Below, one piece after another: positions 1 to 64,000 of a stretch of DNA of 64,000 nt. The translations under genes and the position numbers were made by a program. The notes below the pieces were generated by a model. It saw only the letters and a list, made by a program, of their open reading frames with translations, had not been told where the DNA came from and ran no database searches. Positions within the stretch are counted from its first letter, which is position 1, and every line of letters starts with the position of its first letter. The DNA is from Hyphomicrobiales bacterium (GTDB lineage Bacteria; Pseudomonadota; Alphaproteobacteria; Rhizobiales; Xanthobacteraceae): NCBI GenBank assembly GCA_017305715.1, contig JAFKKG010000037.1, positions 26,522-90,521 on the forward strand, read 5' to 3'.

Positions 1-2
1 TC

Positions 3-854
3 GCTGCGCGTGCGGCGCCGGCGATTTTCGTGGTGCTGTGGAGCACCGGCTTCGTCGCCACCAAATACGTCGTGAACAACGCCGATCCCTTGACCTATCT
101 GACGCTCCGGATGGCGCTGGTGGTGGTCCTGATGGCCGGCATTGTCGCGATCGTGCGGCCGCAATGGCCCGATCGCATCGGCGTCTTCCACAGCGCGGTG
201 GCGGGCATTCTGGTGCACGGATTCTATCTCGGCGGCACCGCGATCGCGATCGCGCATTCGATTCCGGCAGGGTTGTCCGCGCTGATTCCCGGCCTGCAAC
301 CGATCCTGACCTCGACGCTGGCCAATCGCTGGCTCGGCGAGCGTGTCACGCCGGTCCAATGGGCCGGGCTGTTGCTCGGCTTGGCCGGCGTGGTGCTGAT
401 CCTGCACAACCGGCCGATGAGCGGCGACGCCGGCTGGGGCTGGCTTGCCTCGGCCGTGTCGCTGGTCAGCATCACGCTCGGCACGCTCTATCAGCGGCGC
501 TATTGCAACGCGATCGACTGGCGGGCCGGCAATCTCGTGCAGTATGTCGCGGTCATGGTTTTCTTCGGGATCGGCGCGTTCCTGTTCGAGACCAGAGCCG
601 TGCATTGGACCACGGAGTTCGTGCTGGCATTGAGCTGGCTGGTCGTGGTGTTGTCGATCGGATCGATCGGCTTGCTGTACTGGCTGATCCGCCGCTCGGC
701 CGCAACGTCGGTGGCGAGCCTGTTCTATCTGGTGCCGGCGGTGACGGCACTGATGGCCTATGTGCTGTTCGGCGAGCGGCTCGATGCCATCGCGATGGTC
801 GGCATGACCGCATGCGCGGCGGCGGTGTTTCTGGTCAATCGCCGCACGGCCTAA
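3..854 (+). CDS. EamA/DMT-family inner-membrane transporter, 5' end outside window
   Basis: The reading frame is open to the left edge, so the true start lies outside the window; the GTG at 30 is internal because the upstream codons already read as EamA-like protein (APAIFVVLWSTGF). The product is almost entirely hydrophobic, with about ten membrane segments in two repeats, as in the drug/metabolite exporter superfamily. The first repeat carries the usual LIPGLQPILT region and the second ends in LVPAVTALMAYVLFGE. The family exports amino acids or other metabolites, but the substrate cannot be read from sequence. It is convergent with the photolyase gene, 8 bp apart. Confidence 0.85.
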   Translation, partial: AARAAPAIFVVLWSTGFVATKYVVNNADPLTYLTLRMALVVVLMAGIVAIVRPQWPDRIGVFHSAVAGILVHGFYLGGTAIAIAHSIPAGLSALIPGLQPILTSTLANRWLGERVTPVQWAGLLLGLAGVVLILHNRPMSGDAGWGWLASAVSLVSITLGTLYQRRYCNAIDWRAGNLVQYVAVMVFFGIGAFLFETRAVHWTTEFVLALSWLVVVLSIGSIGLLYWLIRRSAATSVASLFYLVPAVTALMAYVLFGERLDAIAMVGMTACAAAVFLVNRRTA

Positions 855-862
855 AGAATGGC

Positions 863-2308
863 TCAGCCGTTGCGGATGCTGGCATAGGCGGCCAGCGCGC
901 GTTCGCGCCCCTTCTTGTGGTCGATGATCGGATGCGGATAGGTCTTGCCGGGTTCGATGCCGGCGCTGGCCAGTTCGAGCGGCGTGGCGGCCCAGGGCTG
1001 ATGGATCAAGCTGTCGGGCAATTCTTTCAGCTCCGGCACCCAGCGCCGGACGTAGTCGCCGGCGGGATCGAACTTCTCGCCCTGCAGGATCGGATTGAAC
1101 ACCCGAAAATACGGCGCGGCATCGGCGCCGCAGCCTGCGACCCATTGCCAGTTGGCAGGATTGCTGCCGGCATCGGCATCGACGAGCGTATCCCAAAACC
1201 ATTGCTCGCCGTCGCGCCAGTCGATCAGCAGATGCTTGACCAGGAACGAGGCGACCACCATCCGCACCCGGTTGTGCATCACGCCGGTGTGCCAGAGCTC
1301 GCGCATGCCGGCGTCGACGATGGGGTAACCGGTCAAGCCACGCTGCCATGCGCGCAACCCCTTGGCATCGCGCTTCCACGGAAAGGCGTCGAACGAGGGC
1401 TGCAGATTGCGCGTCGCCAGGTCAGGGACGTCGAACAGCAGATGGCGGCAGAACTCGCGCCAGCCGAGTTCGCTGAGGAATTTGTCAATGTCGCCGGACA
1501 GGCGAGGGCGCTCGGCCGCGGCAAAGTGCGCCGCATGCCATATCTGACGCGGGCTGATCTCGCCGAAGCGCAGATGCGGCGACAGGCGCGAGGTGCCGTC
1601 GCGGTCGGGGCGATCGCGATCGCCGGAGTAACCGGCGATGCCACCCTTGAGGAACGCCTTGAGCCGCGCCTGCGCGGAGGCCTCGCCCGGCTGCCAGTTT
1701 TCGCGCAGGCCGACGGCCCAATCGGGTTTTGCAGGTTCGAGCTGCCAGTCTTCGAGCACATCGCTCGGGACATCCAATACGCCGTTCAGCTTCTTCGGCG
1801 CCGGCAGCGGTTTTGGTGGGTCGCCCAGTGACTGCACCCGCCGCCAGAACGGCGTGAACACGCGCAGGCCCCGGTTCTCCTTGTTGCGGATCTGGCTGGG
1901 CGGCACCAGCAGGTCGCCGGGAAATGGCGCGGCGGCAACGCCGATCTCCGAGAGCGCGGCGGCGACCTGTTCGGCCACGGCCTGCTGCGGCGCCTGTGCG
2001 ATCTCGTTCCAGAACACGGCTGCGGCGCCGGTCTCGCGCGCCAGCCCGGCGATGATTTTGGGCGGCGAACCCTTGCGCAGCACCAGTCTTGTCCCTGTCT
2101 TGGCCAGGCTTGCCTGCAAGGCCCGCAGCGATTGCGCCAGCCACCAGCGGGCGGCGCCACCCGGCGGCCGGGCGCCTGCATGGCTGGCTTCGTCCAGCAC
2201 GTAAAGACAGATCACCGGCCCCCCGATCCGGGACGCCGCGTGCAGGGCGGGATGATCGGAAAGACGGAGGTCGTCGCGAAACCAGACGATGCCGGGTTGG
2301 GTGTTCAT
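863..2308 (-). CDS. phr: Deoxyribodipyrimidine photolyase (class I CPD photolyase/cryptochrome family)
   Basis: 481 aa, the normal length. It repairs UV-induced pyrimidine dimers using FADH and blue light in the cytoplasm. The N-terminal alpha/beta antenna domain begins with [16 protein letters not shown]. The C-terminal FAD domain contains [16 protein letters not shown], the [16 protein letters not shown] helix and GSNPANWQW, followed by [15 protein letters not shown]. These are the classic signatures of the microbial CPD photolyase branch. The ATG at 2308 starts directly at the [15 protein letters not shown] boundary, as expected. A light-harvesting cofactor cannot be assigned from sequence alone. 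Confidence 0.95.
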
Positions 2309-2494
2309 GCGCGCATGGGCTGAATTGGATTCCTCAATCCTGGGGGACCTTGAAGCGATCGTGCGGCACCGCCGATGCCGCCGTCAACCGCAACGCCGCG
2401 CGGGCCCACTTCGTTGCAACGGGTTCTGGTGAAACTGAAGGCCGGCCCATTCGTACTTATACTTCGACCATTGCACCGCGGGCTGGAGGCTGCC

Positions 2495-2896
2495 GTGAAC
2501 CGATATGCCGTGCTCTATCTGGCGACGCTGTTCGTTCTGGTGCCGCTGGACTTCCTGTTCCTCGGGATCGTCGCCAAGGACTTCTTCACGTCGCAGGTCG
2601 GCACCATGCTGGGCGAGATCAAGCCCGTGCCGGCGGTGCTGTTCTATCTGCTCTATGTCGTCGGCACCGTGATTTTCGTCAGCGGCGCCGCTGGCGCCAG
2701 TTGGCAATCGACGCTGCTCTACGGCGCATTGTTCGGCTTGTACTGCTACGCGACCTTCGAACTCACGTCGCTGGCGCTGCTGCGGCACTGGAGCTGGCCG
2801 GTCGCGATCCTCGACATCTCCTGGGGCGCCATCGTGACGGCGGTCGCATCGACCGCCGGCCTTCTCGTCGCGAACTGGCTGGTGCCGAAGGCTTAA
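2495..2896 (+). CDS. DUF2177-family small membrane protein
   Basis: 133 aa from the GTG at 2495, chosen because a clean GGAGG sits five bases upstream (2485-2489) and the protein then begins with a membrane helix (NRYAVLYLATLFVLVPLDFLFLG). A longer frame opens at 2375 but its extra residues look non-coding. Four hydrophobic segments with short loops, and GEIKPVPAVLFYLLYV in the middle, match the DUF2177 family of uncharacterised inner-membrane proteins. No function is known. It lies between the divergent photolyase gene and an interspersed repeat. Confidence 0.75.
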   Translation: MNRYAVLYLATLFVLVPLDFLFLGIVAKDFFTSQVGTMLGEIKPVPAVLFYLLYVVGTVIFVSGAAGASWQSTLLYGALFGLYCYATFELTSLALLRHWSWPVAILDISWGAIVTAVASTAGLLVANWLVPKA

Positions 2897-2901
2897 CTTG
2901 C

Positions 2902-3005
2902 CGTCATTCCGGGATGGTGGGTCAGCGCCAGACCCGGAATCTCGAGATTCCCCGATGCGCAATTGCGCATCTGAGGTTCGATGCTGCGCATCGCCCGGAA
3001 TGACG
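2902..3005. repeat. Interspersed palindromic repeat, copy 1
   Basis: The element is bounded by a perfect 12-bp inverted repeat (CGTCATTCCGGG at 2902-2913 and CCCGGAATGACG at 2994-3005). Inside are two smaller palindromes, GGAATCTCGAGATTCC and ATGCGCAATTGCGCAT. A second copy lies at 25037-25134 in the opposite orientation and shares a 41-bp core exactly. It sits between two convergent genes. It resembles a REP-type element or very small MITE carrying no protein. Confidence 0.85.
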
Positions 3006-3012
3006 TCTCAAG

Positions 3013-3675
3013 TTACTGTTTCGGCTGCGGGACGATCCGGATGTAGGGCTTCGGCGATTTCCAGCCCTGCGGATAGATCGTCTTGGCCTCGTCGTCGGTG
3101 ACCGAGCCCGCGATGATGACGTCCTCGCCCTGTTTCCAGTCGGCCGGCGTCGCGACGCGATGCTTGGCCGTCATCTGCAGGGAATCGATCACCCGCAAAA
3201 TCTCCTGGAAGTTGCGGCCCGTGGTCATCGGGTAGACCAGCACCAGCTTGATCTTCTTGTCCGGTCCGATGATGAAGACGTTGCGCACGGTCTGGTTATC
3301 GGCAGCAGTGCGCGCGGCAGGGTCGCCTGAGGTAGAGGCGGGGAGCATGTCGTAGAGCTTTGACACGTTGAAATCGGTGTCGCCGATCATCGGATAGTTC
3401 GGCGCGGCGCCCTGTGTCTCCTTGATGTCCTCGGACCATTTCGCGTGCTTGTCGACGGGATCGACGCTGAGACCCATCAGCTTGACGCCGCGCTTGTCGA
3501 ATTCGGGCTTCAACTTTGCGAGAGCGCCGAGTTCGGTGGTGCAGACCGGGGTGAAATCCTTGGGGTGCGAGAACAAAAGCGCCCAGTTTGAGCCAATCCA
3601 GTCGTGGAATTTGACTTTTCCCTCGGTCGTCTGGGCTTCGAAATCAGGGGCGAGCGCGCCAATCTGGAGTGCCAT
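3013..3675 (-). CDS. 1-Cys peroxiredoxin (Prx6 type)
   Basis: 220 aa. It reduces hydrogen peroxide and organic hydroperoxides in the cytoplasm. The peroxidatic cysteine is C45 in the motif HPKDFTPVCTTE, preceded by the thioredoxin-fold opening. The C-terminal extension (PKPYIRIVPQP) and the overall length fit the Prx6 subgroup rather than the roughly 190-aa AhpC type, and no resolving cysteine pair is evident. The ATG at 3675 gives the usual MALQIGALAPDF opening. The 5' side faces a long gap containing a candidate structured RNA. Confidence 0.92.
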   Translation of the reverse strand: MALQIGALAPDFEAQTTEGKVKFHDWIGSNWALLFSHPKDFTPVCTTELGALAKLKPEFDKRGVKLMGLSVDPVDKHAKWSEDIKETQGAAPNYPMIGDTDFNVSKLYDMLPASTSGDPAARTAADNQTVRNVFIIGPDKKIKLVLVYPMTTGRNFQEILRVIDSLQMTAKHRVATPADWKQGEDVIIAGSVTDDEAKTIYPQGWKSPKPYIRIVPQPKQ

Positions 3676-3762
3676 GGTTCGACCTCATGTCATTCAAGTT
3701 AAAGGAGAATTTCTGTCGATTCTTATAAAGGAGGGCGCGGCGGAAGTGAACCGCCGGCGGAC

Positions 3763-3881
3763 AAAAGGCGATATTCTTCTCCGTATTTGGGAACTCCTAG
3801 CATCTTCTTTCGATCCGCGCTCCCGCGGCGAAAGAACCGGATCGGCCGCAATCGCCCGGCGTTGCCCCGATATCGCCTTTT
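3763..3881 (+). ncRNA. Candidate structured small RNA in the 3676-4073 gap
   Basis: A perfect 12-bp outer stem pairs AAAAGGCGATAT (3763-3774) with ATATCGCCTTTT (3870-3881). Enclosed is a second hairpin: TTCTTTCG (3805-3812) pairs with CGAAAGAA (3829-3836), and after a 2-nt bulge CCGCG (3815-3819) pairs with CGCGG (3824-3828) around a CTCC loop. The plus strand ends in a short T run, which favours plus-strand transcription. No open frame covers it. I do not recognise it as 6S, SRP, tmRNA or RNase P RNA. Only the pairing is seen; transcription is inferred. Confidence 0.4.
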
Positions 3882-4073
3882 ATAGCTCCCATGAACCCGG
3901 TCCCGGATTGCCAGAAGGTCGTTCAGCGGTCGTTCAACTGAACCCTGACATCAGTCACCGCGACCAATCGGCAACCATCTAAAAATCTCGGAATGCAAGT
4001 TTCGAATCATTAACCACTCGTTTACGCCCGCATCGCAATGCTGGATCAGAAAAGAAATTGAGAAGTGAAAGTT

Positions 4074-4658
4074 ATGTCTGCCCCTAGTACCAAGGCCCAA
4101 GAATCGTCCGTCGCGTCCGCCGTGCTCCAACCCTCCTGCCGCAAGACCGCTGCCCACGCCCTGACCATCGTGCGCGATGGCGTCATCACCGGCGAAGGCC
4201 CGACCACCAAAGGCCGTATCCATTTTTCCCGCGCGCTCGATGCCGATGACGCCGCCTGGTGCGCGCGCATCCTGACCGCAACCGCCGTCGAGCATCAGCC
4301 GGTCAGCCGCGCCGAAGCCGAGGCGCTGTTCGAAATCAGCGACGCTGCCGCCGAGCGCAGCGATGATGGCCGTTTCGACGATCTCCTGGCCAAGGCGGTC
4401 GCCCATCACGCGGCCTCCGAGTCCGGGCTGCCGGTGCCGCCGCGCACCGTCGCCCTGTCGCCCGACACCAACATCGAGAGCTGGGCGCCGGCGCAGGCTG
4501 CCAATATCGACACCCAGGTGCTGGAATGGATTGCCAGTCAGATGCGCGGCAAGCGCCGCACCAACCACGCCCTTGCCACGATGGTGGCCACCCTGGTCGG
4601 CGTCGCCGCGCTGCCACTGGCGCAGCTGCCGAGCGTGCTGGACATGGGGCTGATGTAA
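4074..4658 (+). CDS. Hypothetical protein with C-terminal hydrophobic segment
   Basis: 194 aa from the ATG at 4074; a GTG three codons earlier (4065) is possible. I do not recognise the family. The body is acidic and alanine-rich, with no motif I can name. The last 30 or so residues (ATMVATLVGVAALPLAQLP) could form one membrane helix preceded by a basic patch (RGKRRT), which suggests a tail-anchored cytoplasmic protein. Codon use is typical of the region, and a strong intrinsic terminator follows the stop, so this is a real, probably single-gene unit. Confidence 0.65.
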   Translation: MSAPSTKAQESSVASAVLQPSCRKTAAHALTIVRDGVITGEGPTTKGRIHFSRALDADDAAWCARILTATAVEHQPVSRAEAEALFEISDAAAERSDDGRFDDLLAKAVAHHAASESGLPVPPRTVALSPDTNIESWAPAQAANIDTQVLEWIASQMRGKRRTNHALATMVATLVGVAALPLAQLPSVLDMGLM

Positions 4659-4685
4659 GGTCGCTATTCCGTATCGCTGAATTCG

Positions 4686-4716
4686 AAACGGCGGGGATTT
4701 TCCCCGCCGTTTTTGT
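4686..4716 (+). terminator. Strong intrinsic terminator
   Basis: A perfect 12-bp stem (4686-4697 with 4701-4712, core GGCGGGGA/TCCCCGCC) closes a 3-nt TTT loop and runs into a T tract ending TTTTTG. It terminates the gene ending at 4658. Confidence 0.9.
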
Positions 4717-4952
4717 TTGGCAGTATTTCCGGATGCGCGCATTTCTCAACCTTGCTCTGGCGATCATTTTCATCCTGCTGGCTCGCGCACCGGATCGCCG
4801 GCAGGCGAGTTCTACTTGATCGATCCAAAATGAATGCTGCGGCCCGAGCGGACACGGCATCGGCGGTATTGCGGCAATGGCAAAAATCCCAATACTTGCC
4901 ATCTCAAGGGAGCGGTTTGACAGCTCCCCGGGAATGAACACGGGAGCGCAAC

Positions 4953-6341
4953 GTGCCGGCGGCCATCATCGACCAGCTTCGCGCGGAATTCGACGCGACG
5001 ACCATATTGACCGGGGCTGATATCGGCGCCCGCTATCATACCGATATGGCGGGCGTCGCGGTCGATCTGCCGGTTGCGGTGGTGCGGCCGCGCACGACCG
5101 AGGACGTTTCGCGCATGCTCAAGCTGTGCCATGCGGCGCGCGTGCCGGTGACCACGCAGGGCGGCATGACCGGGCTGGTGCGCGCCACGATGCCGGAACC
5201 GAATGAAATCGTGTTGTCGATGGAGCGCATGAACGCGATCGAGGAGGTCGATGCCAGCGGCGGGGTGGTGATCGCGCAGGCCGGCGTGCCGCTGCAACGC
5301 CTGCAGGAGCGGGTCGAGCAGGACGGTTTCATGTTTCCACTCGATCTCGGCTCGCGGGGAAGCTGCACGATCGGCGGCAACATTTCGACCAATGCCGGCG
5401 GCAACCGGGTGATCCGTTACGGCATGACCCGCGATCTCGTGCTCGGGCTGGAGGCCGTGCTCGCGGACGGCACGGTTCTGAAGGGCGTGCGCAAATACAT
5501 CAAGAACAATACCGGGACCGATCTGAAGCATTTATTCGTCGGCACCGAAGGCACGCTCGGCGTCGTCACGCGCGCCGCGCTGAGGATATTTCCGGCGCCG
5601 GCGGAACAGCAGGTGGCGCTGTGTGCGTTGGCGAGTTTCGACCAGGTCCGGGCACTGCTGACGCTGGCGCGCAAGCGGCTTGGCGGCGAGCTCACCGCGT
5701 TCGAGGTGATGTGGAACAGCTACTATCGCCTGACGACGGAGCTGGTGAAGGGTCTGGTCCGGCCGCTGCCGGCCGATCATCCGTTCTACGTGCTGTTCGA
5801 GGCCTCCGGCAGCGACACGGAGCGGCTTCGTTCCGGTCTGGAAACGCTGCTGGAGGAGGCGCTCGGCGAGGAGATCATTCTCGATGCCACGATTGCCAGT
5901 TCCGGCGCCGCGGCCGCGGCGATCTGGCGTATCAGAGATTCTTCCGTCGAACTCGGCCGCGCGCTCGGTCCAAGGGTCGGATTTGACGTGAGCGTCGCGA
6001 TCGACCGGATGGAGGCGTTTGCCATCGCGATCGACAAGGGACTCAAGACCATCGACAACGACGCCCATGCGATCGTGTTCGGCCATGCCGGCGACGGCAA
6101 TTTGCACGTTATCGCAACATATCCGCCGCCGGCCGACAGATATGAGCAGATTTCGAAGCTGGTCTACGGCCTCACCGGCGATTTCGAAGGCTCGATCTCG
6201 GCCGAGCATGGCATCGGCATCCTCAAGCGGCCCTATCTTCGGATCAGCCGCACCGAGGAAGAGATCGAGACCATGCGAACGCTGAAGCGCGCGCTCGATC
6301 CACATCAGATCCTCAATCCCGGGCGCATCTTCACGATGTGA
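4953..6341 (+). CDS. FAD-linked 2-hydroxyacid dehydrogenase/oxidase (GlcD-like)
   Basis: 462 aa. An N-terminal PCMH-type FAD-binding domain contains GGMTGLV, LGSRGSCTIGGNISTNAGG and FVGTEGTLGVVT. The C-terminal FAD-oxidase domain carries the GHAGDGNLHV metal/substrate motif and ends in HQILNPGRIF. This architecture oxidises D-2-hydroxyacids (D-lactate, glycolate, D-2-hydroxyglutarate) to 2-oxoacids; the precise substrate is not decidable. The GTG at 4953 gives a normal family N-terminus. It appears monocistronic, and a long hairpin spans its stop codon. Confidence 0.9.
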   Translation: MPAAIIDQLRAEFDATTILTGADIGARYHTDMAGVAVDLPVAVVRPRTTEDVSRMLKLCHAARVPVTTQGGMTGLVRATMPEPNEIVLSMERMNAIEEVDASGGVVIAQAGVPLQRLQERVEQDGFMFPLDLGSRGSCTIGGNISTNAGGNRVIRYGMTRDLVLGLEAVLADGTVLKGVRKYIKNNTGTDLKHLFVGTEGTLGVVTRAALRIFPAPAEQQVALCALASFDQVRALLTLARKRLGGELTAFEVMWNSYYRLTTELVKGLVRPLPADHPFYVLFEASGSDTERLRSGLETLLEEALGEEIILDATIASSGAAAAAIWRIRDSSVELGRALGPRVGFDVSVAIDRMEAFAIAIDKGLKTIDNDAHAIVFGHAGDGNLHVIATYPPPADRYEQISKLVYGLTGDFEGSISAEHGIGILKRPYLRISRTEEEIETMRTLKRALDPHQILNPGRIFTM

Positions 6342-6358
6342 AGCAACGCCCGGGATTG
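6314..6358. other. Long two-tier hairpin spanning a stop codon
   Basis: CAATCCCGGGCG (6314-6325) pairs perfectly with CGCCCGGGATTG (6347-6358). Inside, after a 3x3 internal loop, CTTCAC (6329-6334) pairs with GTGAAG (6338-6343) around GAT. The TGA stop of the FAD oxidase (6339-6341) lies in the inner stem. There is no T run, so it is terminator-like or an mRNA 3'-end stabiliser rather than a standard intrinsic terminator. Confidence 0.6.
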
Positions 6359-6389
6359 TCCGGTGCGGCGCGATGCAAGCAAGTCGCGC

Positions 6390-6716
6390 TCAGCCCTTGC
6401 TCAGGTAAGAAATCGTTCCGGCGATATCGGTGTCATCAATGAGCTGGAAACGGCTTTCGCTGCCGCCGCGGCGTGCCGCGAGGAACGGTGCGTATTCGGG
6501 ATCGGCAATGAACCCCTCGGCATGCCGTGCGGAAGGAAACGTCATGATTGCGACGAGGGAAACATCCGATGGCCCACCTTCGAGCGTTTTGACATTTCCG
6601 CTGCGCGACAGATACTTGCCGCCGTGCCGGTGGACGATGTTGTGCACGGAAGCCGCGTAGTCCGGCACCCATTTGTCATCGGTGATCTTTATATCCGCGA
6701 TCAGAAAAGCTGCCAT
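6390..6716 (-). CDS. DUF1330 family protein
   Basis: 108 aa from the ATG at 6716, chosen over the longer frame (to 6794) because AGGAGC lies just upstream and the family N-terminus (MAAFLIADIKITD) begins there. DUF1330 proteins are small dimeric alpha/beta ferredoxin-like (dimeric alpha/beta-barrel) proteins of unknown function. The typical features are Y..SV...V..HGGKYL, the central MTFPSARHAEGF and the PEYAPF stretch. It is upstream of no obvious partner and is convergent with the oxidase gene. The HxlR regulator lies immediately behind it on the same strand. Confidence 0.85.
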   Translation of the reverse strand: MAAFLIADIKITDDKWVPDYAASVHNIVHRHGGKYLSRSGNVKTLEGGPSDVSLVAIMTFPSARHAEGFIADPEYAPFLAARRGGSESRFQLIDDTDIAGTISYLSKG

Positions 6717-6868
6717 TTGATGTTGCTCCTGGTTCGATGTTGGCCTCCGCTCCCGGCGGAGGGCTGCCATCGACTTGCCAGAGCCATGCCGCATCCTGCC
6801 AGTTCAGGAAATGAATCAGGCCGGTACAGGGTCTGTACCGCTCATTCCCAAAATCGGGGCAGGGCCGG

Positions 6869-7567
6869 TCAACTTGCGAGCTTCTGCTCTTTCGCAAAGG
6901 GGCTGAGACCGAGCCAGCTTTGCATCGCGCCGGCGAGCTTGCGGTCGCCCGTCAAAATCATCCGTCGCTTGGCCATGGCAGCACGTACGGTATCGAGCCC
7001 CATCCAGATCGCCGTCATGGTCCGCAGGTCGACGGATACGTAGAGATCGACGTCGAAACCGGGATCGATCGAACAGAGGTCGACGCCCTCGTTGGGATCG
7101 ACGATCAGCCACCAAAGCCTCTGTGCCGCTGGAAGCTCGGGGTAGGCGAACTGCACCACGCTGCGATGGGCCGGCATCGGTGTCGTGTTCAGATTCCTGC
7201 GCATGTCCCACATCAGGAGCTGGGCGTCCAGATGCTGAAGAGACAGGTCGGCTTCAATGCGGCGCTGGCCCCAGATGCCGAAGGCTTCAACGATGGGCCC
7301 GAGTTCGCGGCCCGCCGGCGTCAGCTGATATTCGGAAGCACCGCGCTCGGAAGGCGAGGCGATGCGTACGACTATTCCCGCGGTCTCGAGGTCCTTCAGA
7401 CGTTGCGACAGCAGTGCCGGCGACATTCGCGGGACGCCGCGCCGCAACTCGTTGAAGCGTGTCGAGCCGGCGATAAGCTCACGCAGCAGCACGACCGTCC
7501 AGCGCGTGCATAAGATCTCCGCGGCCATCGCGACCGGGCAAAACTGCCTGTAACTGCCAATCGTCAT
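6869..7567 (-). CDS. HxlR-family winged-helix regulator with C-terminal ligand-type domain
   Basis: 232 aa. The first 110 residues are an HxlR/MarR-like winged helix (CPVAMAAEILCTRWTVVLLREL, then FNELRRGVPRMSPALLSQRLKDLE). HxlR proteins normally stop at about 110-150 aa. The extra C-terminal part (from about 130) has LDTVRAAMAKRRMILTGDRKLA and resembles an SCP2/sterol-carrier-like domain, as in a known subset of HxlR-type regulators. That suggests sensing of a hydrophobic ligand (inference). It is divergent from the secreted SRPBCC gene and shares an intergenic region with candidate operators. Confidence 0.85.
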   Translation of the reverse strand: MTIGSYRQFCPVAMAAEILCTRWTVVLLRELIAGSTRFNELRRGVPRMSPALLSQRLKDLETAGIVVRIASPSERGASEYQLTPAGRELGPIVEAFGIWGQRRIEADLSLQHLDAQLLMWDMRRNLNTTPMPAHRSVVQFAYPELPAAQRLWWLIVDPNEGVDLCSIDPGFDVDLYVSVDLRTMTAIWMGLDTVRAAMAKRRMILTGDRKLAGAMQSWLGLSPFAKEQKLAS

Positions 7568-7625
7568 GCAATCCTCCCGGTCAGCAATGTGGCGGACTTT
7601 ACGGCCGAACCGGGAAGGGGACTAG

Positions 7626-7663
7626 TTCAGTTTCTGTATCTAGGGGATTCAGTTCCTGAACTG
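7626..7663. promoter_or_regulatory. Candidate operator for the HxlR regulator
   Basis: Two direct copies of TTCAGTT(T/C)CTG occur at 7626-7636 and 7648-7658, 22 bp apart (two helical turns). The second is part of a palindrome, CAGTTC-CT-GAACTG (7650-7663). The site lies in the divergent intergenic region between the HxlR gene and the SRPBCC gene. Binding is inferred from position and symmetry only. Confidence 0.5.
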
Positions 7664-7782
7664 GCCGCCGCAGGGACCGATCGTGCATGGGGATTGTGAG
7701 CAATGGCTCGCCTGCAGGATGCGACCGCTGCCGATTGCAGGGGTTTGCTGCTTGCAGTCCTCAAATCATCGAAGGCCTTTTC

Positions 7783-8298
7783 ATGAAAAGATACACGACA
7801 GCATCCAAAACCATTGCGATCGGCCGTTCAGCGGCCATTGCCTGGATCGCGCTAGGCTTTGGCGCCTCGGTTGCTTCGGCTGCCTCGCTGACCCGCACCA
7901 TCGAAGTCAACGGCGCGCCCGCTGCGGTCTGGTCGGCGATCGGTGCCTTCTGCGCCATCAAGGACTGGCTGCCGCCCGTCGGCCTATGCATCGAGGACGG
8001 GAAAACGCCGCCGACCCGAACGCTGGTGACCAAGGATGGCAAAGCGGCATTCGTTGAACGGCAGACTGCGCGCAACGACACGGCGCATACGTATTCCTAC
8101 GTCTTCGTGTCGAGCCCGTTACCGGTCACCAATTATTCGTCGACGATCGAGGTCACCGCCAAGGGCGAGGGAGCTTCCATCGTGACCTGGACCGGCACCT
8201 ATGCGCCAGATTCCGGTAAGGAAAAGGACGCCAACGAAGCGTTGAACGGCATCTATGAAGCCGGCCTGTCCACAATCAAGGCCAGGTTCTCGAAGTAG
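7783..8298 (+). CDS. Secreted SRPBCC (START-like) family protein
   Basis: 171 aa from the ATG at 7783 with GAAGG upstream. It begins with a Sec signal peptide (basic KRYTTASK, then a hydrophobic stretch ending ASVASAAS). The mature part starts with LTRTIEVNGAPAAVWSAIGAFCAIKDWLP, the N-terminal signature of the SRPBCC/polyketide-cyclase fold (MxaD-like), and ends in a long C-terminal helix (ANEALNGIYEAGLSTIKARF). It probably binds a small hydrophobic ligand in the periplasm. Its divergent HxlR regulator has its own possible lipid-binding domain, so the two may answer the same compound (inference). Confidence 0.82.
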   Translation: MKRYTTASKTIAIGRSAAIAWIALGFGASVASAASLTRTIEVNGAPAAVWSAIGAFCAIKDWLPPVGLCIEDGKTPPTRTLVTKDGKAAFVERQTARNDTAHTYSYVFVSSPLPVTNYSSTIEVTAKGEGASIVTWTGTYAPDSGKEKDANEALNGIYEAGLSTIKARFSK

Positions 8299-8331
8299 AT
8301 CCAAATTCGAGCCGGGCACGCTCATCACAGC

Positions 8332-8361
8332 AACAGGCCGCCTCAATCGCGGCCTGTTTCC
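8332..8361 (+). terminator. Intrinsic terminator after the SRPBCC gene
   Basis: A perfect 10-bp stem pairs AACAGGCCGC (8332-8341) with GCGGCCTGTT (8349-8358), with a 7-nt loop and a short T run (TTT) at the 3' end. Confidence 0.75.
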
Positions 8362-8682
8362 GGGGTTCCCGCGCGATGGGAAGCAGTAACGATAAGCGCC
8401 GCCGTGGGGTTTAATTCCCGCTTCGGCACCCCATATCTATTGGCATGGCACATTGGCAAGCTTCGACGACGCGAGAGCCACCGAAGACAAAGGCGGAACT
8501 GCGCCTTATGTTGACTGAGGCAGTCCGCAATACGCAATCGGATGCGGACCAGCGGGCAAAAAGTTCCCCCAAGGTCGAAACCGATAAGCGCTAGCTGGCT
8601 CTCCGCTCGCTCCCTTTTGGGCGGGAAGCGGCTTCAGCGGCGCCGGTCCCCCGTCCAATCAAAAGTCGAAACGGAACAGCGC
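8362..8682. other. Gap without a convincing gene; possible tRNA 3'-end relic
   Basis: No open frame here has coding character. Around 8403-8430 the sequence GTGGGGTTTAATTCCCGC followed by TTCGGCACCCCA resembles a degenerate tRNA T-arm and acceptor end, but no D-arm or anticodon arm precedes it. It may be an old attachment-site relic; I give it low weight. Confidence 0.3.
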
Positions 8683-8919
8683 ATGCGGAAAATTGCTGAA
8701 CCCTCCGAACAGGAGAGGCGTGAGGGGCCGCAAGCGGTATCCTTTCAGATTGCGAATGGCAATTTGCGGCAGCACTGCATCCTGCAGACTGACCTTCCCA
8801 CGAAGCTGCTGGCCCAGAAGTCTCTTCTCACCAATTGGCTGGCCATTGAACGAATGGCGCGCGCGGCGCTTGCGACCGGCAACCTTGAAGATGGCCAGAT
8901 CAAGCTGGGTATGCTCTAA
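8683..8919 (+). CDS. Small hypothetical protein
   Basis: 78 aa from the ATG at 8683, with GGAAC a few bases upstream. A longer frame back to 8542 looks non-coding. I do not recognise the family. The composition is normal and soluble, with a probable helical C-terminal half (LLAQKSLLTNWLAIERMARAAL). It precedes a second small gene on the same strand at 8965 and may be co-transcribed with it. Confidence 0.5.
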   Translation: MRKIAEPSEQERREGPQAVSFQIANGNLRQHCILQTDLPTKLLAQKSLLTNWLAIERMARAALATGNLEDGQIKLGML

Positions 8920-8964
8920 GCAGCGCCTGAGCAGTGGACGTCAGGGTTCGGTTGAGGGGTAGTC

Positions 8965-9144
8965 ATGCTGAAAGATCGCGAAAATATCCTGAACGCACTT
9001 CGTGAGAAGCCGCTCAAGACCTACGAGATCATGAAGCGCGCCAATCTTCCCAATGAGGAAGCCTGCCAGTCGCTGCTGCTGAAAATGCGCGACGAAGGCC
9101 TGATAAAGTTCGACATTCACAAGGGCCGATGGCACACGCCTTGA
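8965..9144 (+). CDS. 59-aa winged-helix-like small protein
   Basis: ATG at 8965 with GAGGGG five bases upstream. The product begins MLKDRENILNALREKPLKTY and continues with an EIMKRANLP segment, a second helix (EEACQSLLLKMRDEGL) and a short beta hairpin (IKFDIHKGRWH). The helix-helix-helix-wing order is that of a minimal winged-helix DNA-binding fold, like the truncated regulators common in rhizobia. No effector domain is present. The function is unknown; a DNA-binding role is inferred from the fold pattern only. Confidence 0.65.
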   Translation: MLKDRENILNALREKPLKTYEIMKRANLPNEEACQSLLLKMRDEGLIKFDIHKGRWHTP

Positions 9145-9302
9145 TCGCCATCGCGTCGCGCCATCACGGTTGAAGTCGGCAACATCCGAATCCCGTCTGT
9201 GTATTTGTGCTGCGTTTGTTCACGCGATCGCTTTTCATGTGCGAAAGGGATTCGCATGGCGTCAAGAATTGACGCCATCGCCGCCCGATGCATCATTGCG
9301 CG

Positions 9303-9512
9303 ATGTTCGGTTTCTTCAGAGGTTGCCGCCTGGCCCGCATGAGCAGCGGGCGCTATTGCGTGGTGCGGGACCTCGGCCTCGTCAAGGGCGGCAAAGGCAT
9401 GCGGCACCATGAGGTGGTGATCGCCTTCAGCGCCCGCGAATTGCTGAGATGGCTGCGCAAGCCGTCGGCGAAGCGGTTCGAGGCGGAAGCCAGTTCACGC
9501 GCCAGTGTCTAG
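9303..9512 (+). CDS. Small hypothetical protein
   Basis: 69 aa from the ATG at 9303; an ATG at 9288 is also possible and no good ribosome-binding site is visible. The protein is very basic (GKGMRHHEV, RWLRKPSAKRF). It has a possible beta strand-helix core (RYCVVRDL, VVIAFSARELLRWL). The family is not recognised. It could be a real small gene or a chance frame in this high-GC stretch. Confidence 0.35.
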   Translation: MFGFFRGCRLARMSSGRYCVVRDLGLVKGGKGMRHHEVVIAFSARELLRWLRKPSAKRFEAEASSRASV

Positions 9513-9591
9513 TTCGGCATCGGGTTTGTTGCTCCCGTATCCATTTATTTCTATTGCAATGTTCGTGCGGCCGAGCAGGGTCGCGGCGTAG

Positions 9592-9620
9592 GACGGCGGG
9601 GCTATTTCCCCGCCGTCTTC
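9592..9620. terminator. Terminator-like hairpin shared by converging genes
   Basis: GACGGCGGGG (9592-9601) pairs perfectly with CCCCGCCGTC (9608-9617) around a 6-nt loop. The stop codon of the minus-strand phosphatase (9602-9604) is in the loop. No T run follows on either strand, so efficiency as an intrinsic terminator is uncertain. The stem core matches that of the strong terminator at 4686. Confidence 0.5.
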
Positions 9621-11440
9621 TGCTTGCCGCTATCGGCTTCCAGCCCGAGCGTGCGGCCGGGGAAGCCCGCGGCGTCGAAATAGCGCTGGGTGCCGACGCG
9701 CTGGAAGTTCAGCACGGTGCGCAGACCATTCGCCGACGGTTTTGAGGTCACGGTGCCGCTGAAGGCCCGCGGTGTTGCGCCGTTGGGCATCGCTTCGGTC
9801 ATGACGCGGCCGATCAGTACGCCCTTGGGCTTTTGCGTCAGCCCCATGATCTTCGCCGCGGTGGCGCCGACATCGGCATTGCTGACGGGCAAATTGTCGA
9901 CATAGCCGGATTTGAAATCGGGACCGATCGCCGCCGTGAAGTTCAAGGTATCGCCGCGGGAAAAGCTGCCATGCATGCCCTGGCCCTGGCGCAGGATGGT
10001 ATCGGCAATCTGCACCGAGCAATTGGTCGGCTCTTCGCATCCCGACGACCAGGAACGGAAATTGACCACGATTTGCGGATGCGGCGTCACCGCCTTGCCC
10101 TTGAGGCCGAGCTGCGACATCGGCAGCGTGCCCGGGAAGCGCCCGAGTTCGTCATCAACGAACAGGCCGCTGACATAATCCTGCTCCAGCAGTGCCTTGA
10201 TGGTGCGGTCCGCGAGCTTGCGCTCCTTGCCGGGAATGTAGATCAGGTCCGATCCGCCATTGGTGGCGACGATCAGGTCAGGCTTGGTGGGGTCCTCGCC
10301 GAGCACGCCGTTGCCGGCCTTGGGGTGGGCGTTGTCGGCGACGCGCGCGTTCTTGTTGTTGGGGTCGAACAGCGGCAGGTCCAGTGCCTTGGCGAGGTCG
10401 ATCGCGAGGAATCCCATCGGCAGGAAATCCTTCGGGGTGTCGTCGTAGGAAATCTTCGCCGACGGACTGGTCTTGCTCTCCTTGGAGATCGTCGAGAACC
10501 CGTGGTCGGAGGAGATCATGATGTTGGTGGAGGCGGTGAGGCCGAGCTCGTCCAGCGCCTTGCGCAGTTGCGCCAGATTGTCGTCGGCGTTCCTGATGCC
10601 GGCCATCGAGGTCGGGCCGTTGATCCCAGGCGTGATGGTGTTGAGGCTGTCGCCGGTATTGTGCTGGCTGCCGTCCGGATCACGCGACCAGAACACCAGC
10701 ACGAACGGCTTGTTGCGCGCCTTGAACATCGGCAGCACGACCTTGGTGGCGACCTCGGCCATATAGGCCTGCTGGGCGACATTGGCGGAGGTGGTGCCGG
10801 GCGTCTTGGCATCGCCCGCCTTGCTGTTGTCGCCGCGCGGCGTCGTCACCAGAGGAAGACCGGCCTTGGTCAGCGCTGCCGTCATCTCGTCGGACAGCGG
10901 AACGCCATTCTTGCCGCCGGTGGAATCGTCGATCACGATGGTGTTCTTGCCGCGGTCGGTGTGGTCGAACAGCAAGGTCGGGCCGAGCTTGCCGATCGCC
11001 GCGGTCGAGAAACCTTTGGCGCGCGCCATCTTCAGGATGGTTTCCTCGTTGAGGTAATCGCCGCCAAAATGGTCATCGATGTCGGCGAGCACCGCGTCGT
11101 TTTCGATGAAGGGGACAACGGTGTCGCCGGCCGGCACCGAGGAATAGCCGGTGTAGATCGTATTCGAAAACGTGCCGGTATCGCCGAGGTAGTGGCCGCT
11201 CGCGATTGCCGAGCCGTTCGCCATGGTGAAGGTCGGAAACAGCGAATGCGAATTTTTGAAATGGACACCCTTGTCGCGGACCTCGGCCATCGCAGGCGCC
11301 GTCTGCGGCGTGACGATGCGCCCCCGCAAACCGTCGGGCACGAACAGGATCAGATTGCGCGGCGTGGCGTTTTGCGCCGTCGCGGCACCCGTGGTCAACA
11401 TGATCAGGCTTGCGGACAGCAACGCAATGGTGCGGCGCAT
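9602..11440 (-). CDS. Secreted alkaline phosphatase superfamily / type I phosphodiesterase protein
   Basis: 612 aa from the ATG at 11440, selected because AGGAG lies eight bases upstream and a Sec signal peptide follows (MRRTIALLSASLIML...GAATAQ). The mature protein opens with LILFVPDGLRG, the metal-binding aspartate of the superfamily. FPTFTMANGSAIASGHYLGDTG supplies the nucleophile region (threonine/serine), FWSRDPDGSQHNTGD supplies metal ligands, and SDHGFS gives the D-H-G motif. It probably hydrolyses a phosphodiester or pyrophosphate bond in the periplasm; the substrate is unknown. Confidence 0.85.
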   Translation of the reverse strand: MRRTIALLSASLIMLTTGAATAQNATPRNLILFVPDGLRGRIVTPQTAPAMAEVRDKGVHFKNSHSLFPTFTMANGSAIASGHYLGDTGTFSNTIYTGYSSVPAGDTVVPFIENDAVLADIDDHFGGDYLNEETILKMARAKGFSTAAIGKLGPTLLFDHTDRGKNTIVIDDSTGGKNGVPLSDEMTAALTKAGLPLVTTPRGDNSKAGDAKTPGTTSANVAQQAYMAEVATKVVLPMFKARNKPFVLVFWSRDPDGSQHNTGDSLNTITPGINGPTSMAGIRNADDNLAQLRKALDELGLTASTNIMISSDHGFSTISKESKTSPSAKISYDDTPKDFLPMGFLAIDLAKALDLPLFDPNNKNARVADNAHPKAGNGVLGEDPTKPDLIVATNGGSDLIYIPGKERKLADRTIKALLEQDYVSGLFVDDELGRFPGTLPMSQLGLKGKAVTPHPQIVVNFRSWSSGCEEPTNCSVQIADTILRQGQGMHGSFSRGDTLNFTAAIGPDFKSGYVDNLPVSNADVGATAAKIMGLTQKPKGVLIGRVMTEAMPNGATPRAFSGTVTSKPSANGLRTVLNFQRVGTQRYFDAAGFPGRTLGLEADSGKQKTAGK

Positions 11441-11703
11441 CGGATTTCTCCTGTGAGAAGCAGTCCCGGCCGGCAGCCGTTGCCCCCGTTTAGTTTTGAT
11501 CTGCGACAGGATTGTTACAGGGAATTTGGCCGGGTCAACCGGCTTTCGCTGCCGGCCCGCCGGCACAATGCGTTTCGCATGGGCCGAGCCAGCGACAACC
11601 GGACACGGTTGTCGCTGTTGGCCGTTCGCCGGATTGTTCGTTAGGATGATCTCAATGACGCTGTCGCCAAAGCCCGATGGGGGAAGGCGGCGAGGGAGGA
11701 CGA

Positions 11704-12534
11704 ATGTTCAAGCGGATTCTGACGGCGGGCTTTATGGGCCTTGCCTTTTCAAGCCTCGTTATTTCCGGCGGCGCGCGGGCGCAGGAGCGCAGCATCACCG
11801 TCGCGTCGACGACCTCGACGGAGCAGTCCGGCCTGTTCGCCCATCTGCTGCCGCGCTTCACGTCCGCGACCGGGATCGCGGTCAAGGTCGTCGCCGTCGG
11901 CACCGGACAGGCGCTCGATATCGGCCGGCGCGGCGACGCCGACGTGGTGTTCGTGCACGACAAGGTCGCGGAGGAAAAATTCCTCGGCGAAGGCTTTGGC
12001 GTGAAGCGGTTTGACGTGATGTACAATGATTTCGTGGTGATCGGGCCGAAGGCCGATCCGGCGCGCATTGCCGGAGCCAAGGATGTCGCCGAAAGCCTGA
12101 AGAAGATCGCAGGCGCCAAGGCCGCCTTCGTATCGCGCGGCGACCGCTCCGGCACCCATGAAGCCGAGCTGCGGCTGTGGAAGATCGCGGGCGTCGATCT
12201 CGCCGCCAGCAAGGGCGACTGGTATCGCGAGATCGGGCAGGGCATGGGCGCAGCCCTCAATATGGCGTCGTCTTCCAACGCCTATCTGATTTCGGATCGT
12301 GGCACCTGGCTTGCGTTCAAGAACCGCGGCGAGCTTGCGATCCTGACCGAAGGCGACAAGCGGCTGTTCAACCAGTATGGCGTCATGCTGGTCAATCCGG
12401 CCAAGCATTCCGGCGTCAAGGCCGGGGATGGCCAGGCCTTCATCGACTGGCTGATCTCGCCTGCCGGACAGGCTGCTATCGCGGACTATAGGGTCGGCGG
12501 CGAGCAGCTATTTTTCCCCAACGCGGCCAACTAG
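11704..12534 (+). CDS. tupA: Tungstate-type ABC transporter substrate-binding protein
   Basis: 276 aa. The ATG at 11704 is preceded by GGAGG, and a signal peptide ends at GGARAQ. The mature N-terminus ITVASTTSTEQSGL is the TTTS-type oxyanion-binding motif of TupA. Later features are GTGQALDIGRRGDADVVFVHD, FVSRGDRSGTHEAE and MASSSNAYLISDRGTWL, all diagnostic of the tungstate-binding family (PBP-like 2). It would deliver tungstate or molybdate to the permease. Unusually the permease gene is not downstream but convergent, overlapping the last 27 bp of this gene. No ATPase gene is in the window. Confidence 0.88.
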   Translation: MFKRILTAGFMGLAFSSLVISGGARAQERSITVASTTSTEQSGLFAHLLPRFTSATGIAVKVVAVGTGQALDIGRRGDADVVFVHDKVAEEKFLGEGFGVKRFDVMYNDFVVIGPKADPARIAGAKDVAESLKKIAGAKAAFVSRGDRSGTHEAELRLWKIAGVDLAASKGDWYREIGQGMGAALNMASSSNAYLISDRGTWLAFKNRGELAILTEGDKRLFNQYGVMLVNPAKHSGVKAGDGQAFIDWLISPAGQAAIADYRVGGEQLFFPNAAN

Positions 12535-13206
12535 CAGGAACGCCACCATACTGACGGTGACGCTGAGCAACACCAGGATCAGCCCGAGCCCGAGGGCGAG
12601 CGACAATTCGCCCTTGCTGGTTTCGAGCGCGATCGTGGTGGTCATGGTCCTCGTGTAGCCACGGATATTGCCGCCGACGACGATGATGGCGCCGACCTCG
12701 GCGATCGCGCGGCCGAAGGCGGCGAGGAACGCCGTCAGCAGCGACGCGCGCCCCAGCGCGAACAGCAATGCCATGCTGCGCAGGCTGGAAAGCCCGTCGG
12801 TGCGGGCGAGATCGGCGTATTCGGTCCACAACAGCGACGCCGGGCGATGCACCAGCGAAATCACGATCGGCGTGGTGAGCAGCGTTTGTGCGATGATCAT
12901 GGCCGACGGAGTGAACAGCAACCCGGCAAAACCGAGCGGCCCGGAGCGCGAGAGCAGGAGATAGATCACAAGCCCGGCCACCACCGGCGGCAGACCGAGC
13001 AGCGCGTTGGCCAGCACGATGATCGCCTGCCTGCCGCGAAACCGGCTGATCGCGAGCCAGACGCCGAGCGGCGCGCCAATCGCTAGCGCAATCAGGCTCG
13101 CCGACAGGCTGACGCGCAGCGACAGCCAGACGATACCGAGCAGTTCGGCATCGAGGCTGCCGATCAGCGCAAGGGCCGCGGCGACGGAGTGGGTGAAATC
13201 GTTCAT
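12508..13206 (-). CDS. tupB: Tungstate-type ABC transporter permease
   Basis: 232 aa from the ATG at 13206; a longer frame to 13281 is open but unneeded. There are five to six membrane segments, with the permease EAA loop visible as YADLARTDGLSSLRSMALLFALGRASLLTAFLAAFGRAIAEVGA. The C-terminal GGNIRGYTRTMTTTIALETSKGE is typical of TupB/WtpB-like permeases. It would form the membrane channel for the binding protein encoded at 11704. The two genes are tail-to-tail with a 27-bp overlap, so they are not one operon, against the usual tupABC order. Confidence 0.88.
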   Translation of the reverse strand: MNDFTHSVAAALALIGSLDAELLGIVWLSLRVSLSASLIALAIGAPLGVWLAISRFRGRQAIIVLANALLGLPPVVAGLVIYLLLSRSGPLGFAGLLFTPSAMIIAQTLLTTPIVISLVHRPASLLWTEYADLARTDGLSSLRSMALLFALGRASLLTAFLAAFGRAIAEVGAIIVVGGNIRGYTRTMTTTIALETSKGELSLALGLGLILVLLSVTVSMVAFLLVGRVGEK

Positions 13207-13400
13207 GACGGCCTGCCAAGCGAGGGGCGACCCTGTTATTTCCCGCCATCCGATTCGAGGCAATGAACCGAAATGCGGCACGCACGCGCGGCATGTCCCG
13301 GATACCGCAATATTCGGCCGCCCGGTTCCGCCGTAAGCAAACGTTTAGCCGCCGGCGCTAAAGTAGCCGTGCTCCCATCCGCATTAACCACCGGTTAGTC

Positions 13401-13934
13401 ATGCGCCTGTTGCCGATGAGCCCAGACAAGCCTTGGCGTTCGATCAAGGCGCAATGGAAAAAGGACGCCGAAAGCGTCGGCGAGGATTTTTCGACCTTTT
13501 CGACGGGAAGCTATGCGGCTTTCGACGCCCTGACCAAGGACGGCGACAACCCAAGCCTGTATTACCTCTCGGACGGCGAGAAGATCCACGCGGCCTGCCA
13601 GGTCAGCCGCCTGATGATGAGCAAATTCCCGACCCCGATCCTGCGCACGCGCTTCGTCGTGGTATCCCCGCTCTACGATCTCGGCGTGATGGATGCCGGA
13701 CAGTATGCCCAGACCATGGTCGCCCTGTTCTGCGGCATCGTCTGGCTGTCGCGGGATACGCTGTCGGCCGGCCATATCCGGTTCTTCCTCAAGAGCCCCG
13801 GTGATGCGCAGTTCTTCGCGGCGCTGCGGGCCGTGACCGAGCTTTCGCCATTCTCGGCCTTCACGATCGACGGGGCCTTGATCGAGTGCTCGTTGAAAGG
13901 GGCGGAAGTTCCAGAAGCCATGGAAATGGCCTGA
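13401..13934 (+). CDS. Conserved-looking hypothetical protein
   Basis: 177 aa from the ATG at 13401; the ATG at 13416 is an alternative. I do not recognise a named domain. The sequence is a well-ordered alpha/beta mix with strong coding character (FDALTKDGDNPSLYYLSDGEKI, then RTRFVVVSPLYDLGVMDAGQ). There is no signal peptide or membrane segment, so it is probably cytoplasmic. It is followed at about 100 bp by the large GGDEF-EAL gene and could share its transcript, but no functional link is evident. Confidence 0.65.
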   Translation: MRLLPMSPDKPWRSIKAQWKKDAESVGEDFSTFSTGSYAAFDALTKDGDNPSLYYLSDGEKIHAACQVSRLMMSKFPTPILRTRFVVVSPLYDLGVMDAGQYAQTMVALFCGIVWLSRDTLSAGHIRFFLKSPGDAQFFAALRAVTELSPFSAFTIDGALIECSLKGAEVPEAMEMA

Positions 13935-14030
13935 TCTTTCAAGCCGCTCCTTAACCCTGCGATAACTGATTTTGCTAACGCCCCCTTGGGTTGTGCTCCC
14001 TTACAACAAGCGGCTGTGGGGACAAGGGAA

Positions 14031-16751
14031 ATGCCGGGTAGTTCATGTCAGGACGTCATCGCGGGGAGCACGCCGCGGCCGCCGGCCCGCGCGCCGTCCC
14101 GGATGCGTCTGGGCGTGGTGCAGTGGCTGATCCTGTGCGCCGCGGCGACGGTGATCGCGATCATGCTCGGCACCGGCTATTTCGCGCTGCAATTCCGCGA
14201 GCGCGCGCTCGAAGTGGCCGAACGTGAACTCAGCAACACCGCGCTCCTGCTGTCGCGCCATTTCGACCAGCAGCTCAGCGATCTCCAGCATGTCCACGAC
14301 GACGTCGTCTCCTACATGCGGGCGGACCAGGTCGGCACGGCGGATGAATTCGAAAAGCGCATGTCGACCTTGAGCGCGCATGAAATGCTGCGCGCCAAGC
14401 TGGCGGCGTTGCCGTATGTCGGCGGCCTGAACCTGTTCAATGCCAAGGGCTGGCTGATCAATTCCTCCGAGATGTGGCCGGTGGCGGATGTCAACGTTCA
14501 CGACCGGCGTTACTTCCAGGAGTTCACCTCGGGAAGACCCACGCCCGAGGTGTTCGTCGAGCCGGTCGTCAGCAAGGTTACGAAGGTCTGGACCACGGTG
14601 TTCGCGCGCAAGATCGTCGGCCGTAACGGCGAGATCATCGGCTTTGCCAGCCGCGGCGTCGAGCCGACGCATTTCGAGGATTTCGTGGGTTCGCTGGCGT
14701 TGAACCGCGATACCGCGATTTCGATGATCCATCACGACGGCACCATCATCGCCCGCTATCCGAAGGACGCCAAGCTGGTGGGCGTGAATGTCGGCAAATC
14801 GCCGTCGTTTCAGCGGGTGCTTGCTCTGAACGGCAATCTCTCGGGACATTTCAAGAGTTCGTCGGAGAGCGAGGACAAGGTTGGCGCGGCCCGCTCGCTG
14901 ATGCATTTTCCGATCCTGATCGTTGCGACCACCAGGACCGAGACCGCGCTTGCCGACTGGCGGGCGCAGACCAAGCTGCAGTTTTGTGCGGCGGCGCTCG
15001 CGATCGTGGTCGTTGTCGTCATGATCTTCCTGATCGTGCGCCAGTTGCGCCGCCAGCACGCCGCCGCCCAGCACAAGCTCTCGGAAAAGACCCAGCATCT
15101 GGACTCCGCCATCAACAACATGACCCAGGGCCTGTTGCTGTTCGATGCCTCGGGTCGCCTGGTGATCTGCAACCAGCAATATATCGACATGTTCGGCGTA
15201 TCGCCCGACGTCGTCAAACCGGGCTGCCATCTGCGCGACATCATCCTGCACCGCCAGCAGCAGGGCACCTTTGTCGGCGATGTCGATGCCTATTGCGCGA
15301 AATTTCTCAATCCTACCGACGGCGGCGTCCGGATCACCGAGACGACGATGCCGGACGGGCGCACGATCCAGCTGATCTACCAGAGCTCGCCCGATGGTGG
15401 TTGGACGACGACGCTGGAAGACGTGACCGAGCGGCGGCGCGTGCAGGCCCGGATCCAGCATCTCGCGCATTACGACGCGCTGACCAATCTGCCGAACCGC
15501 ACGCTGTTCCAGCGCCATGCCGAGGGGCTGCTGCTGGAGTCCGCCGCCGCGCAATTTGCGATTCTCTATATCGATATCGACGAATTCAAGCGCATCAACG
15601 ATTCCCTGGGGCACCTGATCGGCGACGAGTTCCTCAAGGGCGTCGCGGATCGGCTGCGCCAGTCGGTCGGACCCGACGATTTCATTGCGCGCCTCGGCGG
15701 CGACGAGTTCGCCGTCGTGCAGCGTAACGTCACGTGCGATGACGACGTCAGCATTCTGGTCGGGCGGATCTACGAGCGGCTGCGCACGCCGTTCGATTGC
15801 AACGGCCATTGCCTGTCCAGCGACGCCAGCATCGGGGTCGCCGTCGCGCCGCACGACGGCACCGATTTGTTCGGGCTGCTGAAGAGCGCCGATCTGGCGA
15901 TGTATGCGGCCAAGGCCGCGGGCCGCCGGACCCATCGCTTTTTCGAACCGGCCATGGAAAAACAGGCGAACCTTCGCCGCGAGCTCGAGAGCGACATGCG
16001 CGCGGCACTGGCCGAGGGCGGGTTTGAACTGCACTACCAGCCGCTGGTCGACTTGCGGAACGACGACGTCAAGGGTTGCGAAGCGCTGCTGCGCTGGCGG
16101 CATCCGCTGCGCGGCATGGTTTCGCCCGCCGATTTCATTCCGGTGGCCGAGGATACCGGCCTGATCGAGGAGATCGGGCAGTGGGTGCTCAGGACCGCCT
16201 GCGCGGAGGCGGCGACCTGGCCGGCGCATATGCGCATCGCCGTCAACGTCTCGCCGATCCAGTTCCGCTCGCAATCGCTGTCGCTGAAGGTCGCAGCCGT
16301 GCTCGCCGAGACCGGGCTCGACCCGCGCCGGCTCGAGCTCGAGATCACGGAAGCCGTGCTGATCGCCGACGATGACGCCGCACTCGTTGCGCTTAATCAG
16401 TTGCGGGCGCTCGGCGTCCACATCGCGCTCGACGATTTCGGAACCGGCTATTCCTCGCTGCAATATCTGCAGCGCTTCCCGTTCGACAAGATCAAGATCG
16501 ACCGCAGCTTCGTCAAGGAAGTGACGCGCAATTCGAGTTCGGCCTCCATCATCAAGGCGGTGGTGAGCATCGCCGCCGACCGCAACATGGTGACGACGGC
16601 CGAAGGCGTCGAGACCTTGCAGCAGCGCGAGACCGTGCAGAATCTGGGCTGCACGCAGATGCAGGGATATCTGTTCAGCGCCGCACGACCGGCGCATGAA
16701 ATCCGTGCGTTGCTGGCGGTATGCCCTGATGCGGTCGAGAACGCGGCCTGA
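14031..16751 (+). CDS. Membrane-bound GGDEF-EAL protein with periplasmic CACHE-type sensor and PAS
   Basis: 906 aa from the ATG at 14031. Order: membrane helix (about 28-50), periplasmic sensor of roughly 270 residues with dCACHE character (DRRYFQEFTSGRPTPEVFVEPVVSK), second helix (AALAIVVVVVMIFLIV), PAS (DSAINNMTQGLLLFDASGRLVI), GGDEF (ARLGGDEFAVV) and EAL. GGDEF is intact, but there is no RxxD inhibitory site at the usual position. The EAL domain keeps EALLRWRHP, DDFGTGYSSL, KIDRSF and EGVET. Both cyclic-di-GMP synthesis and hydrolysis look possible, gated by an external ligand. Confidence 0.92.
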   Translation: MPGSSCQDVIAGSTPRPPARAPSRMRLGVVQWLILCAAATVIAIMLGTGYFALQFRERALEVAERELSNTALLLSRHFDQQLSDLQHVHDDVVSYMRADQVGTADEFEKRMSTLSAHEMLRAKLAALPYVGGLNLFNAKGWLINSSEMWPVADVNVHDRRYFQEFTSGRPTPEVFVEPVVSKVTKVWTTVFARKIVGRNGEIIGFASRGVEPTHFEDFVGSLALNRDTAISMIHHDGTIIARYPKDAKLVGVNVGKSPSFQRVLALNGNLSGHFKSSSESEDKVGAARSLMHFPILIVATTRTETALADWRAQTKLQFCAAALAIVVVVVMIFLIVRQLRRQHAAAQHKLSEKTQHLDSAINNMTQGLLLFDASGRLVICNQQYIDMFGVSPDVVKPGCHLRDIILHRQQQGTFVGDVDAYCAKFLNPTDGGVRITETTMPDGRTIQLIYQSSPDGGWTTTLEDVTERRRVQARIQHLAHYDALTNLPNRTLFQRHAEGLLLESAAAQFAILYIDIDEFKRINDSLGHLIGDEFLKGVADRLRQSVGPDDFIARLGGDEFAVVQRNVTCDDDVSILVGRIYERLRTPFDCNGHCLSSDASIGVAVAPHDGTDLFGLLKSADLAMYAAKAAGRRTHRFFEPAMEKQANLRRELESDMRAALAEGGFELHYQPLVDLRNDDVKGCEALLRWRHPLRGMVSPADFIPVAEDTGLIEEIGQWVLRTACAEAATWPAHMRIAVNVSPIQFRSQSLSLKVAAVLAETGLDPRRLELEITEAVLIADDDAALVALNQLRALGVHIALDDFGTGYSSLQYLQRFPFDKIKIDRSFVKEVTRNSSSASIIKAVVSIAADRNMVTTAEGVETLQQRETVQNLGCTQMQGYLFSAARPAHEIRALLAVCPDAVENAA

Positions 16752-16825
16752 AAAGCCGCAAGTCTCCTGGAACCCTCCCTATAGCTACGCGTTCTCCTGC
16801 CGGGGCCGACCCAGGCAGACAATCC

Positions 16826-17122
16826 ATGCGAATTGCATATGCTTTTGCGCCCGTGCTGTTGCTCGGCAGTTCGCTGGCACACGCAGAGACCGGGCTTGCG
16901 TCGTATTATCACGGCATCGGCAGAGGCGGCGAGATGACGTGCGCGCACCGCAGCCGGCCATTCGGAACCAGGCTGCGGGTTACCCGCGGCAACCATACGA
17001 TCGAGTGCCGCGTCAACGACCGCGGCCCGTTCGTTCGCGGCCGCATCATCGACGTCTCGACCAGCGCGGCGCGCGCACTCGGAATGATAGGCGCCGGTGT
17101 CGTCCGGGTCGTGGTTGAATAG
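16826..17122 (+). CDS. RlpA-like double-psi beta-barrel protein
   Basis: 98 aa with a signal peptide (MRIAYAFAPVLLLGSSLAHAE). The mature domain holds GLASYYHG, TCAHRSRPFGTRLRVT, VNDRGPFVRGRIIDVSTSAARALGM and a final VRVVVE. This is a minimal RlpA/septal lytic transglycosylase DPBB domain without a SPOR domain. It includes the catalytic-type aspartate in NDRGPF and the histidine in CAHRSRPFG. It should act on denuded peptidoglycan or in the periplasm. Two cysteines (C38 and C63 of the precursor) may form a disulfide. Confidence 0.88.
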   Translation: MRIAYAFAPVLLLGSSLAHAETGLASYYHGIGRGGEMTCAHRSRPFGTRLRVTRGNHTIECRVNDRGPFVRGRIIDVSTSAARALGMIGAGVVRVVVE

Positions 17123-17125
17123 AAG

Positions 17126-17437
17126 TTACTGGACGTGTGCCTTCCCGGAAGTGAGGGCAGGCTTGCGATGCTTTCCTGACGGTCGATCGGTCACCTTATC
17201 ACCGATTGTGGTCATTCGGAGCAAGTTCCCGTCGATGTAGGCCTGACCGTTGGCAACGATGCGATCCACAACCGAATCGCTGACAATCCTTGCTCCAAAT
17301 CGCCAGCCTCCACGGTCGCGTCGTTCGAATGGCCCAAACACAAGCAAGCGCAAAACCATCTTATCGTAGATGTTGTCGGTGGAGATTTTGGAAGTTCTCC
17401 GGCCATCTCGGCAGGACGCGTTACTCATGCCAGGCAT
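17126..17437 (-). CDS. Small hypothetical protein
   Basis: 103 aa. AGGG lies just upstream of the ATG at 17437; an ATG at 17428 is also possible. The core (DKMVLRLLVFGPFERRDRGGWRFGARIVSDSVVDRIVANGQAYIDG, quoted here only as a region at residues about 26-70) looks like a compact alpha/beta domain, perhaps a winged-helix-like fold. It is convergent with the RlpA-like gene, 3 bp apart. The function is unknown. Confidence 0.5.
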   Translation of the reverse strand: MPGMSNASCRDGRRTSKISTDNIYDKMVLRLLVFGPFERRDRGGWRFGARIVSDSVVDRIVANGQAYIDGNLLRMTTIGDKVTDRPSGKHRKPALTSGKAHVQ

Positions 17438-17650
17438 TTTCCCTGTACAGCCGCGCAGGAAATGAACCTGCGTGCAGGCCGGCCACTCGGCAGCTTGTCT
17501 GTGGCTTCCCTTGATCGCCTTTCGACAGATCGACGTTCGGGGTCAGAGGGATTGGCCTGCGCCAGCTTTACGATATCGATCGATGTTCTTGCCAGGCGAC
17601 CGTAGCCGGACGACTCCTGCTTCGGACGAAGCGAGTCTCCGGTCGATCGG

Positions 17651-17878
17651 TCAATCAGCAGCGATCAATGGGACTGCAGGGAAGTCATTTGAGGCAGGCG
17701 GATCAGAGACCGCAGGCGCACACGCGTTGCTAGAACGACCAGGCGTGTTTCTATGTTCGACAATCAGATCGTCCCAGGCCTTGGCTTCCGTATGCCAGAA
17801 CGCGACATCTTCGTTTTCAAACTGCGCGCGCTGACGGCAGAATGCTGCCATCGCGCGACAATATGCAATCATTTCCAT
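17651..17878 (-). CDS. Small hypothetical protein
   Basis: 75 aa from the ATG at 17878. The N-terminal half (YCRAMAAFCRQRAQFENEDVAFW) reads as an amphipathic helix rich in Cys, Arg and Glu, a pattern I associate with short rhizobial proteins of unknown function. The C-terminal half is low-complexity and probably disordered. No signal peptide or known motif is seen. Confidence 0.45.
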   Translation of the reverse strand: MEMIAYCRAMAAFCRQRAQFENEDVAFWHTEAKAWDDLIVEHRNTPGRSSNACAPAVSDPPASNDFPAVPLIAAD

Positions 17879-18094
17879 CACGGCATAGCCCCATTTCCTT
17901 GAGAGCCAAGGCTAGGCAAACTATGTGCCGGTTTCAATACAGTGGAGGTTATTTCCAGCGCACGGGTCTGACATTCGCTGCACAGATGTCGCTAATGGGA
18001 CAACGCTGGCATTTTCTGAGTGCACTCGGCGCTTAATCCCGTCGTCGATCAATGCAGGTGCGACACGTTTCCTCACGTGGCTTAGTGCCAGTTT

Positions 18095-18108
18095 TTGATT
18101 TAGGTCAA
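18095..18108. promoter_or_regulatory. FixK/FNR-like box 1
   Basis: TTGAT-TTAG-GTCAA fits the FixK2 consensus of Bradyrhizobium (TTG(A/C)-N6-(T/C)CAA with TTGAT-N4-(A/G)TCAA as the common form). No clear gene begins close downstream on either strand, so the target may be lost or an RNA. Confidence 0.5.
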
Positions 18109-18525
18109 AGCGACAGTTCCGGCCAAGCCGTACGATTTTGCGGCTCGCGTGGGCGGGGTGTGGTTTTCTCACTCCCAGTTTTAACGCGCAGACAGGGGTT
18201 GCCAGGATTTCCGCCACCCCCGTCGGTTCCTGGCAACCTCGCTTGCCAAGTTGCGAGTTTGTAGTTGCTGGAATGCGATGCCAGGCTCGTGGATCGCTTC
18301 GCCAAACTTTGCTTTGCAGTGTGCGCAGACGCGTCTTCGTCGCACGCAATCATAGCAACGGTTGCTGTGTCCGCGGCCGATATCGGGGCGGGTGCACCGG
18401 CCATCAGCGTGGCGCAAACGCATGACCCGTCGAAGTGACGGCGGAGTTTCCTGGCGTCGATGAGAAAGATAATGCAAGCCGACGCATGAGGCCCGAAAAT
18501 ATCAGCTGTTTCGCTGCGCAGTGGT

Positions 18526-18539
18526 TTGATCTGGATCAA
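18526..18539 (+). promoter_or_regulatory. FixK/FNR-like box 2
   Basis: TTGATCTGGATCAA is a near-perfect dyad (TTTGATCTGGATCAAA extended) centred 43 bp before the ATG at 18576 and 191 bp before the ATG at 18724. A class II FixK-activated promoter would start about 41 bp from the centre, close to 18573. That implies low-oxygen induction of the zinc-ribbon gene pair. Confidence 0.65.
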
Positions 18540-18575
18540 AACCTCCAATGGACGGACTCCCGTAAAATTGAAATT

Positions 18576-18737
18576 ATGGATAAGCCGCCACAATGGCCCG
18601 CGTGCCCGGATTGCCGACGACCCTTGACGCCAACAGGTCAGTCCGAGCCGCCGTTCAAGTGTACGTTTTGCGGTGAGGCGTCGCGCAGCATGGAACAGAT
18701 ACTGCATTCGCTCCGGCAGAAATATGCGGAGCGATAA
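18576..18737 (+). CDS. 53-aa zinc-ribbon protein
   Basis: ATG at 18576. Two CxxC knuckles (CPDC and CTFC) are separated by about 18 residues (WPACPDCRRPL ... PFKCTFCGEA), followed by a short helix. This is a minimal zinc ribbon. A FixK-like box lies 43 bp upstream of the start codon. If transcription starts where that box predicts, the mRNA would be nearly leaderless. The gene overlaps the next one by 14 bp. Function is unknown. Confidence 0.55.
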   Translation: MDKPPQWPACPDCRRPLTPTGQSEPPFKCTFCGEASRSMEQILHSLRQKYAER

Positions 18738-18924
18738 GCCCGACGGAAGTCCATTGGGCGAGGCTATTCTCTACAAATGTCCAAATACCGGATTGAACGT
18801 GCAGCACCGGCTTGCGGATGTGCCGGAATCTGAAAACGCTCACTATTCTTCGATCGCATGCCCGGCCTGCACGAGAGTCCACTTCATTCATAACCGGGCA
18901 GGCAAGCTCCTCGGTGACAAATAG
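18724..18924 (+). CDS. 66-aa cysteine-containing small protein
   Basis: ATG at 18724, overlapping the previous stop codon by 14 bp. It carries LYKCPNTGLNVQHRLADVPE and SIACPACTRVHFIHNRAGKLLG, that is C-P...CPAC with a histidine-rich strand. This is the pattern of a common small zinc-binding hypothetical in Bradyrhizobium-type genomes. It may be translationally coupled to the upstream zinc ribbon and share its presumed FixK control. Confidence 0.65.
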   Translation: MRSDKPDGSPLGEAILYKCPNTGLNVQHRLADVPESENAHYSSIACPACTRVHFIHNRAGKLLGDK

Positions 18925-18951
18925 CGCCGCCTCCGTTCACGGCGTTTTGTT
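18923..18951 (+). terminator. Possible intrinsic terminator
   Basis: AGCGCCG (18923-18929) can pair with CGGCGTT (18940-18946, including one G-T pair) around a 10-nt loop, followed by TTTTGTTT. It overlaps the stop codon of the small gene ending at 18924. Confidence 0.5.
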
Positions 18952-18973
18952 TCAAGCTCAAGTGGACAGCGCG

Positions 18974-21427
18974 TTACAGCCGCGCGTCCGAAATCGCCTT
19001 GCGCAGGATGCGCGACAGCGACTCGACCGAATAGGGTTTCTGGATCAGCTCGAAGCCGCGATGGGCGTTTTCCGCCAGCACGTTGCTGTAGCCAGAGGTC
19101 AGCACCACGGGCAGGCCCGGATAGCGCTCGCGAATGACGCCCGCGAGTTCGACCCCGTTCATGCCGGGCATGATGACGTCGGAGAACACCAGATCGGCGG
19201 CGAACTCGTCCTCGGCCAGAATGGCCAGCGCGCGGTCGGCGTTGTCGGCGCGGCGCACCATGTAGCCGAGATCTTCCAATAGCTCGGTCGAGAACTGTCC
19301 GACATCGTCATTGTCCTCGACCACGAGAACGCGGTAGCCGCGGCCGCGCGCGGCGGGCTCGCTGCCGGCGGCTGCGACTTCCGCTTCCTTGGGCGGCATG
19401 GCGGCCTGCGGCAGATAGATGGTGAATGTCGCCCCCTGTCCGGGCGCGCTCTTGACCTCGATATCGCCGCCGGACTGTTTTGCAAAACCAAAGGCCTGGC
19501 TGAGGCCGAGCCCGGTGCCCTTGCCGACTTCCTTGGTCGTGAAGAACGGTTCGAAGATCGCCTCGATATGGTCGGAGGCGATGCCGGCGCCGGTGTCGGC
19601 CATGGCGATCGCGATGAAGTCGCCGCTGCGCGCAGCCTGGGCGCGCAGGGCAGGGATGGTACGAACTTTCCTGACGCGGATGGCGAGCCGGCCTTCGCCG
19701 TTCATGGCGTCGCGGCCGTTGACCGCAAGATTGATCAGCGCGGTCTCGAACTGCGCGATATCGGCAATGGCAAAACAGTCGGGCGCGGAAATATCGACCT
19801 CGATCCGGATCCGCGAGCCGACCAGCGGACGAACCAGCTGGGCGACGGCTTCGACCTGGGCGCCGACGTCGAACACCTGCGGCTTCAGCGGCTGCCGGCG
19901 GGCAAACGCCAGCAATTGCGCGGTCAGTTTCGACGCCCGTTCCACGGTATCGGAAATCGCGTCGATGTAGCGACGCCGCCGCTCATCCGGCAGTTCGCGG
20001 CGGCGCAGGAAATCGGTGGCGGAGCGGATGATGGTCAGCAGATTGTTGAAATCATGCGCGACGCCGCCGGTCAGTTGGCCCACGGCCTCCATCTTCTGCG
20101 CCTGCCGCAGCGCTTCTTCGCCCTTGCGGCGCTCGGTGATGTCGACGGCTTCCGGCACCGCGCCGATGACGGTGCCGTGCTGGTCGCGCAGCGGCCGCAT
20201 CGCGAAGTCGAAATAGCGCTCGCCAACCGGCAGATTGAGCCGCACCTCGGTTTTCACCTCGCCGCCATTCATGGCGGTGTTGAAGGCATCGCGAACCGCG
20301 TCACGCATGCCGTCGGTGGCGGCAAACCACGGCGTCTCCCAGAACGGCCGGCCGGCGACGTCGGCGGCCTCGGCGCGGATGCCGTCGAGCGCTGTCCTGT
20401 TCGCGTAGAGGACATCGCCATGCGGATTGAGCAGCGCCTGGTATTGATGGCTGGTTTCGAAAATCGCGCGCATCTGCGCTTCGCTGGATTCCAGTTGCGC
20501 GGTCCGCTCGGTGATCCGCAGCTCGAGGGTTTCGTTGAGCCTGCGCAAATCGCTTTCGGCCTGCTTGGCGGCGGTGATGTCATGGGCGACGCCGATGAAT
20601 CCGATGTGACCGCCGTTCGGATCCCAGCGCGGCTGGGATTCCGACCGCAGCCAGCGCCATTCGCCGTCGGCGCGCCGGTAACGCGCCTCCAGCACGAACG
20701 GTTTCAGCGTGGCCTCGCCGGCAATCGATTCCTGCACGATGCGCGCCTGATCGTCCGGATGCAGGATCTTGCGCCAGTCGAAACCGATCGCCTGCTCGAA
20801 GGGCAGGCCGACGAAATCGACATAGGCCCGGTTGGCAAAGGAGCGCGTGCGGTCGAGCTTGGTGACCCAGATCGGGACCGGGGCGCTGTCGGCGATCAGC
20901 CGAAAGCGTTCCTCGCTTTCGCGCAGCGTCGCCTGCGCCAGCATGCGGTCGGTGACGTCGATATGGGCGCCGACCAAACGTAGTGCACGGCCATCCTTGC
21001 CGCGCTCGATCTTTGCGATGACGTCGATCCAGCGGGTCTGGCCGTCGCTCGGCCGCACGATCCGGTAGGTCGCCGAGTAGTCTTCACGTTCACCGGCCAA
21101 GGCGTCGAGGAAATGCCTGACGGTCTGTTCGCGATCTTCGGGATGAATCCGATTGACCCAATCCTCATGGGTCTCGTTGGCCGCATCGGGTGGCAGCCCA
21201 TGGATGACGAGATATTCGGGGGAACGGCGATTCTTGAAGCCGTCGCGGAAGTCGACCTCGACGCCGCCGACGCGGGCGATGCGCTGGATGCGGGCGAGTT
21301 CCGCCTCGCGTTCCTGCAGCGCGCGATGGGCCCGATCGCGTTCGTGGGCGATCTCTTCGAGATGCCGGCGAAGCCTTTCCGCAGCGGCGACTTCGGGAAG
21401 TGTGTTGGAACGATCGGATGTGGTCAT
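18974..21427 (-). CDS. Soluble hybrid histidine kinase with multiple PAS domains and receiver
   Basis: 817 aa from the ATG at 21427; a TTG at 21439 is possible. Order: short coiled N-terminus, PAS/PAC (about 45-165), PAS (175-300), PAS (320-445), HisKA with the phospho-acceptor in [13 protein letters not shown], HATPase ([18 protein letters not shown]) and a C-terminal receiver (VLVVEDNDDVG, phospho-Asp in FSDVIMPGMNG, KPYS). There is no membrane segment, so it senses an internal signal. No cognate response-regulator gene is adjacent. The receiver may feed a phosphorelay or self-limit the kinase. Confidence 0.92.
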   Translation of the reverse strand: MTTSDRSNTLPEVAAAERLRRHLEEIAHERDRAHRALQEREAELARIQRIARVGGVEVDFRDGFKNRRSPEYLVIHGLPPDAANETHEDWVNRIHPEDREQTVRHFLDALAGEREDYSATYRIVRPSDGQTRWIDVIAKIERGKDGRALRLVGAHIDVTDRMLAQATLRESEERFRLIADSAPVPIWVTKLDRTRSFANRAYVDFVGLPFEQAIGFDWRKILHPDDQARIVQESIAGEATLKPFVLEARYRRADGEWRWLRSESQPRWDPNGGHIGFIGVAHDITAAKQAESDLRRLNETLELRITERTAQLESSEAQMRAIFETSHQYQALLNPHGDVLYANRTALDGIRAEAADVAGRPFWETPWFAATDGMRDAVRDAFNTAMNGGEVKTEVRLNLPVGERYFDFAMRPLRDQHGTVIGAVPEAVDITERRKGEEALRQAQKMEAVGQLTGGVAHDFNNLLTIIRSATDFLRRRELPDERRRRYIDAISDTVERASKLTAQLLAFARRQPLKPQVFDVGAQVEAVAQLVRPLVGSRIRIEVDISAPDCFAIADIAQFETALINLAVNGRDAMNGEGRLAIRVRKVRTIPALRAQAARSGDFIAIAMADTGAGIASDHIEAIFEPFFTTKEVGKGTGLGLSQAFGFAKQSGGDIEVKSAPGQGATFTIYLPQAAMPPKEAEVAAAGSEPAARGRGYRVLVVEDNDDVGQFSTELLEDLGYMVRRADNADRALAILAEDEFAADLVFSDVIMPGMNGVELAGVIRERYPGLPVVLTSGYSNVLAENAHRGFELIQKPYSVESLSRILRKAISDARL

Positions 21428-21484
21428 ACGCGCCCGCAAACCTCTCGTGGCAGTCTCACATGAGAGGCGCGGGCATTGCCAGCA

Positions 21485-22255
21485 TCATTTGCCTTTATTC
21501 GCCTTTGGTGGCCGGCAATTATAGGCCCTGCGGAACCCGCCGGCCTGGGCGTCTTCTTCGGAACAGAACCAGCGGTCCGGATTGTTCAGCCCCGGGTAGG
21601 AGCGGCAGGCCTGCAGATGATAGATGCCGAGATTTCCGGTGACGCGGGCGCGGACCGCGAACTTGCCCTTGATGCTGCAACCGGCCGGCATCACGAGGTC
21701 GTCGGGGAATATCACCTCCCGTATCTGGCGGTCGCGGTCGGCGCGGCACGAGCCGCCGAGCAGCGCGCCGTCCTTCTTGCCACGGCGGAACTCTTGCGGC
21801 GTTGCAAAACAACCCTTCCACAGCCCCTGACGATCTTCTTTCGCGCGGGCTTCGTCGGTCATGAAGCGGCCGGTTGCGGAGGATTCGACATTCAGGGCGA
21901 AACCCTGGCGGACGAGCAACTGGCCAAGGCTGCCGGTCTCGCCTTCGACCTTGCAGACGCCGAGACGCCGCTTCTTGAAGCTGGGGTCGGGGCCGAGATC
22001 GTCGCAGTGGACCTGGCGGCCGCCGATCAGTTTTGCCAAATGATCGCGCGCCTCGATCCCGCAGGTCCAGCTATCGGCGTGTTCGTCGATGCAGAGCTGA
22101 TCGAAGGCCGGGGCGTCGATGCCGTCGAGCCGGAAGGTGACGTTGCCCAGTTGCAGCGTGCCGCCGTCGCGGACGGTCGCCGTGGCGGCAGAGGCCAGGG
22201 ATGCGGGGAGGGAGAGCAATAACAGTGCGACAATCAGGAGAACTCGTGACCGCAT
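21485..22255 (-). CDS. Secreted thermonuclease-like (SNase family) protein
   Basis: 256 aa with a signal peptide (MRSRVLLIVALLLLSLPASLASA). The domain follows the staphylococcal nuclease pattern: VTFRLDGIDAPAFDQ, then ARDHLAKLIGG, RRLGVCKVEG, LGQLLVRQGFAL and an EARAKEDRQGLWKG helix. A second, cysteine-containing C-terminal region (about 165-256) is not part of the core fold. The arginine in RRLGVC and the acidic D in RLDGIDAP fit, but the full Arg-Glu-Arg triad is not certain, so activity should not be assumed. It forms a tight minus-strand pair with the gene at 22265. Confidence 0.75.
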   Translation of the reverse strand: MRSRVLLIVALLLLSLPASLASAATATVRDGGTLQLGNVTFRLDGIDAPAFDQLCIDEHADSWTCGIEARDHLAKLIGGRQVHCDDLGPDPSFKKRRLGVCKVEGETGSLGQLLVRQGFALNVESSATGRFMTDEARAKEDRQGLWKGCFATPQEFRRGKKDGALLGGSCRADRDRQIREVIFPDDLVMPAGCSIKGKFAVRARVTGNLGIYHLQACRSYPGLNNPDRWFCSEEDAQAGGFRRAYNCRPPKANKGK

Positions 22256-22264
22256 GTGAGGGGC

Positions 22265-22528
22265 CTACCTTCCGTGAATGGCCATATCGGTTGCCCGTAT
22301 CAAGTCGTCTACAATTGCTCGCTCTTTTGTCGAGAGCTGCTCGCCGTCGAGCGCGCGAATATTTTTTAAGGCGATGGCTAGTTCTCCCCAGCCATCGGTC
22401 ATTCCGTTGAAGCCCAGATAAGGGCTCAATATCCTGGCTAGCGGTTCGAGTAATCGTCGCTCACACCAACCGTCAACAAGGCCTCTGACGGCTGCAAAAA
22501 ACTCGGAGTTGGTTGACGGCTCGACCAT
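22265..22528 (-). CDS. Small hypothetical protein
   Basis: 87 aa. Predominantly helical and acidic (GWGELAIALKNIRALDGEQLSTKERAIVDDLIRATDM at about 46-82). There is no signal peptide, membrane segment or known motif. Its stop is 9 bp before the start of the nuclease-like gene on the same strand, so the two are probably co-transcribed. Function unknown. Confidence 0.6.
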   Translation of the reverse strand: MVEPSTNSEFFAAVRGLVDGWCERRLLEPLARILSPYLGFNGMTDGWGELAIALKNIRALDGEQLSTKERAIVDDLIRATDMAIHGR

Positions 22529-22615
22529 TGACGGACCTTAAATGAGGATAATCACCGGTCCAAGTTGGGCCCAGTCAGGCCAGCATCATTGACTTCATAA
22601 GAACAAAATAGGAAC

Positions 22616-22849
22616 ATGCACTTCCGTTACGAGATCAGCCTCATGTCCTCCTCCCTACCGGCACCCGAACCGAATGACGAGCTGGAAACGGCGGTGGATC
22701 AGGCCATTTCGGCCTGCGGCGGGGATGTGCGCGCGACCATCCGGGCGCTGATCGTGGCCAATGAATATCTGGAATCGGAGGTCGGCGAGCTGATGAAGGC
22801 GGTCTCGCACGCCTATGCGCGGGGCCGGTTTAACAGCTATTCCGGCTGA
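22616..22849 (+). CDS. Small conserved-looking hypothetical protein
   Basis: 77 aa from the ATG at 22616 (GGAAC just upstream), or 68 aa from the ATG at 22643. The core ELETAVDQAISACGGDVRATIRALIVANEYLESEVGELM (about residues 22-60) is helical with a heptad-like pattern and a final polar tail. I recall similar short proteins as common in this bacterial group, without a known function. Confidence 0.65.
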   Translation: MHFRYEISLMSSSLPAPEPNDELETAVDQAISACGGDVRATIRALIVANEYLESEVGELMKAVSHAYARGRFNSYSG

Positions 22850-23018
22850 TCGGGCTTGTTGGTTGGCTCGGACGCCGCCGGCCTGAGAACGCGGGCCTGC
22901 AACAGGACCGTTGCCTCGGTCGATTTTTGCTGTACGACGGGTTTGTTACCCGCGTTCCCGCATGTCACATTGCGGGTGAGGATCCTGCCCCAAGGCTTAA
23001 AGCTCAAGCAAGAAGCAC

Positions 23019-25034
23019 ATGTTCAAACGAATTCTGATCGCAAATCGCGGCGAGATCGCCTGCCGGGTCATCAAGACTGCGCGGCGCATGGGGATCCAGA
23101 CGGTAGCCGTTTATTCCGAGGCCGACCGCGATGCGCTCCATGTCGAGATGGCCGATGACGCCGTGCTGATCGGCCCGCCGGCCGCCGCCGAGAGCTATCT
23201 GGTGATCGAGAAGATCGTCGAGGCCTGCCGCAAGACCGGCGCCGAGGCGGTGCATCCCGGCTACGGCTTCCTGTCCGAGCGCGAATCCTTTCCGCGCGCG
23301 CTGGAGGCCGCCGGCGTCGTCTTCATCGGCCCCAACCCCGGCGCGATCGCCGCGATGGGCGACAAGATCGAATCCAAGAAGGCCGCCGCGAAAGCAAAAG
23401 TCTCGACGGTGCCGGGACATCTCGGCGTCATCGAGGACGACAAGCATGCGGTGAAGATTGCCGACGAGATCGGCTATCCCGTGATGATCAAGGCTTCCGC
23501 GGGCGGCGGCGGCAAGGGCATGCGCATCGCGCATTCGAGGTCCGAAGTCGCCGAAGGTTTCAATCTCGCCAAGGCCGAGGCCAAATCCTCGTTCGGCGAC
23601 GACCGCGTCTTCATCGAGAAATTCATCGTCGATCCCCGCCACATCGAAATCCAGGTGCTGGGCGACAAGCATGGCAACGTGATCTATCTCGGCGAGCGCG
23701 AATGTTCGATCCAGCGCCGCAACCAGAAGGTCATCGAGGAAGCCCCGTCGCCGCTGCTCGACGAAACCACCCGCCGCAAGATGGGCGAGCAGGCCGTCTC
23801 ACTGGCCAAAGCCGTGAACTATGATTCCGCCGGCACGGTGGAATTCGTCGCCGGCCAGGACAAGAGCTTCTACTTCCTGGAAATGAATACCCGCCTGCAG
23901 GTCGAGCATCCCGTCACCGAACTGATCACCGGTATCGATCTGGTCGAGCAGATGATCCGCTCCGCCGCGGGCGAGAAACTGCAACTGGCGCAGAAGGACG
24001 TCACGCTGACCGGCTGGGCGGTGGAATCGCGCGTCTATGCCGAAGATCCGTTCCGCAATTTCCTGCCCTCGATCGGACGCCTGGTCAAATACCGCCCGCC
24101 CGCCGAGGCCAGCCATGACGGCATCACGGTCCGCAACGATACCGGCGTGCAGGAGGGCGGCGAGATTTCGATCCATTACGATCCGATGATCGCCAAGCTC
24201 GTGACGCATGCGCCGTCGCGGGCGGCCGCGATCGAGGCGCAGTCGGCGGCGCTGGATGCCTTCTATGTCGACGGCATCCGCCACAACATCCCGTTCCTGT
24301 CGGCCCTGATGAGCCATCCGCGCTGGCGCGAGGGCAAGCTTTCGACCGGGTTCATCGCCGAAGAGTTTCCGAAAGGTTTTGCGGCGCGGCCGCCCGAGGG
24401 CGAGATCGCGCGGCGGCTGGCCGCGGTGGGCGCGGCGATCGATCATGTGCTCGGCGAACGCAAGCGGCAGATCTCCGGCCAGCTCAACGGCCGGCTGGTG
24501 CAGCGCGAGCGCCGCCGCGCGGTGTGGCTCGACCGCGAGGAAATCGCGCTCGACGTCGCGCGCGAGGCCGACGGCATCGCGGTGCGTTTCATCGGCGCCG
24601 ACGATCTGCCGGGCAATCCGCATCAACTGGTCTCGAACTGGACCCCGGGCGTCCCGGTCTGGCAGGGCACCATCGACGGCCATTATGTGGCCATGCAGGT
24701 GCGCGCGATCCCGAACGGCTTCCGCCTGTCGCATCAGGGTTTTGAGGTGGCGGTCAACGTCTTCACCGAGAGCGAGGCGGCGGCAGCCCGGCTGATGCCG
24801 GTGACGTCGGCGGCCGATACCGGCAAGAAGCTGCTGTGCCCGATGCCCGGGCTCGTGGTGTCGATCGCGGTTGCCGAAGGCCAGGAGGTCAAGGCCGGCG
24901 AAACGCTGGCCGTGGTCGAGGCGATGAAGATGCAGAACGTGCTGCGCGCCGAACGCGACGGCACCGTGAAGAAGATCCACGCCGCCGCCGGCGCCACGCT
25001 CGCGGTGGACGCGCTGATTCTGGAATTTGCTTGA
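23019..25034 (+). CDS. pccA: Acetyl/propionyl-CoA carboxylase alpha subunit (biotin carboxylase + BCCP)
   Basis: 671 aa. The biotin carboxylase domain opens FKRILIANRGEIACRVI and includes the ATP-grasp glycine loop KASAGGGGKGMRI and EMNTRLQVEHPVTE. A middle BT domain follows. The C-terminal biotinyl domain carries the biotin lysine in EAMKMQN. It carboxylates biotin with ATP and bicarbonate and passes the carboxyl group to propionyl-CoA (or a related acyl-CoA) with a separate beta subunit. The beta-subunit gene is not in this window. Downstream is an interspersed repeat and then the PEP-mutase-family gene. Confidence 0.92.
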   Translation: MFKRILIANRGEIACRVIKTARRMGIQTVAVYSEADRDALHVEMADDAVLIGPPAAAESYLVIEKIVEACRKTGAEAVHPGYGFLSERESFPRALEAAGVVFIGPNPGAIAAMGDKIESKKAAAKAKVSTVPGHLGVIEDDKHAVKIADEIGYPVMIKASAGGGGKGMRIAHSRSEVAEGFNLAKAEAKSSFGDDRVFIEKFIVDPRHIEIQVLGDKHGNVIYLGERECSIQRRNQKVIEEAPSPLLDETTRRKMGEQAVSLAKAVNYDSAGTVEFVAGQDKSFYFLEMNTRLQVEHPVTELITGIDLVEQMIRSAAGEKLQLAQKDVTLTGWAVESRVYAEDPFRNFLPSIGRLVKYRPPAEASHDGITVRNDTGVQEGGEISIHYDPMIAKLVTHAPSRAAAIEAQSAALDAFYVDGIRHNIPFLSALMSHPRWREGKLSTGFIAEEFPKGFAARPPEGEIARRLAAVGAAIDHVLGERKRQISGQLNGRLVQRERRRAVWLDREEIALDVAREADGIAVRFIGADDLPGNPHQLVSNWTPGVPVWQGTIDGHYVAMQVRAIPNGFRLSHQGFEVAVNVFTESEAAAARLMPVTSAADTGKKLLCPMPGLVVSIAVAEGQEVKAGETLAVVEAMKMQNVLRAERDGTVKKIHAAAGATLAVDALILEFA

Positions 25035-25036
25035 GC

Positions 25037-25134
25037 CGTCATGCCGGGGCGCGAAGCGAACCTCAGATGCGCAATTGCGCATCGGGGAATCTCGAGATTC
25101 CGGGTCTGGTCCCTCTGACCATCCCGGAATGACG
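25037..25134. repeat. Interspersed palindromic repeat, copy 2
   Basis: The element is bounded by CGTCATGCCGGGG and CCCGGAATGACG. Its core (25062-25102) is the exact reverse complement of the core of the copy at 2902-3005, so the two copies have opposite orientation. It lies between the carboxylase gene and the next gene, and a spurious upstream extension of that gene runs through it. Confidence 0.85.
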
Positions 25135-25152
25135 GAAAGTAAGAGGTGCCCG

Positions 25153-26019
25153 ATGGCCTTCCGCGCCCGCCGCGAAAAATTGCGCTCCATCCTCAACGGA
25201 TCGACCTGTATCCGACCCGGCTCGGTCTATGACGCGACCTCGATCCGGATTGCCGAGGACCTCGGCTTCGAACTCGGCATGTTCGGCGGCTCGGTGGCCT
25301 CGCTGGCGGTGCTCGGCGATCCCGACGTTGCCCTGATCACGCTCACCGAACTCGCCGAGCAGATGCGCCGGATGTCGCGCGCTGCGCAACTGCCCGTGCT
25401 GGTCGATGCCGACCATGGTTACGGCAATGCGCTCAATGTCCGCCGCACCGTGCAGGAGCTCGAAGCGGCCGGTGCGGCCGGACTGACGATCGAGGACACG
25501 CTGCTGCCGCAAGCCTTCGGAGAGGCGAAGACGCAGTTGATTTCGCTGGAAGAAGGCGTCGGCAAGATGAAGGCCGCGCTCGACGGGCGGGGCGATCCCT
25601 CGCTGGTCATCCTGGGCCGTACCGGTGCGGTGTCGATCACCGGCCTCGACGATGCCGTTGCGCGCGCGAAAGCCTATGAGGCTGTCGGCGTTGACGGGCT
25701 GTTCTTCACCGGCATCAAGAACCGCGGGGAACTGGAAGCGCTTGTCGCCGCGACCCATCTGCCGATCGTGCTCGGTGGTGCGCCGGAAGAGATGACCGCG
25801 CCGGACTATCTCGTCACCCAGCGCGTGCGGATCGCGTTGCAGGGGCATGCGCCGTTCGCGGCGGCGACGCAGGCGGTCTACGACACGCTCAAGGCGTTGC
25901 GCGATGGGACGTCGCCGAAGAATCTCAAGGGCCTCGCATCGGCTGAACTGACCGGCCGGGCCATGCGCGAGGCGGACGTCAAGGCGCGCAGCAATGAATT
26001 TCTCGGGCTGAAGAAGTAG
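25153..26019 (+). CDS. Isocitrate lyase/PEP mutase superfamily protein, probably oxaloacetate decarboxylase
   Basis: 288 aa from the ATG at 25153 with AAGAGGTG upstream. The TIM-barrel motifs are SVYDATSIRIAEDLGFELGMFGGS, the metal-binding DADHGYGNALNV, and GLTIEDTLLP. The C-terminal part has LPIVLGGAPEEM. Length and motifs fit the PA4872-type oxaloacetate decarboxylases, not methylisocitrate lyase (no KRCGH). It would convert oxaloacetate to pyruvate and CO2 with a divalent metal. Its neighbour pccA makes methylmalonyl-CoA, which leads to succinate and oxaloacetate, so a shared role in C3/C4 balance is possible (inference). Confidence 0.82.
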   Translation: MAFRARREKLRSILNGSTCIRPGSVYDATSIRIAEDLGFELGMFGGSVASLAVLGDPDVALITLTELAEQMRRMSRAAQLPVLVDADHGYGNALNVRRTVQELEAAGAAGLTIEDTLLPQAFGEAKTQLISLEEGVGKMKAALDGRGDPSLVILGRTGAVSITGLDDAVARAKAYEAVGVDGLFFTGIKNRGELEALVAATHLPIVLGGAPEEMTAPDYLVTQRVRIALQGHAPFAAATQAVYDTLKALRDGTSPKNLKGLASAELTGRAMREADVKARSNEFLGLKK

Positions 26020-26094
26020 AGCATGATCCGGGAAAGTGGGAACCGGTTTTCCCTCGCGACAAACGCGAAACACGTTTGCGCGGAGATCATGCCC
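26020..26094. repeat. Rhizobiales-type ATGATC palindromic repeat, copy 1
   Basis: AGCATGATCC...AAAGTGGGAACCGGTTTTCC... and a terminal GATCATGCC form the widespread rhizobial palindrome of the GCATGATC...GGTTTTCC type. A related copy lies at 57320-57367. It sits right after the stop of the oxaloacetate decarboxylase gene. Confidence 0.75.
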
Positions 26095-26105
26095 GAGGGT
26101 AGATC

Positions 26106-26405
26106 ATGAGTGGGGCGATCCGCCATGTCACGGTCACGGGCCGGGTGCAGGGCGTCGGTTACCGCGCCTGGGTCGCGGGCGAAGCGTCGGCGCGCCATCT
26201 CGAAGGCTGGGTCCGCAATGTCAGGAATGGCAACGTCGAGGCGCTGTTCGCGGGGCCCGTGGAAGCCGTCGCCGACATCATCGCGGCATGCCGGCGCGGG
26301 CCGTCCATGGCGCGGGTCGAGGCGGTGAAGGAAGACGGCGGCAATCCCGATGCGCTCGGACTGCGCCGGGCAGGGGAGCGGTTTTCGGTGCTGCCGACCG
26401 TTTGA
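26106..26405 (+). CDS. acyP: Acylphosphatase
   Basis: 99 aa. Hydrolyses acyl phosphates such as acetyl phosphate and 1,3-bisphosphoglycerate in the cytoplasm. The signature GRVQGVGYR (catalytic arginine R20) and GWVRN (catalytic asparagine N38) are both intact. The GTG/ATG choice is simple: the ATG at 26106 opens [16 protein letters not shown]. Length is typical. It is separated from the preceding gene by an ATGATC repeat. Confidence 0.92.
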
Positions 26406-26413
26406 CGCCGGAG

Positions 26414-26566
26414 TCAGAAAAAGCCTGGGCTCAGATCCAGACCGTAGGTCATCATCAGTACGGACACGAGCAAGCCGGCCGCGGCAAACAGCACGAGCTG
26501 CTTCAACACCTCGATGTCGTTGATCGTGATGAACACGCGTGACAGCGCGCGCGCGATCGTCGTCAT
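26414..26566 (-). CDS. 50-aa single-span membrane protein
   Basis: ATG at 26566 with GGAGGT seven bases upstream. It reads as a short basic helix (MTTIARALSRVFITINDIEVL), one membrane helix (KQLVLFAAAGLLVSVLMMTY) and an acidic tail ending SPGFF. Strong RBS and good codon use support a real gene. Function unknown; similar tiny membrane proteins occur widely in Bradyrhizobium-like genomes. Confidence 0.7.
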   Translation of the reverse strand: MTTIARALSRVFITINDIEVLKQLVLFAAAGLLVSVLMMTYGLDLSPGFF

Positions 26567-26758
26567 TGGTGACCTCCATGCGTTTAACCCGACTGGCGCA
26601 CGGATAGGTCAATCTGTCGCAGTTGAATGTGAGCTACGTCACCTATCACGCAAACGTAGGTCGGAGCGCTTCCAGCGAAAGCCTGTCCCGCACCTGCGGA
26701 ATTGCGTATTTCCAAAACGCGATGCCGCGTGTGGCGATGCGGCAGGTCACGACCCGCT

Positions 26759-27469
26759 TCACCGGCGCTGCGCCGCGAGCTTGCGGTAGAGTTTCTCCAA
26801 TTGGATCAGGTGCGCTTCCATCGCCATTGTCGCGGCATCCGCATCCTTGGACTTGAAACATTCGATGAGGCGATACCTGATCGGCATCACGAATTTCGGC
26901 GGCACCAATCCCGCAGAACGAACGAACTGGAGGATCATTTCGCTGACGGCGTCGTTAATGAGCGCGATCACCGGGTTCTTGGCCATATTGCCGAGCAGGT
27001 GATAAAACTCGAGATTTAGCCGCTGCCGACCTTCCAGATCGCCGATCGCGATAGCCTCTTCCGCCCTTCGAACGTTTTCCTCCAGATGGCGAATGTCGTC
27101 GGACGTGCACCGAAGACATGCCAACCGAACGATGGTTGGAAGCAAAATGACACGTGCTTCGGTCAAATTCTCCGATGAAATGCTGCCCAGGTGAAACAGA
27201 TCGACGATGACGGAGCGAATCGCCGTGCCGCCATCCTGGCTGATAAATGCTCCGCCGGAAGGGCCCTTCCTGACGTCGACGAGCCCGACTTGCTTGAGTG
27301 ACGTAATTGCCTTGCGGATGGTATTTCGACTTATCCCCAGCGCATCCGCGAAGTCGCGTTCGGTCGGAAGCCGATCGCCCTTGGCAAGCGTGCCGCTGGC
27401 AATCATTTGCCGCACCTGAGCGACGATTTGCTGCGAAGGATTGTCGCCGGTAACCTTCTTGAATCGCAA
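26759..27469 (-). CDS. GntR-family (FadR/FCD-type) transcriptional regulator
   Basis: 236 aa. The N-terminal winged helix reads QQIVAQVRQMIASGTLAKGDRLPTERDFADALGISRNTIRKAI (about residues 13-55), the GntR signature. The all-helical C-terminal FCD-type ligand domain runs from about 85 (SSENLTEARVILLPTIVRLAC, then RAEEAIAIGDLEGRQRLNLEFYHLLGN). FCD proteins bind small carboxylates or acyl-CoA-related ligands. It is divergent from the first CoA-transferase gene, and a perfect ATGGGT-N-ACCCAT palindrome lies between them. It very probably represses the whole module and is released by a pathway intermediate. Confidence 0.92.
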   Translation of the reverse strand: MRFKKVTGDNPSQQIVAQVRQMIASGTLAKGDRLPTERDFADALGISRNTIRKAITSLKQVGLVDVRKGPSGGAFISQDGGTAIRSVIVDLFHLGSISSENLTEARVILLPTIVRLACLRCTSDDIRHLEENVRRAEEAIAIGDLEGRQRLNLEFYHLLGNMAKNPVIALINDAVSEMILQFVRSAGLVPPKFVMPIRYRLIECFKSKDADAATMAMEAHLIQLEKLYRKLAAQRR

Positions 27470-27641
27470 AACTAATCCTTCCGTCGCTTACGAATTCATC
27501 ATCAGTGTTTACGGCAGTTTGCCTTTGCGCTGAAGGGTTCGGTTCGAAATTTCGCAGCGCCGCCGGCCGAGCTTGACCTATCCACCGTCCGATAAAACGG
27601 GGACCGGCACAACGGTATAGACAACAATTGGCATCCATCTT

Positions 27642-27654
27642 ATGGGTGACCCAT
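27642..27654. promoter_or_regulatory. GntR operator 1 (ATGGGTGACCCAT)
   Basis: A perfect inverted repeat, ATGGGT-G-ACCCAT, lies 98 bp before the first CoA-transferase start and 173 bp before the divergent gntR start. It recurs twice before the second CoA-transferase. Dyads with a TGGGT/ACCCA half-site suit a dimeric FadR-type GntR protein. Confidence 0.8.
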
Positions 27655-27739
27655 TAAGGCTGGCGATCACTCGTGCGAGGCTTGACCGGCCGATGTGCGG
27701 GAACGGACGAACATGTCTGAGCGTGGATAGGAGAGATCA

Positions 27740-28996
27740 GTGAGCTCATTAGGGCAGCGCCCACGCTTTGCCGGGCCTTCGGCCCGGCCTGATGCGCCGA
27801 CCGCGATTGATGGAATTCGGGTCGTCGATTTCAGCCATTTCCTGGCCGGCCCGTTTTGCAGCCTGATCCTGGGTGACCTTGGCGCAGAGGTCATCAAGAT
27901 TGAGAAGCGGGATGGGGGTGACGACCTGCGCCGCTTTCAACCATCGGTGGGGCATGGCCAGGGTGCCGCCTTCATCTGGGGCAATCGCAACAAGAAAAGC
28001 ATTGCACTCGACCTGAAGCAGCCGGACGGCATACAGGTCGCGCGTGATCTCGTCGCGCGCTCTGACGTGTTGATCGAGAATTTCTCCACCGGAACAATGG
28101 AGAGGTTGGGGTTGGGATACGACGCCTTATCCGCAATCAATCCGGGCCTGATCTATTGTTCTATTTCGGCCTATGGCAGAACCGGGCCACTCAGGGACCG
28201 GATGGGCTTTGACCCCATCGTGCAGGCCGAAAGCGGATACGTTTCGCTCAATGGCGACGCCGACGGCTTCGGGATGCGGTCCACATCGTCGATCATGGAC
28301 ATCAGCACCGGAATGATGGCTTGCAACGCGGTGCTGGCTGCTCTGTTTTCCCGGCAACGCCTCGGCAAGGGGCAATTCATAGAGTGTGCCCTGTTTGATC
28401 AAGCTGTCACGATGCTCGGCTTTCACGCCATGAACTATCTCGTGAGCGGGGAGCTTGCACGACGTTCCGGCAACGCGAGCCGTGAGACCGTGCCGACCGG
28501 AGCGTTCCTGGCCTCGGATGGCCCCTTCTACGTCTCTTGCGCGAATGACCGGACCTATCAAAGGCTATGTCGGTCCCTCAACAGGGAAGACCTTGCGGGC
28601 AGTGCCGAGTTTCTTACGAGCAAGGATCGCGTCAAAAATCGCGATCGGCTGCTTGCGACACTCGCGGCGATTTTTGAGAAGCGTCCGCGTGCCGAATGGC
28701 TCGAAAAACTGCGGCAGGAGAGTGTGCCCGCAGGCCCAATCAACAACCTTGCAGAAGCGTTTCTGTCGCCAGAGATGCAGCAACGGGAGCTGGTGAGCGA
28801 AATCGATCATCCAACAGCGGGTCCGATCCCCAACATTGCCCTACCGTTCCGCTTGACGGGCACGCCACTGGCGAACCCGGTTGCGGCTCCACTTCTCGGG
28901 CAGCATACATCGGAGATTTTGCGCGATATCCTTGGCTATGATCAGGCTCGAATCGAAAGCTTGCTTCGATCCAGCGCAGCGGAATCCAGGATTTGA
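27740..28996 (+). CDS. Type III CoA-transferase (CaiB/BaiF/Frc family)
   Basis: 418 aa from the GTG at 27740 with GGAGAGAT upstream. Transfers CoA between carboxylates via an aspartyl-CoA intermediate. Family marks: IRVVDFSHFLAGPFC, GAEVIKIEKRDGGDDLRR, the candidate catalytic Asp187 in SIMDISTG, GKGQFIECALFDQ and a C-terminal TAGPIPNIALPFRLTGTP. The N-terminal 20 or so residues are a variable extension. It is the first gene of the GntR-controlled module; the second CoA-transferase has its own promoter region, so the two may form a heteromer as in BbsEF (inference). Confidence 0.9.
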   Translation: MSSLGQRPRFAGPSARPDAPTAIDGIRVVDFSHFLAGPFCSLILGDLGAEVIKIEKRDGGDDLRRFQPSVGHGQGAAFIWGNRNKKSIALDLKQPDGIQVARDLVARSDVLIENFSTGTMERLGLGYDALSAINPGLIYCSISAYGRTGPLRDRMGFDPIVQAESGYVSLNGDADGFGMRSTSSIMDISTGMMACNAVLAALFSRQRLGKGQFIECALFDQAVTMLGFHAMNYLVSGELARRSGNASRETVPTGAFLASDGPFYVSCANDRTYQRLCRSLNREDLAGSAEFLTSKDRVKNRDRLLATLAAIFEKRPRAEWLEKLRQESVPAGPINNLAEAFLSPEMQQRELVSEIDHPTAGPIPNIALPFRLTGTPLANPVAAPLLGQHTSEILRDILGYDQARIESLLRSSAAESRI

Positions 28997-29145
28997 GGCG
29001 AGACTGCCGAGACGCATGCGCCGGCCTGGAAAGCTCTTTTGTGCCGAATAGCCCGCATCCAGGCCCGCATTCTGCTTGGGTCCCGCGGCGCCAACCCGTC
29101 CCTCACCTGATTGCCGGCAACTAAATCAGAACCAGTGACTTGCCA

Positions 29146-29158
29146 ATGGGTCACCCAT
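29146..29158. promoter_or_regulatory. GntR operator 2
   Basis: ATGGGT-C-ACCCAT, a perfect copy of the palindrome at 27642 (reverse complement of its centre). It lies 61 bp before the second CoA-transferase ATG and 31 bp centre-to-centre from operator 3, about three helical turns. Confidence 0.85.
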
Positions 29159-29176
29159 AGTCTACAGCTCTGATCA

Positions 29177-29189
29177 ATGGGTGACCCAA
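29177..29189. promoter_or_regulatory. GntR operator 3
   Basis: ATGGGT-G-ACCCAA, with one mismatch in the last base, at the 5' edge of the leader of the second CoA-transferase. A GTG frame that starts inside this site (29181) is an unlikely translation start for that reason. Confidence 0.8.
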
Positions 29190-29219
29190 AGATTCTGCAT
29201 TCCAGGGATCGAACTTCAA

Positions 29220-30455
29220 ATGACGGAAACATCGACGGTCGACGGCGGAATGCCCGAGCTGCGTCCTTTGTCGGGGATCAAGGTGATCGACCTGACCAGC
29301 ATGCTCGCGGGCCCATACTGTGCGCGATGGCTGGCTGATCTCGGGGCCGAAGTTGTCAAGATCGAATCGATCGCCGGCGATTACATGCGTAATACTTCGC
29401 CGGTTCGCGACGGGCGAAGCGCCTATTTCGCCCATCTCAATACTGGCAAGCAGAGTGTCGCGGTCGATCTGAAGAAAGAGGCCGGAGTTCGCATCGTCCG
29501 TGAGCTTGCCACGACATCGGACATCGTTCTGGAGAATTTTCGTCCAGGCGTCATGGCTCGACTGGGTGTGGGATACGAAACATTGCGGCAACTCAACCCG
29601 AGGCTGGTGTACTGCGCGATCTCCGGTTACGGGCAGGACGGGCCCGGGTCGGCGAGGCCGGCTTACGCCGCGATGGTCCATGCCTCCAGCGGCTTTGATC
29701 TGGCAACAATGGATGCCCAGGGAGATGCAGTCCGACCGCAGACATGCGGCGTGCAGATTGCCGACGTGCTGGCTGCCGTTTTCGCCTGCACGGCAATTCA
29801 GACAGCCTTGCTGCATCGCAATCGAACCGGCGTCGGACAATGCATCGATCTATCGCTGTTCGATGGGATGCTTAACTTGCTCCCCGCACAGTTCCAGCAA
29901 ACGCAATTTCCCGGCGCCGAGCAAAAACGGCCCTTTTACCCACCGCTGCCCGCACGAGACGGGTTCGTGACCATCATGCCGCTGACGCAGCAAAATTTCT
30001 CGTCGATGTGCAATGCCATGGGGCATGCGGAATGGGTAACAGATGAGCGGTTCAGCACGCCTGGCATGCGCTTCCGAAACTGGCGGCCCTTGATTGAGGA
30101 AATGTCATTCTGGACGTCAAAGCGCAGCGCCGGTGAATGCGAAGATATTTTGGTGCGCGGCGGTGTGCCCGTGGCGCGTTACCGCACCCTGGCCGAGGCC
30201 ATCGTCGACCCTCAGACGGCGCATCGGAAGGTCGTGCATGAAACTTCCGACGGTTCGGGCATGCTGGGCGTGATCGGGCTGCCGTTTCGTTTGTCGGGCT
30301 GCGAGACCTCTCCGGGGAAGCACGTCCCTGACCTCGGTGAACATACCGCCCAGGTCCTCCGTGAGCGTCTTGGATATCGCGATGCGGAGATCGCATCGCT
30401 CCTAACCCTGAATGTCATCGCTTGCGCGGCATCAGCTGATGTTACGTCACCTTGA
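29220..30455 (+). CDS. Type III CoA-transferase, second subunit or paralogue
   Basis: 411 aa from the ATG at 29220; the GTG at 29181 lies in an operator. Same family as the gene at 27740 but divergent: IKVIDLTSMLAGPYC, GAEVVKIESIAGDYMR, candidate Asp182 in QIADVLAAVFAC, and GVGQCIDLSLFDG. It ends LGEHTAQVLRERLGY, a family C-terminus. Two type III CoA-transferases plus an acyl-CoA dehydrogenase recall the bbsEFG set for benzylsuccinate. The substrate here need not be the same. The next gene starts 41 bp on. Confidence 0.9.
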   Translation: MTETSTVDGGMPELRPLSGIKVIDLTSMLAGPYCARWLADLGAEVVKIESIAGDYMRNTSPVRDGRSAYFAHLNTGKQSVAVDLKKEAGVRIVRELATTSDIVLENFRPGVMARLGVGYETLRQLNPRLVYCAISGYGQDGPGSARPAYAAMVHASSGFDLATMDAQGDAVRPQTCGVQIADVLAAVFACTAIQTALLHRNRTGVGQCIDLSLFDGMLNLLPAQFQQTQFPGAEQKRPFYPPLPARDGFVTIMPLTQQNFSSMCNAMGHAEWVTDERFSTPGMRFRNWRPLIEEMSFWTSKRSAGECEDILVRGGVPVARYRTLAEAIVDPQTAHRKVVHETSDGSGMLGVIGLPFRLSGCETSPGKHVPDLGEHTAQVLRERLGYRDAEIASLLTLNVIACAASADVTSP

Positions 30456-30496
30456 GTGGCGACGGTTAAGTCACTAGTACAGGAGAGATACCTTCA

Positions 30497-31633
30497 ATGG
30501 ACTTCAATCTGCCAGCGGAAGCGGAAGAGTTGCGACGATCGGCGCGTGCCGTCGTCGACACCTTGTTGAAGCATGAGCCCGAATTCCACGCGACAAATCG
30601 CGTGCCGGATATCGTGGACGAGACGCTCTGTCGGCTGGGGTATTACGGCCTCGCGATCCCTGAGGAATACGGCGGGTTGGACTGCGACCTTCTGACTTCC
30701 GCTGCCATTCAACTCGAATTGGCGCGCATGCCACCGCAGTTTTGGCCGCTGATCCGCTCGGCGGTAGGGCCGACGCCCCATGCCATCATTCGCCACGGAA
30801 CCAAGGCGCAGAAAAATGAGTGGCTGCCGCAAATTGCGACCGGCGCGAAGCGCGTCTGCTTTGCGCTCACCGAGCCCGGTGGCGGTTCTGACGTCGTCGC
30901 CATGAAAACGACGGCCGTCCGAAAAGGGGACCGCTACATACTTAATGGCACCAAGACCTTCATCTCGAACGCCAACAAGGCGGACGTCATCGCGGTGTTC
31001 GCCTATACGGATCGGAGCAAGGGACGCGATGGCATATCGGCATTGCTGGTTACGCCCGGAACAAAAGGCTTTCACATCAGCAAGCCCATGAAGACGATGG
31101 GCTGGATGGTCGATGGTCTGTTCGAATTGTCGTTTCAGGACTGCGAAGTTCCGGTCGAGAACCTCCTGGGAGAAGAAGGCAAAGGATTTTACTACGCGCT
31201 TGAAGGCTTGAGTGAGGCGCGCCTCAACGTGGGCTGCCAGGCGATCGGGGGCGGCGACATCGCCTATGAGGCAACGCTGAACTACGCAAAGGAGCGCAAG
31301 ACGTTCGGAGCGTCCTTGGCCAGCCATCAGGCCGTACAGCACATGCTCGCAGATATGATGATCGACCAGCACGCCGCACGACAAGTCCTGTTCGAGGCGT
31401 TCTGGCGCGCCGAGCGCGGTGAGGACGTTCGGTTGAAATCTGCCATTGTCAAAGTCTTCTGCACGGAAGCCGCTAACCGGACGGCCGATCGCGCGCTGCA
31501 AATACATGGGGGAGCCGGTTACATCAGCGGCATGATTGTTGAACGGGTCTATCGTGATCTGCGGGTGCTGCGCATCTATGAGGGCGCCTCCGAAATCCAG
31601 CGCAACATGATAGCGAAGCAACTGCTCAGATAA
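30497..31633 (+). CDS. Acyl-CoA dehydrogenase
   Basis: 378 aa. FAD-dependent alpha,beta-dehydrogenation of an acyl-CoA, electrons going to ETF. Motifs: CFALTEPGGGSDV, TKTFISNANKAD, GVGCQAIGGGDIAYE (about 245-260), the GRKTFG-like ERKTFGASLASHQAVQHMLADM, and the C-terminal IYEGASEIQRN, where E362 is in the position of the usual catalytic glutamate. SD-like AGGAGAG precedes the ATG at 30497. It likely oxidises the CoA ester made by the two CoA-transferases. Confidence 0.92.
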   Translation: MDFNLPAEAEELRRSARAVVDTLLKHEPEFHATNRVPDIVDETLCRLGYYGLAIPEEYGGLDCDLLTSAAIQLELARMPPQFWPLIRSAVGPTPHAIIRHGTKAQKNEWLPQIATGAKRVCFALTEPGGGSDVVAMKTTAVRKGDRYILNGTKTFISNANKADVIAVFAYTDRSKGRDGISALLVTPGTKGFHISKPMKTMGWMVDGLFELSFQDCEVPVENLLGEEGKGFYYALEGLSEARLNVGCQAIGGGDIAYEATLNYAKERKTFGASLASHQAVQHMLADMMIDQHAARQVLFEAFWRAERGEDVRLKSAIVKVFCTEAANRTADRALQIHGGAGYISGMIVERVYRDLRVLRIYEGASEIQRNMIAKQLLR

Positions 31634-31669
31634 TCGACGCCGTCGAAAAAAATAATGAGGAAACGTCCA

Positions 31670-32650
31670 ATGTCTCTTGGTTCGGGCTTGTTGAAGGCTG
31701 TCTTGTCGATAGCGATACTCATGAGCGGCGGCGGGATCGCTCATGCCCAGGATTATCCTTCTCGCATCATCACGCTGGTCGTTCCCTATCCGCCGGGCGG
31801 CCCGACGGACACCATCGCCCGCTTGCTGGCCGAGAGGGCGGGCAGGGAACTGAAACAGAAGATCATTGTCGAGAACAAGCCGGGCGCTGGCGGCAACATT
31901 GGCACCAATTCTGTCGCGCGTAGCGCGCCCGATGGATACACGCTCTGTTTGAGCACCAATGGTCCGCTCGCCGGAAATCTGAGCTTGGTCGCGAACATGC
32001 CATACGATCCGCTAAAGGACCTCGCTCCCGTTACGCTGGTCACACAGGTTCCTTCCGTATTAGCGGTCAACCCGTCCGTGAATGCCCTCGATGTGCCCCA
32101 ACTTGTCGACCTGCTGAAGTCGCATCCGTCGCAGTACAATTTCGCTTCCGCGGGTCTGGGAACGAGCTCGCATTTTGCAGGAGAGCTCTTCAAGAGTACC
32201 GCGATGGTTCAAATGGTGCATATCCCGTTCAACGGTGATGGACCATCGCTCCAGGCTGTAGTGGCGGGCCATGTGCAGATTTTCTTCGGCAGCGTGGCTA
32301 CTGCGCTTCCGAATATCGAGGCGGGAAAGCTGCGCGTACTGGCGGTGACGTCGGCCGCGCGTGTGCCGGTATTACCGAACGTGCCAACGCTCTCCGAAGC
32401 CGGCCTGACGGGATTTGATCTGGGTGGTTGGTATGCCATCGTCGCCCCGGCTGGCGTCAATCCAGCCGTGATCGAGAAGCTGAACAAGGCCTTCGTCGTG
32501 GCGGTGCACGACACCGAAGTGAGTGACCGGATCAAGTTGATGGGAGGAATTCCTGTGGCCGGCCCGCCCGGAGAAGTCACGGATCTGATTCATCGAGATA
32601 TTGCCCGGTGGGCCAACATTGCGCGAGGTGCCGGCATCAAGCGAGAATGA
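31670..32650 (+). CDS. Bug-family (TctC-type) periplasmic solute receptor
   Basis: 326 aa from the ATG at 31670, which has GAGGAAA upstream; the ATG at 31655 would add five residues. Signal peptide GLLKAVLSIAILMSGGGIAHA. Mature start DYPSRIITLVVPYPPGGPTDTIARLLAE is the Bug signature, followed by IIVENKPGAGGNIGT and GYTLCLSTNGPLAGN. Such receptors bind carboxylates in the periplasm and usually work with TctAB transporters. No tctAB is in the window, so it is an orphan and may use a distant transporter. Being last in this operon, it points to an imported organic acid as the substrate. Confidence 0.92.
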   Translation: MSLGSGLLKAVLSIAILMSGGGIAHAQDYPSRIITLVVPYPPGGPTDTIARLLAERAGRELKQKIIVENKPGAGGNIGTNSVARSAPDGYTLCLSTNGPLAGNLSLVANMPYDPLKDLAPVTLVTQVPSVLAVNPSVNALDVPQLVDLLKSHPSQYNFASAGLGTSSHFAGELFKSTAMVQMVHIPFNGDGPSLQAVVAGHVQIFFGSVATALPNIEAGKLRVLAVTSAARVPVLPNVPTLSEAGLTGFDLGGWYAIVAPAGVNPAVIEKLNKAFVVAVHDTEVSDRIKLMGGIPVAGPPGEVTDLIHRDIARWANIARGAGIKRE

Positions 32651-32786
32651 CGCGACCGGTATACCTCGTTGGCGGAGTGGACGGTGTGGTTCAACCGCCG
32701 AGCATGGTCCAGTTCTCGGTCTCGTCCGCCCTTGTGAAGGTTTTCGGGATGGAGGTTGCGAGGCGAGAGGTCGGATCACGCCGCTG

Positions 32787-33602
32787 TCAATGGCCTTTGC
32801 CGGCGTAAAGCTGATAGAGCGTGATGACGACTTCGAACGCGATCAGGGCGACGATGATGAGCTCGAGGCGCAAGGTCCGGCGTGTGTCGATGATGTCGGC
32901 GAGCGTATCGGCGGTTTCCGCGACCACGGCGAGCTTCCGGTTGAGCGCGTCGAGGCGCTCCTTGAGTTCGTATTCGTCTTCGAGCCGGGCGTAGAGCCGC
33001 TCGAGGTCGGGACGTTCCCACAATGCATCGGGTTTTTCGCCGATCGCCACGCGTCCGGATACCCGGTGCTGGACCAACAGCGCATTGCCGATCAGTTGCA
33101 TCAGCCCTTTCCGGTCCCGCCGGGTTCGTCCGTGATCGGCGAGCTCTTTCGCAAAGGGTTCGATGATCTCGAATACCTTGGCCACCTCGCGTTCGTCGTG
33201 GGCCAGCACGACGCTCTTGGCCAGCACGTCGGCGATCACGAGCAGCCGTTCCGCCGACATGTCCCGCAACTGAACCGGGCCGCCCGAGGATACCTGATCC
33301 TCGGTCTCGCCGGCGCAGGCGAGAGTAACGGCTTCTTCCTCGCGGCGCGCCAGTTTGCCGTCGATGCGGGGCTTCAGCGCTTCCAGGAAAGCGGTTTCTT
33401 CCTCTGCTGTCAGGCCGATCAGGACCGCGACCCCGTAGCGAAACAGGACGGCGACGCCGGCCTTGCCGGCCCGAATCGCGACCGGCATCGCCGAGAGCGC
33501 TTCGGCTTCGAAGCCGACCGTGTTGATCCGGTCGCCGACATGCAGCGCATGTGCTGTTACCCGAGTTCCGATTTCAGCGGCAATGAACTCGGGTTTTGTC
33601 AT
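32787..33602 (-). CDS. RMD1/YagE-type (DUF155) protein
   Basis: 271 aa from the ATG at 33602. The DUF155 core includes GVAVLFRYGVAVLIGLT, ERLLVIADVLAKSVVLAHDE and the later LMQLIGNALLVQHRVSG and PDALWERPDLERLYARLEDEYELKERLDALNRKL (regions about 165-225). A C-terminal membrane helix (LELIIVALIAFEVVITLYQLY) tethers it to the inner membrane, as in eukaryotic RMD1/RMND1 relatives. The biochemical role is unknown in bacteria. It is convergent with the Bug receptor gene. Confidence 0.82.
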   Translation of the reverse strand: MTKPEFIAAEIGTRVTAHALHVGDRINTVGFEAEALSAMPVAIRAGKAGVAVLFRYGVAVLIGLTAEEETAFLEALKPRIDGKLARREEEAVTLACAGETEDQVSSGGPVQLRDMSAERLLVIADVLAKSVVLAHDEREVAKVFEIIEPFAKELADHGRTRRDRKGLMQLIGNALLVQHRVSGRVAIGEKPDALWERPDLERLYARLEDEYELKERLDALNRKLAVVAETADTLADIIDTRRTLRLELIIVALIAFEVVITLYQLYAGKGH

Positions 33603-33744
33603 CGTGCAGCTCCTCGGAAGCATATTCGCCGGGACTGAAGACTGTGCGCATTTGATGACAGGCGTGCTGTGGGTTTCTACGGCGATTTGCTCGCGGTCAA
33701 TATAGCATCAGTTGGGCCCTGATGCCTTTACCAGAGGCTGCGCG

Positions 33745-35697
33745 CTAATGTGCCGGGTCTCGCTCGCCGGGCGCGAGTTCAGGATCGTGCTGGATCGAAC
33801 CGGCCTCGACATATCGCAGCTCCAGCGACGAATAGGCGATGCTGCGGTTGCGGCCGAGGCGCTTGGCTTCGTAGAGCCCGATGTCGGCCTCGCCGACCAG
33901 GGCTGTTTCTCCAAGCGTCGCGCGCGTCCGGGTCGCAATGCCGACGCTGATGGTGAGGTAGCCGCGGGTGGCGGCGCTGTTGGGCAGGCCGAGCGCGCGC
34001 ACGGTCAGCCTGATCTTTTCGGCGACTTTCAGCGCCTCGTCTTCGGACATGTTCGGCAGGACGACGGCGAATTCCTCGCCGCCATAGCGCGCGGACAGCC
34101 CTGACGTGTTCGATGTCGCATCGCCGATGACCCTGGCGACGGCCTGCAGACAGCGGTCGCCGGCCTGGTGTCCGTAGGTGTCGTTGTAGCCCTTGAAGTT
34201 GTCGATATCGCACAGCAGCACCGAAATCTCTTCGCAGGCCGCGTATTCCCGCGACAGAAAGCCGTCGAAGGTGCGGCGGTTGGTCAATCCCGTCAAACCA
34301 TCGGTGGCGGCAAGCTGGGCGAGGCGGCGGTTGAGCAGGGTCAGCTCCTCTTCCATCCGCCGGCGCTCCGTGACGTCGCGCAGCACGCCGACGAATTCGG
34401 CCTCGGCGGGATCGTCGCGGCGCGAGGCCTGCTTGAAATGACTCTCGACCCAAACGATGGATCCATCGGCACAAAACGTCCGGAACTCGGCGGTGCTGAC
34501 GGTGCCCGATCCGTTGAGGCGGGCGCTGGCGGCCATCACGCGTTCCTTGTCCTCGGCGTGAACCAGGTCGAAGCAGGATTTGCCCACAAGGTCGTGGGCA
34601 CGAACGCCCAGCATCTGCTCGACCGAATGGGACACATAGCGAAGCGTGCCGCGGCCATCGAGCAGGATCACGACGTCGGCGATATTGTCGGCCAGCAGGC
34701 GATAATGCGATTCGCTCCGTCGAAGCGCGCGCTCTGTCCTGATGCGAAAATTGAACTGCGACGAGAGCAGGGCCGCGAGCAGGATGATCATGCACAACAG
34801 CACTCCGGCCACGAGCGCATCGGTGCGCAGTGCTTGCGACCAGGCTGCCAGCAGCCAGTCCTCGGACATCGCCACCGTGACGATCAGCGGATATTGCGGC
34901 GTTTGCTCGTAGCCGAAATATTTTACGACGCCGTCGAACGGCGAGGTGATCTTGTAGTATCCGACCGAGCTCAGCTTGAGCTGGGTCGTAAACAGGTCGG
35001 ATTTGGAGAGATCGGTGCTCCGGTTTGTGAACGGCCAGCGCATGAGGACGGCGCCGTCATCGCGCAACAGGCTGATGCCGCCGTCGGGGCCGAGCTGGAA
35101 CGTGCGGTAGAAGCCGCTGAAATAATCGCTGTCGATCGCCGCCGTCAGCACGCCGCCGAAACTGCCGTCCGGTTTGCTGATGCGCTTCGAAAGCAGGATC
35201 GTCGGCCGCCCGGTGAGGCGTGATTGAAATGACTCGCTGATGCGAAGCGCCTTGTCGGGGTTGTCGCGATGGAACGCAAAATAGGGCCGGTCGCCATTAT
35301 TGTAGCCTGGTGTTTCGGGCAGCGACGAGTAGCGCCATTTTCCGCTGGTATCGAGGGCGCCAATTTCGCGTATCTGGGGCAGCGCGGCCACCGTCTCGGC
35401 CATGTATTTGTTAAAGCGCTCCGGCAACGGATCCTGGTACCTCAAAAGGTCGACCATGCCCGTCATCGCGATGTCGGCGGCCTGAATGCTGTGTGCGGCG
35501 TGCTCGCTCAGCGAATGGGCGAGATTTTGGATGTCGGCCGCGCCGCGCGCCAGCGCCGCGGACTTGGCCTCCAGCGCCTTCCAGATGACGACGCCCAGGA
35601 TGCAGGCGGTCATGATCAGCGCAAAGAAGATCACCACCATCCCGGGGGTGATCCGCCGGAGCCAGCCGCTTTGGTTCGGGATGGATTGATAGGGCAT
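33745..35697 (-). CDS. Membrane diguanylate cyclase with CACHE and PAS domains
   Basis: 650 aa. N-terminal helix, periplasmic CACHE-type sensor (FAFHRDNPDKALRISESFQSRLTGRPTILLSKR region), second membrane helix (ALVAGVLLCMIILLAALLS), PAS/PAC (about 340-460), then GGDEF. The GGEEF variant in ARYGGEEFAVVLPNM is catalytically competent; no RxxD inhibitory site is seen. No EAL domain. It would make cyclic-di-GMP in response to an external small molecule. The hybrid kinase gene lies just downstream in the same direction of reading but 190 bp away with its own gene start. Confidence 0.9.
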   Translation of the reverse strand: MPYQSIPNQSGWLRRITPGMVVIFFALIMTACILGVVIWKALEAKSAALARGAADIQNLAHSLSEHAAHSIQAADIAMTGMVDLLRYQDPLPERFNKYMAETVAALPQIREIGALDTSGKWRYSSLPETPGYNNGDRPYFAFHRDNPDKALRISESFQSRLTGRPTILLSKRISKPDGSFGGVLTAAIDSDYFSGFYRTFQLGPDGGISLLRDDGAVLMRWPFTNRSTDLSKSDLFTTQLKLSSVGYYKITSPFDGVVKYFGYEQTPQYPLIVTVAMSEDWLLAAWSQALRTDALVAGVLLCMIILLAALLSSQFNFRIRTERALRRSESHYRLLADNIADVVILLDGRGTLRYVSHSVEQMLGVRAHDLVGKSCFDLVHAEDKERVMAASARLNGSGTVSTAEFRTFCADGSIVWVESHFKQASRRDDPAEAEFVGVLRDVTERRRMEEELTLLNRRLAQLAATDGLTGLTNRRTFDGFLSREYAACEEISVLLCDIDNFKGYNDTYGHQAGDRCLQAVARVIGDATSNTSGLSARYGGEEFAVVLPNMSEDEALKVAEKIRLTVRALGLPNSAATRGYLTISVGIATRTRATLGETALVGEADIGLYEAKRLGRNRSIAYSSLELRYVEAGSIQHDPELAPGERDPAH

Positions 35698-35887
35698 TTC
35701 CCGCCTTGATGGTGGAGTGCCAAATCGTTCTGACCGGCAAGGGGAACCGCGTGGGGCTTGAAGTTACTGCCCAATAGGTGGTGATGCGGTTAATAAACGC
35801 CTCAGGAAAACAACGGAGAAACCGGGATTTCGGTCGCGATACCCGAGGGAACCGGGGGCGAAACCCCTGTTGCGGAACGGTTCGTGG

Positions 35888-37411
35888 TCACCGCGGCAAT
35901 TTGGCGATCGCCTGGCTCAACTGGTGGATTTCGTAGGGCTTGCGCAGGATGGGGAAATCGTCGCGAACGTTCACCGCGGCGTCGCTGTAGCCGGTCGCCA
36001 GCAGGATAGGCAACCGGGGCCGTATCGCCTTGAGGTGACGTGCCAAAGCGAGGCCGTCCATCTTGCCGGGCATCACGATATCGGAGAACACAAAATCGAT
36101 TCCGTCGCGCTCGACTTCGCGCAACGCCGCTTCGGCGTTGTCGACCCTGCGGACGGTGTAGCCGAGCTGCTCCAGCAGGCTGCTGCTGACCGCGGCGACT
36201 TCCGGATTGTCGTCGACCAGCAGCACGGTGCCGCTGCCGCCGGACGCGGTGGCGCTGATCTCATCGACCGGCACATCGATATCCTTCCGCGGCAGCAGGA
36301 TCGCAATCTTCGTGCCCTTGCCGAGCTCGCTTGTCACCTTGACCGTGCCGCCGGCCTGATGCGCAAATCCGTGGACCTGCGAGAGGCCCAATCCCGTGCC
36401 CTTGCCGACCGGCTTGGTGGTGAAGAACGGGTCGAAGATCTTGCTGAGGACGTCGGGTGCGATGCCGGTGCCGCTATCCTCGACGGAAATCGCGACGTAG
36501 TCGCCGGAATGGGCCTCCTCGCGGAGTGTTGTGTTGTTGGCAGCGATCCTGATGTTTCCACCGTCCGGCATCGCATCCCGCGCGTTGATCACGAGATTGA
36601 CCAGCGCCGTCTCGAGTTCGGTGACGTCGACCATGACCGGCCAGACGCTTCGACCGACGTCGAACTGCAGCGCTACTGTGCTGCCGACGCCGGTGCGCAG
36701 AACATCCCGTATCGCATCGATACGTTCGACGACATTGACCGCCTGAGGATTGACGCTCTGCCGCCGCGCGAACGTCAACAACTGGCCAGTCAGCGCGGCA
36801 CCGCGCCGGGATGCAGCCTCGATCGCCGATAGCGCACGTTGCAGCCGGGGTTCGTCGGGCACGCCCTTCCTGAGCGTATGAAGGCTTCCGCTGATGATCA
36901 TCAGCAGATTGTTGAAATCGTGTGCGACGCCGCCGGTGAGCTGGCCGAGGGCGTCGAGCTTCTGCGATTCCGCAAGTTTGGCCTGCATCTGCTCAACCTT
37001 GAGCTGGGCCTCGCGGCGTTCGGTGATGTCGCGGGTGATCTTGGCGAAACCGACCAGCCTGCCATCCTCGCGGATCGGGTCGATCATGACACTGGCCCAG
37101 AAGAAGGTGCCGTCCTTGCGAACGCGCCAGCCTTCTTCCTCGTAACGGCCTTGCTCCTCGGCGATTTTCAGCGCGCGCTGCGGCTTGCCGTTGGCACGAT
37201 CGGTTTCGGTGTAGAAGGCGGAAAAGTGCCGCCCCAGGATTTCCGAGGGGGTATAACCCTTGATGCGCTCGCCGCCGATATTCCAGCTGGTGACGATGCC
37301 GTTGGGGTCGAGCATGTAAAGCGCGTAGTCGGCGACACCCTCGACCAGAAGCCGGAAACTGCGCTCGCTTTCGAACAGATCCCTCTGGTTCTGCTTGGCT
37401 TTTCCGAACAT
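35888..37411 (-). CDS. Soluble hybrid PAS histidine kinase with receiver
   Basis: 507 aa. PAS ([25 protein letters not shown], with [16 protein letters not shown]), a HisKA with phospho-histidine in [13 protein letters not shown], HATPase ([18 protein letters not shown]) and a C-terminal receiver ([11 protein letters not shown], phospho-Asp in [16 protein letters not shown]). No membrane helix. The domain order echoes the kinase at 18974 but with one PAS instead of three, so the two are probably paralogues. It is on the same strand as the cyclase at 33745. Confidence 0.92.
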
Positions 37412-37607
37412 CTAGACCCCCACGCAATGAGCCAGAACGCGTGGCAGACCGATTGGTTCCAGTTGCCGGGCAAGTTTTAGGCACATTTGAGCGGAAGGCG
37501 CGGCGTGCGGATCGGCCTCGGCGGGCCGCTGCGGCCGGGAAAGCCGTGGGTGTCGTGGATCGAGCGCGACGACCTCGTGCGCCCCAGCCGGACACGCGCG
37601 CTGCCAA

Positions 37608-38465
37608 TCAGTGAGCGGTTGCGACCACACTGCGAAACGTCGCAGCCAGCGTTCGCAGCGCAGCGAGTTTGGCGGGGTTGCTGACCTTCGAGTGTAACAT
37701 CACCTTCGACGTGCCAAGTGCCGGCAGCCTCTCGGCAATCCCGATATCGATAAGCCCCGCCGGCGCGATCCGGCGGGCGAGGGGGGCAACCGCCAGGCCG
37801 GCCAGCGCGGCGGCGACCACGGCGGTGAGGCCGCCTCCGACAAAGGCCTCGCTCCAGGCAATCCCGGCCTTGTCGAGGGCGCGGACGGCGATGGCGCGGA
37901 CGCCGCAGGGTGGCGCCAGTGTCGCCAGTTGCAAGGCGTCGCCGCGGGGCCGGACGAAGCGGGGCGAGGCGAACCAGCCGAACGCGTCCTCGGTCAGTTT
38001 CTCGCCGCCGCGCCGGCTGCCCTCCTGCCGCACCACCACGGCGTCGAGTTCGCCGGCGTCGTAGGCGTCCAGCATCGCCCGCGAAAAGCCGATCGTGACC
38101 GAAAGCGTCAGCTGCGACGACATCGCATGCAGCCGTTCCAGCAGTGGCACCAGTTCCGGGCCCGCGGCGTGATCGCTGATCCCGAGCGACAATCGCTGCC
38201 GCGCCGGCTTTTCGCCGGAAAGTGCCCGATCGTGCGCCTCCATCAGGACGCGGGCATGGTGCAGGAACGCCGCGCCGTCGGCGGTGAGCGTCACCGCACG
38301 CGGCGAGCGCTCGACCAGCCGCTTGCCGAGAACGCCTTCCAGCCGCTGCAGCTTCAGGCTGACCGCGGCCTGCGTCGTGCCGAGCGCCTCGGCGGCACGC
38401 GTAAAACTATGCAGTTCGGCGACCAGCAGGAACGCCTGCACGGTATCGATATCCAGCGTGCTCAT
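37608..38465 (-). CDS. LysR-type transcriptional regulator
   Basis: 285 aa from the ATG at 38465; earlier in-frame codons to 38489 look non-coding. N-terminal winged helix IDTVQAFLLVAELHSFTRAAEALGTTQAAVSLKLQRLE (about 4-43), then a periplasmic-binding-type ligand domain (LGISDHAAGPELVPLLERLH). Divergent from the tautomerase gene, with an inverted repeat between them. It likely activates that gene in response to an unknown effector. Confidence 0.9.
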   Translation of the reverse strand: MSTLDIDTVQAFLLVAELHSFTRAAEALGTTQAAVSLKLQRLEGVLGKRLVERSPRAVTLTADGAAFLHHARVLMEAHDRALSGEKPARQRLSLGISDHAAGPELVPLLERLHAMSSQLTLSVTIGFSRAMLDAYDAGELDAVVVRQEGSRRGGEKLTEDAFGWFASPRFVRPRGDALQLATLAPPCGVRAIAVRALDKAGIAWSEAFVGGGLTAVVAAALAGLAVAPLARRIAPAGLIDIGIAERLPALGTSKVMLHSKVSNPAKLAALRTLAATFRSVVATAH

Positions 38466-38479
38466 GGCATCATTACTAA

Positions 38480-38501
38480 CTATTATCACTGTTATGAATA
38501 G
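38480..38501. promoter_or_regulatory. Candidate LysR-type binding site
   Basis: CTATT (38480-38484) and AATAG (38497-38501) bracket an AT-rich 12-nt spacer, giving a 22-bp imperfect palindrome with T-N11-A geometry in the 107-bp divergent gap between the LysR gene and the tautomerase gene. Confidence 0.55.
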
Positions 38502-38572
38502 AGATAAGATACCAAAATGATGGTGACCCGTCTAGGTATGGGGCACGCAAACGACACCCAAGGAGAGCCATC

Positions 38573-39001
38573 ATGCCCCTGATCACCGTCACCTATTCGA
38601 GCTTCCGCAAGGCCCCGTCGCTGAAGGCCGAAATCGCCTCCGCCGTCAGCGATCTCACCGCACGGATCCTGCGCAAGGATCCGAGGGTTACCGCGATCAT
38701 CGTCAAATCGGTCGACGCCGCCGACTGGTTCGCGGGTGGCAGGTCACTCGCCGAACAGAGCCTCGCCAGCTTCTGGCTCGACGTCCATGTCAGCGAGGGC
38801 ACCAATACCAAGGATGAGAAGGCCGCTTACCTTGCCGCCGTCTTCCAGCGGATGGGCGAGTTGCTCGGGCCGCTGCACGAGGAGAGCTACGCCCATGTCG
38901 ACGAGGTCAAGGGCGATGCCTATGGCTTTGGCGGCCTGACGCAGGAACGCCGCTATATCGCCGGCCAGCTCGAGGTGCCGCCGCAGCGGCAAGCGGCGTG
39001 A
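38573..39001 (+). CDS. Tautomerase-superfamily protein
   Basis: 142 aa. Starts MPLITVTY, so removal of Met leaves the catalytic N-terminal Pro-1 of 4-oxalocrotonate tautomerase relatives. The first half is one beta-alpha-beta unit (ALKAEIASAVSDLTARILRKDPRVTAIIV region); the second half repeats a similar unit (HVSEGTNTKDEKAAYLAAVFQRMGELLG). That length suggests a fused tandem type. Divergent from a LysR gene, so it may be an inducible step in an aromatic or halo-acid pathway. Substrate unknown. Confidence 0.85.
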   Translation: MPLITVTYSSFRKAPSLKAEIASAVSDLTARILRKDPRVTAIIVKSVDAADWFAGGRSLAEQSLASFWLDVHVSEGTNTKDEKAAYLAAVFQRMGELLGPLHEESYAHVDEVKGDAYGFGGLTQERRYIAGQLEVPPQRQAA

Positions 39002-39007
39002 AGCCTC

Positions 39008-39736
39008 TTAGATCGTCGTTTCCGGCAGGCGGGCCATCGTTGCGCCGAACACGTCCTCGAAAGCCTGCCGGAGCGCGACGTCGACGTCTGCCGTAGTCAC
39101 GGGAAGGCCGAGGTCGACCAGCGAGGTGACGCCGTATCTGGGATCGACGACGCCGCAGGGGATGATCGCGGAAAAATGCGACAGCTCCGGCTCGACATTG
39201 ATGGCGATGCCGTGGAATGACACCCAGCGGCGCAGCCGCACGCCGATCGCCGCGATCTTGTCTTCGTATCCGGCGCCCTTGTCGGGCCGTGCGACCCAGA
39301 CCCCGACGCGGTCCTCGCGGCGCTCGCCGCGCACATTGAAGGCGGCCAGCGTGCGGATGATCCACTCTTCGAGTGCCGCGACGTAAGCCCGCACGTCGGG
39401 CCGCCGCCGTTTGAGGTCGAGCATCACATAGGCCACCCGCTGGCCGGGGCCGTGATAGGTGAGCTGGCCGCCGCGTCCGGTCTCGAACATCGGAAAGCGG
39501 GGGTCGAGCAGATCGCCGGGCTTGCCGCTGGTGCCTGACGTGTAGAGCGGGGGGTGCTCCAGCAGCCATACCAGTTCGGAGGCCTGTCCGGCGGCAATGG
39601 CGGCGGCCCGGGCTTCCATGTCGGCGACGGATTCGGGGTAGGGCACCTGTCGGTCGGAAATCCGCCATTCGACCTCGCCGCCGCCGGAGACCCGCGCGAA
39701 CGTCGTCAAATCAAGGCTTTGGCGGTCATTAACCAT
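39008..39736 (-). CDS. lipB: Octanoyltransferase LipB
   Basis: 242 aa. Transfers octanoate from octanoyl-ACP to lipoyl domains of 2-oxoacid dehydrogenases and the glycine cleavage H protein. Signature [12 protein letters not shown], catalytic lysine K160 in the KIAAIGVR segment and catalytic cysteine C194 in IIPCGVVD are all present. Length is normal for alphaproteobacterial LipB. Convergent with the tautomerase gene, 6 bp apart. Confidence 0.95.
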
Positions 39737-39811
39737 TGGCTAACCATAATCTGGTCAGGTGGAACCACACCCATTCAGTCCAAGATCTAGTCCAAGTTTG
39801 GCGGTTTCGAA

Positions 39812-40054
39812 GTGGCCACCCTCGATAAAGTCAGCGTCGATCTCATGGTGGTGCTCGGCACCACCACCATGCCCATCCACCAGGTCATGCGGCTGTCGCG
39901 CGGCGCCATCATCGAACTGGACGCCACCGAGGCGGACGAGGTCAAGATCCTCGCCAACAACCTTCCGGTGGCTTCCGGCGTCGTGCTGGTGGATCGCAAC
40001 CGGATTGCGGTCGAAGTCAAGCAAATGCTGCCGAAATCGCCGGGTGTTAGGTAG
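39812..40054 (+). CDS. FliN/SpoA-type small protein
   Basis: 80 aa from the GTG at 39812. The whole product is a FliN C-terminal (SpoA) domain: LMVVLGTTTMPIHQVMRLSRGAIIELDATEADEVKILANN, then VVLVDRNRIAVEV (about 11-70). This domain forms the C-ring of the flagellar switch. No flagellar gene is nearby, so it is an orphan copy whose role (accessory switch or a relic) is unclear. Divergent from lipB. Confidence 0.85.
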   Translation: MATLDKVSVDLMVVLGTTTMPIHQVMRLSRGAIIELDATEADEVKILANNLPVASGVVLVDRNRIAVEVKQMLPKSPGVR

Positions 40055-40152
40055 TTAATTCGATCGCAAAACCGCCTTGTCCCTCCATCTTTGATTTGTT
40101 ACATCGGCGCCGTTGATCCGGCAGGCCGACATCCTTCCAGCCGGTATCCCAA

Positions 40153-40237
40153 GCGCTCGTGGCGGAATTGGTAGACGCGCTGCCTTGAGGTGGCAGTGAG
40201 TAAAATCGTGGGGGTTCGAGTCCCTCCGAGCGCACCA
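40153..40237 (+). tRNA. tRNA-Leu(GAG)
   Basis: 85 nt with a perfect 7-bp acceptor stem (GCGCTCG/CGAGCGC), a discriminator A and an encoded CCA. The anticodon loop TTGAGGT reads GAG. A long variable arm (TGAGTAAAATCGT region) and T-arm GGGGTTCGAGTCCCT identify the leucine isoacceptor, decoding CUC and CUU. Confidence 0.95.
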
Positions 40238-40239
40238 AG

Positions 40240-40735
40240 CCCACTTTATGCACTGATTTATCAGTCGTTTTGTGTTTTTCACTCAGGAACGTTACGCGTT
40301 CGTACAGGGCGGGGCGGATGCCCTTGTTCATGGTGCGGTCGCGTTCGAACATCTTTGCTATCCCGCTCTGGCCGAATAAGGCGCGGTTGGCTTGCACGAT
40401 GTGATGGGCGGCCATTTTCGGGTCGGTCCAGCCAACGCACGCCATCATCTGGCTATCCGTCATACCGCGCATTGCGGCGTCTTCGCGCGTGCCTTGCGAA
40501 CGCCGTGGCAGTCCCCACGCGTCCTTGCTCATCAACACAATCATGTGCCGATACGCTTGCCGGCGAACACGTCGCTACCGATGTCGGAGGCGTCGATGGC
40601 GTCGATCAGATCGCGGTGGGCGGGCACTTCGACCAGCTTCTCCTCGCCGCCCTTTTCGGTCGCAATGCGCAGCATGCCCTTGCGGATGTTGCGATTGGAT
40701 AAAATTTCGGCAAAGGGAGCCCCTGCGCCAGATTG
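40240..40735 (-). pseudogene. Decayed tyrosine-recombinase (integrase) next to tRNA-Leu
   Basis: Two frames are needed to read it on the minus strand. From about 40730 to 40543 the frame reads APFAEILSNRNIRKGMLRIATEKGG...VEVPAHRDLIDAI, a phage-integrase catalytic-core motif. It then hits a stop (GT*). The second half from about 40470 down reads MTDSQMMACVGWTDPKMAAHHIVQAN, the C-terminal box, in another frame. The residue expected to be the nucleophilic Tyr reads His (AAHHI for AAHYI). The 3' end abuts the tRNA-Leu 3' end, the classic attachment-site arrangement. Confidence 0.75.
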
Positions 40736-40858
40736 ACGCAGATTAAAATTCCGTTAATATGCCGGGGTTGAAATTCATATTTCGTGTGCCCGTTACATTA
40801 AACATTTCCCGCGGGATCGAAACCCTAGATTCCGTTGGAATTTCAGTGGGGTTGGCAA

Positions 40859-41590
40859 ATGAATTTACGTCTCAAACAAAGCTTGATGGGCGCGGCCGTG
40901 GCTTCGATGGCATTGGTCGCCGTTTCATCTGCAAATGCGGACACCCTCGTTTATAATCTGAGTGGAAATGGAAACGAGGCAAGCGGCGGTCCCTCCCTGA
41001 CGGGAAATGGCGGCAGCTTTACTGCCGGCGGATACGTATTCGGAGCCAATAACGGTCTCAGCCTCCCAAACGTTATTGGAGCCGGTAACAGTTACACAAT
41101 CGAATTACAGTTCACGTTCGACAGCACTTCAGGTTATCGACGGATCGCTGATTTTAAGGATCGGTCATCGGACACTGGGCTGTACAACCTCAGTACCGCT
41201 ATAAATTTTTATAATATCACGACTGGCTCCCTCGGAGCTTTGACCGCGGGGACGCCGGTTGATCTGGTCTTCAGCCGGGATAGCAGCACCAACGTCTTTA
41301 CGGCCTACACGAAGGTCGGAAACGTCCTCACCCAGCAGATTTCCTTTGTCGACAGTGGCGGTCTCGCTTCATTTACGGGATCGAATATCTGGTTCTTTCA
41401 GGACGATTTGGCGGTACCGGGCGAAGCCTCCTCTGGAACCGTGACGCATATTTCAATTTCGTCGGATGCTATCACGGTCTCACCCGCTGTCCCCGAACCC
41501 TCCACTTGGGCGATGATGATCCTGGGCTTCGCGGGCATTGGCTTCATGGCGTATCGCCGAAAGTCGAAGCAGGCATTGATGGCCGCTTGA
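40859..41590 (+). CDS. Secreted PEP-CTERM protein
   Basis: 243 aa from the ATG at 40859. Signal peptide (LKQSLMGAAVASMALVAVSSANA), a Ser/Thr/Gly-rich beta-sandwich-like body (LamG-like in pattern), and the C-terminal sorting signal VPEPSTWAMMILGFAGIGFMAYRRK. That is the PEP motif, membrane helix and basic tail recognised by exosortase. AT content is visibly higher than the flanks. It lies between an integrase relic and an IS5 relic, so it is likely acquired cargo. No exosortase gene is in the window. Confidence 0.9.
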   Translation: MNLRLKQSLMGAAVASMALVAVSSANADTLVYNLSGNGNEASGGPSLTGNGGSFTAGGYVFGANNGLSLPNVIGAGNSYTIELQFTFDSTSGYRRIADFKDRSSDTGLYNLSTAINFYNITTGSLGALTAGTPVDLVFSRDSSTNVFTAYTKVGNVLTQQISFVDSGGLASFTGSNIWFFQDDLAVPGEASSGTVTHISISSDAITVSPAVPEPSTWAMMILGFAGIGFMAYRRKSKQALMAA

Positions 41591-41614
41591 TCCACAACTA
41601 TCAGGATTGAATTG

Positions 41615-41640
41615 AAAGCCGCCTGCGGGCGGCTTTTGCT
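41615..41640 (+). terminator. Intrinsic terminator after the PEP-CTERM gene
   Basis: AAAGCCGCC (41615-41623) pairs with GGCGGCTTT (41628-41636) around a TGCG tetraloop, followed by TTTTGCTTT. 24 bp after the stop codon. Confidence 0.85.
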
Positions 41641-41742
41641 TTGAGCAAACCCATGTGGCGCGGGGGTCCAGGGCCCTCCCGCCAATTCGTGGTCGCCCTG
41701 CGCGGGGGCCGTATTTGGAGTTAGTATTTTTGAATGGAATTG

Positions 41743-41930
41743 ATACCCGGACGCGGACTCGTGAAGGCGCAGCCATAGACTGATTGACGCGAGTTGAACG
41801 AAGGCAAGATCGTTTGCGGCCAGCTTGTCGTAGCGCGTCACCCCCCGACGGCATTGTTTGATCCTGTTGAAGAACCGCTCGACCCGGTTGCGGCGCTTTG
41901 CGCGAGCTATGAGCTTGATATGGACCTGAG
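41743..41930 (-). pseudogene. IS5-family transposase remnant (C-terminal fragment)
   Basis: About 62 codons read HIKLIARAKRRNRVERFFNRIKQCRRGVTRYDKLAAN..., the C-terminal block of the IS5/IS427 transposase, with the catalytic Glu region RVERFFNRIKQCRR intact. Compare the fuller copy at 62090-62836, which has the same block (RNRVERFFNRIKQCRRVATRYDRLAAN). No N-terminal part, terminal repeats or start are present. It marks the far side of the island-like region that begins at the tRNA. Confidence 0.8.
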
Positions 41931-42097
41931 CACCGTTCCCAGCCTCATCCAGCGATTTGGGATTCGCTTTCCGGGCGGACCGCCCCAGCAGGCGCGCTGA
42001 AGTGTGCTTCTTGGCCGACATGTTGCGCCGCGCACGCATTGCCTCGCTATGGGAGCAAGGCTGACGTAGCCCTCGTCGCATCTGCGTTTTGCGTGCT

Positions 42098-42781
42098 TCA
42101 TTCGATCAATTTCAGAACAACGTGTCCTCCGAGCGCGGCCACGGTCCCGGATAGAACGAAAGCGAACCAAAACAATACCGAGCGCGGCACGCGCGTGCAT
42201 GAATGGACCCCGAGGGTCGCTGCGATGCCAAGCGCGATCACGCCAATCGCCAGGCGCTCCGACGGACCGCCAGGGCCGATGATCCAGTCCGCGCATGCGC
42301 TGGCGACGGTTTGGCCCAGCATTGCCGTGGCCCAGAAGAAGCCGCCGACATGGGGGCTGTCCGTCGGACCCGGCAGGTTTCCCGTAAGGCGATAGCAGAT
42401 CACGAACGAGAAGATCAGCAGGATGGCGATGAGCAGAATCGCGCCGCTGTCGCCGACGCCCATCGAGATGTCGGTTGCCTCCGCCAGCACCGCACCCAAT
42501 AGACTCAGCAGGAATGCGGCGGACCAGAACATCATGCGCGGAAACCGCCGGGTCGTTCGCTGCAATATCGACATCGCAACGAAGCACAGCATGAGCGCGA
42601 CGATCACTCTTCCCAGGCGGTGAACGTAGATATGATTGAGTGCATGGCCGGCGACCTCGCCAGCCATGGCCGCGAGGAGCCAGTTGACCCAAAACGTGGC
42701 CGAGACCTGCGGAACGATGCGCATGCGGACGGACGGCGTGCCGTTCCGAGCGCTCGTGCCACCCTTTGTCGTGGTGTTCAT
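42098..42781 (-). CDS. Multi-span membrane protein (DUF347-like), coupled to RND pump
   Basis: 227 aa from the ATG at 42781, whose ATGA overlaps the pump's stop codon. Seven or eight hydrophobic segments. Repeated short motifs such as NWLLAAMAGEVAGHALNH, FLLSLLGAVLAEATDI and FFWATAMLGQTVASACADWI resemble the DUF347/COG4705 membrane proteins. Translational coupling to the efflux pump suggests an accessory role or a shared inducer, not a known partner. Confidence 0.7.
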   Translation of the reverse strand: MNTTTKGGTSARNGTPSVRMRIVPQVSATFWVNWLLAAMAGEVAGHALNHIYVHRLGRVIVALMLCFVAMSILQRTTRRFPRMMFWSAAFLLSLLGAVLAEATDISMGVGDSGAILLIAILLIFSFVICYRLTGNLPGPTDSPHVGGFFWATAMLGQTVASACADWIIGPGGPSERLAIGVIALGIAATLGVHSCTRVPRSVLFWFAFVLSGTVAALGGHVVLKLIE

Positions 42782-45700
42782 GCTGCATGCTCCGGTTTGA
42801 TGGCGGGAAGGGGAGAGCGCTGCATCTTGCGCTGACGTGCGAACCAGTCGCTGATGTTCTGGAGGTAGATGTAGACCACGGGCGTCGTGAACAGCGTCAA
42901 TAGCTGCGAAACGATCAGGCCTCCGACGATTGCGAAGCCGAGCGGCTGCCTCAATTCCGATCCGGTCCCCGTGCCGATCATCAGCGGAATGCCTCCGAGC
43001 ATCGCGCACATGGTCGTCATCAGGATCGGGCGGAATCGGACCTTGCAGGCCTCCAATGCGGACTGTTCGGCCGAAAGTCCCCTATGGCGCTCGGCCTCCA
43101 GCGCGAAATCGACCAGCATGATGCCGTTCTTTTGCACGAGGCCGATCAGGAGAATGATCCCGATCAGCCCGATGACGTCGAGCCCGAAGCCGAACGTCCA
43201 GAGCGCCATCAGCGCACCGAGCCCGGCGGACGGCAACGTGGACAGGATCGTGACCGGATGAATCGTGCTTTCGTAGAGCATGCCGAGGATCAGATAGACC
43301 GCGACGATCGCAGCCAGGATCAGGACCGGCGTGGAGGCGAGCGCAGACTGGAAAGCCTGGGCGTTGCCCTGGAAACTCGTCGCAATGGTGGAAGGCATAT
43401 GCAGCGCGGCTGTCTCCTGCTGCACGGCGGCGACCGCCGTTCCGACGGCCGTGCCGGGCGCCAGATTGAAGCTCAGCGTGACCGACGGAAACTGGTTCTG
43501 ATGGTTCACCGCCAGAGCCGCCGAGCCATATTCGATGGTCGTGAACTGACCGAGCGGCACCACCGATCCGTTCGACGAGCGGACATAGATGCGGTTCAGC
43601 GCATAGGGGCCGGACTGGAACGACGGATCGACCTCGAGGATCACGTAGTAGGTATTCAAGGTGGTGAAGAGCTGGGCGACGTGACGCTGGCCGAACGCAT
43701 CGTACAGCGTATTGTCCACCGCCGCCGGATCGATGCCGAGGCGGGAGGCGGCATCGCGGTCGATCTTCAGCTTGAGCTGCCGCGCGGCATTGGCCTGGTC
43801 GCTGGCGACGTCGGCGAGCTCCGGCCGTTTTTTTAGCTTCTCGAACAGCTTGCCGGCCCAGCCATTGAGCTCGTCCTGGTTCACATCCGTGAGCGTGAAC
43901 TGGTACTGGGTCTTGGACAGGCGGCTGGCAAGATTGATATCCTGCGTCGCCTGCATGAACACGGCGATCCCCTGGAGCTTGGAGAGTTTGGTGTCGAGCT
44001 GCCGGATCACCTCGTCGGCGCTGAACTGGCGCTCGTTCCGCGGTTTCAACAGCACGAACAGGCGGCCGTTATTCTCGGACACGGTGGGTCCGCCCGGGCC
44101 GATATAGCCCGTGGCGTTGGCGACCGAGGGGTCCTTGGCAATCACGTCGATCACGCCCCGTTGCAGCTCCGCCATCTGCGCCGGTGAGACGTCGGCCGAG
44201 GCTTCCGTGATGCCGGTGATCATGCCGGTGTCCTGCTGGGGAAAGAACCCTTTCGGAATGCCTGCGAACAGCACGCCCGTTGCCACAACGCTGGCAAGCA
44301 TGACCGCCAGCGTCGCGAGTTTGAAGCGCAACGCAACGGACAGAACGCCTTCATAGCCGCGCTGGATCGCCACGAATCCGCGCTCGAGCGTCCGCGATAT
44401 CACGCCCGCGCCCGCGCCGTGGTTGGAAAGCAGGTAAGCGCACATCATCGGTGTCAACGTCACCGACACGATGACGGAGACGGCGATCGCAACGCACACG
44501 GTGACCGCGAACTCCTGAAACATGCGTCCGATCACACCGCCCATCAGGAGCAGGGGAATGAACACCGCAACCAGCGACACCGAAATCGATATGATGGTGA
44601 ACGCGATCTCGCCGGCGCCCTTCAGCGCCGCCTGTAGCGGCGACAGTCCCTCCTCGATATGCCGCGAGATGTTCTCGATCATGACGATGGCATCGTCGAC
44701 GACGAAGCCGACGGCGATCGAAAGGCCCATCAGCGACAGATTGTCGAGGCTGTAGCCGAGGAGATACATCACGCCGAACGTTCCGATCAGCGAGATCGGC
44801 ACCGAAATCGCGGGAATGATGGTCGCCCAGAAATTGCGGAGGAACAGGAAGATGACGCCGACCACGAGCGCGATGGTCAGGAGCAGCGTGAATTGCACGT
44901 CGGCGACACTGGCGCGGATCGTCTGCGTACGGTCCGATGCGATCGTGACCTTGATATCCGAAGGCAGGCCGGCGATGAGCTGCGGCAGCAGTTTCTTGAT
45001 GCCGTCCACCGTACTGATCACGTTGGCGCCCGGCTGGCGTTGGATGGCGAGAATCACCGACGGCTTGTCATTGTACCAGCCGCGCAGCGTCACGTCCTCC
45101 GCCGCGACTTCGGCATGGCCGATGTCACGCAGCCGCACCGGCGCGCCGTTCCGATAGGCGATGATCAGATCTTCATAGCCCTTGGCGGTCAGCACCTGGT
45201 CATTGGTCGCGAGCGTGTAGGCCTGTTGATCGCCGTAGAGTACGCCCTTGGGCTGGTTGACGGTGACGTTGCCGAGGGTCGAACGCAATTGCTCGAGATC
45301 GATGCCGGCCGCGGCAAGCTTTGCCGGATTGACCTGAACGCGGATGGAGGGTTTTTGCATGCCGCCGATCGTGACCAGTGACACGCCGGGCACTTGCGAA
45401 AGTTTTTGCGCCAGGATGCTGTCGGCATAGTCGTCGACCTTGGTGAGCGGTTCGGTGTCCGAGTTCAGTGCGATCAGGAGCACCGGCACGTCGGCCGGAT
45501 TGACCTTCCGCAAGATCGGCGGCGACGGCATCGTTTTCGGCAATTGCCCGGACGCCGCGTTGATCGCAGCCTGCACGTCCTGCGCGGCCGCGTCGGTGCT
45601 GCGACCCAGGGCGAATTGCAGGGTGATTTCGCTGTTGCCGAAGCCGCTCGACGAGGTCATGGCGGTCAGGCCTGCGATTTGCCCGAACTGGCGCTCCAAT

Positions 45701-45897
45701 GGCGTGGCGACCGACGAGCCCATGGTTTGCGGATCGGCGCCGGGCAGTTGCGCGGTGACCTGGATCGTCGGTGTGTCCACCGTCGGCAGGGCCGAAACGG
45801 GCAGCCGGAAGAAGGCGACGAGGCCGATCAGCGTGATGCCGATCGCGAGGAAAGCCGTGGCGACGGGTTTGCGAATGAAGCCTTGGGAGACGCTCAT
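42778..45897 (-). CDS. RND multidrug efflux pump permease (MdtB/MdtC-like)
   Basis: 1039 aa, normal for HAE1-type RND pumps. Starts [37 protein letters not shown] (typical periplasmic loop start). Central [27 protein letters not shown] carries the DD proton-relay of TM4; [31 protein letters not shown] is the TM10 region. A proton-driven drug pump of the inner membrane that needs an adaptor and an outer-membrane channel. The adaptor is coupled by an ATGA overlap (45894-45897); no channel gene is nearby. Only one MdtB/C-type permease is present. Confidence 0.93.
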   Translation of the reverse strand: [1039 protein letters not shown]

Positions 45898-47072
45898 GGC
45901 AGCATGCCTGCGCTTGCGGTGGTGGCGTTCTGGACCATGTCCTTGCGATTGTCGGGCACGACCTCGACGGATATTCCTGGCTTGAGCCGGTACTGACCGG
46001 CGGTGACGACGGTTTCGTCTCCGGACAGGCCCTGGTCGATCAGCACCCTGTCTTCGCGCGACTGGCCGGCCTTGATGTCGCGCTCGCTCACCACGTGGTT
46101 CGCGTCGACGACATAGACGAAGCTGCCGCCTGGTCCCTGCTGAACCGCCGTCAGCGGCACGGTCACCGCGTCATGGCGGATCGCGATAGTGAGATGGATA
46201 TTGACGAAAGATCCTGGCCAAAGGTTCTTCTTTTCATTCGGAAAGGACGCCTTCAGCCGCACCGTGCCGGTGGATGCGTCCACTTGATTGTCGATCAGCA
46301 TCAGGCTGCCATGGTCGAGCTTGTGCGTGTTGGCCGCGTCATAGGCGTCGACTGACGCCTCGCCGGATGCGATCGCTTTCTGCACCTCGGGAATGTCGGT
46401 CGAGGGCAGAGTGAAGATGATCGAGATCGGCTTGAGTTGGGTGAGGATCACAAGCCCGGTCGCGTCGGTTGGATGCACGACATTGCCGGGATCGACGTGG
46501 CGGATGCCGGTGATCCCGTCGAAGGGCGCGGTGATCGTGGTGTAGCTCAACTGGGTTTGCGCAGCCTCCAGCGCCGCCTTGTCGAGCGCGACCGTGCCCT
46601 GGCCCTGCGCCACCTGGGAATCCTGGGTATCGAGCAATTGCTGGGTGGCAAATCCGCGCGCGGCAAGCGGCTGCGTCCGCGCGAGGTTGACTTGCGAGTT
46701 CTTCAGGCTCGCCTGATCACGGGCGAGGGCGGCCTTCGCCTGGTCGACCTGCGCCTCGAACACGCGCGGATCGATTTTCGCCAGCACATCGCCGCGTTTC
46801 ACGTCCTGCCCCTCGACGAACTCGACGCTGTCGAGCGTGCCCTGGACCTGCGTGCGGATGGTCGCGGTGTTGATGGGGGTCACGGTGCCGAGCCCTTCGA
46901 GCACGATGGGCACGTCGCCCTTGTGCGCATGCGCAGCCGTCACCGGAACGGGCGGTGCGGCCTTGGGCTCGGCCGCATGGCTCGGCGCGGGAGGGTGCAG
47001 GAAATACGCGCCGGTCCCGGCTCCGATCAGGAGAACCGTGCCGACGAGGAGAAGAGTTTTTCTGGATAGCAT
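45894..47072 (-). CDS. RND efflux periplasmic adaptor (MdtA-like)
   Basis: 392 aa from the ATG at 47072, which sits four bases after the upstream stop and has GGAG nine bases before it; the ATG at 47087 would add five residues. N-terminal membrane anchor LSRKTLLLVGTVLLIGAGTGAYFL, barrel-sandwich lipoyl-like domain, alpha-hairpin with the QTQLSYTTITAPFDGITGIRHVDPGNVV motif, beta-barrel (IFTLPSTDIPEVQKAI) and membrane-proximal domain. Bridges the RND pump and an outer-membrane channel. Overlaps the pump by ATGA. Confidence 0.93.
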   Translation of the reverse strand: MLSRKTLLLVGTVLLIGAGTGAYFLHPPAPSHAAEPKAAPPVPVTAAHAHKGDVPIVLEGLGTVTPINTATIRTQVQGTLDSVEFVEGQDVKRGDVLAKIDPRVFEAQVDQAKAALARDQASLKNSQVNLARTQPLAARGFATQQLLDTQDSQVAQGQGTVALDKAALEAAQTQLSYTTITAPFDGITGIRHVDPGNVVHPTDATGLVILTQLKPISIIFTLPSTDIPEVQKAIASGEASVDAYDAANTHKLDHGSLMLIDNQVDASTGTVRLKASFPNEKKNLWPGSFVNIHLTIAIRHDAVTVPLTAVQQGPGGSFVYVVDANHVVSERDIKAGQSREDRVLIDQGLSGDETVVTAGQYRLKPGISVEVVPDNRKDMVQNATTASAGMLP

Positions 47073-47076
47073 CGCT

Positions 47077-47682
47077 TCACGCTCCATGATGACGGCTTTG
47101 GCGGCTGGCATTTGCGACCAGCTCCAGGACGAAGGTCTCGGCGGCGTTCCCCGCGGCGCGTGTGTCGTTCGTCCTGGCCGAATTGAACCCGATGATCCGC
47201 GCGTCGAGATCGGCAGCGCGCAGCGCGGTGATGAGATCGGCCGGCGTGTCCTCGCGATCCGCGCGCCGCACGACAAGCCGGATGGCAGCCGCGGTGGGAA
47301 TGATGCGAAACGGCAGCGCCGCGCAGGGAACGGCAATCGCAAGGAGGCCGGCGCAGTCGATGTCTCCCCGCAGCACAAGTTCGAGCGCGGCGCGGGCCGC
47401 CTTACCCTCCGCAACCAGGATCAGCCGGTGCGCCGCTACGTCCTGCCGCGCCAGTTCGGCGGCAACGCCATGCAAGATCTCATCGGGCAGATTTTCATCC
47501 GCAGGGGCACCGCTGACGGAAACGACGGACCACAAGGCGAGCGGCGTCAAACGGCGCCAGCGGCGTAGCTCCTCCGGCGTCGCGACCAGCGAGGCGTCCG
47601 GCCCGGCAATGACGGCGACCGTGGCCCTTTCGGCGGTGCGCGCCGGCCGCGCGGCAGTCCTATGTGGCGAGTCCATCGACAT
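47077..47682 (-). CDS. Degenerate alpha/beta-hydrolase-like protein
   Basis: 201 aa, first gene of the minus-strand efflux operon. LAALEL-type helix after a strand (AAHRLILVAEGKAARAALELVLRGDIDCAGLLAIAVP, about 84-122) has the layout of a phospholipase/carboxylesterase nucleophile elbow, but GxSxG is replaced by AEGKA. The distal half keeps a RRADREDTPADLITALRAADLDARIIGF stretch like the Asp/His region. It looks like a non-enzymatic relative. Its stop precedes the adaptor start by four bases. Its role in efflux is unknown. Confidence 0.55.
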   Translation of the reverse strand: MSMDSPHRTAARPARTAERATVAVIAGPDASLVATPEELRRWRRLTPLALWSVVSVSGAPADENLPDEILHGVAAELARQDVAAHRLILVAEGKAARAALELVLRGDIDCAGLLAIAVPCAALPFRIIPTAAAIRLVVRRADREDTPADLITALRAADLDARIIGFNSARTNDTRAAGNAAETFVLELVANASRQSRHHGA

Positions 47683-47711
47683 GACTTGAAGTTGGACGCG
47701 GGGGGTCTATT

Positions 47712-47723
47712 ATTCAAATGAAT
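47712..47723. promoter_or_regulatory. Candidate LysR-type operator for the efflux operon
   Basis: ATTCA-AA-TGAAT, a perfect 5-bp palindrome in an AT-rich island of the 79-bp gap between the divergent LysR gene and the efflux operon. It probably overlaps both promoters. Confidence 0.55.
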
Positions 47724-47761
47724 TGATATAATTTCCCAATTCACGGTGTGCATCGAGACCC

Positions 47762-48661
47762 ATGAGACTTCGCAATCTCGATCTCAATCTGCTGCTGGTG
47801 TTCGACGCCGTGCTGCGCGAGCGCAGCGTGGTGCGCGCCGCGGACAGCCTCGCCATCAGCCAGCCGGCGGTCAGTCACGCGCTCAACCGGCTGCGCCATG
47901 CGTTGAAGGACAAGCTGTTCATCCGCACACCCGCGGGAATGAGCCCGACCCCCAGGGCCGAGCAGTTGGCGCTTCCCGTTCGCAAGGCGCTCAACGACCT
48001 GCAGCTCGCGGTCGAGGGGGACACCTTCGACCCTTCGACCGCGGATCGGCGCTTTACGATCGCGGTGAACAATTATGCGGCCGTGGTCGCGGTGGGGCCG
48101 ATCTTGGCCGCGGTGCGCGCGCAAGCGCCGGCTGTGCGGCTGTCGCTCGTGCCCAGCGGGACCCTGAATCTCACGGACCGATTGGACCGCGGCGAACTCG
48201 ATCTTGCGTTGTCGGGGCGGGCCATCGATGGAGAGCGCTTCGCCTCGCAACAGCTGATCGAGGATCGCTTCGTGGCCGTGCTCCGGAGCGGCCATCCGGC
48301 GCTGCGAAAGCGCTTGACGGCGGCGTCGCTTGCCGAACTGCGGCATCTGGGGATCAGCTCGAGCGGAGAGAATTTGGAGTTTGTGGATGCGTTCTTCAGG
48401 GCGCGGAAGGACGCCCGCTTTGTCGCCTCCGACGTACCCTATCTCTCTGCAGGGGCGGTTCTGGTGCAATCGAACCTGGTCGCCATCCTCGGACGCAAGC
48501 TGGCGATGGAGTTCCGCCGCGCCTATCCGATCGAGATCAGGGAACTGCCGTTCGAAGCTCCGGCTCTGCACAGTGTGATGAGCTGGCACCGGCGTTTTGA
48601 TGATGTCCCGGCCCACCGTTGGTTGCGCAGTACAATTGTCGGAGCCGCCACCACCTTGTGA
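47762..48661 (+). CDS. LysR-type regulator divergent from efflux operon
   Basis: 299 aa. Winged helix MRLRNLDLNLLLVFDAVLRERSVVRAADSLAISQPAVSHALNRLRHAL (about 1-48), then a substrate-binding domain (FTIAVNNYAAVVAVGPILAAVRAQAPAV). The pattern LRNLDLNLLLVFDAVL and SQPAVSHALNRLR is of the NodD/LeuO-like LysR branch. It likely controls the divergent hydrolase-mdtA-mdtB-DUF347 operon through the shared intergenic palindrome. Effector unknown. Confidence 0.9.
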   Translation: MRLRNLDLNLLLVFDAVLRERSVVRAADSLAISQPAVSHALNRLRHALKDKLFIRTPAGMSPTPRAEQLALPVRKALNDLQLAVEGDTFDPSTADRRFTIAVNNYAAVVAVGPILAAVRAQAPAVRLSLVPSGTLNLTDRLDRGELDLALSGRAIDGERFASQQLIEDRFVAVLRSGHPALRKRLTAASLAELRHLGISSSGENLEFVDAFFRARKDARFVASDVPYLSAGAVLVQSNLVAILGRKLAMEFRRAYPIEIRELPFEAPALHSVMSWHRRFDDVPAHRWLRSTIVGAATTL

Positions 48662-49023
48662 GCCGCGCAAGCAGGTGGCGGGAGGCTGGCCCGATCGGTG
48701 CCGGTTTGGGCCGTCCGGCTCGATAGGCACGCATGGTCTTGAAATGCGCTTGATCCTTTCGCCCATATCGGTAAGCTACTGAAATCGCAGCGGATGAGGC
48801 CGCGTTCCGGGCGCACCATCAATCAAGCAGTTTGGGCCTGACCCAACCGATTCGATGCGAAGCGCGTGTTTCTTCGCATTGCCGCGGCGGCAAACGCTGG
48901 GGATCGCCGGACACCGGCGCCGGAAGTTGCGTGGCTGTTACACCGTTCGCGTACATCATCAGCGCACCGCACCCGGTGCGATCACCGCAATCCGGCGCTT
49001 CCAGACCTACCCGAGGCACGTGA
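48662..49023. other. Gap without a convincing gene
   Basis: Only short frames of poor character. One perfect 8-bp hairpin, ATGCGAAG (48855-48862) with CTTCGCAT (48872-48879), has no T run, so it is not a clear terminator. Confidence 0.5.
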
Positions 49024-49398
49024 ATGATCTTCCTGGGCTACGCTTATCGATTCGTCTCCAACTTCGTGTTCCTGGCGCTGGTCTATTTCAGCCTCAACTT
49101 CCTGGATAAATACCCGCAGCGCGTCATGGTCGCGGTGCTCGTGCTGGTCTACGCGGGCATGCACGCCGCCTCCGCGCTGCGCTCGTTCTACTTCTTCCAG
49201 CGCATCGAGCGGCTGGAAATCGAGGCGCGGCGCTTGGCGCAGGTCGCCGCCGAGGGGCCCAATGCCGCAGCCTCGCGCAAGCAGATCGTCGGCGAAGTCT
49301 CGGGGCTGCGCCACGCCGGCGAGATGAAGGCGTATATCGACTTGCTGTTCCTCGCCCTCGTCATCCTGCTCTGCGTCGCCAAGATCGTGACCAACTGA
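49024..49398 (+). CDS. Small multi-span membrane protein
   Basis: 124 aa. Two N-terminal membrane segments (FVSNFVFLALVYFSLNFL and VMVAVLVLVYAGMHAASAL), a cytoplasmic charged helix (RIERLEIEARRLAQVAAEGPN), and a C-terminal segment (YIDLLFLALVILLCVAKIVT). Family not recognised. 75 bp before the aminotransferase gene on the same strand. No functional link is evident. Confidence 0.65.
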   Translation: MIFLGYAYRFVSNFVFLALVYFSLNFLDKYPQRVMVAVLVLVYAGMHAASALRSFYFFQRIERLEIEARRLAQVAAEGPNAAASRKQIVGEVSGLRHAGEMKAYIDLLFLALVILLCVAKIVTN

Positions 49399-49473
49399 GG
49401 CGCGCTTGTCCGGGCCAGCCGCGGTTTTTTGTGCTCTACTCCGCCCGTCAACAAGAACCGGAGCACGATCCCA

Positions 49474-50880
49474 ATGACGGGCATACCCAACTCGCTGGCC
49501 GCGCGCGACATCGCCTCCCTGATCCACCCCTATACGAATCTGGAGAAGCACAAGACCGACGGTCCCGTCATCATGGCCCGCGGCGAGGGGGTCTATGTCT
49601 ATGACGAGGCCGGCAAGCGCTATCTCGAAGGCATGGCCGGGCTGTGGAGCACCTCGCTCGGTTTCAGCGAGAAGCGCCTGATCGAGGCCGCGCGCCGCCA
49701 GATGGAACAATTGCCGACCTACCACATGTTCAACAGCCGCTCGACCGAGCCCAGCATCGAGGCCGCCGAGGAACTGCTGAAGATCGTGCCGAAGGGCCTT
49801 GGCAAGGTGCTGTTCGCCAATTCCGGTTCGGAAGCCAACGACCAGGCCGCGAAGGTGGTCTGGTTCTACAACAACGCGCTCGGGCGGCCGCGCAAGAAGC
49901 GCATCATCGGCCGCGTGCGCGGCTATCACGGCATCACGGTGTTTTCCGGCAGCATGACCGGGCTTGCCGCCAACCATGTCGAATGGGATTTGCCGGTCGG
50001 GGGCGTGCTGCGCACCGACTGCCCGAGCCACTATCTGTATGGCCGGCCGGGCGAGAGCGAGGCGCAGTTCGTCGACCGTCTCGTCGCCAATCTCGAGGAC
50101 ATGATCATTCGCGAGGGGCCGGACACGATCGGCGCCTTCATCGCCGAGCCGGTCAACGGGGCGGGCGGCGTCATCGTGCCGCCAGCAGACTATTTCCCGC
50201 GCATCCAGCAGGTGCTGCGCAAGTACGACATCCTGATGATCGCCGACGAGGTGATCTGCGGTTTCGGGCGCACCGGGGAGATGTTCGGCTGCGACACGTT
50301 CGGCATCGAGCCCGACATCATGACCGTCGCCAAGGCGCTGTCGTCGGCCTACCTGCCGATCTCGGCTACGGTGATCAGCGAAACCATCGCCGAGGTCATC
50401 ACCCGCCACGCCGGCAAGGTCGGCAATTTCGCCCATGGCTTTACCTATGCCGGTCACCCCGTCGCCGCCGCCGTCGCGCTCGAAACGCTGCGCATCTACA
50501 GGGAGCGCGACATCGTGGGCCAGGTGAAGGCGCTGGCGCCGCAACTGCAAGGCCGGCTCCGCGCGCTGGCGTCGCATCCGCTGGTCGGCGAGGCCCGCGG
50601 CGTCGGCCTGATCGGCGCGCTGCAACTGGTCGCCGACAAGGCGACGCGCCGGCCGCTGCCGCCGGCCGAGGGCATCGGCGCCTTGATCCAGCAGGGCGCG
50701 ATGGCGCGCGGGGTCATCGTTCGCGCAAGTCCCGATGCCGTCTTCGTCTGTCCGCCGCTGATCATCACGCCGGTTCAGATCGACGAGATGATGGATGCCG
50801 TGGCGGCGGCGCTCGACGAAGCCTGTGCGGTGGCGCAGCAGCGCGGGCTGCTGGGCCGCGTGCAGTCGGCGGCGGGCTAA
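49474..50880 (+). CDS. Class III PLP-dependent aminotransferase
   Basis: 468 aa from the ATG at 49474. N-terminal IHPYTNLEKHKTDGPVIM and EGVYVYDEAGKRYLEGMAGLWSTSLGF. Then LFANSGSEANDQAAKVVWFYNN (PLP phosphate), FIAEPVNGAGGVIVPP, the DEVICGFGRTG motif and TVAKALSSAYLPISA, where the lysine forms the internal aldimine. Later FAHGFTYAGHPVAAAVALETL. This is the omega-amino acid:pyruvate aminotransferase type; the amino donor could be beta-alanine, putrescine or similar. Its last 4 bp overlap the convergent polysaccharide deacetylase. Confidence 0.92.
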   Translation: MTGIPNSLAARDIASLIHPYTNLEKHKTDGPVIMARGEGVYVYDEAGKRYLEGMAGLWSTSLGFSEKRLIEAARRQMEQLPTYHMFNSRSTEPSIEAAEELLKIVPKGLGKVLFANSGSEANDQAAKVVWFYNNALGRPRKKRIIGRVRGYHGITVFSGSMTGLAANHVEWDLPVGGVLRTDCPSHYLYGRPGESEAQFVDRLVANLEDMIIREGPDTIGAFIAEPVNGAGGVIVPPADYFPRIQQVLRKYDILMIADEVICGFGRTGEMFGCDTFGIEPDIMTVAKALSSAYLPISATVISETIAEVITRHAGKVGNFAHGFTYAGHPVAAAVALETLRIYRERDIVGQVKALAPQLQGRLRALASHPLVGEARGVGLIGALQLVADKATRRPLPPAEGIGALIQQGAMARGVIVRASPDAVFVCPPLIITPVQIDEMMDAVAAALDEACAVAQQRGLLGRVQSAAG

Positions 50881-52244
50881 CGCTTCTTCAGGTTGGCCTC
50901 GTGGACCTTCTTCCTGGGCGGCTTGGCTGGCTTGACCTGCGCATGTTTGGACGCGGCGTTGCCGCGATGCCGGGCGTGCGTGGTATCCTTGGGCCCGTGC
51001 GCGGCATGTTTGGCGGAAGGATGCCGGGCCGCGGCGTCGGTCTGGTGAGCGGACTTGCCGGCGCGTGCCATCGCCTCCCTGGGAGCGACCTCGTGCGCGG
51101 CCTGCGTGGGCGGCTCCGCCCGCCGTGCGGAGGGCGGCGAATACAGCAAGGTGACGCGGATCGATTCTGGAAGCTTGAAGACGCTCGATTCGGGCACCGG
51201 CAGCTTTGGCGGGTCGAGCACCAGCGTGACCTGCCGCGACCACAATGCATCGCGCAAGGCGCGCCGCGCGGCGCGATCGGTGGGCGCGGTATCTTGCCAG
51301 TCGATATTCGCCAGCGCGGGTGCGGGCAAGGTTGCGGTCGCCGCATACGCGAAATTCGAAATCTTCGGCCAGCGTGACGTCGCCACCTGTTCTGACGCCG
51401 GATGCAAATACCATTGCGCCGGATCGGTCGGCGTCGCCGGCTGGCCGGGCGTTGCCGGCACCACATGCACGATGCGGTAGCCGCGGGCCTTCAACGTCTC
51501 GAGAATCCGCGGCAGGGCCGCGACCGTGCGCGCCTGGATGTCGTGCAGCAGCAGGATGCCTTTGCCCTTGGCCTCGAGCCGCTGGATCGCGAGATCGTAC
51601 ACGCGCTGGGAGGAGACATGGCGCCAGTCGTCGGCCGGAAAATCCGCGCTCCAGACTTGCAGGCCGTTGGCTTCGGCATATTCCTCGATCACATCGGAAC
51701 GGCCGAGGCCCGGGATGCGGAAGAATGGCGCAGGCCGGGTGCCGTCGCCGAGCGCCGCCGTCACCGACGCGATGCCGTCCTCGATCTCCTTCCGGGCGCG
51801 ATCGATCGGCAGCCGGCTCATGTTGCCGGGATGATTCTGGGTATGGGTGGCGATGGTGTGGCCGGCATCGCGCATCTTGCGCACGCCTTCGGGGTTGGCG
51901 TTGGCCTGCCGGCCGACCACGAAGAAAGTCGCCTTGGCGCAATGGGCGGCGAGGATATCCAGGATCTGGTAGCTGTATTTCGGCAGCGGGCCGTCATCGA
52001 AGGTCAGCACCACCTCGTGATCCCTCAGCGGCAGCGTCTTGGCATATTGCATCGTGCCGATGATGGGATATTGGCGCGGATCGACCACCAGCGTGCGCGA
52101 TGTGCCGAGCGCGTCGGGATGTCCGGGGCAATCGGCCGCAGCGGCGGCCTGCGCCGTGACGCAGCTCAGCGCTGCAAGGAAACACGCGGATGAAAAGGCA
52201 AATGATACCTGCTTACGCAGTCTCGTACGTGCGCGTGCGATCAT
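50877..52244 (-). CDS. Secreted polysaccharide deacetylase with basic tail
   Basis: 455 aa. Signal peptide to about 38. NodB-fold signature TFDDGP (about 81-86), ATFFVVG, THTQNHPGN and SADFPADDWRH, with KGILLLHDIQART. A conserved DALGTSRTLVVDP precedes the domain. After about 330 the sequence is low-complexity and His/Lys/Ala-rich. The enzyme would remove acetyl (or N-acetyl) groups from cell-wall or extracellular glycans. It shares the DALGTSR prefix and layout with its neighbour at 52375, a paralogue. Overlaps the aminotransferase gene by 4 bp at the 3' ends. Confidence 0.9.
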   Translation of the reverse strand: MIARARTRLRKQVSFAFSSACFLAALSCVTAQAAAAADCPGHPDALGTSRTLVVDPRQYPIIGTMQYAKTLPLRDHEVVLTFDDGPLPKYSYQILDILAAHCAKATFFVVGRQANANPEGVRKMRDAGHTIATHTQNHPGNMSRLPIDRARKEIEDGIASVTAALGDGTRPAPFFRIPGLGRSDVIEEYAEANGLQVWSADFPADDWRHVSSQRVYDLAIQRLEAKGKGILLLHDIQARTVAALPRILETLKARGYRIVHVVPATPGQPATPTDPAQWYLHPASEQVATSRWPKISNFAYAATATLPAPALANIDWQDTAPTDRAARRALRDALWSRQVTLVLDPPKLPVPESSVFKLPESIRVTLLYSPPSARRAEPPTQAAHEVAPREAMARAGKSAHQTDAAARHPSAKHAAHGPKDTTHARHRGNAASKHAQVKPAKPPRKKVHEANLKKR

Positions 52245-52374
52245 CGAGTTCCGGCTTCATTCCCAGTCGTGGTTTGGTCCGCGCGAACCAGCCTTCGGTT
52301 CACTCGAAAACCCCATGTTTTCAATCATTACAGGCGGGGCCATGAATGCCGCCTTAACCGCCGGAATACCACCC

Positions 52375-53211
52375 TTATTTCGGGCCCTGGCTGGTTGCGG
52401 CCGATGTCGGCGCGGCGGCGGGAACCAGATGGACGACTCGGTAATGATTGTGGCGCAGATAGCGCAGGAAAGCCGGCAGCATGGCCGCGGTTTGCGCCTT
52501 GGGATCGTGCAGCAGGATGATCCCCTTGCGGGCGATCTGCAGCCGCTCGGTGAGCAACTTGAGCTGCTGAGCGGGTTTCATCGGTTCCCAGTCGCTGGCC
52601 CAGAGGTCGGCGCCGAACACGGCGATGCCGCGCTTTTGCAACAGGTCCAGCGTCGCCGGCGTCATCTCGAAATAGGGATAGCGAAAGAACGGCGTGGTCG
52701 GGGTCGACATTGCGATCCCCGGGGTCGCCGTCGCCGCGCCGTGAAGCGCCTTTTCGACCGCCGCAATGCCCCTGTCGATGTCGGCCGTGGCCGCCTCCGG
52801 CTTCATCTGTTTGATGTTGGGGTGCGACCAGGTGTGGTGGGCGACGGTGTGGCCGGCTGCGGCAATCCTTCGCACCAGTTCGGGCTGCGCGGCCGCCGAT
52901 TTCCCGATCAGGAAGAACGTCGCGAGCACGCATTCGCGCCCGAGCGCGGCCAGCACTTTGGGCGTGGTGCCACGCCACGGCCCGTCGTCAAACGTCAGCA
53001 CCACCTCGCGATCCGCCAAAGGGAGGGTTTGCGGAAAGCTCTTCAGGCCGACGCGCGGAAAGGTGGCGGCATCGACGCGCAGAACCCGTGAGGTACCGAG
53101 CGCGTCCTGGTACGGGCAGTCGGCGGCCTGTGCCGCGGTCCAGGCCATTGAGGTGAAGGCCAGCGCGGCGAGGGTGCCAAGCGCCTTGGTAAAACCGAAT
53201 CCCGGACTCAT
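52375..53211 (-). CDS. Secreted polysaccharide deacetylase, short paralogue
   Basis: 278 aa from the ATG at 53211; the frame stays open farther upstream but the extra stretch covers the MgtE gene on the other strand. Signal peptide ends about residue 30. DALGTSRVLRVDA, TFDDGP (about 73-78), ATFFLIG, HHTWSHPN, DLWASDWEP and KGIILLHDPKAQTAAML match the NodB fold. It has no His/Lys tail. Tandem with the larger paralogue, 130 bp apart. Same presumed role; the pair may differ in target glycan or timing. Confidence 0.9.
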   Translation of the reverse strand: MSPGFGFTKALGTLAALAFTSMAWTAAQAADCPYQDALGTSRVLRVDAATFPRVGLKSFPQTLPLADREVVLTFDDGPWRGTTPKVLAALGRECVLATFFLIGKSAAAQPELVRRIAAAGHTVAHHTWSHPNIKQMKPEAATADIDRGIAAVEKALHGAATATPGIAMSTPTTPFFRYPYFEMTPATLDLLQKRGIAVFGADLWASDWEPMKPAQQLKLLTERLQIARKGIILLHDPKAQTAAMLPAFLRYLRHNHYRVVHLVPAAAPTSAATSQGPK

Positions 53212-53319
53212 TCGCGGTCGTTCATATTTGGCATTGCGCTCTGTGTTGCCGATTGGGTAATGCGTGCAGCGATAGCTCAAAACGAGTTCTCCAGTTCTGT
53301 CAAACCGGTGAGGCACGGC

Positions 53320-54747
53320 ATGGCCGAGGATATCGACGTTGCCACCGCCGGCGCGCGACCTGCCGCTGGCTCCGCGCTCGACCAGATGCGGGATGAAGAC
53401 GGACAAATCCGACACGAATTTGTCGAGGAGATCACGCGCGCCATCCAGGCCGCCGATGCGCCGCGGCTGCGCGAGGTCGTGGCCGAACTGCACGAGGCCG
53501 ATCTCGGCGATTTGATCGGCGCGCTCGAACCCGACGACCGCGTCCAGCTGGTCGAGCTGACCGGCACCGATTTCGACTTCTCGGCGCTCAACGAGGTCGA
53601 CGATACCGTCCGCGAGGAAATCCTCGAAGAGCTCGAACCGGAGACGGTCGCCGAAGGCGTCCGCGAACTGGAATCGGACGACGCCGTCGAGTTGCTCGAA
53701 GGCCTCGACGAGGAGGATCAGGAAGAGATCCTCGAAAAGCTGCCGCCGTCCGAGCGCGACGCGCTGGAGCGCAGCCTGCTGTATCCGGAAAACTCCGCCG
53801 GACGACGGATGCAGTCCGAATTCATCGCGGTGCCGCCGGACTGGACCGTCGGCCAGGCGATCGACTACATGCGCGACACGCCGGACCTGCCGGAGCGGTT
53901 TTATGAAATCTATGCGGTCGATGCCGACCAGCACTGGCAGGGCGCGGTGTCGCTCGACACGCTGCTGCGGGCCCGGCGGCCGGTGCCGCTCGCCGACCTG
54001 ATCGAGGAAGACCGCCGCCGCGTTTCCGTGCTCGACGACCAGGAAGAGGTCGCGCGGATGTTCGGCAAATACAATCTGGTCGCGGCCCCCGTGGTCGACA
54101 CCACCAACCGGCTGGTCGGCGTCATCACCATCGACGACGTCGTCGACGTCATCGAGGAAGAGGCCGACGAGGATCTGAAGGCACTGGGCGGCGTCACCAG
54201 CGACGAAGAATTGTCCGACACGGTCTGGACCATCGCGCGCGCCCGCTTCAACTGGCTCCTGGTCAATCTGGCGACCGCGTTTCTGGCATCTTCCGTGCTC
54301 GGCCTGTTCGAGGGCCAGCTCGAAAAGATGGTGGCGCTCGCGGTGCTGGCGCCGATCGTGGCGAGCCAGGGCGGCAATGCCGCGACCCAGACCATGACGG
54401 TGGCGGTGCGGGCGCTGGCGACCCGCGAACTCCATTCCAACAACGCGCTCCGCGTCGTCCTGCGCGAGGCGATGGTCGGCCTCGTCAACGGGCTCGCCTT
54501 TGCCGTGATCACCGGGGTCGCCGCGGTGGCCTGGTTCAAGATCCCCGGCCTCGGCATCGTGATCGGCCTTGCGATCGTCTGCAATTTGATCGCCGGTGCG
54601 CTCGGCGGCATCCTGATCCCGATGGCGCTGGAGCGGGTGCGCGCCGACCCCGCGGTGGCGTCCGGCACCTTCGTCACCACGATCACCGACGTGGTCGGCT
54701 TCTTCTCGTTCCTCGGTATCGCCACGCTGTGGTTCGGGCTGAAATGA
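53320..54747 (+). CDS. mgtE: Magnesium transporter MgtE
   Basis: 475 aa from the ATG at 53320 with GAGG seven bases upstream; the frame could begin at 53260. Cytosolic N-domain with MgtE repeats (EELEPETVAEGVRELESDDAVELLEGLDEEDQEEILEKLPP region), two CBS domains (RRMQSEFIAVPPDWTVGQAIDYM and DDVVDVIEEEADED), then five membrane helices with ARFNWLLVNLATAFLASSVLG, ASQGGNAATQTMTV (pore) and ITDVVGFFSFLGIATL. Mg2+-gated channel of the inner membrane. Divergent from the deacetylase at 52375. Confidence 0.93.
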   Translation: MAEDIDVATAGARPAAGSALDQMRDEDGQIRHEFVEEITRAIQAADAPRLREVVAELHEADLGDLIGALEPDDRVQLVELTGTDFDFSALNEVDDTVREEILEELEPETVAEGVRELESDDAVELLEGLDEEDQEEILEKLPPSERDALERSLLYPENSAGRRMQSEFIAVPPDWTVGQAIDYMRDTPDLPERFYEIYAVDADQHWQGAVSLDTLLRARRPVPLADLIEEDRRRVSVLDDQEEVARMFGKYNLVAAPVVDTTNRLVGVITIDDVVDVIEEEADEDLKALGGVTSDEELSDTVWTIARARFNWLLVNLATAFLASSVLGLFEGQLEKMVALAVLAPIVASQGGNAATQTMTVAVRALATRELHSNNALRVVLREAMVGLVNGLAFAVITGVAAVAWFKIPGLGIVIGLAIVCNLIAGALGGILIPMALERVRADPAVASGTFVTTITDVVGFFSFLGIATLWFGLK

Positions 54748-54824
54748 GCAGGCGGCAGCCGTCCCGGTATCGTTAATCGGGCCTTAACGCGCTTGGCCGA
54801 TGATTCCCGCATCGGGAATCGAAC

Positions 54825-55142
54825 ATGCGGCGCTTGCGGCTGAAGGCAGACGGACGGATCGTGGAGCTGCGGGACGGGCAGGAGTTTCCGCTCGCGCCCG
54901 TGGATGCCGTCCCGCCGATCTCCGGCCCGGCTCCGCTTCCGGCGGTGCGTGACCTGCGCCGCCGTTCACGGCTGACCCAGCTCGAATTCGCCGCACGGCT
55001 CGGCGTGCCTGTCGAGACCATCCGCAATTGGGAACAGGGCAAGCGGGCGCCGCGCGGACCGGCGCGGGCGCTGCTTGCCGTCATCGCCCATTCGCCGGAA
55101 ACCGTTTTCGCGGCGCTGGCCACGGAATCGGCGCCTGTGTGA
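54825..55142 (+). CDS. XRE-family helix-turn-helix regulator
   Basis: 105 aa. The C-terminal half is a Cro/CI HTH: LRRRSRLTQLEFAARLGVPVETIRNWEQGKRAPRGPARALL (about 44-84). The first 40 residues are variable (LKADGRIVELRDGQEFPLA), like antitoxin/NadS-type proteins. No toxin gene is adjacent, so it is not clearly a toxin-antitoxin pair. It lies 36 bp before the aldo/keto reductase gene, on the same strand. Confidence 0.82.
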   Translation: MRRLRLKADGRIVELRDGQEFPLAPVDAVPPISGPAPLPAVRDLRRRSRLTQLEFAARLGVPVETIRNWEQGKRAPRGPARALLAVIAHSPETVFAALATESAPV

Positions 55143-55178
55143 GTTGGCACCAAGCTGCCGGCGGCCCATAATGGGCAC

Positions 55179-55997
55179 ATGAATTTCATCGAAGCCAATG
55201 GCGCGAAAATTCCGGCGATCGGGCTCGGCACCTGGGAATTGCGCGGCAGGACCTGTGCGCGATTGGTCGAACAGGCGCTGCGGCTCGGCTACCGCCATAT
55301 CGACACCGCGCAGGTCTACGAGAACGAGCGCGAAGTCGGCGAGGGGCTGCGCGGTTCCGGCGTCAGGCGCGACGAAATCTTCGTCACCACCAAAGTCTGG
55401 ACCAGCCATTTCGCGCCCCACGATCTCGAGCGATCGGCCAAGGAAAGTCTTGTCAGGCTGCGCCTGGCCGAGGTCGATCTGCTGCTGCTGCACTGGCCCA
55501 ATCCGCAGGTGCCGTTGTCGGAGACGCTGGGCGCGCTGGCGCGCGTCAGGCAGCTCGGGCTCGCCCGGCATATCGGTGTCTCCAATTTCACCGTGGCGCT
55601 GATCGAGGAGGCGGTCGCGGCGTGTCCGGAGCCGCTGGTCTGCGATCAGGTCGAGTACCACCCTTACCTGGACCAGACCAAGGTGAGGGAAGCCTGCGCG
55701 CGCCATGGCATGGCTGTCGTGGCCTACAGCCCAGTCGCCAAGGGCCGCATCAAGAGCGACCAGGCCTTGCTGCGGATCGGCGACCGCTACCGCAAGACCG
55801 CGGCGCAAATCTGCCTGCGCTGGCTGGTGCAGCAGAACGTGGCGGCGATCCCGCGCACCTCGAAGCTGGAGCGGTTGTCGGAGAATATCGAGATCTTCGA
55901 TTTCGAACTCTCGGATGAAGACATGCGCGAGATTTCCGAGATGGGCAGCGCCAATCGCCGGCTCACCGATTTCGCCTTCGCGCCGAAATGGGATTGA
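55179..55997 (+). CDS. Aldo/keto reductase
   Basis: 272 aa. NADPH-dependent reduction of aldehydes or ketones. The catalytic tetrad is intact: D42 (HIDTAQVYENE), Y47, K72 (TTKVWTSH) and H105 (LLLLHWPNP). Further family marks are GVSNFTVALIEEA, DQVEYHPYLDQ and the cofactor loop IPRTSKLERLSENI. The (DkgB-like) short AKR family fits. The ATG at 55179 gives the usual MNFIEANGAKIPAIGLGTW. Confidence 0.9.
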   Translation: MNFIEANGAKIPAIGLGTWELRGRTCARLVEQALRLGYRHIDTAQVYENEREVGEGLRGSGVRRDEIFVTTKVWTSHFAPHDLERSAKESLVRLRLAEVDLLLLHWPNPQVPLSETLGALARVRQLGLARHIGVSNFTVALIEEAVAACPEPLVCDQVEYHPYLDQTKVREACARHGMAVVAYSPVAKGRIKSDQALLRIGDRYRKTAAQICLRWLVQQNVAAIPRTSKLERLSENIEIFDFELSDEDMREISEMGSANRRLTDFAFAPKWD

Positions 55998-56055
55998 GCA
56001 AGCGCCGCGCCGGGCGCTATGCTTGTCGGCAAGGGGCATCGATTGTATCGGTACG

Positions 56056-56901
56056 ATGAACCTGCGGCGGATCATACCATCGGATATGACGGCATCGGCG
56101 GTCGCGCATTTGTCGCTGCTGGCGCTGTTGTTCCTGTTCTCCGATGTTCATCCGTTCGGCGCGGGCCCGGCCGAGTCGATCGCGGTCGAGATCGTCGCGC
56201 CGCAGGACGTTCCTGAGCAGCATGATGTTGCTGAAAAGGCCGGGATAGAGAAAATACCCGAACCGGTTCCACCCCCGGCGCCGCCGCCGGATCTGACGGC
56301 GCCCGGCAAGCCCGCGCCATCGCCGGCACCGCCGCCCGCAGCCCACCAACCGCCGCCGAAGCCCGCGCAAAAGCAGGCAGCCGCGCAGCGCCCGGCGCCT
56401 CCGCCGGCCGCGCCACCGCAACCTCCCGTGGCCACCGCGCCGGTCTGGCGGCAACCCGAGCCGGACCTGACGCTCAAATATAACGTTCTGCTCGGCCTGC
56501 CGCCGGACATGGCCCCGAGCCCGCTGGCATCAGCGCCGTCGTCCGGCCCGAAGGCTGGCGATGCCTTCGACGCGCCGGCAACCCAGAACGCCGATGTGGC
56601 CTCCAGCGTGGTCGCGGCATTCCGCCGGCACTTGCGGACCTGCTCGAAACTGGCCGCCGGGTTGAAAGGTAGCGACGACGTCAAGGTCAAGCTGCGCGTG
56701 TTCATGGGCCAGGACGGCAGGCTCGCCGCCGAGCCGGTACTGATCGAGGCCAGCGCTTCCATGAAGGGCCCACTCCTGATGCAGAGCGCGATCAAGGCGC
56801 TCGAGGCCTGCCAGCCCTACGCGATGTTGCCGGCCGACCGTTACGGCGAGTGGAAGGTGCTCGACCTCAGTTTCACACCGCAGGAATTTTCGGGGTCATA
56901 A
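56056..56901 (+). CDS. TonB/TolA-like membrane-anchored proline-rich protein
   Basis: 281 aa from the ATG at 56056; the frame runs farther upstream through the end of the AKR gene in another frame. Short N-terminal membrane helix (AVAHLSLLALLFLFSDVHPF), a Pro/Ala-rich stalk (KIPEPVPPPAPPPDLTAPGKPAPSPAPPPAAHQPPPKPAQ region), then a folded C-terminal domain with a cysteine (HLRTCSKLAAGLKG, and KALEACQPYAML). Like TolA/TonB energy transducers without ExbBD nearby. A cell-envelope spacer role is likely. Confidence 0.75.
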   Translation: MNLRRIIPSDMTASAVAHLSLLALLFLFSDVHPFGAGPAESIAVEIVAPQDVPEQHDVAEKAGIEKIPEPVPPPAPPPDLTAPGKPAPSPAPPPAAHQPPPKPAQKQAAAQRPAPPPAAPPQPPVATAPVWRQPEPDLTLKYNVLLGLPPDMAPSPLASAPSSGPKAGDAFDAPATQNADVASSVVAAFRRHLRTCSKLAAGLKGSDDVKVKLRVFMGQDGRLAAEPVLIEASASMKGPLLMQSAIKALEACQPYAMLPADRYGEWKVLDLSFTPQEFSGS

Positions 56902-56905
56902 AATT

Positions 56906-56959
56906 TGTAGGATGGGTCGCCGAAGGTCAACCTGGCGAAGGCGGAAGCGAAACCCATCG
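56906..56959. repeat. GTAGGATGGGT...AACCCATC interspersed repeat
   Basis: TTGTAGGATGGGT and AAACCCATCGA form the arms around a short GC-rich core with CGAAGG...GCGAAGGCGGAAGCG. This is a widely recurring intergenic motif of proteobacteria (recalled from memory), immediately after the TonB/TolA-like gene. Confidence 0.5.
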
Positions 56960-57038
56960 AGGCAATCGCGATGCGGATTAGAGTGACCGTGCACTAAACC
57001 GCTAGCTGCAGGGCTATTCAGTGCACTGTCACCGTAAT

Positions 57039-57218
57039 TTAGGTGTCGTGGATGTCGAGCGTGACGGACGACGGCGGCTTCGCATAGGACGCCATCCATC
57101 GGTCGACGAGCGCATAGGTGAGGCGGATCACGTCGCGAAGACGTGGCGTATTTTCGAACCGCAACAGCGTCGACTGCGAACAAAGGTCGTGTCCCGTGTC
57201 GGGCAGGCGTCCGCAGGC
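57039..57218 (-). pseudogene. IS1380-family transposase fragment
   Basis: On the minus strand the frame reads ACGRLPDTGHDLCSQSTLLRFENTPRLRDVIRLTYALVDRWMASYAKPPSSVTLDIHDT and stops (region 57218-57039). This is the IS1380 transposase N-terminal block. In intact copies the last part reads LDIDDT, so the first catalytic aspartate is here His. It ends in a stop right after the altered motif. It is joined upstream to a fragment of another gene (57222-57260). Confidence 0.85.
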
Positions 57219-57221
57219 CGG

Positions 57222-57260
57222 CCGTGATCGTTCCTTCTGATTTGAACTTGTGGGAGATCG
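57222..57260 (-). pseudogene. Fragment of the secreted-protein gene found intact at 62840-63490
   Basis: 39 nt at 57222-57260 match 63022-63060 with two mismatches and read ISHKFKSEGTIT in the same frame. A chimeric junction with the IS1380 fragment follows directly. No other part of the gene is left. Confidence 0.8.
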
Positions 57261-57319
57261 GGCCGTTCATAGCGCAATGAGATTGGGTTGAATTGTCATC
57301 GCGCTTTAGCTCCTTGTTT

Positions 57320-57367
57320 GAGCATGATCTTTTCGGAAAACCGCTTCACACCTTTCCGGATCATGCC
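57320..57367. repeat. Rhizobiales-type ATGATC palindromic repeat, copy 2
   Basis: GAGCATGATCTTTTCGGAAAACCGCTTCACACCTTTCCGGATCATGCC-type palindrome (quoted by ends GAGCATGATC and GGATCATGCC), related to the repeat at 26020-26094. Confidence 0.75.
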
Positions 57368-57496
57368 CTCGTGGCCAAGTTTGAAATTGGCAGTGGCCTG
57401 ATTTGGGTGTGTGATCCGCGTCACGGCAAGCCCCGTCACTGCGCGGCATAGTCCTCCCACGCAACGGCGCACAGCGCCAACAGCAGGAGCGGGACC

Positions 57497-57694
57497 ATGA
57501 TCAAACAGAGCACCGATGCTGCTATTTCGGATGGCGACCTCGATCAGGTTGCTGGCGGCTTTTTCGCCGCCTTGTTCGCAAATATTCGTTCGAAGGCAAG
57601 CTCGACAGGAACGACGGGTGGATCGAGTGGTGGTGGTATGAACGACCCGGCCCAACAGTTTCAACAGATTCTGCAGCAATTGACCCAAGGGTAG
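57497..57694 (+). CDS. 65-aa peptide with double-glycine (bacteriocin/RiPP-type) leader
   Basis: ATG at 57497 with AGGAG nine bases upstream. The leader (1-21) ends in SDGDLDQVAGG, the LxxVxGG cleavage-type signature of double-glycine leaders (Nif11/NHLP-like and class II bacteriocins). The core after GG is FFAALFANIRSKASS followed by a Gly/Ser linker (GTTGGSSGGG) and a polar helix (NDPAQQFQQILQQLTQG). There are no cysteines. No maturation enzyme, C39 peptidase or transporter is in the window, so it is an orphan. It could be an exported microcin-like peptide; activity is inferred only. Confidence 0.65.
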   Translation: MIKQSTDAAISDGDLDQVAGGFFAALFANIRSKASSTGTTGGSSGGGMNDPAQQFQQILQQLTQG

Positions 57695-57787
57695 GGGCGC
57701 AGCATCGCGCTCGCCGCTTGCAGGTGCGCCCCCAATTGGGGCTTCACGAAACAGCATTAGGCCGCCTCACAGTTGGCGGTCCCTTTC

Positions 57788-57901
57788 TTATGGCGGTGGC
57801 ATCCACAAGAACGCCATTCCAATCACCGCCAGAAAAACGACCATCACAACGGCCGCGATTGCTCCGGCCGATATTTTAGCCTTCTCGTTCTTGACGGGCA
57901 T
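57788..57901 (-). CDS. 37-aa single-span membrane peptide
   Basis: ATG at 57901 with GAGGT eight bases upstream. Basic start (MPVKNEKAK) then a membrane helix (ISAGAIAAVVMVVFLAVIGMAFLW) and a Pro tail ending in MPPP. Convergent with the double-glycine peptide gene, 93 bp apart. Good RBS, hydrophobic pattern and stop support a real tiny gene. It may act as an immunity-like or regulatory peptide, but that is speculative. Confidence 0.6.
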   Translation of the reverse strand: MPVKNEKAKISAGAIAAVVMVVFLAVIGMAFLWMPPP

Positions 57902-58282
57902 TCAAAGCTACCTCTGCCCTCTCGATCAACTCGCCCGAATTTGGACGCGGATCGACCCATTCAACGCTACAACATCTCGTGCATTTCAGGTGACCGCAGA
58001 TATCGTACCAATCCCGGTCCGGTAGATCGTCTAGCCATCCGCGCGTTACGCCAGCAACGGGAGACGCGGTCGCCAACGCCGTCCATCGCTGTTGGAATCA
58101 TGCTTTGCCGGACAGCCCGCGCAAATGGAAGCGTCCCAAGAAAATCCGCCGGGGACAATGAGAATGCTCGGGCCGCGGCAGAAAACCAGGGCGCGTACTC
58201 GTTAATTTCGACCTGCCTGCTCGCTCCAAAGCGGCCGAGATCATGAGGTGGCGTACTATGTCGCGCTTGGCGTGGGCAGACA
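57902..58282. other. Gap with a possible zinc-ribbon frame
   Basis: A minus-strand frame from about 58076 to 57876 reads WLDDLPDRDWYDICGHLKCTRCCSVEWVDPRPN, a CxxC-like pattern seen in short rhizobial proteins. Its start is unclear (TTG) and it overlaps the tiny membrane gene by 26 bp, so I do not call a gene with confidence. Nothing else is convincing. Confidence 0.35.
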
Positions 58283-59830
58283 TTAAGTGCAAGTAGCGAG
58301 TTCGCTCCACGCCTGTGCCATTGGATCGAAAACGGCAGGATTTTTCCGTACGGTGACCGACCATACTGGCATCGTGAACGTCGGGTCTAGGTTCAAGACA
58401 CGTTCTGCGGCCGATTTTGCCTCTTCGATTCGACCGAGCCGGGCTAGTGCGATCGTTTGAAGAACGTGAGGCACGCTAAATGAAGGATTGGCTTCGACGG
58501 CGCGAGCTGCTGCCTTCAGAGCCTCACCAAACCGATTGGCATAAAGCTCACTCACCGCAATCGCCATATGAGCAATCAGGGTATCGAAAGGACTTACCTC
58601 GAGGGCGTGCTGCGCCAGTTCGAGCGCACTTTGGCGGTCGCCCATGAACGCATGCGCGAATGCACTGTTCCCCAAGGCAACGATATTTGAAGGACTGATC
58701 GACAGGGCCCGGCGAAACACCTCGAACGCGTCACTGAAGTCAGGGTCAGCGAACCAGATCACCAGACCGGCAGCACCGAGCGCGGTCGCGTCATCACTTC
58801 TCGTCGCAGCGCGAGCATAGCGGACGGCGGTGGCGCGATCGGCCTCGCTCAGTCCACCGCGGCTGAATCTGATCTGAAAACACCTTGCCAGCTGTGCCTG
58901 AGCAGCCGAATAATCGGGCTCCAGTTCCAACGCCTTCTGCAAAAGCGGAATGGCTTCACCAGCGCCCGTCGGCATGGTCGTGCGCATCGATGAGATCGCC
59001 CGCAAGACAAGATCATAGGCATCGAGACTGTTGGGACGCGCTCGTCGGACGCGGCTGATTTCGACCTTGCGCAGATTCGGTTCGAGTGCCCCGATCAGGC
59101 TCATCGCAATGGCGTCCTGAACTTCGAAAATATCGTCAAACCGGCGATCGTACCGCTCGGCCCACAATGCAGCACCCGTGTCGGACTCAACCAGCCTCGC
59201 CGTGATCCTTATGCGATTGTCGGCCTTGCGCACGCTCCCCTGCACGAGATAGCGGCACCCCAGCTTCCGTCCAATACTTGCGAGGTCGTCGGAGCCGGCT
59301 TCGAACAGCAAGCTCGACGTGCTGCCGACCACCGAAAGGCCAGTGATACGGGACAATCCGGTGATGATGTCCTCCACGATACCGTCGGCGAAATAATCCT
59401 GGCTGGAATCGCCACTGAGATTCGCGAACCGCAGCACGGCGACCGTGGTCCCGCGCGCCGGGATATCTCCATGGCCCGAATAGGCCAGCATGTCGGGACC
59501 ATTCTCTACGCCCATTAGGCGATAGCCTCGTCCCGGAACGGTTAGGACGTAGCTCTGACCCTCACTTTCGATCTCGAGTGCCTTGCGCAAGGTGGACACG
59601 TGCACCTGGATCGCGTTCTCCTCCACCACGCGACCCGCCCAGATTTTTTCCATCAGGCGATCCTTGCTCACGACCTCGCCCGGGACAAAAGACAATTCGC
59701 AGAGGATGTCGAGCGCGCGGCTTGAGAGCTTGACGGGCTTTCCCGAAAAGGTCAGCCGCCGCTCGACAAGATCCAGCACAAACTTTCCAAATCGAACAGT
59801 GTCTCGACCCGGTTTCGGATTGACCGCCAT
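58283..59830 (-). CDS. Regulator with OmpR-type winged helix, TolB/FlgO-like and TPR domains
   Basis: 515 aa. N-terminal OmpR/CadC winged helix (FGKFVLDLVERRLTFSGKPVKLSSRALDILCELSF and VHVSTLRKALEIE), then a TolB-N/FlgO-like domain (VAVLRFANLSGDSSQDYFADGIVEDIITGLSR), then several TPRs to the C-terminus (LELEPDYSAAQAQLARCFQ, EVSPFDTLIAHMAIAVSELYANRFGEALKAA). No receiver, kinase or membrane helix, so activity must be set by a ligand or partner bound to the TPRs. Divergent, 113 bp, from the Bug-receptor/methyltransferase pair, which it probably controls. Confidence 0.9.
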   Translation of the reverse strand: MAVNPKPGRDTVRFGKFVLDLVERRLTFSGKPVKLSSRALDILCELSFVPGEVVSKDRLMEKIWAGRVVEENAIQVHVSTLRKALEIESEGQSYVLTVPGRGYRLMGVENGPDMLAYSGHGDIPARGTTVAVLRFANLSGDSSQDYFADGIVEDIITGLSRITGLSVVGSTSSLLFEAGSDDLASIGRKLGCRYLVQGSVRKADNRIRITARLVESDTGAALWAERYDRRFDDIFEVQDAIAMSLIGALEPNLRKVEISRVRRARPNSLDAYDLVLRAISSMRTTMPTGAGEAIPLLQKALELEPDYSAAQAQLARCFQIRFSRGGLSEADRATAVRYARAATRSDDATALGAAGLVIWFADPDFSDAFEVFRRALSISPSNIVALGNSAFAHAFMGDRQSALELAQHALEVSPFDTLIAHMAIAVSELYANRFGEALKAAARAVEANPSFSVPHVLQTIALARLGRIEEAKSAAERVLNLDPTFTMPVWSVTVRKNPAVFDPMAQAWSELATCT

Positions 59831-59943
59831 GCCTGTTCAGAACTCTTCAGACCCTGAAACAAGGACCTTAAGGGTATCGCTCCGTAGTGTCCATCGAGCC
59901 CGACAAACCGCCGTTCCGGCGATCGGGACGAGGAGGTTCCGTC

Positions 59944-60903
59944 ATGCGCACCACGCATTTGGCTTTGGGACTGCTGACAACGATCGCTCTGTCGTTTACC
60001 GCGCTTCCGGGCAACGCCCAGTCGTGGCCAACCCAAGTCGTGAAGATCATCACGCCATTTCCGCCTGGCAGCGGTGGCGACATCACAGCGCGTCCTTTCG
60101 CCGAAAAGCTCGCGGAGCGGTGGGGGAAGCCTGTCATCGTCGAAAATCGTCCAGGCGCCGACGGCATCATCGCCGCGACCGCGGTGCTCAACTCGAACGA
60201 TGGTCATACTCTCCTCTATACGAACGGGGGACCACTCACGAGCAACCTGCTCGCGCACGCGGGCAGCCTTCCGTACAATCCCGATGATCTGCTGCCGGTT
60301 GCGGCTGCCGCTGAAGTCTACGTAGCGATAGGGGTGCCTGCTTCCCTGGCGACGAGTTCGCTGTCCGAATTTGTGGCGCAGGCACGCCTCAAGCGGGGGC
60401 AGTTCAATTGGAGCGGAACTCCCGGCAGTCTGGACTATCTGGTGCCGGGGTTTTTGAAGCGCGCCGGCATCGATCTCCCGCGTGTCCCATACCGGGAGGT
60501 GACCATGGCGCTGCAGGACCTCTCCCAAGATCGACTCCAATTCTATGCTGCTGCCCTCGCGACCCAGTTGCCGATGGCGCAAACCGGCAAGATCAAGATT
60601 ATCGCGATCACGAATAGTCAACGATCCCCCTTCTTGCCGGACGTTCCCACGGCGCGCGAGTCGGGTTTTCCGGAGCTTGAGTACGAAGCGTTCCTTGGCT
60701 TTTTCGCGCCCCGCGGGATGCCGGCTGAGCTGCGTGAACGCATCGGTGCCGACCTGCACGCGATCGGCGCAGGCGCGGACTTGGCGGGACGCTTCAATGC
60801 GATCGGCATGCGGGTACGAGTCACCTCTCCGGCAGAACTGCAAAAGATCGTCATGGACGAGCGCGCCGCGCTCGCCCGTTACACCCAGGCGCCGCCGCGA
60901 TAG
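59944..60903 (+). CDS. Bug-family (TctC-type) periplasmic solute receptor
   Basis: 319 aa from the ATG at 59944; an upstream frame to 59887 lacks a signal. GGAGG upstream. Signal peptide (LALGLLTTIALSFTALPGNA). The mature protein opens QSWPTQVVKIITPFPPGSGGDITARPFAEKLAERWGKPVIVENRPGADG (region 18-66), the Bug signature, with LLYTNGGPLTSN. Orphan, without TctAB. Paired with an O-methyltransferase gene 36 bp downstream, an uncommon combination. Confidence 0.9.
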   Translation: MRTTHLALGLLTTIALSFTALPGNAQSWPTQVVKIITPFPPGSGGDITARPFAEKLAERWGKPVIVENRPGADGIIAATAVLNSNDGHTLLYTNGGPLTSNLLAHAGSLPYNPDDLLPVAAAAEVYVAIGVPASLATSSLSEFVAQARLKRGQFNWSGTPGSLDYLVPGFLKRAGIDLPRVPYREVTMALQDLSQDRLQFYAAALATQLPMAQTGKIKIIAITNSQRSPFLPDVPTARESGFPELEYEAFLGFFAPRGMPAELRERIGADLHAIGAGADLAGRFNAIGMRVRVTSPAELQKIVMDERAALARYTQAPPR

Positions 60904-60939
60904 CGACGCGCAAAGCACCGAGACAGGAGAAATGTCCCC

Positions 60940-61953
60940 ATGACCCGCGAACATCCGCGGACCGATCGGCTTTTCGAGATCGGCAGCGCCTATCGACAGG
61001 CGAAAGTTCTATTGAGCGCGGTCGAACTCGGAGTTTTTTCTGAGCTCGCAGCCGGCCCGCTCGATGCTGGGGATCTCGCGAGCCGCATTCGGGTCCACGG
61101 TCGCTCAGCTCGCGACTTCTTCGATGCACTCGTCGCGACTGGTCTTCTAACGCGAGATGACGAAGGGCGATATGGCAACACCGTGGAGAGCGATTTTTAT
61201 CTAGACCGAGCAAAACCGACTTATCTCGGCGCCAGCTTCGATCAGTACAACCGCCGCGAATACCTCCTATGGGGGTCGCTGACGCAGTCGCTGCAGACCG
61301 GCAACCCGGCGGCCGAAACGCATGGCCAGGATCACTTCGGGTCTTTGTACAACGACGCAGCGAGATTCCGGACCTTCGTCACCGCGATGACGTCTGGCAG
61401 CTTGCTCGCCGCTCAAGGTATCGCTCACCAGTTCCCCTGGGAGAATTATCAGACACTTTGCGACGTAGGCACCGCTCAAGGTTGCCTACCGGTCCAGGTT
61501 GCTTTGGCGCATCCTCACGTCCGCGCGATCGGATTCGATCTCCCGATGTTGTGCTCGGCATTCGAGGAGTACGCGCTCGAACGCAACGTGGCTGATAGAG
61601 TGAGTTTCGCGGGAGGCGATTTCTTCAAGGATCCGTTGCCTCGGGCCGATGTCATCGTCTTGGGTCGCGTCCTCCACAATTGGGACCTTGAAGCCAAGAA
61701 GATGTTGCTGGACAAGGCATATCGATCGATCCGGATAGGCGGGGCTGTCATCGTCTATGATATGCTTATCGATGACGACCGGCGCACAAGCACAACTGGC
61801 TTGCTCTCCTCTCTCAACATGCTCCTTTGGACGGCGGGTGGGTTTGGATATACGGCTACGGATTGCACCGGATGGATGCGTTCGGCCGGGTTCACAAAGA
61901 CGATGGTTCGCCACCTTCCAGGTGGCAACTCCATGATCATCGGCGAAAAATAG
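60940..61953 (+). CDS. SAM-dependent O-methyltransferase (plant-type dimerisation domain)
   Basis: 337 aa. N-terminal winged-helix dimerisation domain (KVLLSAVELGVFSELAAGPLDAGDLASRIRV). SAM-binding CDVGTAQGCLPVQVAL, IGFDLPMLCSAFEEYA and VSFAGGDFFKDPLPRADVIVLGRVLHNWDLE (catalytic His, Asp and Glu region), then IGGAVIVYDML. This is the hydroxyneurosporene/antibiotic O-methyltransferase type. Probably in one operon with the Bug receptor. The methyl acceptor is unknown; a phenolic or other hydroxylated imported acid is a guess. Confidence 0.9.
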   Translation: MTREHPRTDRLFEIGSAYRQAKVLLSAVELGVFSELAAGPLDAGDLASRIRVHGRSARDFFDALVATGLLTRDDEGRYGNTVESDFYLDRAKPTYLGASFDQYNRREYLLWGSLTQSLQTGNPAAETHGQDHFGSLYNDAARFRTFVTAMTSGSLLAAQGIAHQFPWENYQTLCDVGTAQGCLPVQVALAHPHVRAIGFDLPMLCSAFEEYALERNVADRVSFAGGDFFKDPLPRADVIVLGRVLHNWDLEAKKMLLDKAYRSIRIGGAVIVYDMLIDDDRRTSTTGLLSSLNMLLWTAGGFGYTATDCTGWMRSAGFTKTMVRHLPGGNSMIIGEK

Positions 61954-62089
61954 GCGGCGCCATATCTTCCGGTGCGGGCTCAGGATCATTTTGACCGATC
62001 CAGCCGGATAGTCCCTTGGTTGATGTCCGCTCCGTTCCAAAAGCAGCAGTGACGGAGGCAAATTGGGCGCATTGTGTTTGGTCGGATGC

Positions 62090-62836
62090 CTGTGATTCAA
62101 GCTGTCAAACTAGAGCCTCGAATCATGCGCTATGAACTTGCCGATTTTGAATGGGCCGCCCTCAAGCCGACGTTGCCCAACAAGCCGCGTGGCGTTCCTC
62201 GGGTAAACGATCGTCGTGTCCTAAACGGCATCTTTTGGGTCTTGAGATCGGGAGCACCCTGGCGCGATCTGCCTGAGGCGTTCGGCCCGTACACCACTTG
62301 CTATAACCGCTTCTCGCTGGCGGAGAGCTGGGGTCTGGAGCCGTATCATAGACGCACTTGCCGCGGCTCATGATGCCGCTGTCCAAATGATCGACACCTC
62401 GATTGTCCGCGTGCATCAGCATGGAGCCTGCATCATGCGAAACCAGCGCCAATCGATGGGGCGGTCACGCGGCGGCTTGACGAGCAAAATTCATGCGGTG
62501 GCCGACGGCAATGGTCTGCCGGTCCGGCTGGCGTTGAGTCCCGAGGAGGCCCACGACGTTCGACTTGCGGGAGAACTGCTGTCTCGTCTGAAATCCGGGT
62601 CAATGCTGCTTGCCGACCGGGGCTATGACGCCGACTGGATCAGAGCGCTTGCCATGAAGAAGGGCGCGTGGGCCAACATCCCGCCGAAAAGCAATCGCAG
62701 TGATCCTATCTGCTTCAGTCCCTACCTCTACCGGGCTCGCAACCGGGTCGAGCGGTTCTTCAACAGGATCAAGCAATGTCGCCGGGTGGCGACGCGCTAC
62801 GACAGGCTCGCCGCCAACTACCTTGCCTTCGTCCGC
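62090..62836 (+). mobile_element. Broken IS5-family element (transposase in two frames, 3' end missing)
   Basis: Transposase start ATG 62125 (MRYELADFEWAALKPTLP, RGVPRVNDRRVLNGIFWVLRSGAPWRDLPEAFGPYTTCYNRF). After CGCTTC (about 62313) the frame shifts: RWRRAGVWSRIIDALAAAHDAAVQMIDTSIVRVHQHG is in another frame. The DDE residues (MIDTS, LLADRGYDAD, RNRVERFF) are present. The protein ends abruptly after LAANYLAFVR where the normal AFV(Q)LASIRLWLR tail is replaced by antisense of the adjacent gene (junction about 62836). Inactive. Confidence 0.85.
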
Positions 62837-62839
62837 GTC

Positions 62840-63490
62840 CTACTTCACCGGCTTGATCGCGGAAAATTCCGTGCTGAGACTATCGACGATCGGCTCGGCA
62901 TCGGAGGCCCAGGCGTATATCCGCAATTCCGGGAAGTAGAGTTGAAAGGTGTGACGCGTGCGGGCGGCATCGTTGGTGGTGTCGACCTCGCCATGGATCA
63001 CCTGGAGGACGCAGGATCCAACCGTGATCGTTCCCTCTGATTTGAACTTGTGGGAAATCGTGCTGGTCTTCTCCACGGTGGTGCCGTTACCGTCCGTTGT
63101 TACGGCATGCATCTTGTAAGTCAGGTCCGATCGGCGATCGAAATTCCTGGGGAGACCTTCGGGTGCATATTTCCCGGTTTGATGCGAATATTTGCCGGCA
63201 TAGCTTGTCGACAACTCCCCCGATGCGATCAGTCCATCGACATAGGTTGCCTTCGCCACGAAAACCGGCGGGTTTGGCTGGGGGGAGGGCGGTGTCTGAC
63301 GGCTCCAGACGACGTAGTCGCCCGACTTGTCCCGATAGGTCTGGACGAGCGTCCTGGTCCCGTCCTGAGCATGATAGGCCAACTCGACGGGAATGGTCGA
63401 ATTCTTGACTGCGTTGCAGTCGACGGAAGGTGCCGGTTGCGCGGAAGCAGAACTCGCAAACAGCAGGATCGATAGGAAAAGAATACGCAT
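62840..63490 (-). CDS. Secreted hypothetical protein abutting an IS5 remnant
   Basis: 216 aa with a signal peptide (MRILFLSILLFASSASAQPAPSVD). No known domain. Repeated Tyr/Thr-rich strands (SGELSTSYAGKYSHQTGKYAP, TLVQTYRDKSGDYVVWSRQ) and a terminal HTFQLYFPELRIYAWASD suggest a beta-rich periplasmic or surface protein. The stop codon (62840-62842) sits within a few bases of the IS5 break, so it may be native or newly made. A 39-nt piece of this gene is duplicated at 57222-57260. Confidence 0.75.
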   Translation of the reverse strand: MRILFLSILLFASSASAQPAPSVDCNAVKNSTIPVELAYHAQDGTRTLVQTYRDKSGDYVVWSRQTPPSPQPNPPVFVAKATYVDGLIASGELSTSYAGKYSHQTGKYAPEGLPRNFDRRSDLTYKMHAVTTDGNGTTVEKTSTISHKFKSEGTITVGSCVLQVIHGEVDTTNDAARTRHTFQLYFPELRIYAWASDAEPIVDSLSTEFSAIKPVK

Positions 63491-64000
63491 CGGTTATGCT
63501 CGGTCCGGGCCGCGAGGTCTCGGTCAATACGCGGCCATACACGATGATCCGTGATCGTCTGTCGCTCATCACAGCGGGAAAGTTCAATTGCGGCGCTAAT
63601 CCGCCACTGGGGTCACGAAGGGCGGGCCCAGGTAAACCAGCTCCGGCGGGCAAATCAACGCTTCCGATTTGCGGAAGTCGTGTCAAGCCCCAAAATAAAA
63701 AATATTTCGCTTTTCCGAAATGGCAAATCAGGGCTACGACCTTGCCCATCCCGTCCTGGTCAGAAAGGGCGTCGGCCGTCGTCACGGACGTTGGGCGGGG
63801 AGCGGTGGACGTGACAGTTGCGCTTGACGCGCGCAGCTTGAGCGTACGGCAAAGACGTGTGGTCCTGACGCCGCGTTGCTGGCGTCCATGCACCTGGAGG
63901 CGTTCGACTTCCCAGGGCGCAACGGAGGCAAAAGAGCCGTTCTCCGGGGAGAGCACGTTATAAGCCGTAAAGCCATCGCGCAGGGAATGTCGGATGTTCT
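63491..64000. other. Right-edge gap holding a degenerate Bradyrhizobium-type repeat
   Basis: From about 63690 the sequence (TATTTCGCTTTTCCGAAATGGCAAATCAGG ... GAGAGCACGTTATAAGCCGTAAAGCCATCGCGCAGGGAATG at the far end, given by blocks) resembles a long interspersed repeat I recall from Bradyrhizobium. It carries no real gene; frames that run through it are spurious. Identity is from memory only. Confidence 0.4.

Follow-up and report, generated by a model that had tools for sequence, protein, structure and literature searches.

A probable acid-catabolic cassette with candidate GntR operators, two class III CoA-transferases, an acyl-CoA dehydrogenase and a Bug receptor in a Xanthobacteraceae bacterium

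Gene content and genomic setting of the cassette

The DNA analyzed here is a stretch of 64,000 nt (the window) from Hyphomicrobiales bacterium (Xanthobacteraceae), corresponding to positions 26,522-90,521, forward strand, of contig JAFKKG010000037.1 in assembly GCA_017305715.1. The host is a Bradyrhizobium-like soil bacterium. The cassette comprises the following features, in window positions:

26407-32785, no strand: low-GC cassette stretch, absent at the matching site of a relative
26759-27469, minus strand: FCD-type GntR regulator (FadR subfamily), 236 aa, predicted TTG start; Pfam scores above cut-off for both GntR (64.1 bits) and FCD (66.5 bits)
27642-27654, no strand: operator-like dyad 1, ATGGGTGACCCAT, 86 nt upstream of CT1
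27740-28996, plus strand: CT1, predicted class III (CaiB/BaiF) CoA-transferase; Pfam CoA_transf_3 432.7 bits; GNxS loop; Asp187
29146-29158, no strand: operator-like dyad 2, ATGGGTCACCCAT, in the CT2 leader
29177-29189, no strand: operator-like dyad 3, ATGGGTGACCCAA, in the CT2 leader, at a center-to-center distance of 31 bp from dyad 2
29220-30455, plus strand: CT2, predicted class III CoA-transferase; Pfam CoA_transf_3 357.7 bits; Asp182; without a GNx(S/H) loop
30497-31633, plus strand: ACAD, acyl-CoA dehydrogenase, 378 aa; Pfam N, M and C domains; Glu362 in a YEGxSE motif
31670-32650 (start 31655 or 31670), plus strand: Bug/TctC periplasmic receptor; Pfam TctC 213.1 bits

Pfam profiles located all five genes where the earlier note had placed them. 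The regulator contains both the GntR winged helix and the FCD domain of the FadR subfamily, and ACAD combines the N-terminal, middle and C-terminal domains of the acyl-CoA dehydrogenases with the Glu of the YEG motif (Glu362), which we take to be the catalytic residue. Both transferases are assigned to class III by the CoA_transf_3 domain and by an aspartate aligned with that of the SUGCT and Brucella CoA-transferase chains; Asp187 and Asp182 are presumably catalytic, and the activity itself is predicted. Of the TctC and TctA components of a tripartite tricarboxylate transporter, the cassette has TctC and the contig carries no TctA gene, in agreement with the description of the Bug protein as an orphan. 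Clusters of FCD regulator, CoA-transferase and Bug genes are common in the host genome (five at 5 kb), and the parts of the cassette are ordinary. A literature search, judged on titles and abstract openings and with subscription journals outside it, found no description of the five-gene set or of this FCD GntR subfamily.

The GC content of the cassette is 58.6%, compared with approximately 64% in its flanks, and its GC3 values are 0.67-0.72 versus 0.77-0.85. In the relative G012 (locus L213), the flanks adjoin and the 26407-32785 stretch is missing. The low GC content and this absence together indicate that the cassette was probably acquired horizontally, and we infer gain in the host rather than loss in the relative. 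Information on the empty site comes from this one relative.

Operator-like dyads and their link to the regulator

The leaders of CT1 and CT2 hold three sites of the form ATGGGT-N-ACCCA(T/A), of which dyads 1 and 2 are exact reverse complements over 15 nt. The earlier note had confined such sites to these two leaders, which holds within the window for exact or one-mismatch sites; a fourth match, located within CT2 at 30032, departs from the motif at two positions. The resulting two-mismatch count of four was reached in 6 of 100 shuffles and is unremarkable alone. Across the 7.45-Mb genome, exact ATGGGTNACCCA occurs at five distinct places, three of which are the cassette dyads, and exact and one-mismatch sites together gave 74 rows (37 per strand). 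Among 11 other genomic places taken from these rows, the site fell inside an ORF predicted by a crude gene caller in ten (at the ORF start in L163 and L167) and in a gap in one (C4:74571), with a Bug gene about 0.7 kb downstream.

Operators of the FadR subfamily contain conserved TKGT/ACMA boxes, a point in favor of the dyad-based regulation proposed below, with a GT-to-AC gap mostly of 3 and sometimes of 2 nt according to PMC4494728. The cassette dyads, unlike these, read GT-N1-AC, and scanning for sigma-70 promoters gave nothing promoter-like at the CT1 or CT2 leader; both results count against that regulation. The dyad takes the form ATGGGTNACCCAT in the window and ATGGTNNNACCAT in many relatives.

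Searches for orthologs of the regulator gave 3 of 149 genomes at E<=1e-40 and, within the class, 2 of 385 genomes at E<=1e-45, the host included in each count. Of at least 148 stretches confirmed as relatives, the 80 best were retained, and the closest relative found was from Variovorax sp. J22P168 (53-54% identical). The 83 related loci contained 74 ATGG-type dyads, 52 of which, many from near-identical Bradyrhizobium loci and therefore not independent, fell in leaders of cassette-type genes (relatives of GntR, CoA-transferase, ACAD, Bug and enoyl-CoA hydratase), which make up 14.2% of the bases. In the same loci, 11 permuted dyads summed to 60 sites with 12 in leaders; one of them, GATG, alone contributed 37 sites with nine in leaders, which counts against the operator link. 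This leader-wide count was made after a stricter one, in which ATGGK-N3-MCCAT was sought within 400 bp upstream of GntR only. The stricter count gave a weaker signal, with eight sites in that position versus 28 elsewhere and a presence in 4 of 16 GntR clusters (clustered at 60% identity), while five permuted controls gave none upstream of GntR and 0 to 9 elsewhere. When ATGGNTNANCCAT was sought in the same interval with at most one mismatch, 32 of the 83 GntR loci had a site and 51 did not, which again counts against the link.

A paralogous cluster in the host's own genome (C40; GntR 39% identical) carries ATGGGTGAACCAT, and the Variovorax sp. J22P168 relative (GntR 54%) carries TTGGGTGATCCAT between GntR and CT2. 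Three own-genome FCD/CoA-transferase/Bug clusters, with regulators 22% identical or unmatched, have no such dyad in their gaps. The candidate operator thus appears to follow the regulator, which supports a GntR-dyad link and, with the dyads themselves, the earlier proposal of one unit controlled through operators of the local GntR. Counting against the link, a second CT2-ACAD-Bug copy in Variovorax sp. J22P168 lacks the site even when one mismatch is allowed. The candidate switch is common to a broader group of comparable gene sets. Chance was rejected as the source of the dyads, given three of the five exact genomic sites here and the leader enrichment in the 83 related loci.

The two CoA-transferases and their gene neighborhoods

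CT1 and CT2 are 35% identical. The active-site GNxS loop is kept in CT1 and is absent from CT2 and its 82 relatives; because this loop is linked to substrate choice, the two enzymes are probably not interchangeable. The AlphaFold model of CT2 (mean pLDDT 79.7) is uninformative on this region, where confidence is low (block 231-240, mean 59); its best Foldseek matches are SUGCT entries 9br6 and 9br7. Human SUGCT, which shares the aligned Asp, and E. coli YfdE, which has GNxH where CT1 has GNxS, are class III enzymes among the best PDB matches of both. Against the succinate--glutarate CoA-transferase model NF052585, CT1 and CT2 scored 324.1 and 234.9 bits, far under the 750-bit cut-off. An identity as alpha-methylacyl-CoA racemase was rejected on lower PDB scores.

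The earlier note had likened the cassette to bbsEFG of anaerobic toluene degradation. BbsEF is presumably a class III CoA-transferase, which fits its PDB entries. The likeness in gene classes, which stand side by side in the cassette, holds: in that pathway, BbsEF draws on succinyl-CoA and acts before the dehydrogenase BbsG (PMC10818641). On a BbsEFG-like reading, CT1 and CT2 would be the subunits of a single obligate heteromeric transferase loading a substituted succinate from succinyl-CoA, with ACAD as a BbsG-like partner, and both transferase types do cluster together in V. paradoxus VAI-C, Variovorax sp. PDNC026, the own-genome C40 cluster and four Bradyrhizobium loci (L044, L065, L068 and L069). 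Nevertheless, we regard this reading as quite unlikely. For both enzymes, human SUGCT, the Brucella CoA-transferase and YfdE were better-scoring matches than either chain of BbsEF, placing them nearer SUGCT/FRC than BbsE or BbsF and removing BbsEF as their nearest relative; both also keep the Asp, and each gene has a separate, dyad-marked leader. Moreover, three sphingomonad plasmids (Croceibacterium, Croceicoccus and Novosphingobium) carry CT2- and ACAD-type genes, the latter about 50% identical, and no CT1 relative was found there at E<=1e-100. As the earlier note had stated, other bbs genes are absent: no BbsH, BbsCD or BbsAB type was found among the five genes and the five flanking ORFs scanned. 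Another pathway with a CoA-transferase followed by an acyl-CoA dehydrogenase, acting on a dicarboxylic acid, is that of ThnP/ThnO in anaerobic naphthalene degradation, although ThnP belongs to transferase family I and CT1 and CT2 to family III (PMC11659651).

The neighborhoods of CT1 relatives raise a second alternative. These genes adjoin, or lie a few genes from, a Rieske oxygenase gene, by annotation in V. paradoxus VAI-C and in Delftia, by Pfam in C40, and by eye from the start of a neighboring ORF in Variovorax sp. J22P168 and Candidimonas. With CT2 paired with ACAD, the cassette could be a chance assembly of two independent acid-activation branches under one regulator, one Rieske-linked through CT1 and the other formed by CT2-ACAD. 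We consider this possible but doubtful, since the same dyad marks both leaders and two Variovorax records have relatives of CT1, GntR, CT2 and ACAD inside a span of about 27 kb.

The nearest gene clusters are those of Variovorax sp. J22P168. One preserves the CT2-ACAD-Bug order (53, 70 and 45% identity), and the other is a GntR/CT2-ACAD cluster (54, 50 and 75%) that carries the dyad mentioned above; a CT1 relative (49-50%) lies approximately 30 kb from the latter. These genes thus occupy two places on one contig, whereas the host holds them in a single cassette. A 4HBT_3 protein follows one of the Variovorax ACAD genes. Within the phylum, ACAD at E<=1e-140 was found in 1 of 398 genomes, the host itself.

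Proposed pathway and its significance

We consider it fairly likely that the locus is an acquired acid-catabolic cassette, repressed by its GntR through the dyads and serving import, CoA transfer and dehydrogenation. The FCD GntR would bind the ATGGGT-N-ACCCAT dyads before CT1 and before the CT2-ACAD-Bug operon and repress both until the acid or its CoA ester frees it; repression is here preferred to activation. The Bug protein would take the acid in the periplasm, paired with a permease encoded elsewhere, after which a class III CoA-transferase would shift CoA to it from a housekeeping CoA ester. ACAD would then yield an alpha,beta-unsaturated CoA ester, and general beta-oxidation enzymes would complete the breakdown. 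This chemistry and direction of flow are predictions. Counting against the scheme, the cassette has no hydratase, hydroxyacyl-CoA dehydrogenase, thiolase or permease gene, the first three of these also setting it apart from bbsEFG. The substrate is perhaps a dicarboxylate or an alicyclic acid: that some organic acid is imported, loaded with CoA and then dehydrogenated is backed as probable, whereas the dicarboxylate of the earlier note is plausible and the analysis produced no evidence for it.

The Bug protein might instead be an extracytoplasmic sensor, as the surplus of 96 TctC over 8 TctA genes in the host genome could suggest; a non-transport role of orphan receptors is discussed in PMC5994714. 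This appears very unlikely, as the gene is co-operonic with catabolic genes in both the host and Variovorax, and V. paradoxus TBEA6, with about 130 tctC genes, requires one of them to grow on thiodipropionate (PMC8102459).

If the preferred, import-based reading is correct, an FCD GntR subfamily would be tied to a concrete candidate operator and a recurring CoA-transferase/dehydrogenase/Bug set in Bradyrhizobium and Burkholderiales, so regulon prediction and substrate discovery would become testable for many orphan Bug clusters. Furthermore, the clean split between CT1 and CT2 at a specificity-linked loop raises the question of whether class III transferases that occur in pairs first load CoA and afterwards relocate it. 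In such a relay, a very doubtful reading, CT1 would load CoA from a donor onto an imported diacid, and loop-less CT2 would move it intramolecularly to the other carboxyl, a shift needed because only that regioisomer would be dehydrogenated. The missing flexible glycine loop of mesaconyl-CoA transferase is thought to favor intramolecular transfer, but intermolecular CoA-transferases may also lack it (PMC11659651). Were the relay true, CT2 and its relatives would make up a large branch of family III whose members transfer CoA intramolecularly and are co-regulated in proteobacteria by a GntR family reading ATGG-N5-CCAT. The CT2 type adjoins ACAD in several genomes.

Composition and origin of the cassette

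The interval 26759-32650 is a real, regulated and probably acquired catabolic cassette, and all five genes that the earlier note had joined into one module are present.

Genes and operator-like sites of the cassette
Within 26759-32650, minus strand: GntR regulator with an FCD domain
Within 26759-32650, plus strand: CT1, class III CoA-transferase
Within 26759-32650, plus strand: CT2, class III CoA-transferase
Within 26759-32650, plus strand: ACAD, acyl-CoA dehydrogenase
Within 26759-32650, plus strand: Bug, TctC-type periplasmic receptor
Starts 27642, 29146 and 29177: dyads 1-3, in the CT1 and CT2 leaders

The end of CT1 is separated from CT2 by 223 bp. Given the short gaps between CT2 and ACAD (41 bp) and between ACAD and Bug (36 bp, or 21 bp with an earlier Bug start), these last three genes look like a single operon.

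GC content is 58.6% over 26700-32650 versus 64.3% and 64.0% in the flanks, and third-position GC is 0.67-0.72 versus 0.77-0.85. In G012, a relative lacking the cassette at the matching site, the shared flanking genes are consecutive (biotin-dependent carboxylase, 97% identity; PEP-mutase family, 78%; DUF155, 87%; GGDEF, 84%), with 230 bp where the window holds 6.38 kb. Because of the cassette's composition, gain in the window strain appears likelier than loss in G012. Two further relatives, examined over 20 kb, contained only DUF155 among the flanking genes tested, and close inspection of the cassette borders revealed no recognisable terminal repeat or mobile gene.

Pairing of the regulator with its predicted operator

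The centres of dyads 2 and 3 lie 31 bp apart, approximately three helical turns, a spacing that would suit cooperative binding. The two-mismatch dyad count in the window (four) was reached in 6 of 100 shuffles and is thus a weak measure alone. The exact 12-mer ATGGGTNACCCA occurs at five distinct places genome-wide, three of which are the cassette dyads; the others lie inside a predicted gene (C16:60660) and in a gap with a Bug gene about 0.7 kb downstream (C4:74572). At one mismatch, the whole genome holds an excess of ATGGGTNACCCA matches, 37 forward versus 8 with the reversed pattern. At C14:41264 (L163:2965), ATGGGTCAACCAT resembles an additional site of this type; it stands close to where a different Bug gene begins, and the next gene is one that we take, by eye, to be LmbE-like.

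Scanning GTDB genomes with a GntR alignment yielded 79 loci, mostly from Burkholderiales and Bradyrhizobium (best 80 of 148), which were combined with L127 and three fetched clusters (L043-L045) into a set of 83 loci totalling 1.264 Mb. Of the 37 exact ATGGNTNANCCAT sites in this set, whose scan part comprises the best 80 of 148, 25 fall in the 400-bp upstream regions of the GntR relatives, which together span 33.2 kb; in 51 of the 83 loci this region lacks a ATGGNTNANCCAT-type site even when one mismatch is allowed. The broader ATGG..N3..CCAT form has 74 sites in the same loci (scan part again the best 80 of 148), 52 of them in leaders, many being orthologous Bradyrhizobium leaders and hence not independent. 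Leaders, defined as the 430 bp before GntR, CoA-transferase, ACAD, Bug or enoyl-CoA hydratase relatives, comprise 14.2% of bases. Eleven letter-permuted control dyads together gave 60 sites, 12 in leaders, to which the GATG control alone contributed 37 and 9, respectively.

The dyad is kept in the window, a Variovorax cluster (TTGGGTGATCCAT), and L050 and L052 (ATGGTTNAACCAT), where leaders otherwise differ; in the latter two loci, ATGGTTNAACCAT overlaps a TATAAT-like hexamer, read by eye. A paralogous cluster on contig C40 of the window strain's genome (GntR 39%, CT2-type 47% and CT1-type 53% identical) carries ATGGGTGAACCAT. In the same genome, the C28, C11 and C1 clusters have FCD regulators that either share 22% identity with the cassette GntR or do not match it, and no dyad of this kind was found in their gaps. 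One account of the FadR subfamily describes TKGT/ACMA boxes with a GT-AC spacing of usually 3, sometimes 2 nt (PMC4494728); ATGGTNNNACCAT of the relatives fits this consensus, and the cassette dyads represent a G/C variant. Taken by comparison, the pairing of this GntR with its predicted operator is well supported.

The C40 cluster (C40:257000-276000; L043, L156) is large, containing besides its GntR an enoyl-CoA hydratase (90-96% identical in many Bradyrhizobium loci), a long ACAD, CT2-type and CT1-type transferases, several Bugs, a Rieske oxygenase and reductase, and thiolase-like and AMP-binding genes, the last preceded by ATGGTCAGTCCAT.

Transferases and dehydrogenase

CT1 and CT2 share 35% identity and differ from each other. 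When 118 relatives (deduplicated, more than 330 residues matched, one own-genome copy per type) were aligned with the two window proteins, a loop stretch was full length in 36 of 36 CT1-type rows and shortened in 84 of 84 CT2-type rows, each row being typed by the window protein that matched it best, so that the split depends partly on the loop. The loop reads GNx[S/T] in CT1-type rows of at least 43% identity and mostly R-P-x-[YF]-x-P in CT2-type rows. In YfdE, the loop reads GNxH and is described as opposing the active-site Asp from the partner subunit, with a proposed bearing on substrate specificity (PMC3720670). The Asp is aligned in both transferases (CT1 Asp187, CT2 Asp182). Rieske oxygenase genes adjoin CT1 relatives or stand a few genes off, according to annotation and Pfam, with two more identified by eye.

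The AlphaFold model of CT2 (mean pLDDT 79.7, pTM 0.76) is of low confidence at both ends, at 148-158 and at 175-178, and the loop region 231-240 averages only 59. Its nearest structural neighbours are, in order, human SUGCT, a Brucella CoA-transferase and YfdE; BbsEF chains appear at rank 14 and lower. The previously drawn analogy to bbsEFG of anaerobic toluene degradation holds for enzyme classes, but not for kinship.

Three Pfam domains exceed the cut-off in ACAD, and its YEG glutamate is at position 362. The closest relatives found (75% and 70% identity) both belong to Variovorax sp. J22P168, and matches at E<=1e-135 occur in 7 of 298 genomes of that strain's neighbourhood, itself included. 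One copy accompanies a CT2 relative beside a GntR relative; the other stands in the order CT2-ACAD-Bug, matching that of the window. This second stretch (L150:3563-6970) has no ATGGNTNANCCAT dyad at one mismatch and may thus be under another control. Five plasmid records, from Croceibacterium, Croceicoccus and Novosphingobium and two from Variovorax, carry ACAD relatives (49.6-63.1% identical) together with CT2 relatives; the two adjoin in the Novosphingobium record, and 10-16 kb separates them in the other four. Genes for electron-transfer flavoprotein, P450, GMC oxidoreductase and aldehyde dehydrogenase surround them in Croceicoccus and Croceibacterium, from which we infer only that an acid might arise there through oxidation of a methyl or alcohol group.

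Frequency of Bug-associated clusters

Domain matches in the window strain's genome number 96 TctC, 8 TctA, 33 CoA_transf_3 and 37 FCD. Ten of the 33 CoA-transferase genes have a Bug gene within 5 kb, and seven of these, in five clusters, also have an FCD gene, so the combination is common in this genome. The lone Bug of the cassette is ordinary; expansions of Bug-type receptors have been described in alphaproteobacteria (PMC5994714). A second, distant Bug/TctC gene lies in the window at 59887-60903 (C27:86609); it scores 106.6 bits as a TctC match and is 30% identical to the cassette Bug.
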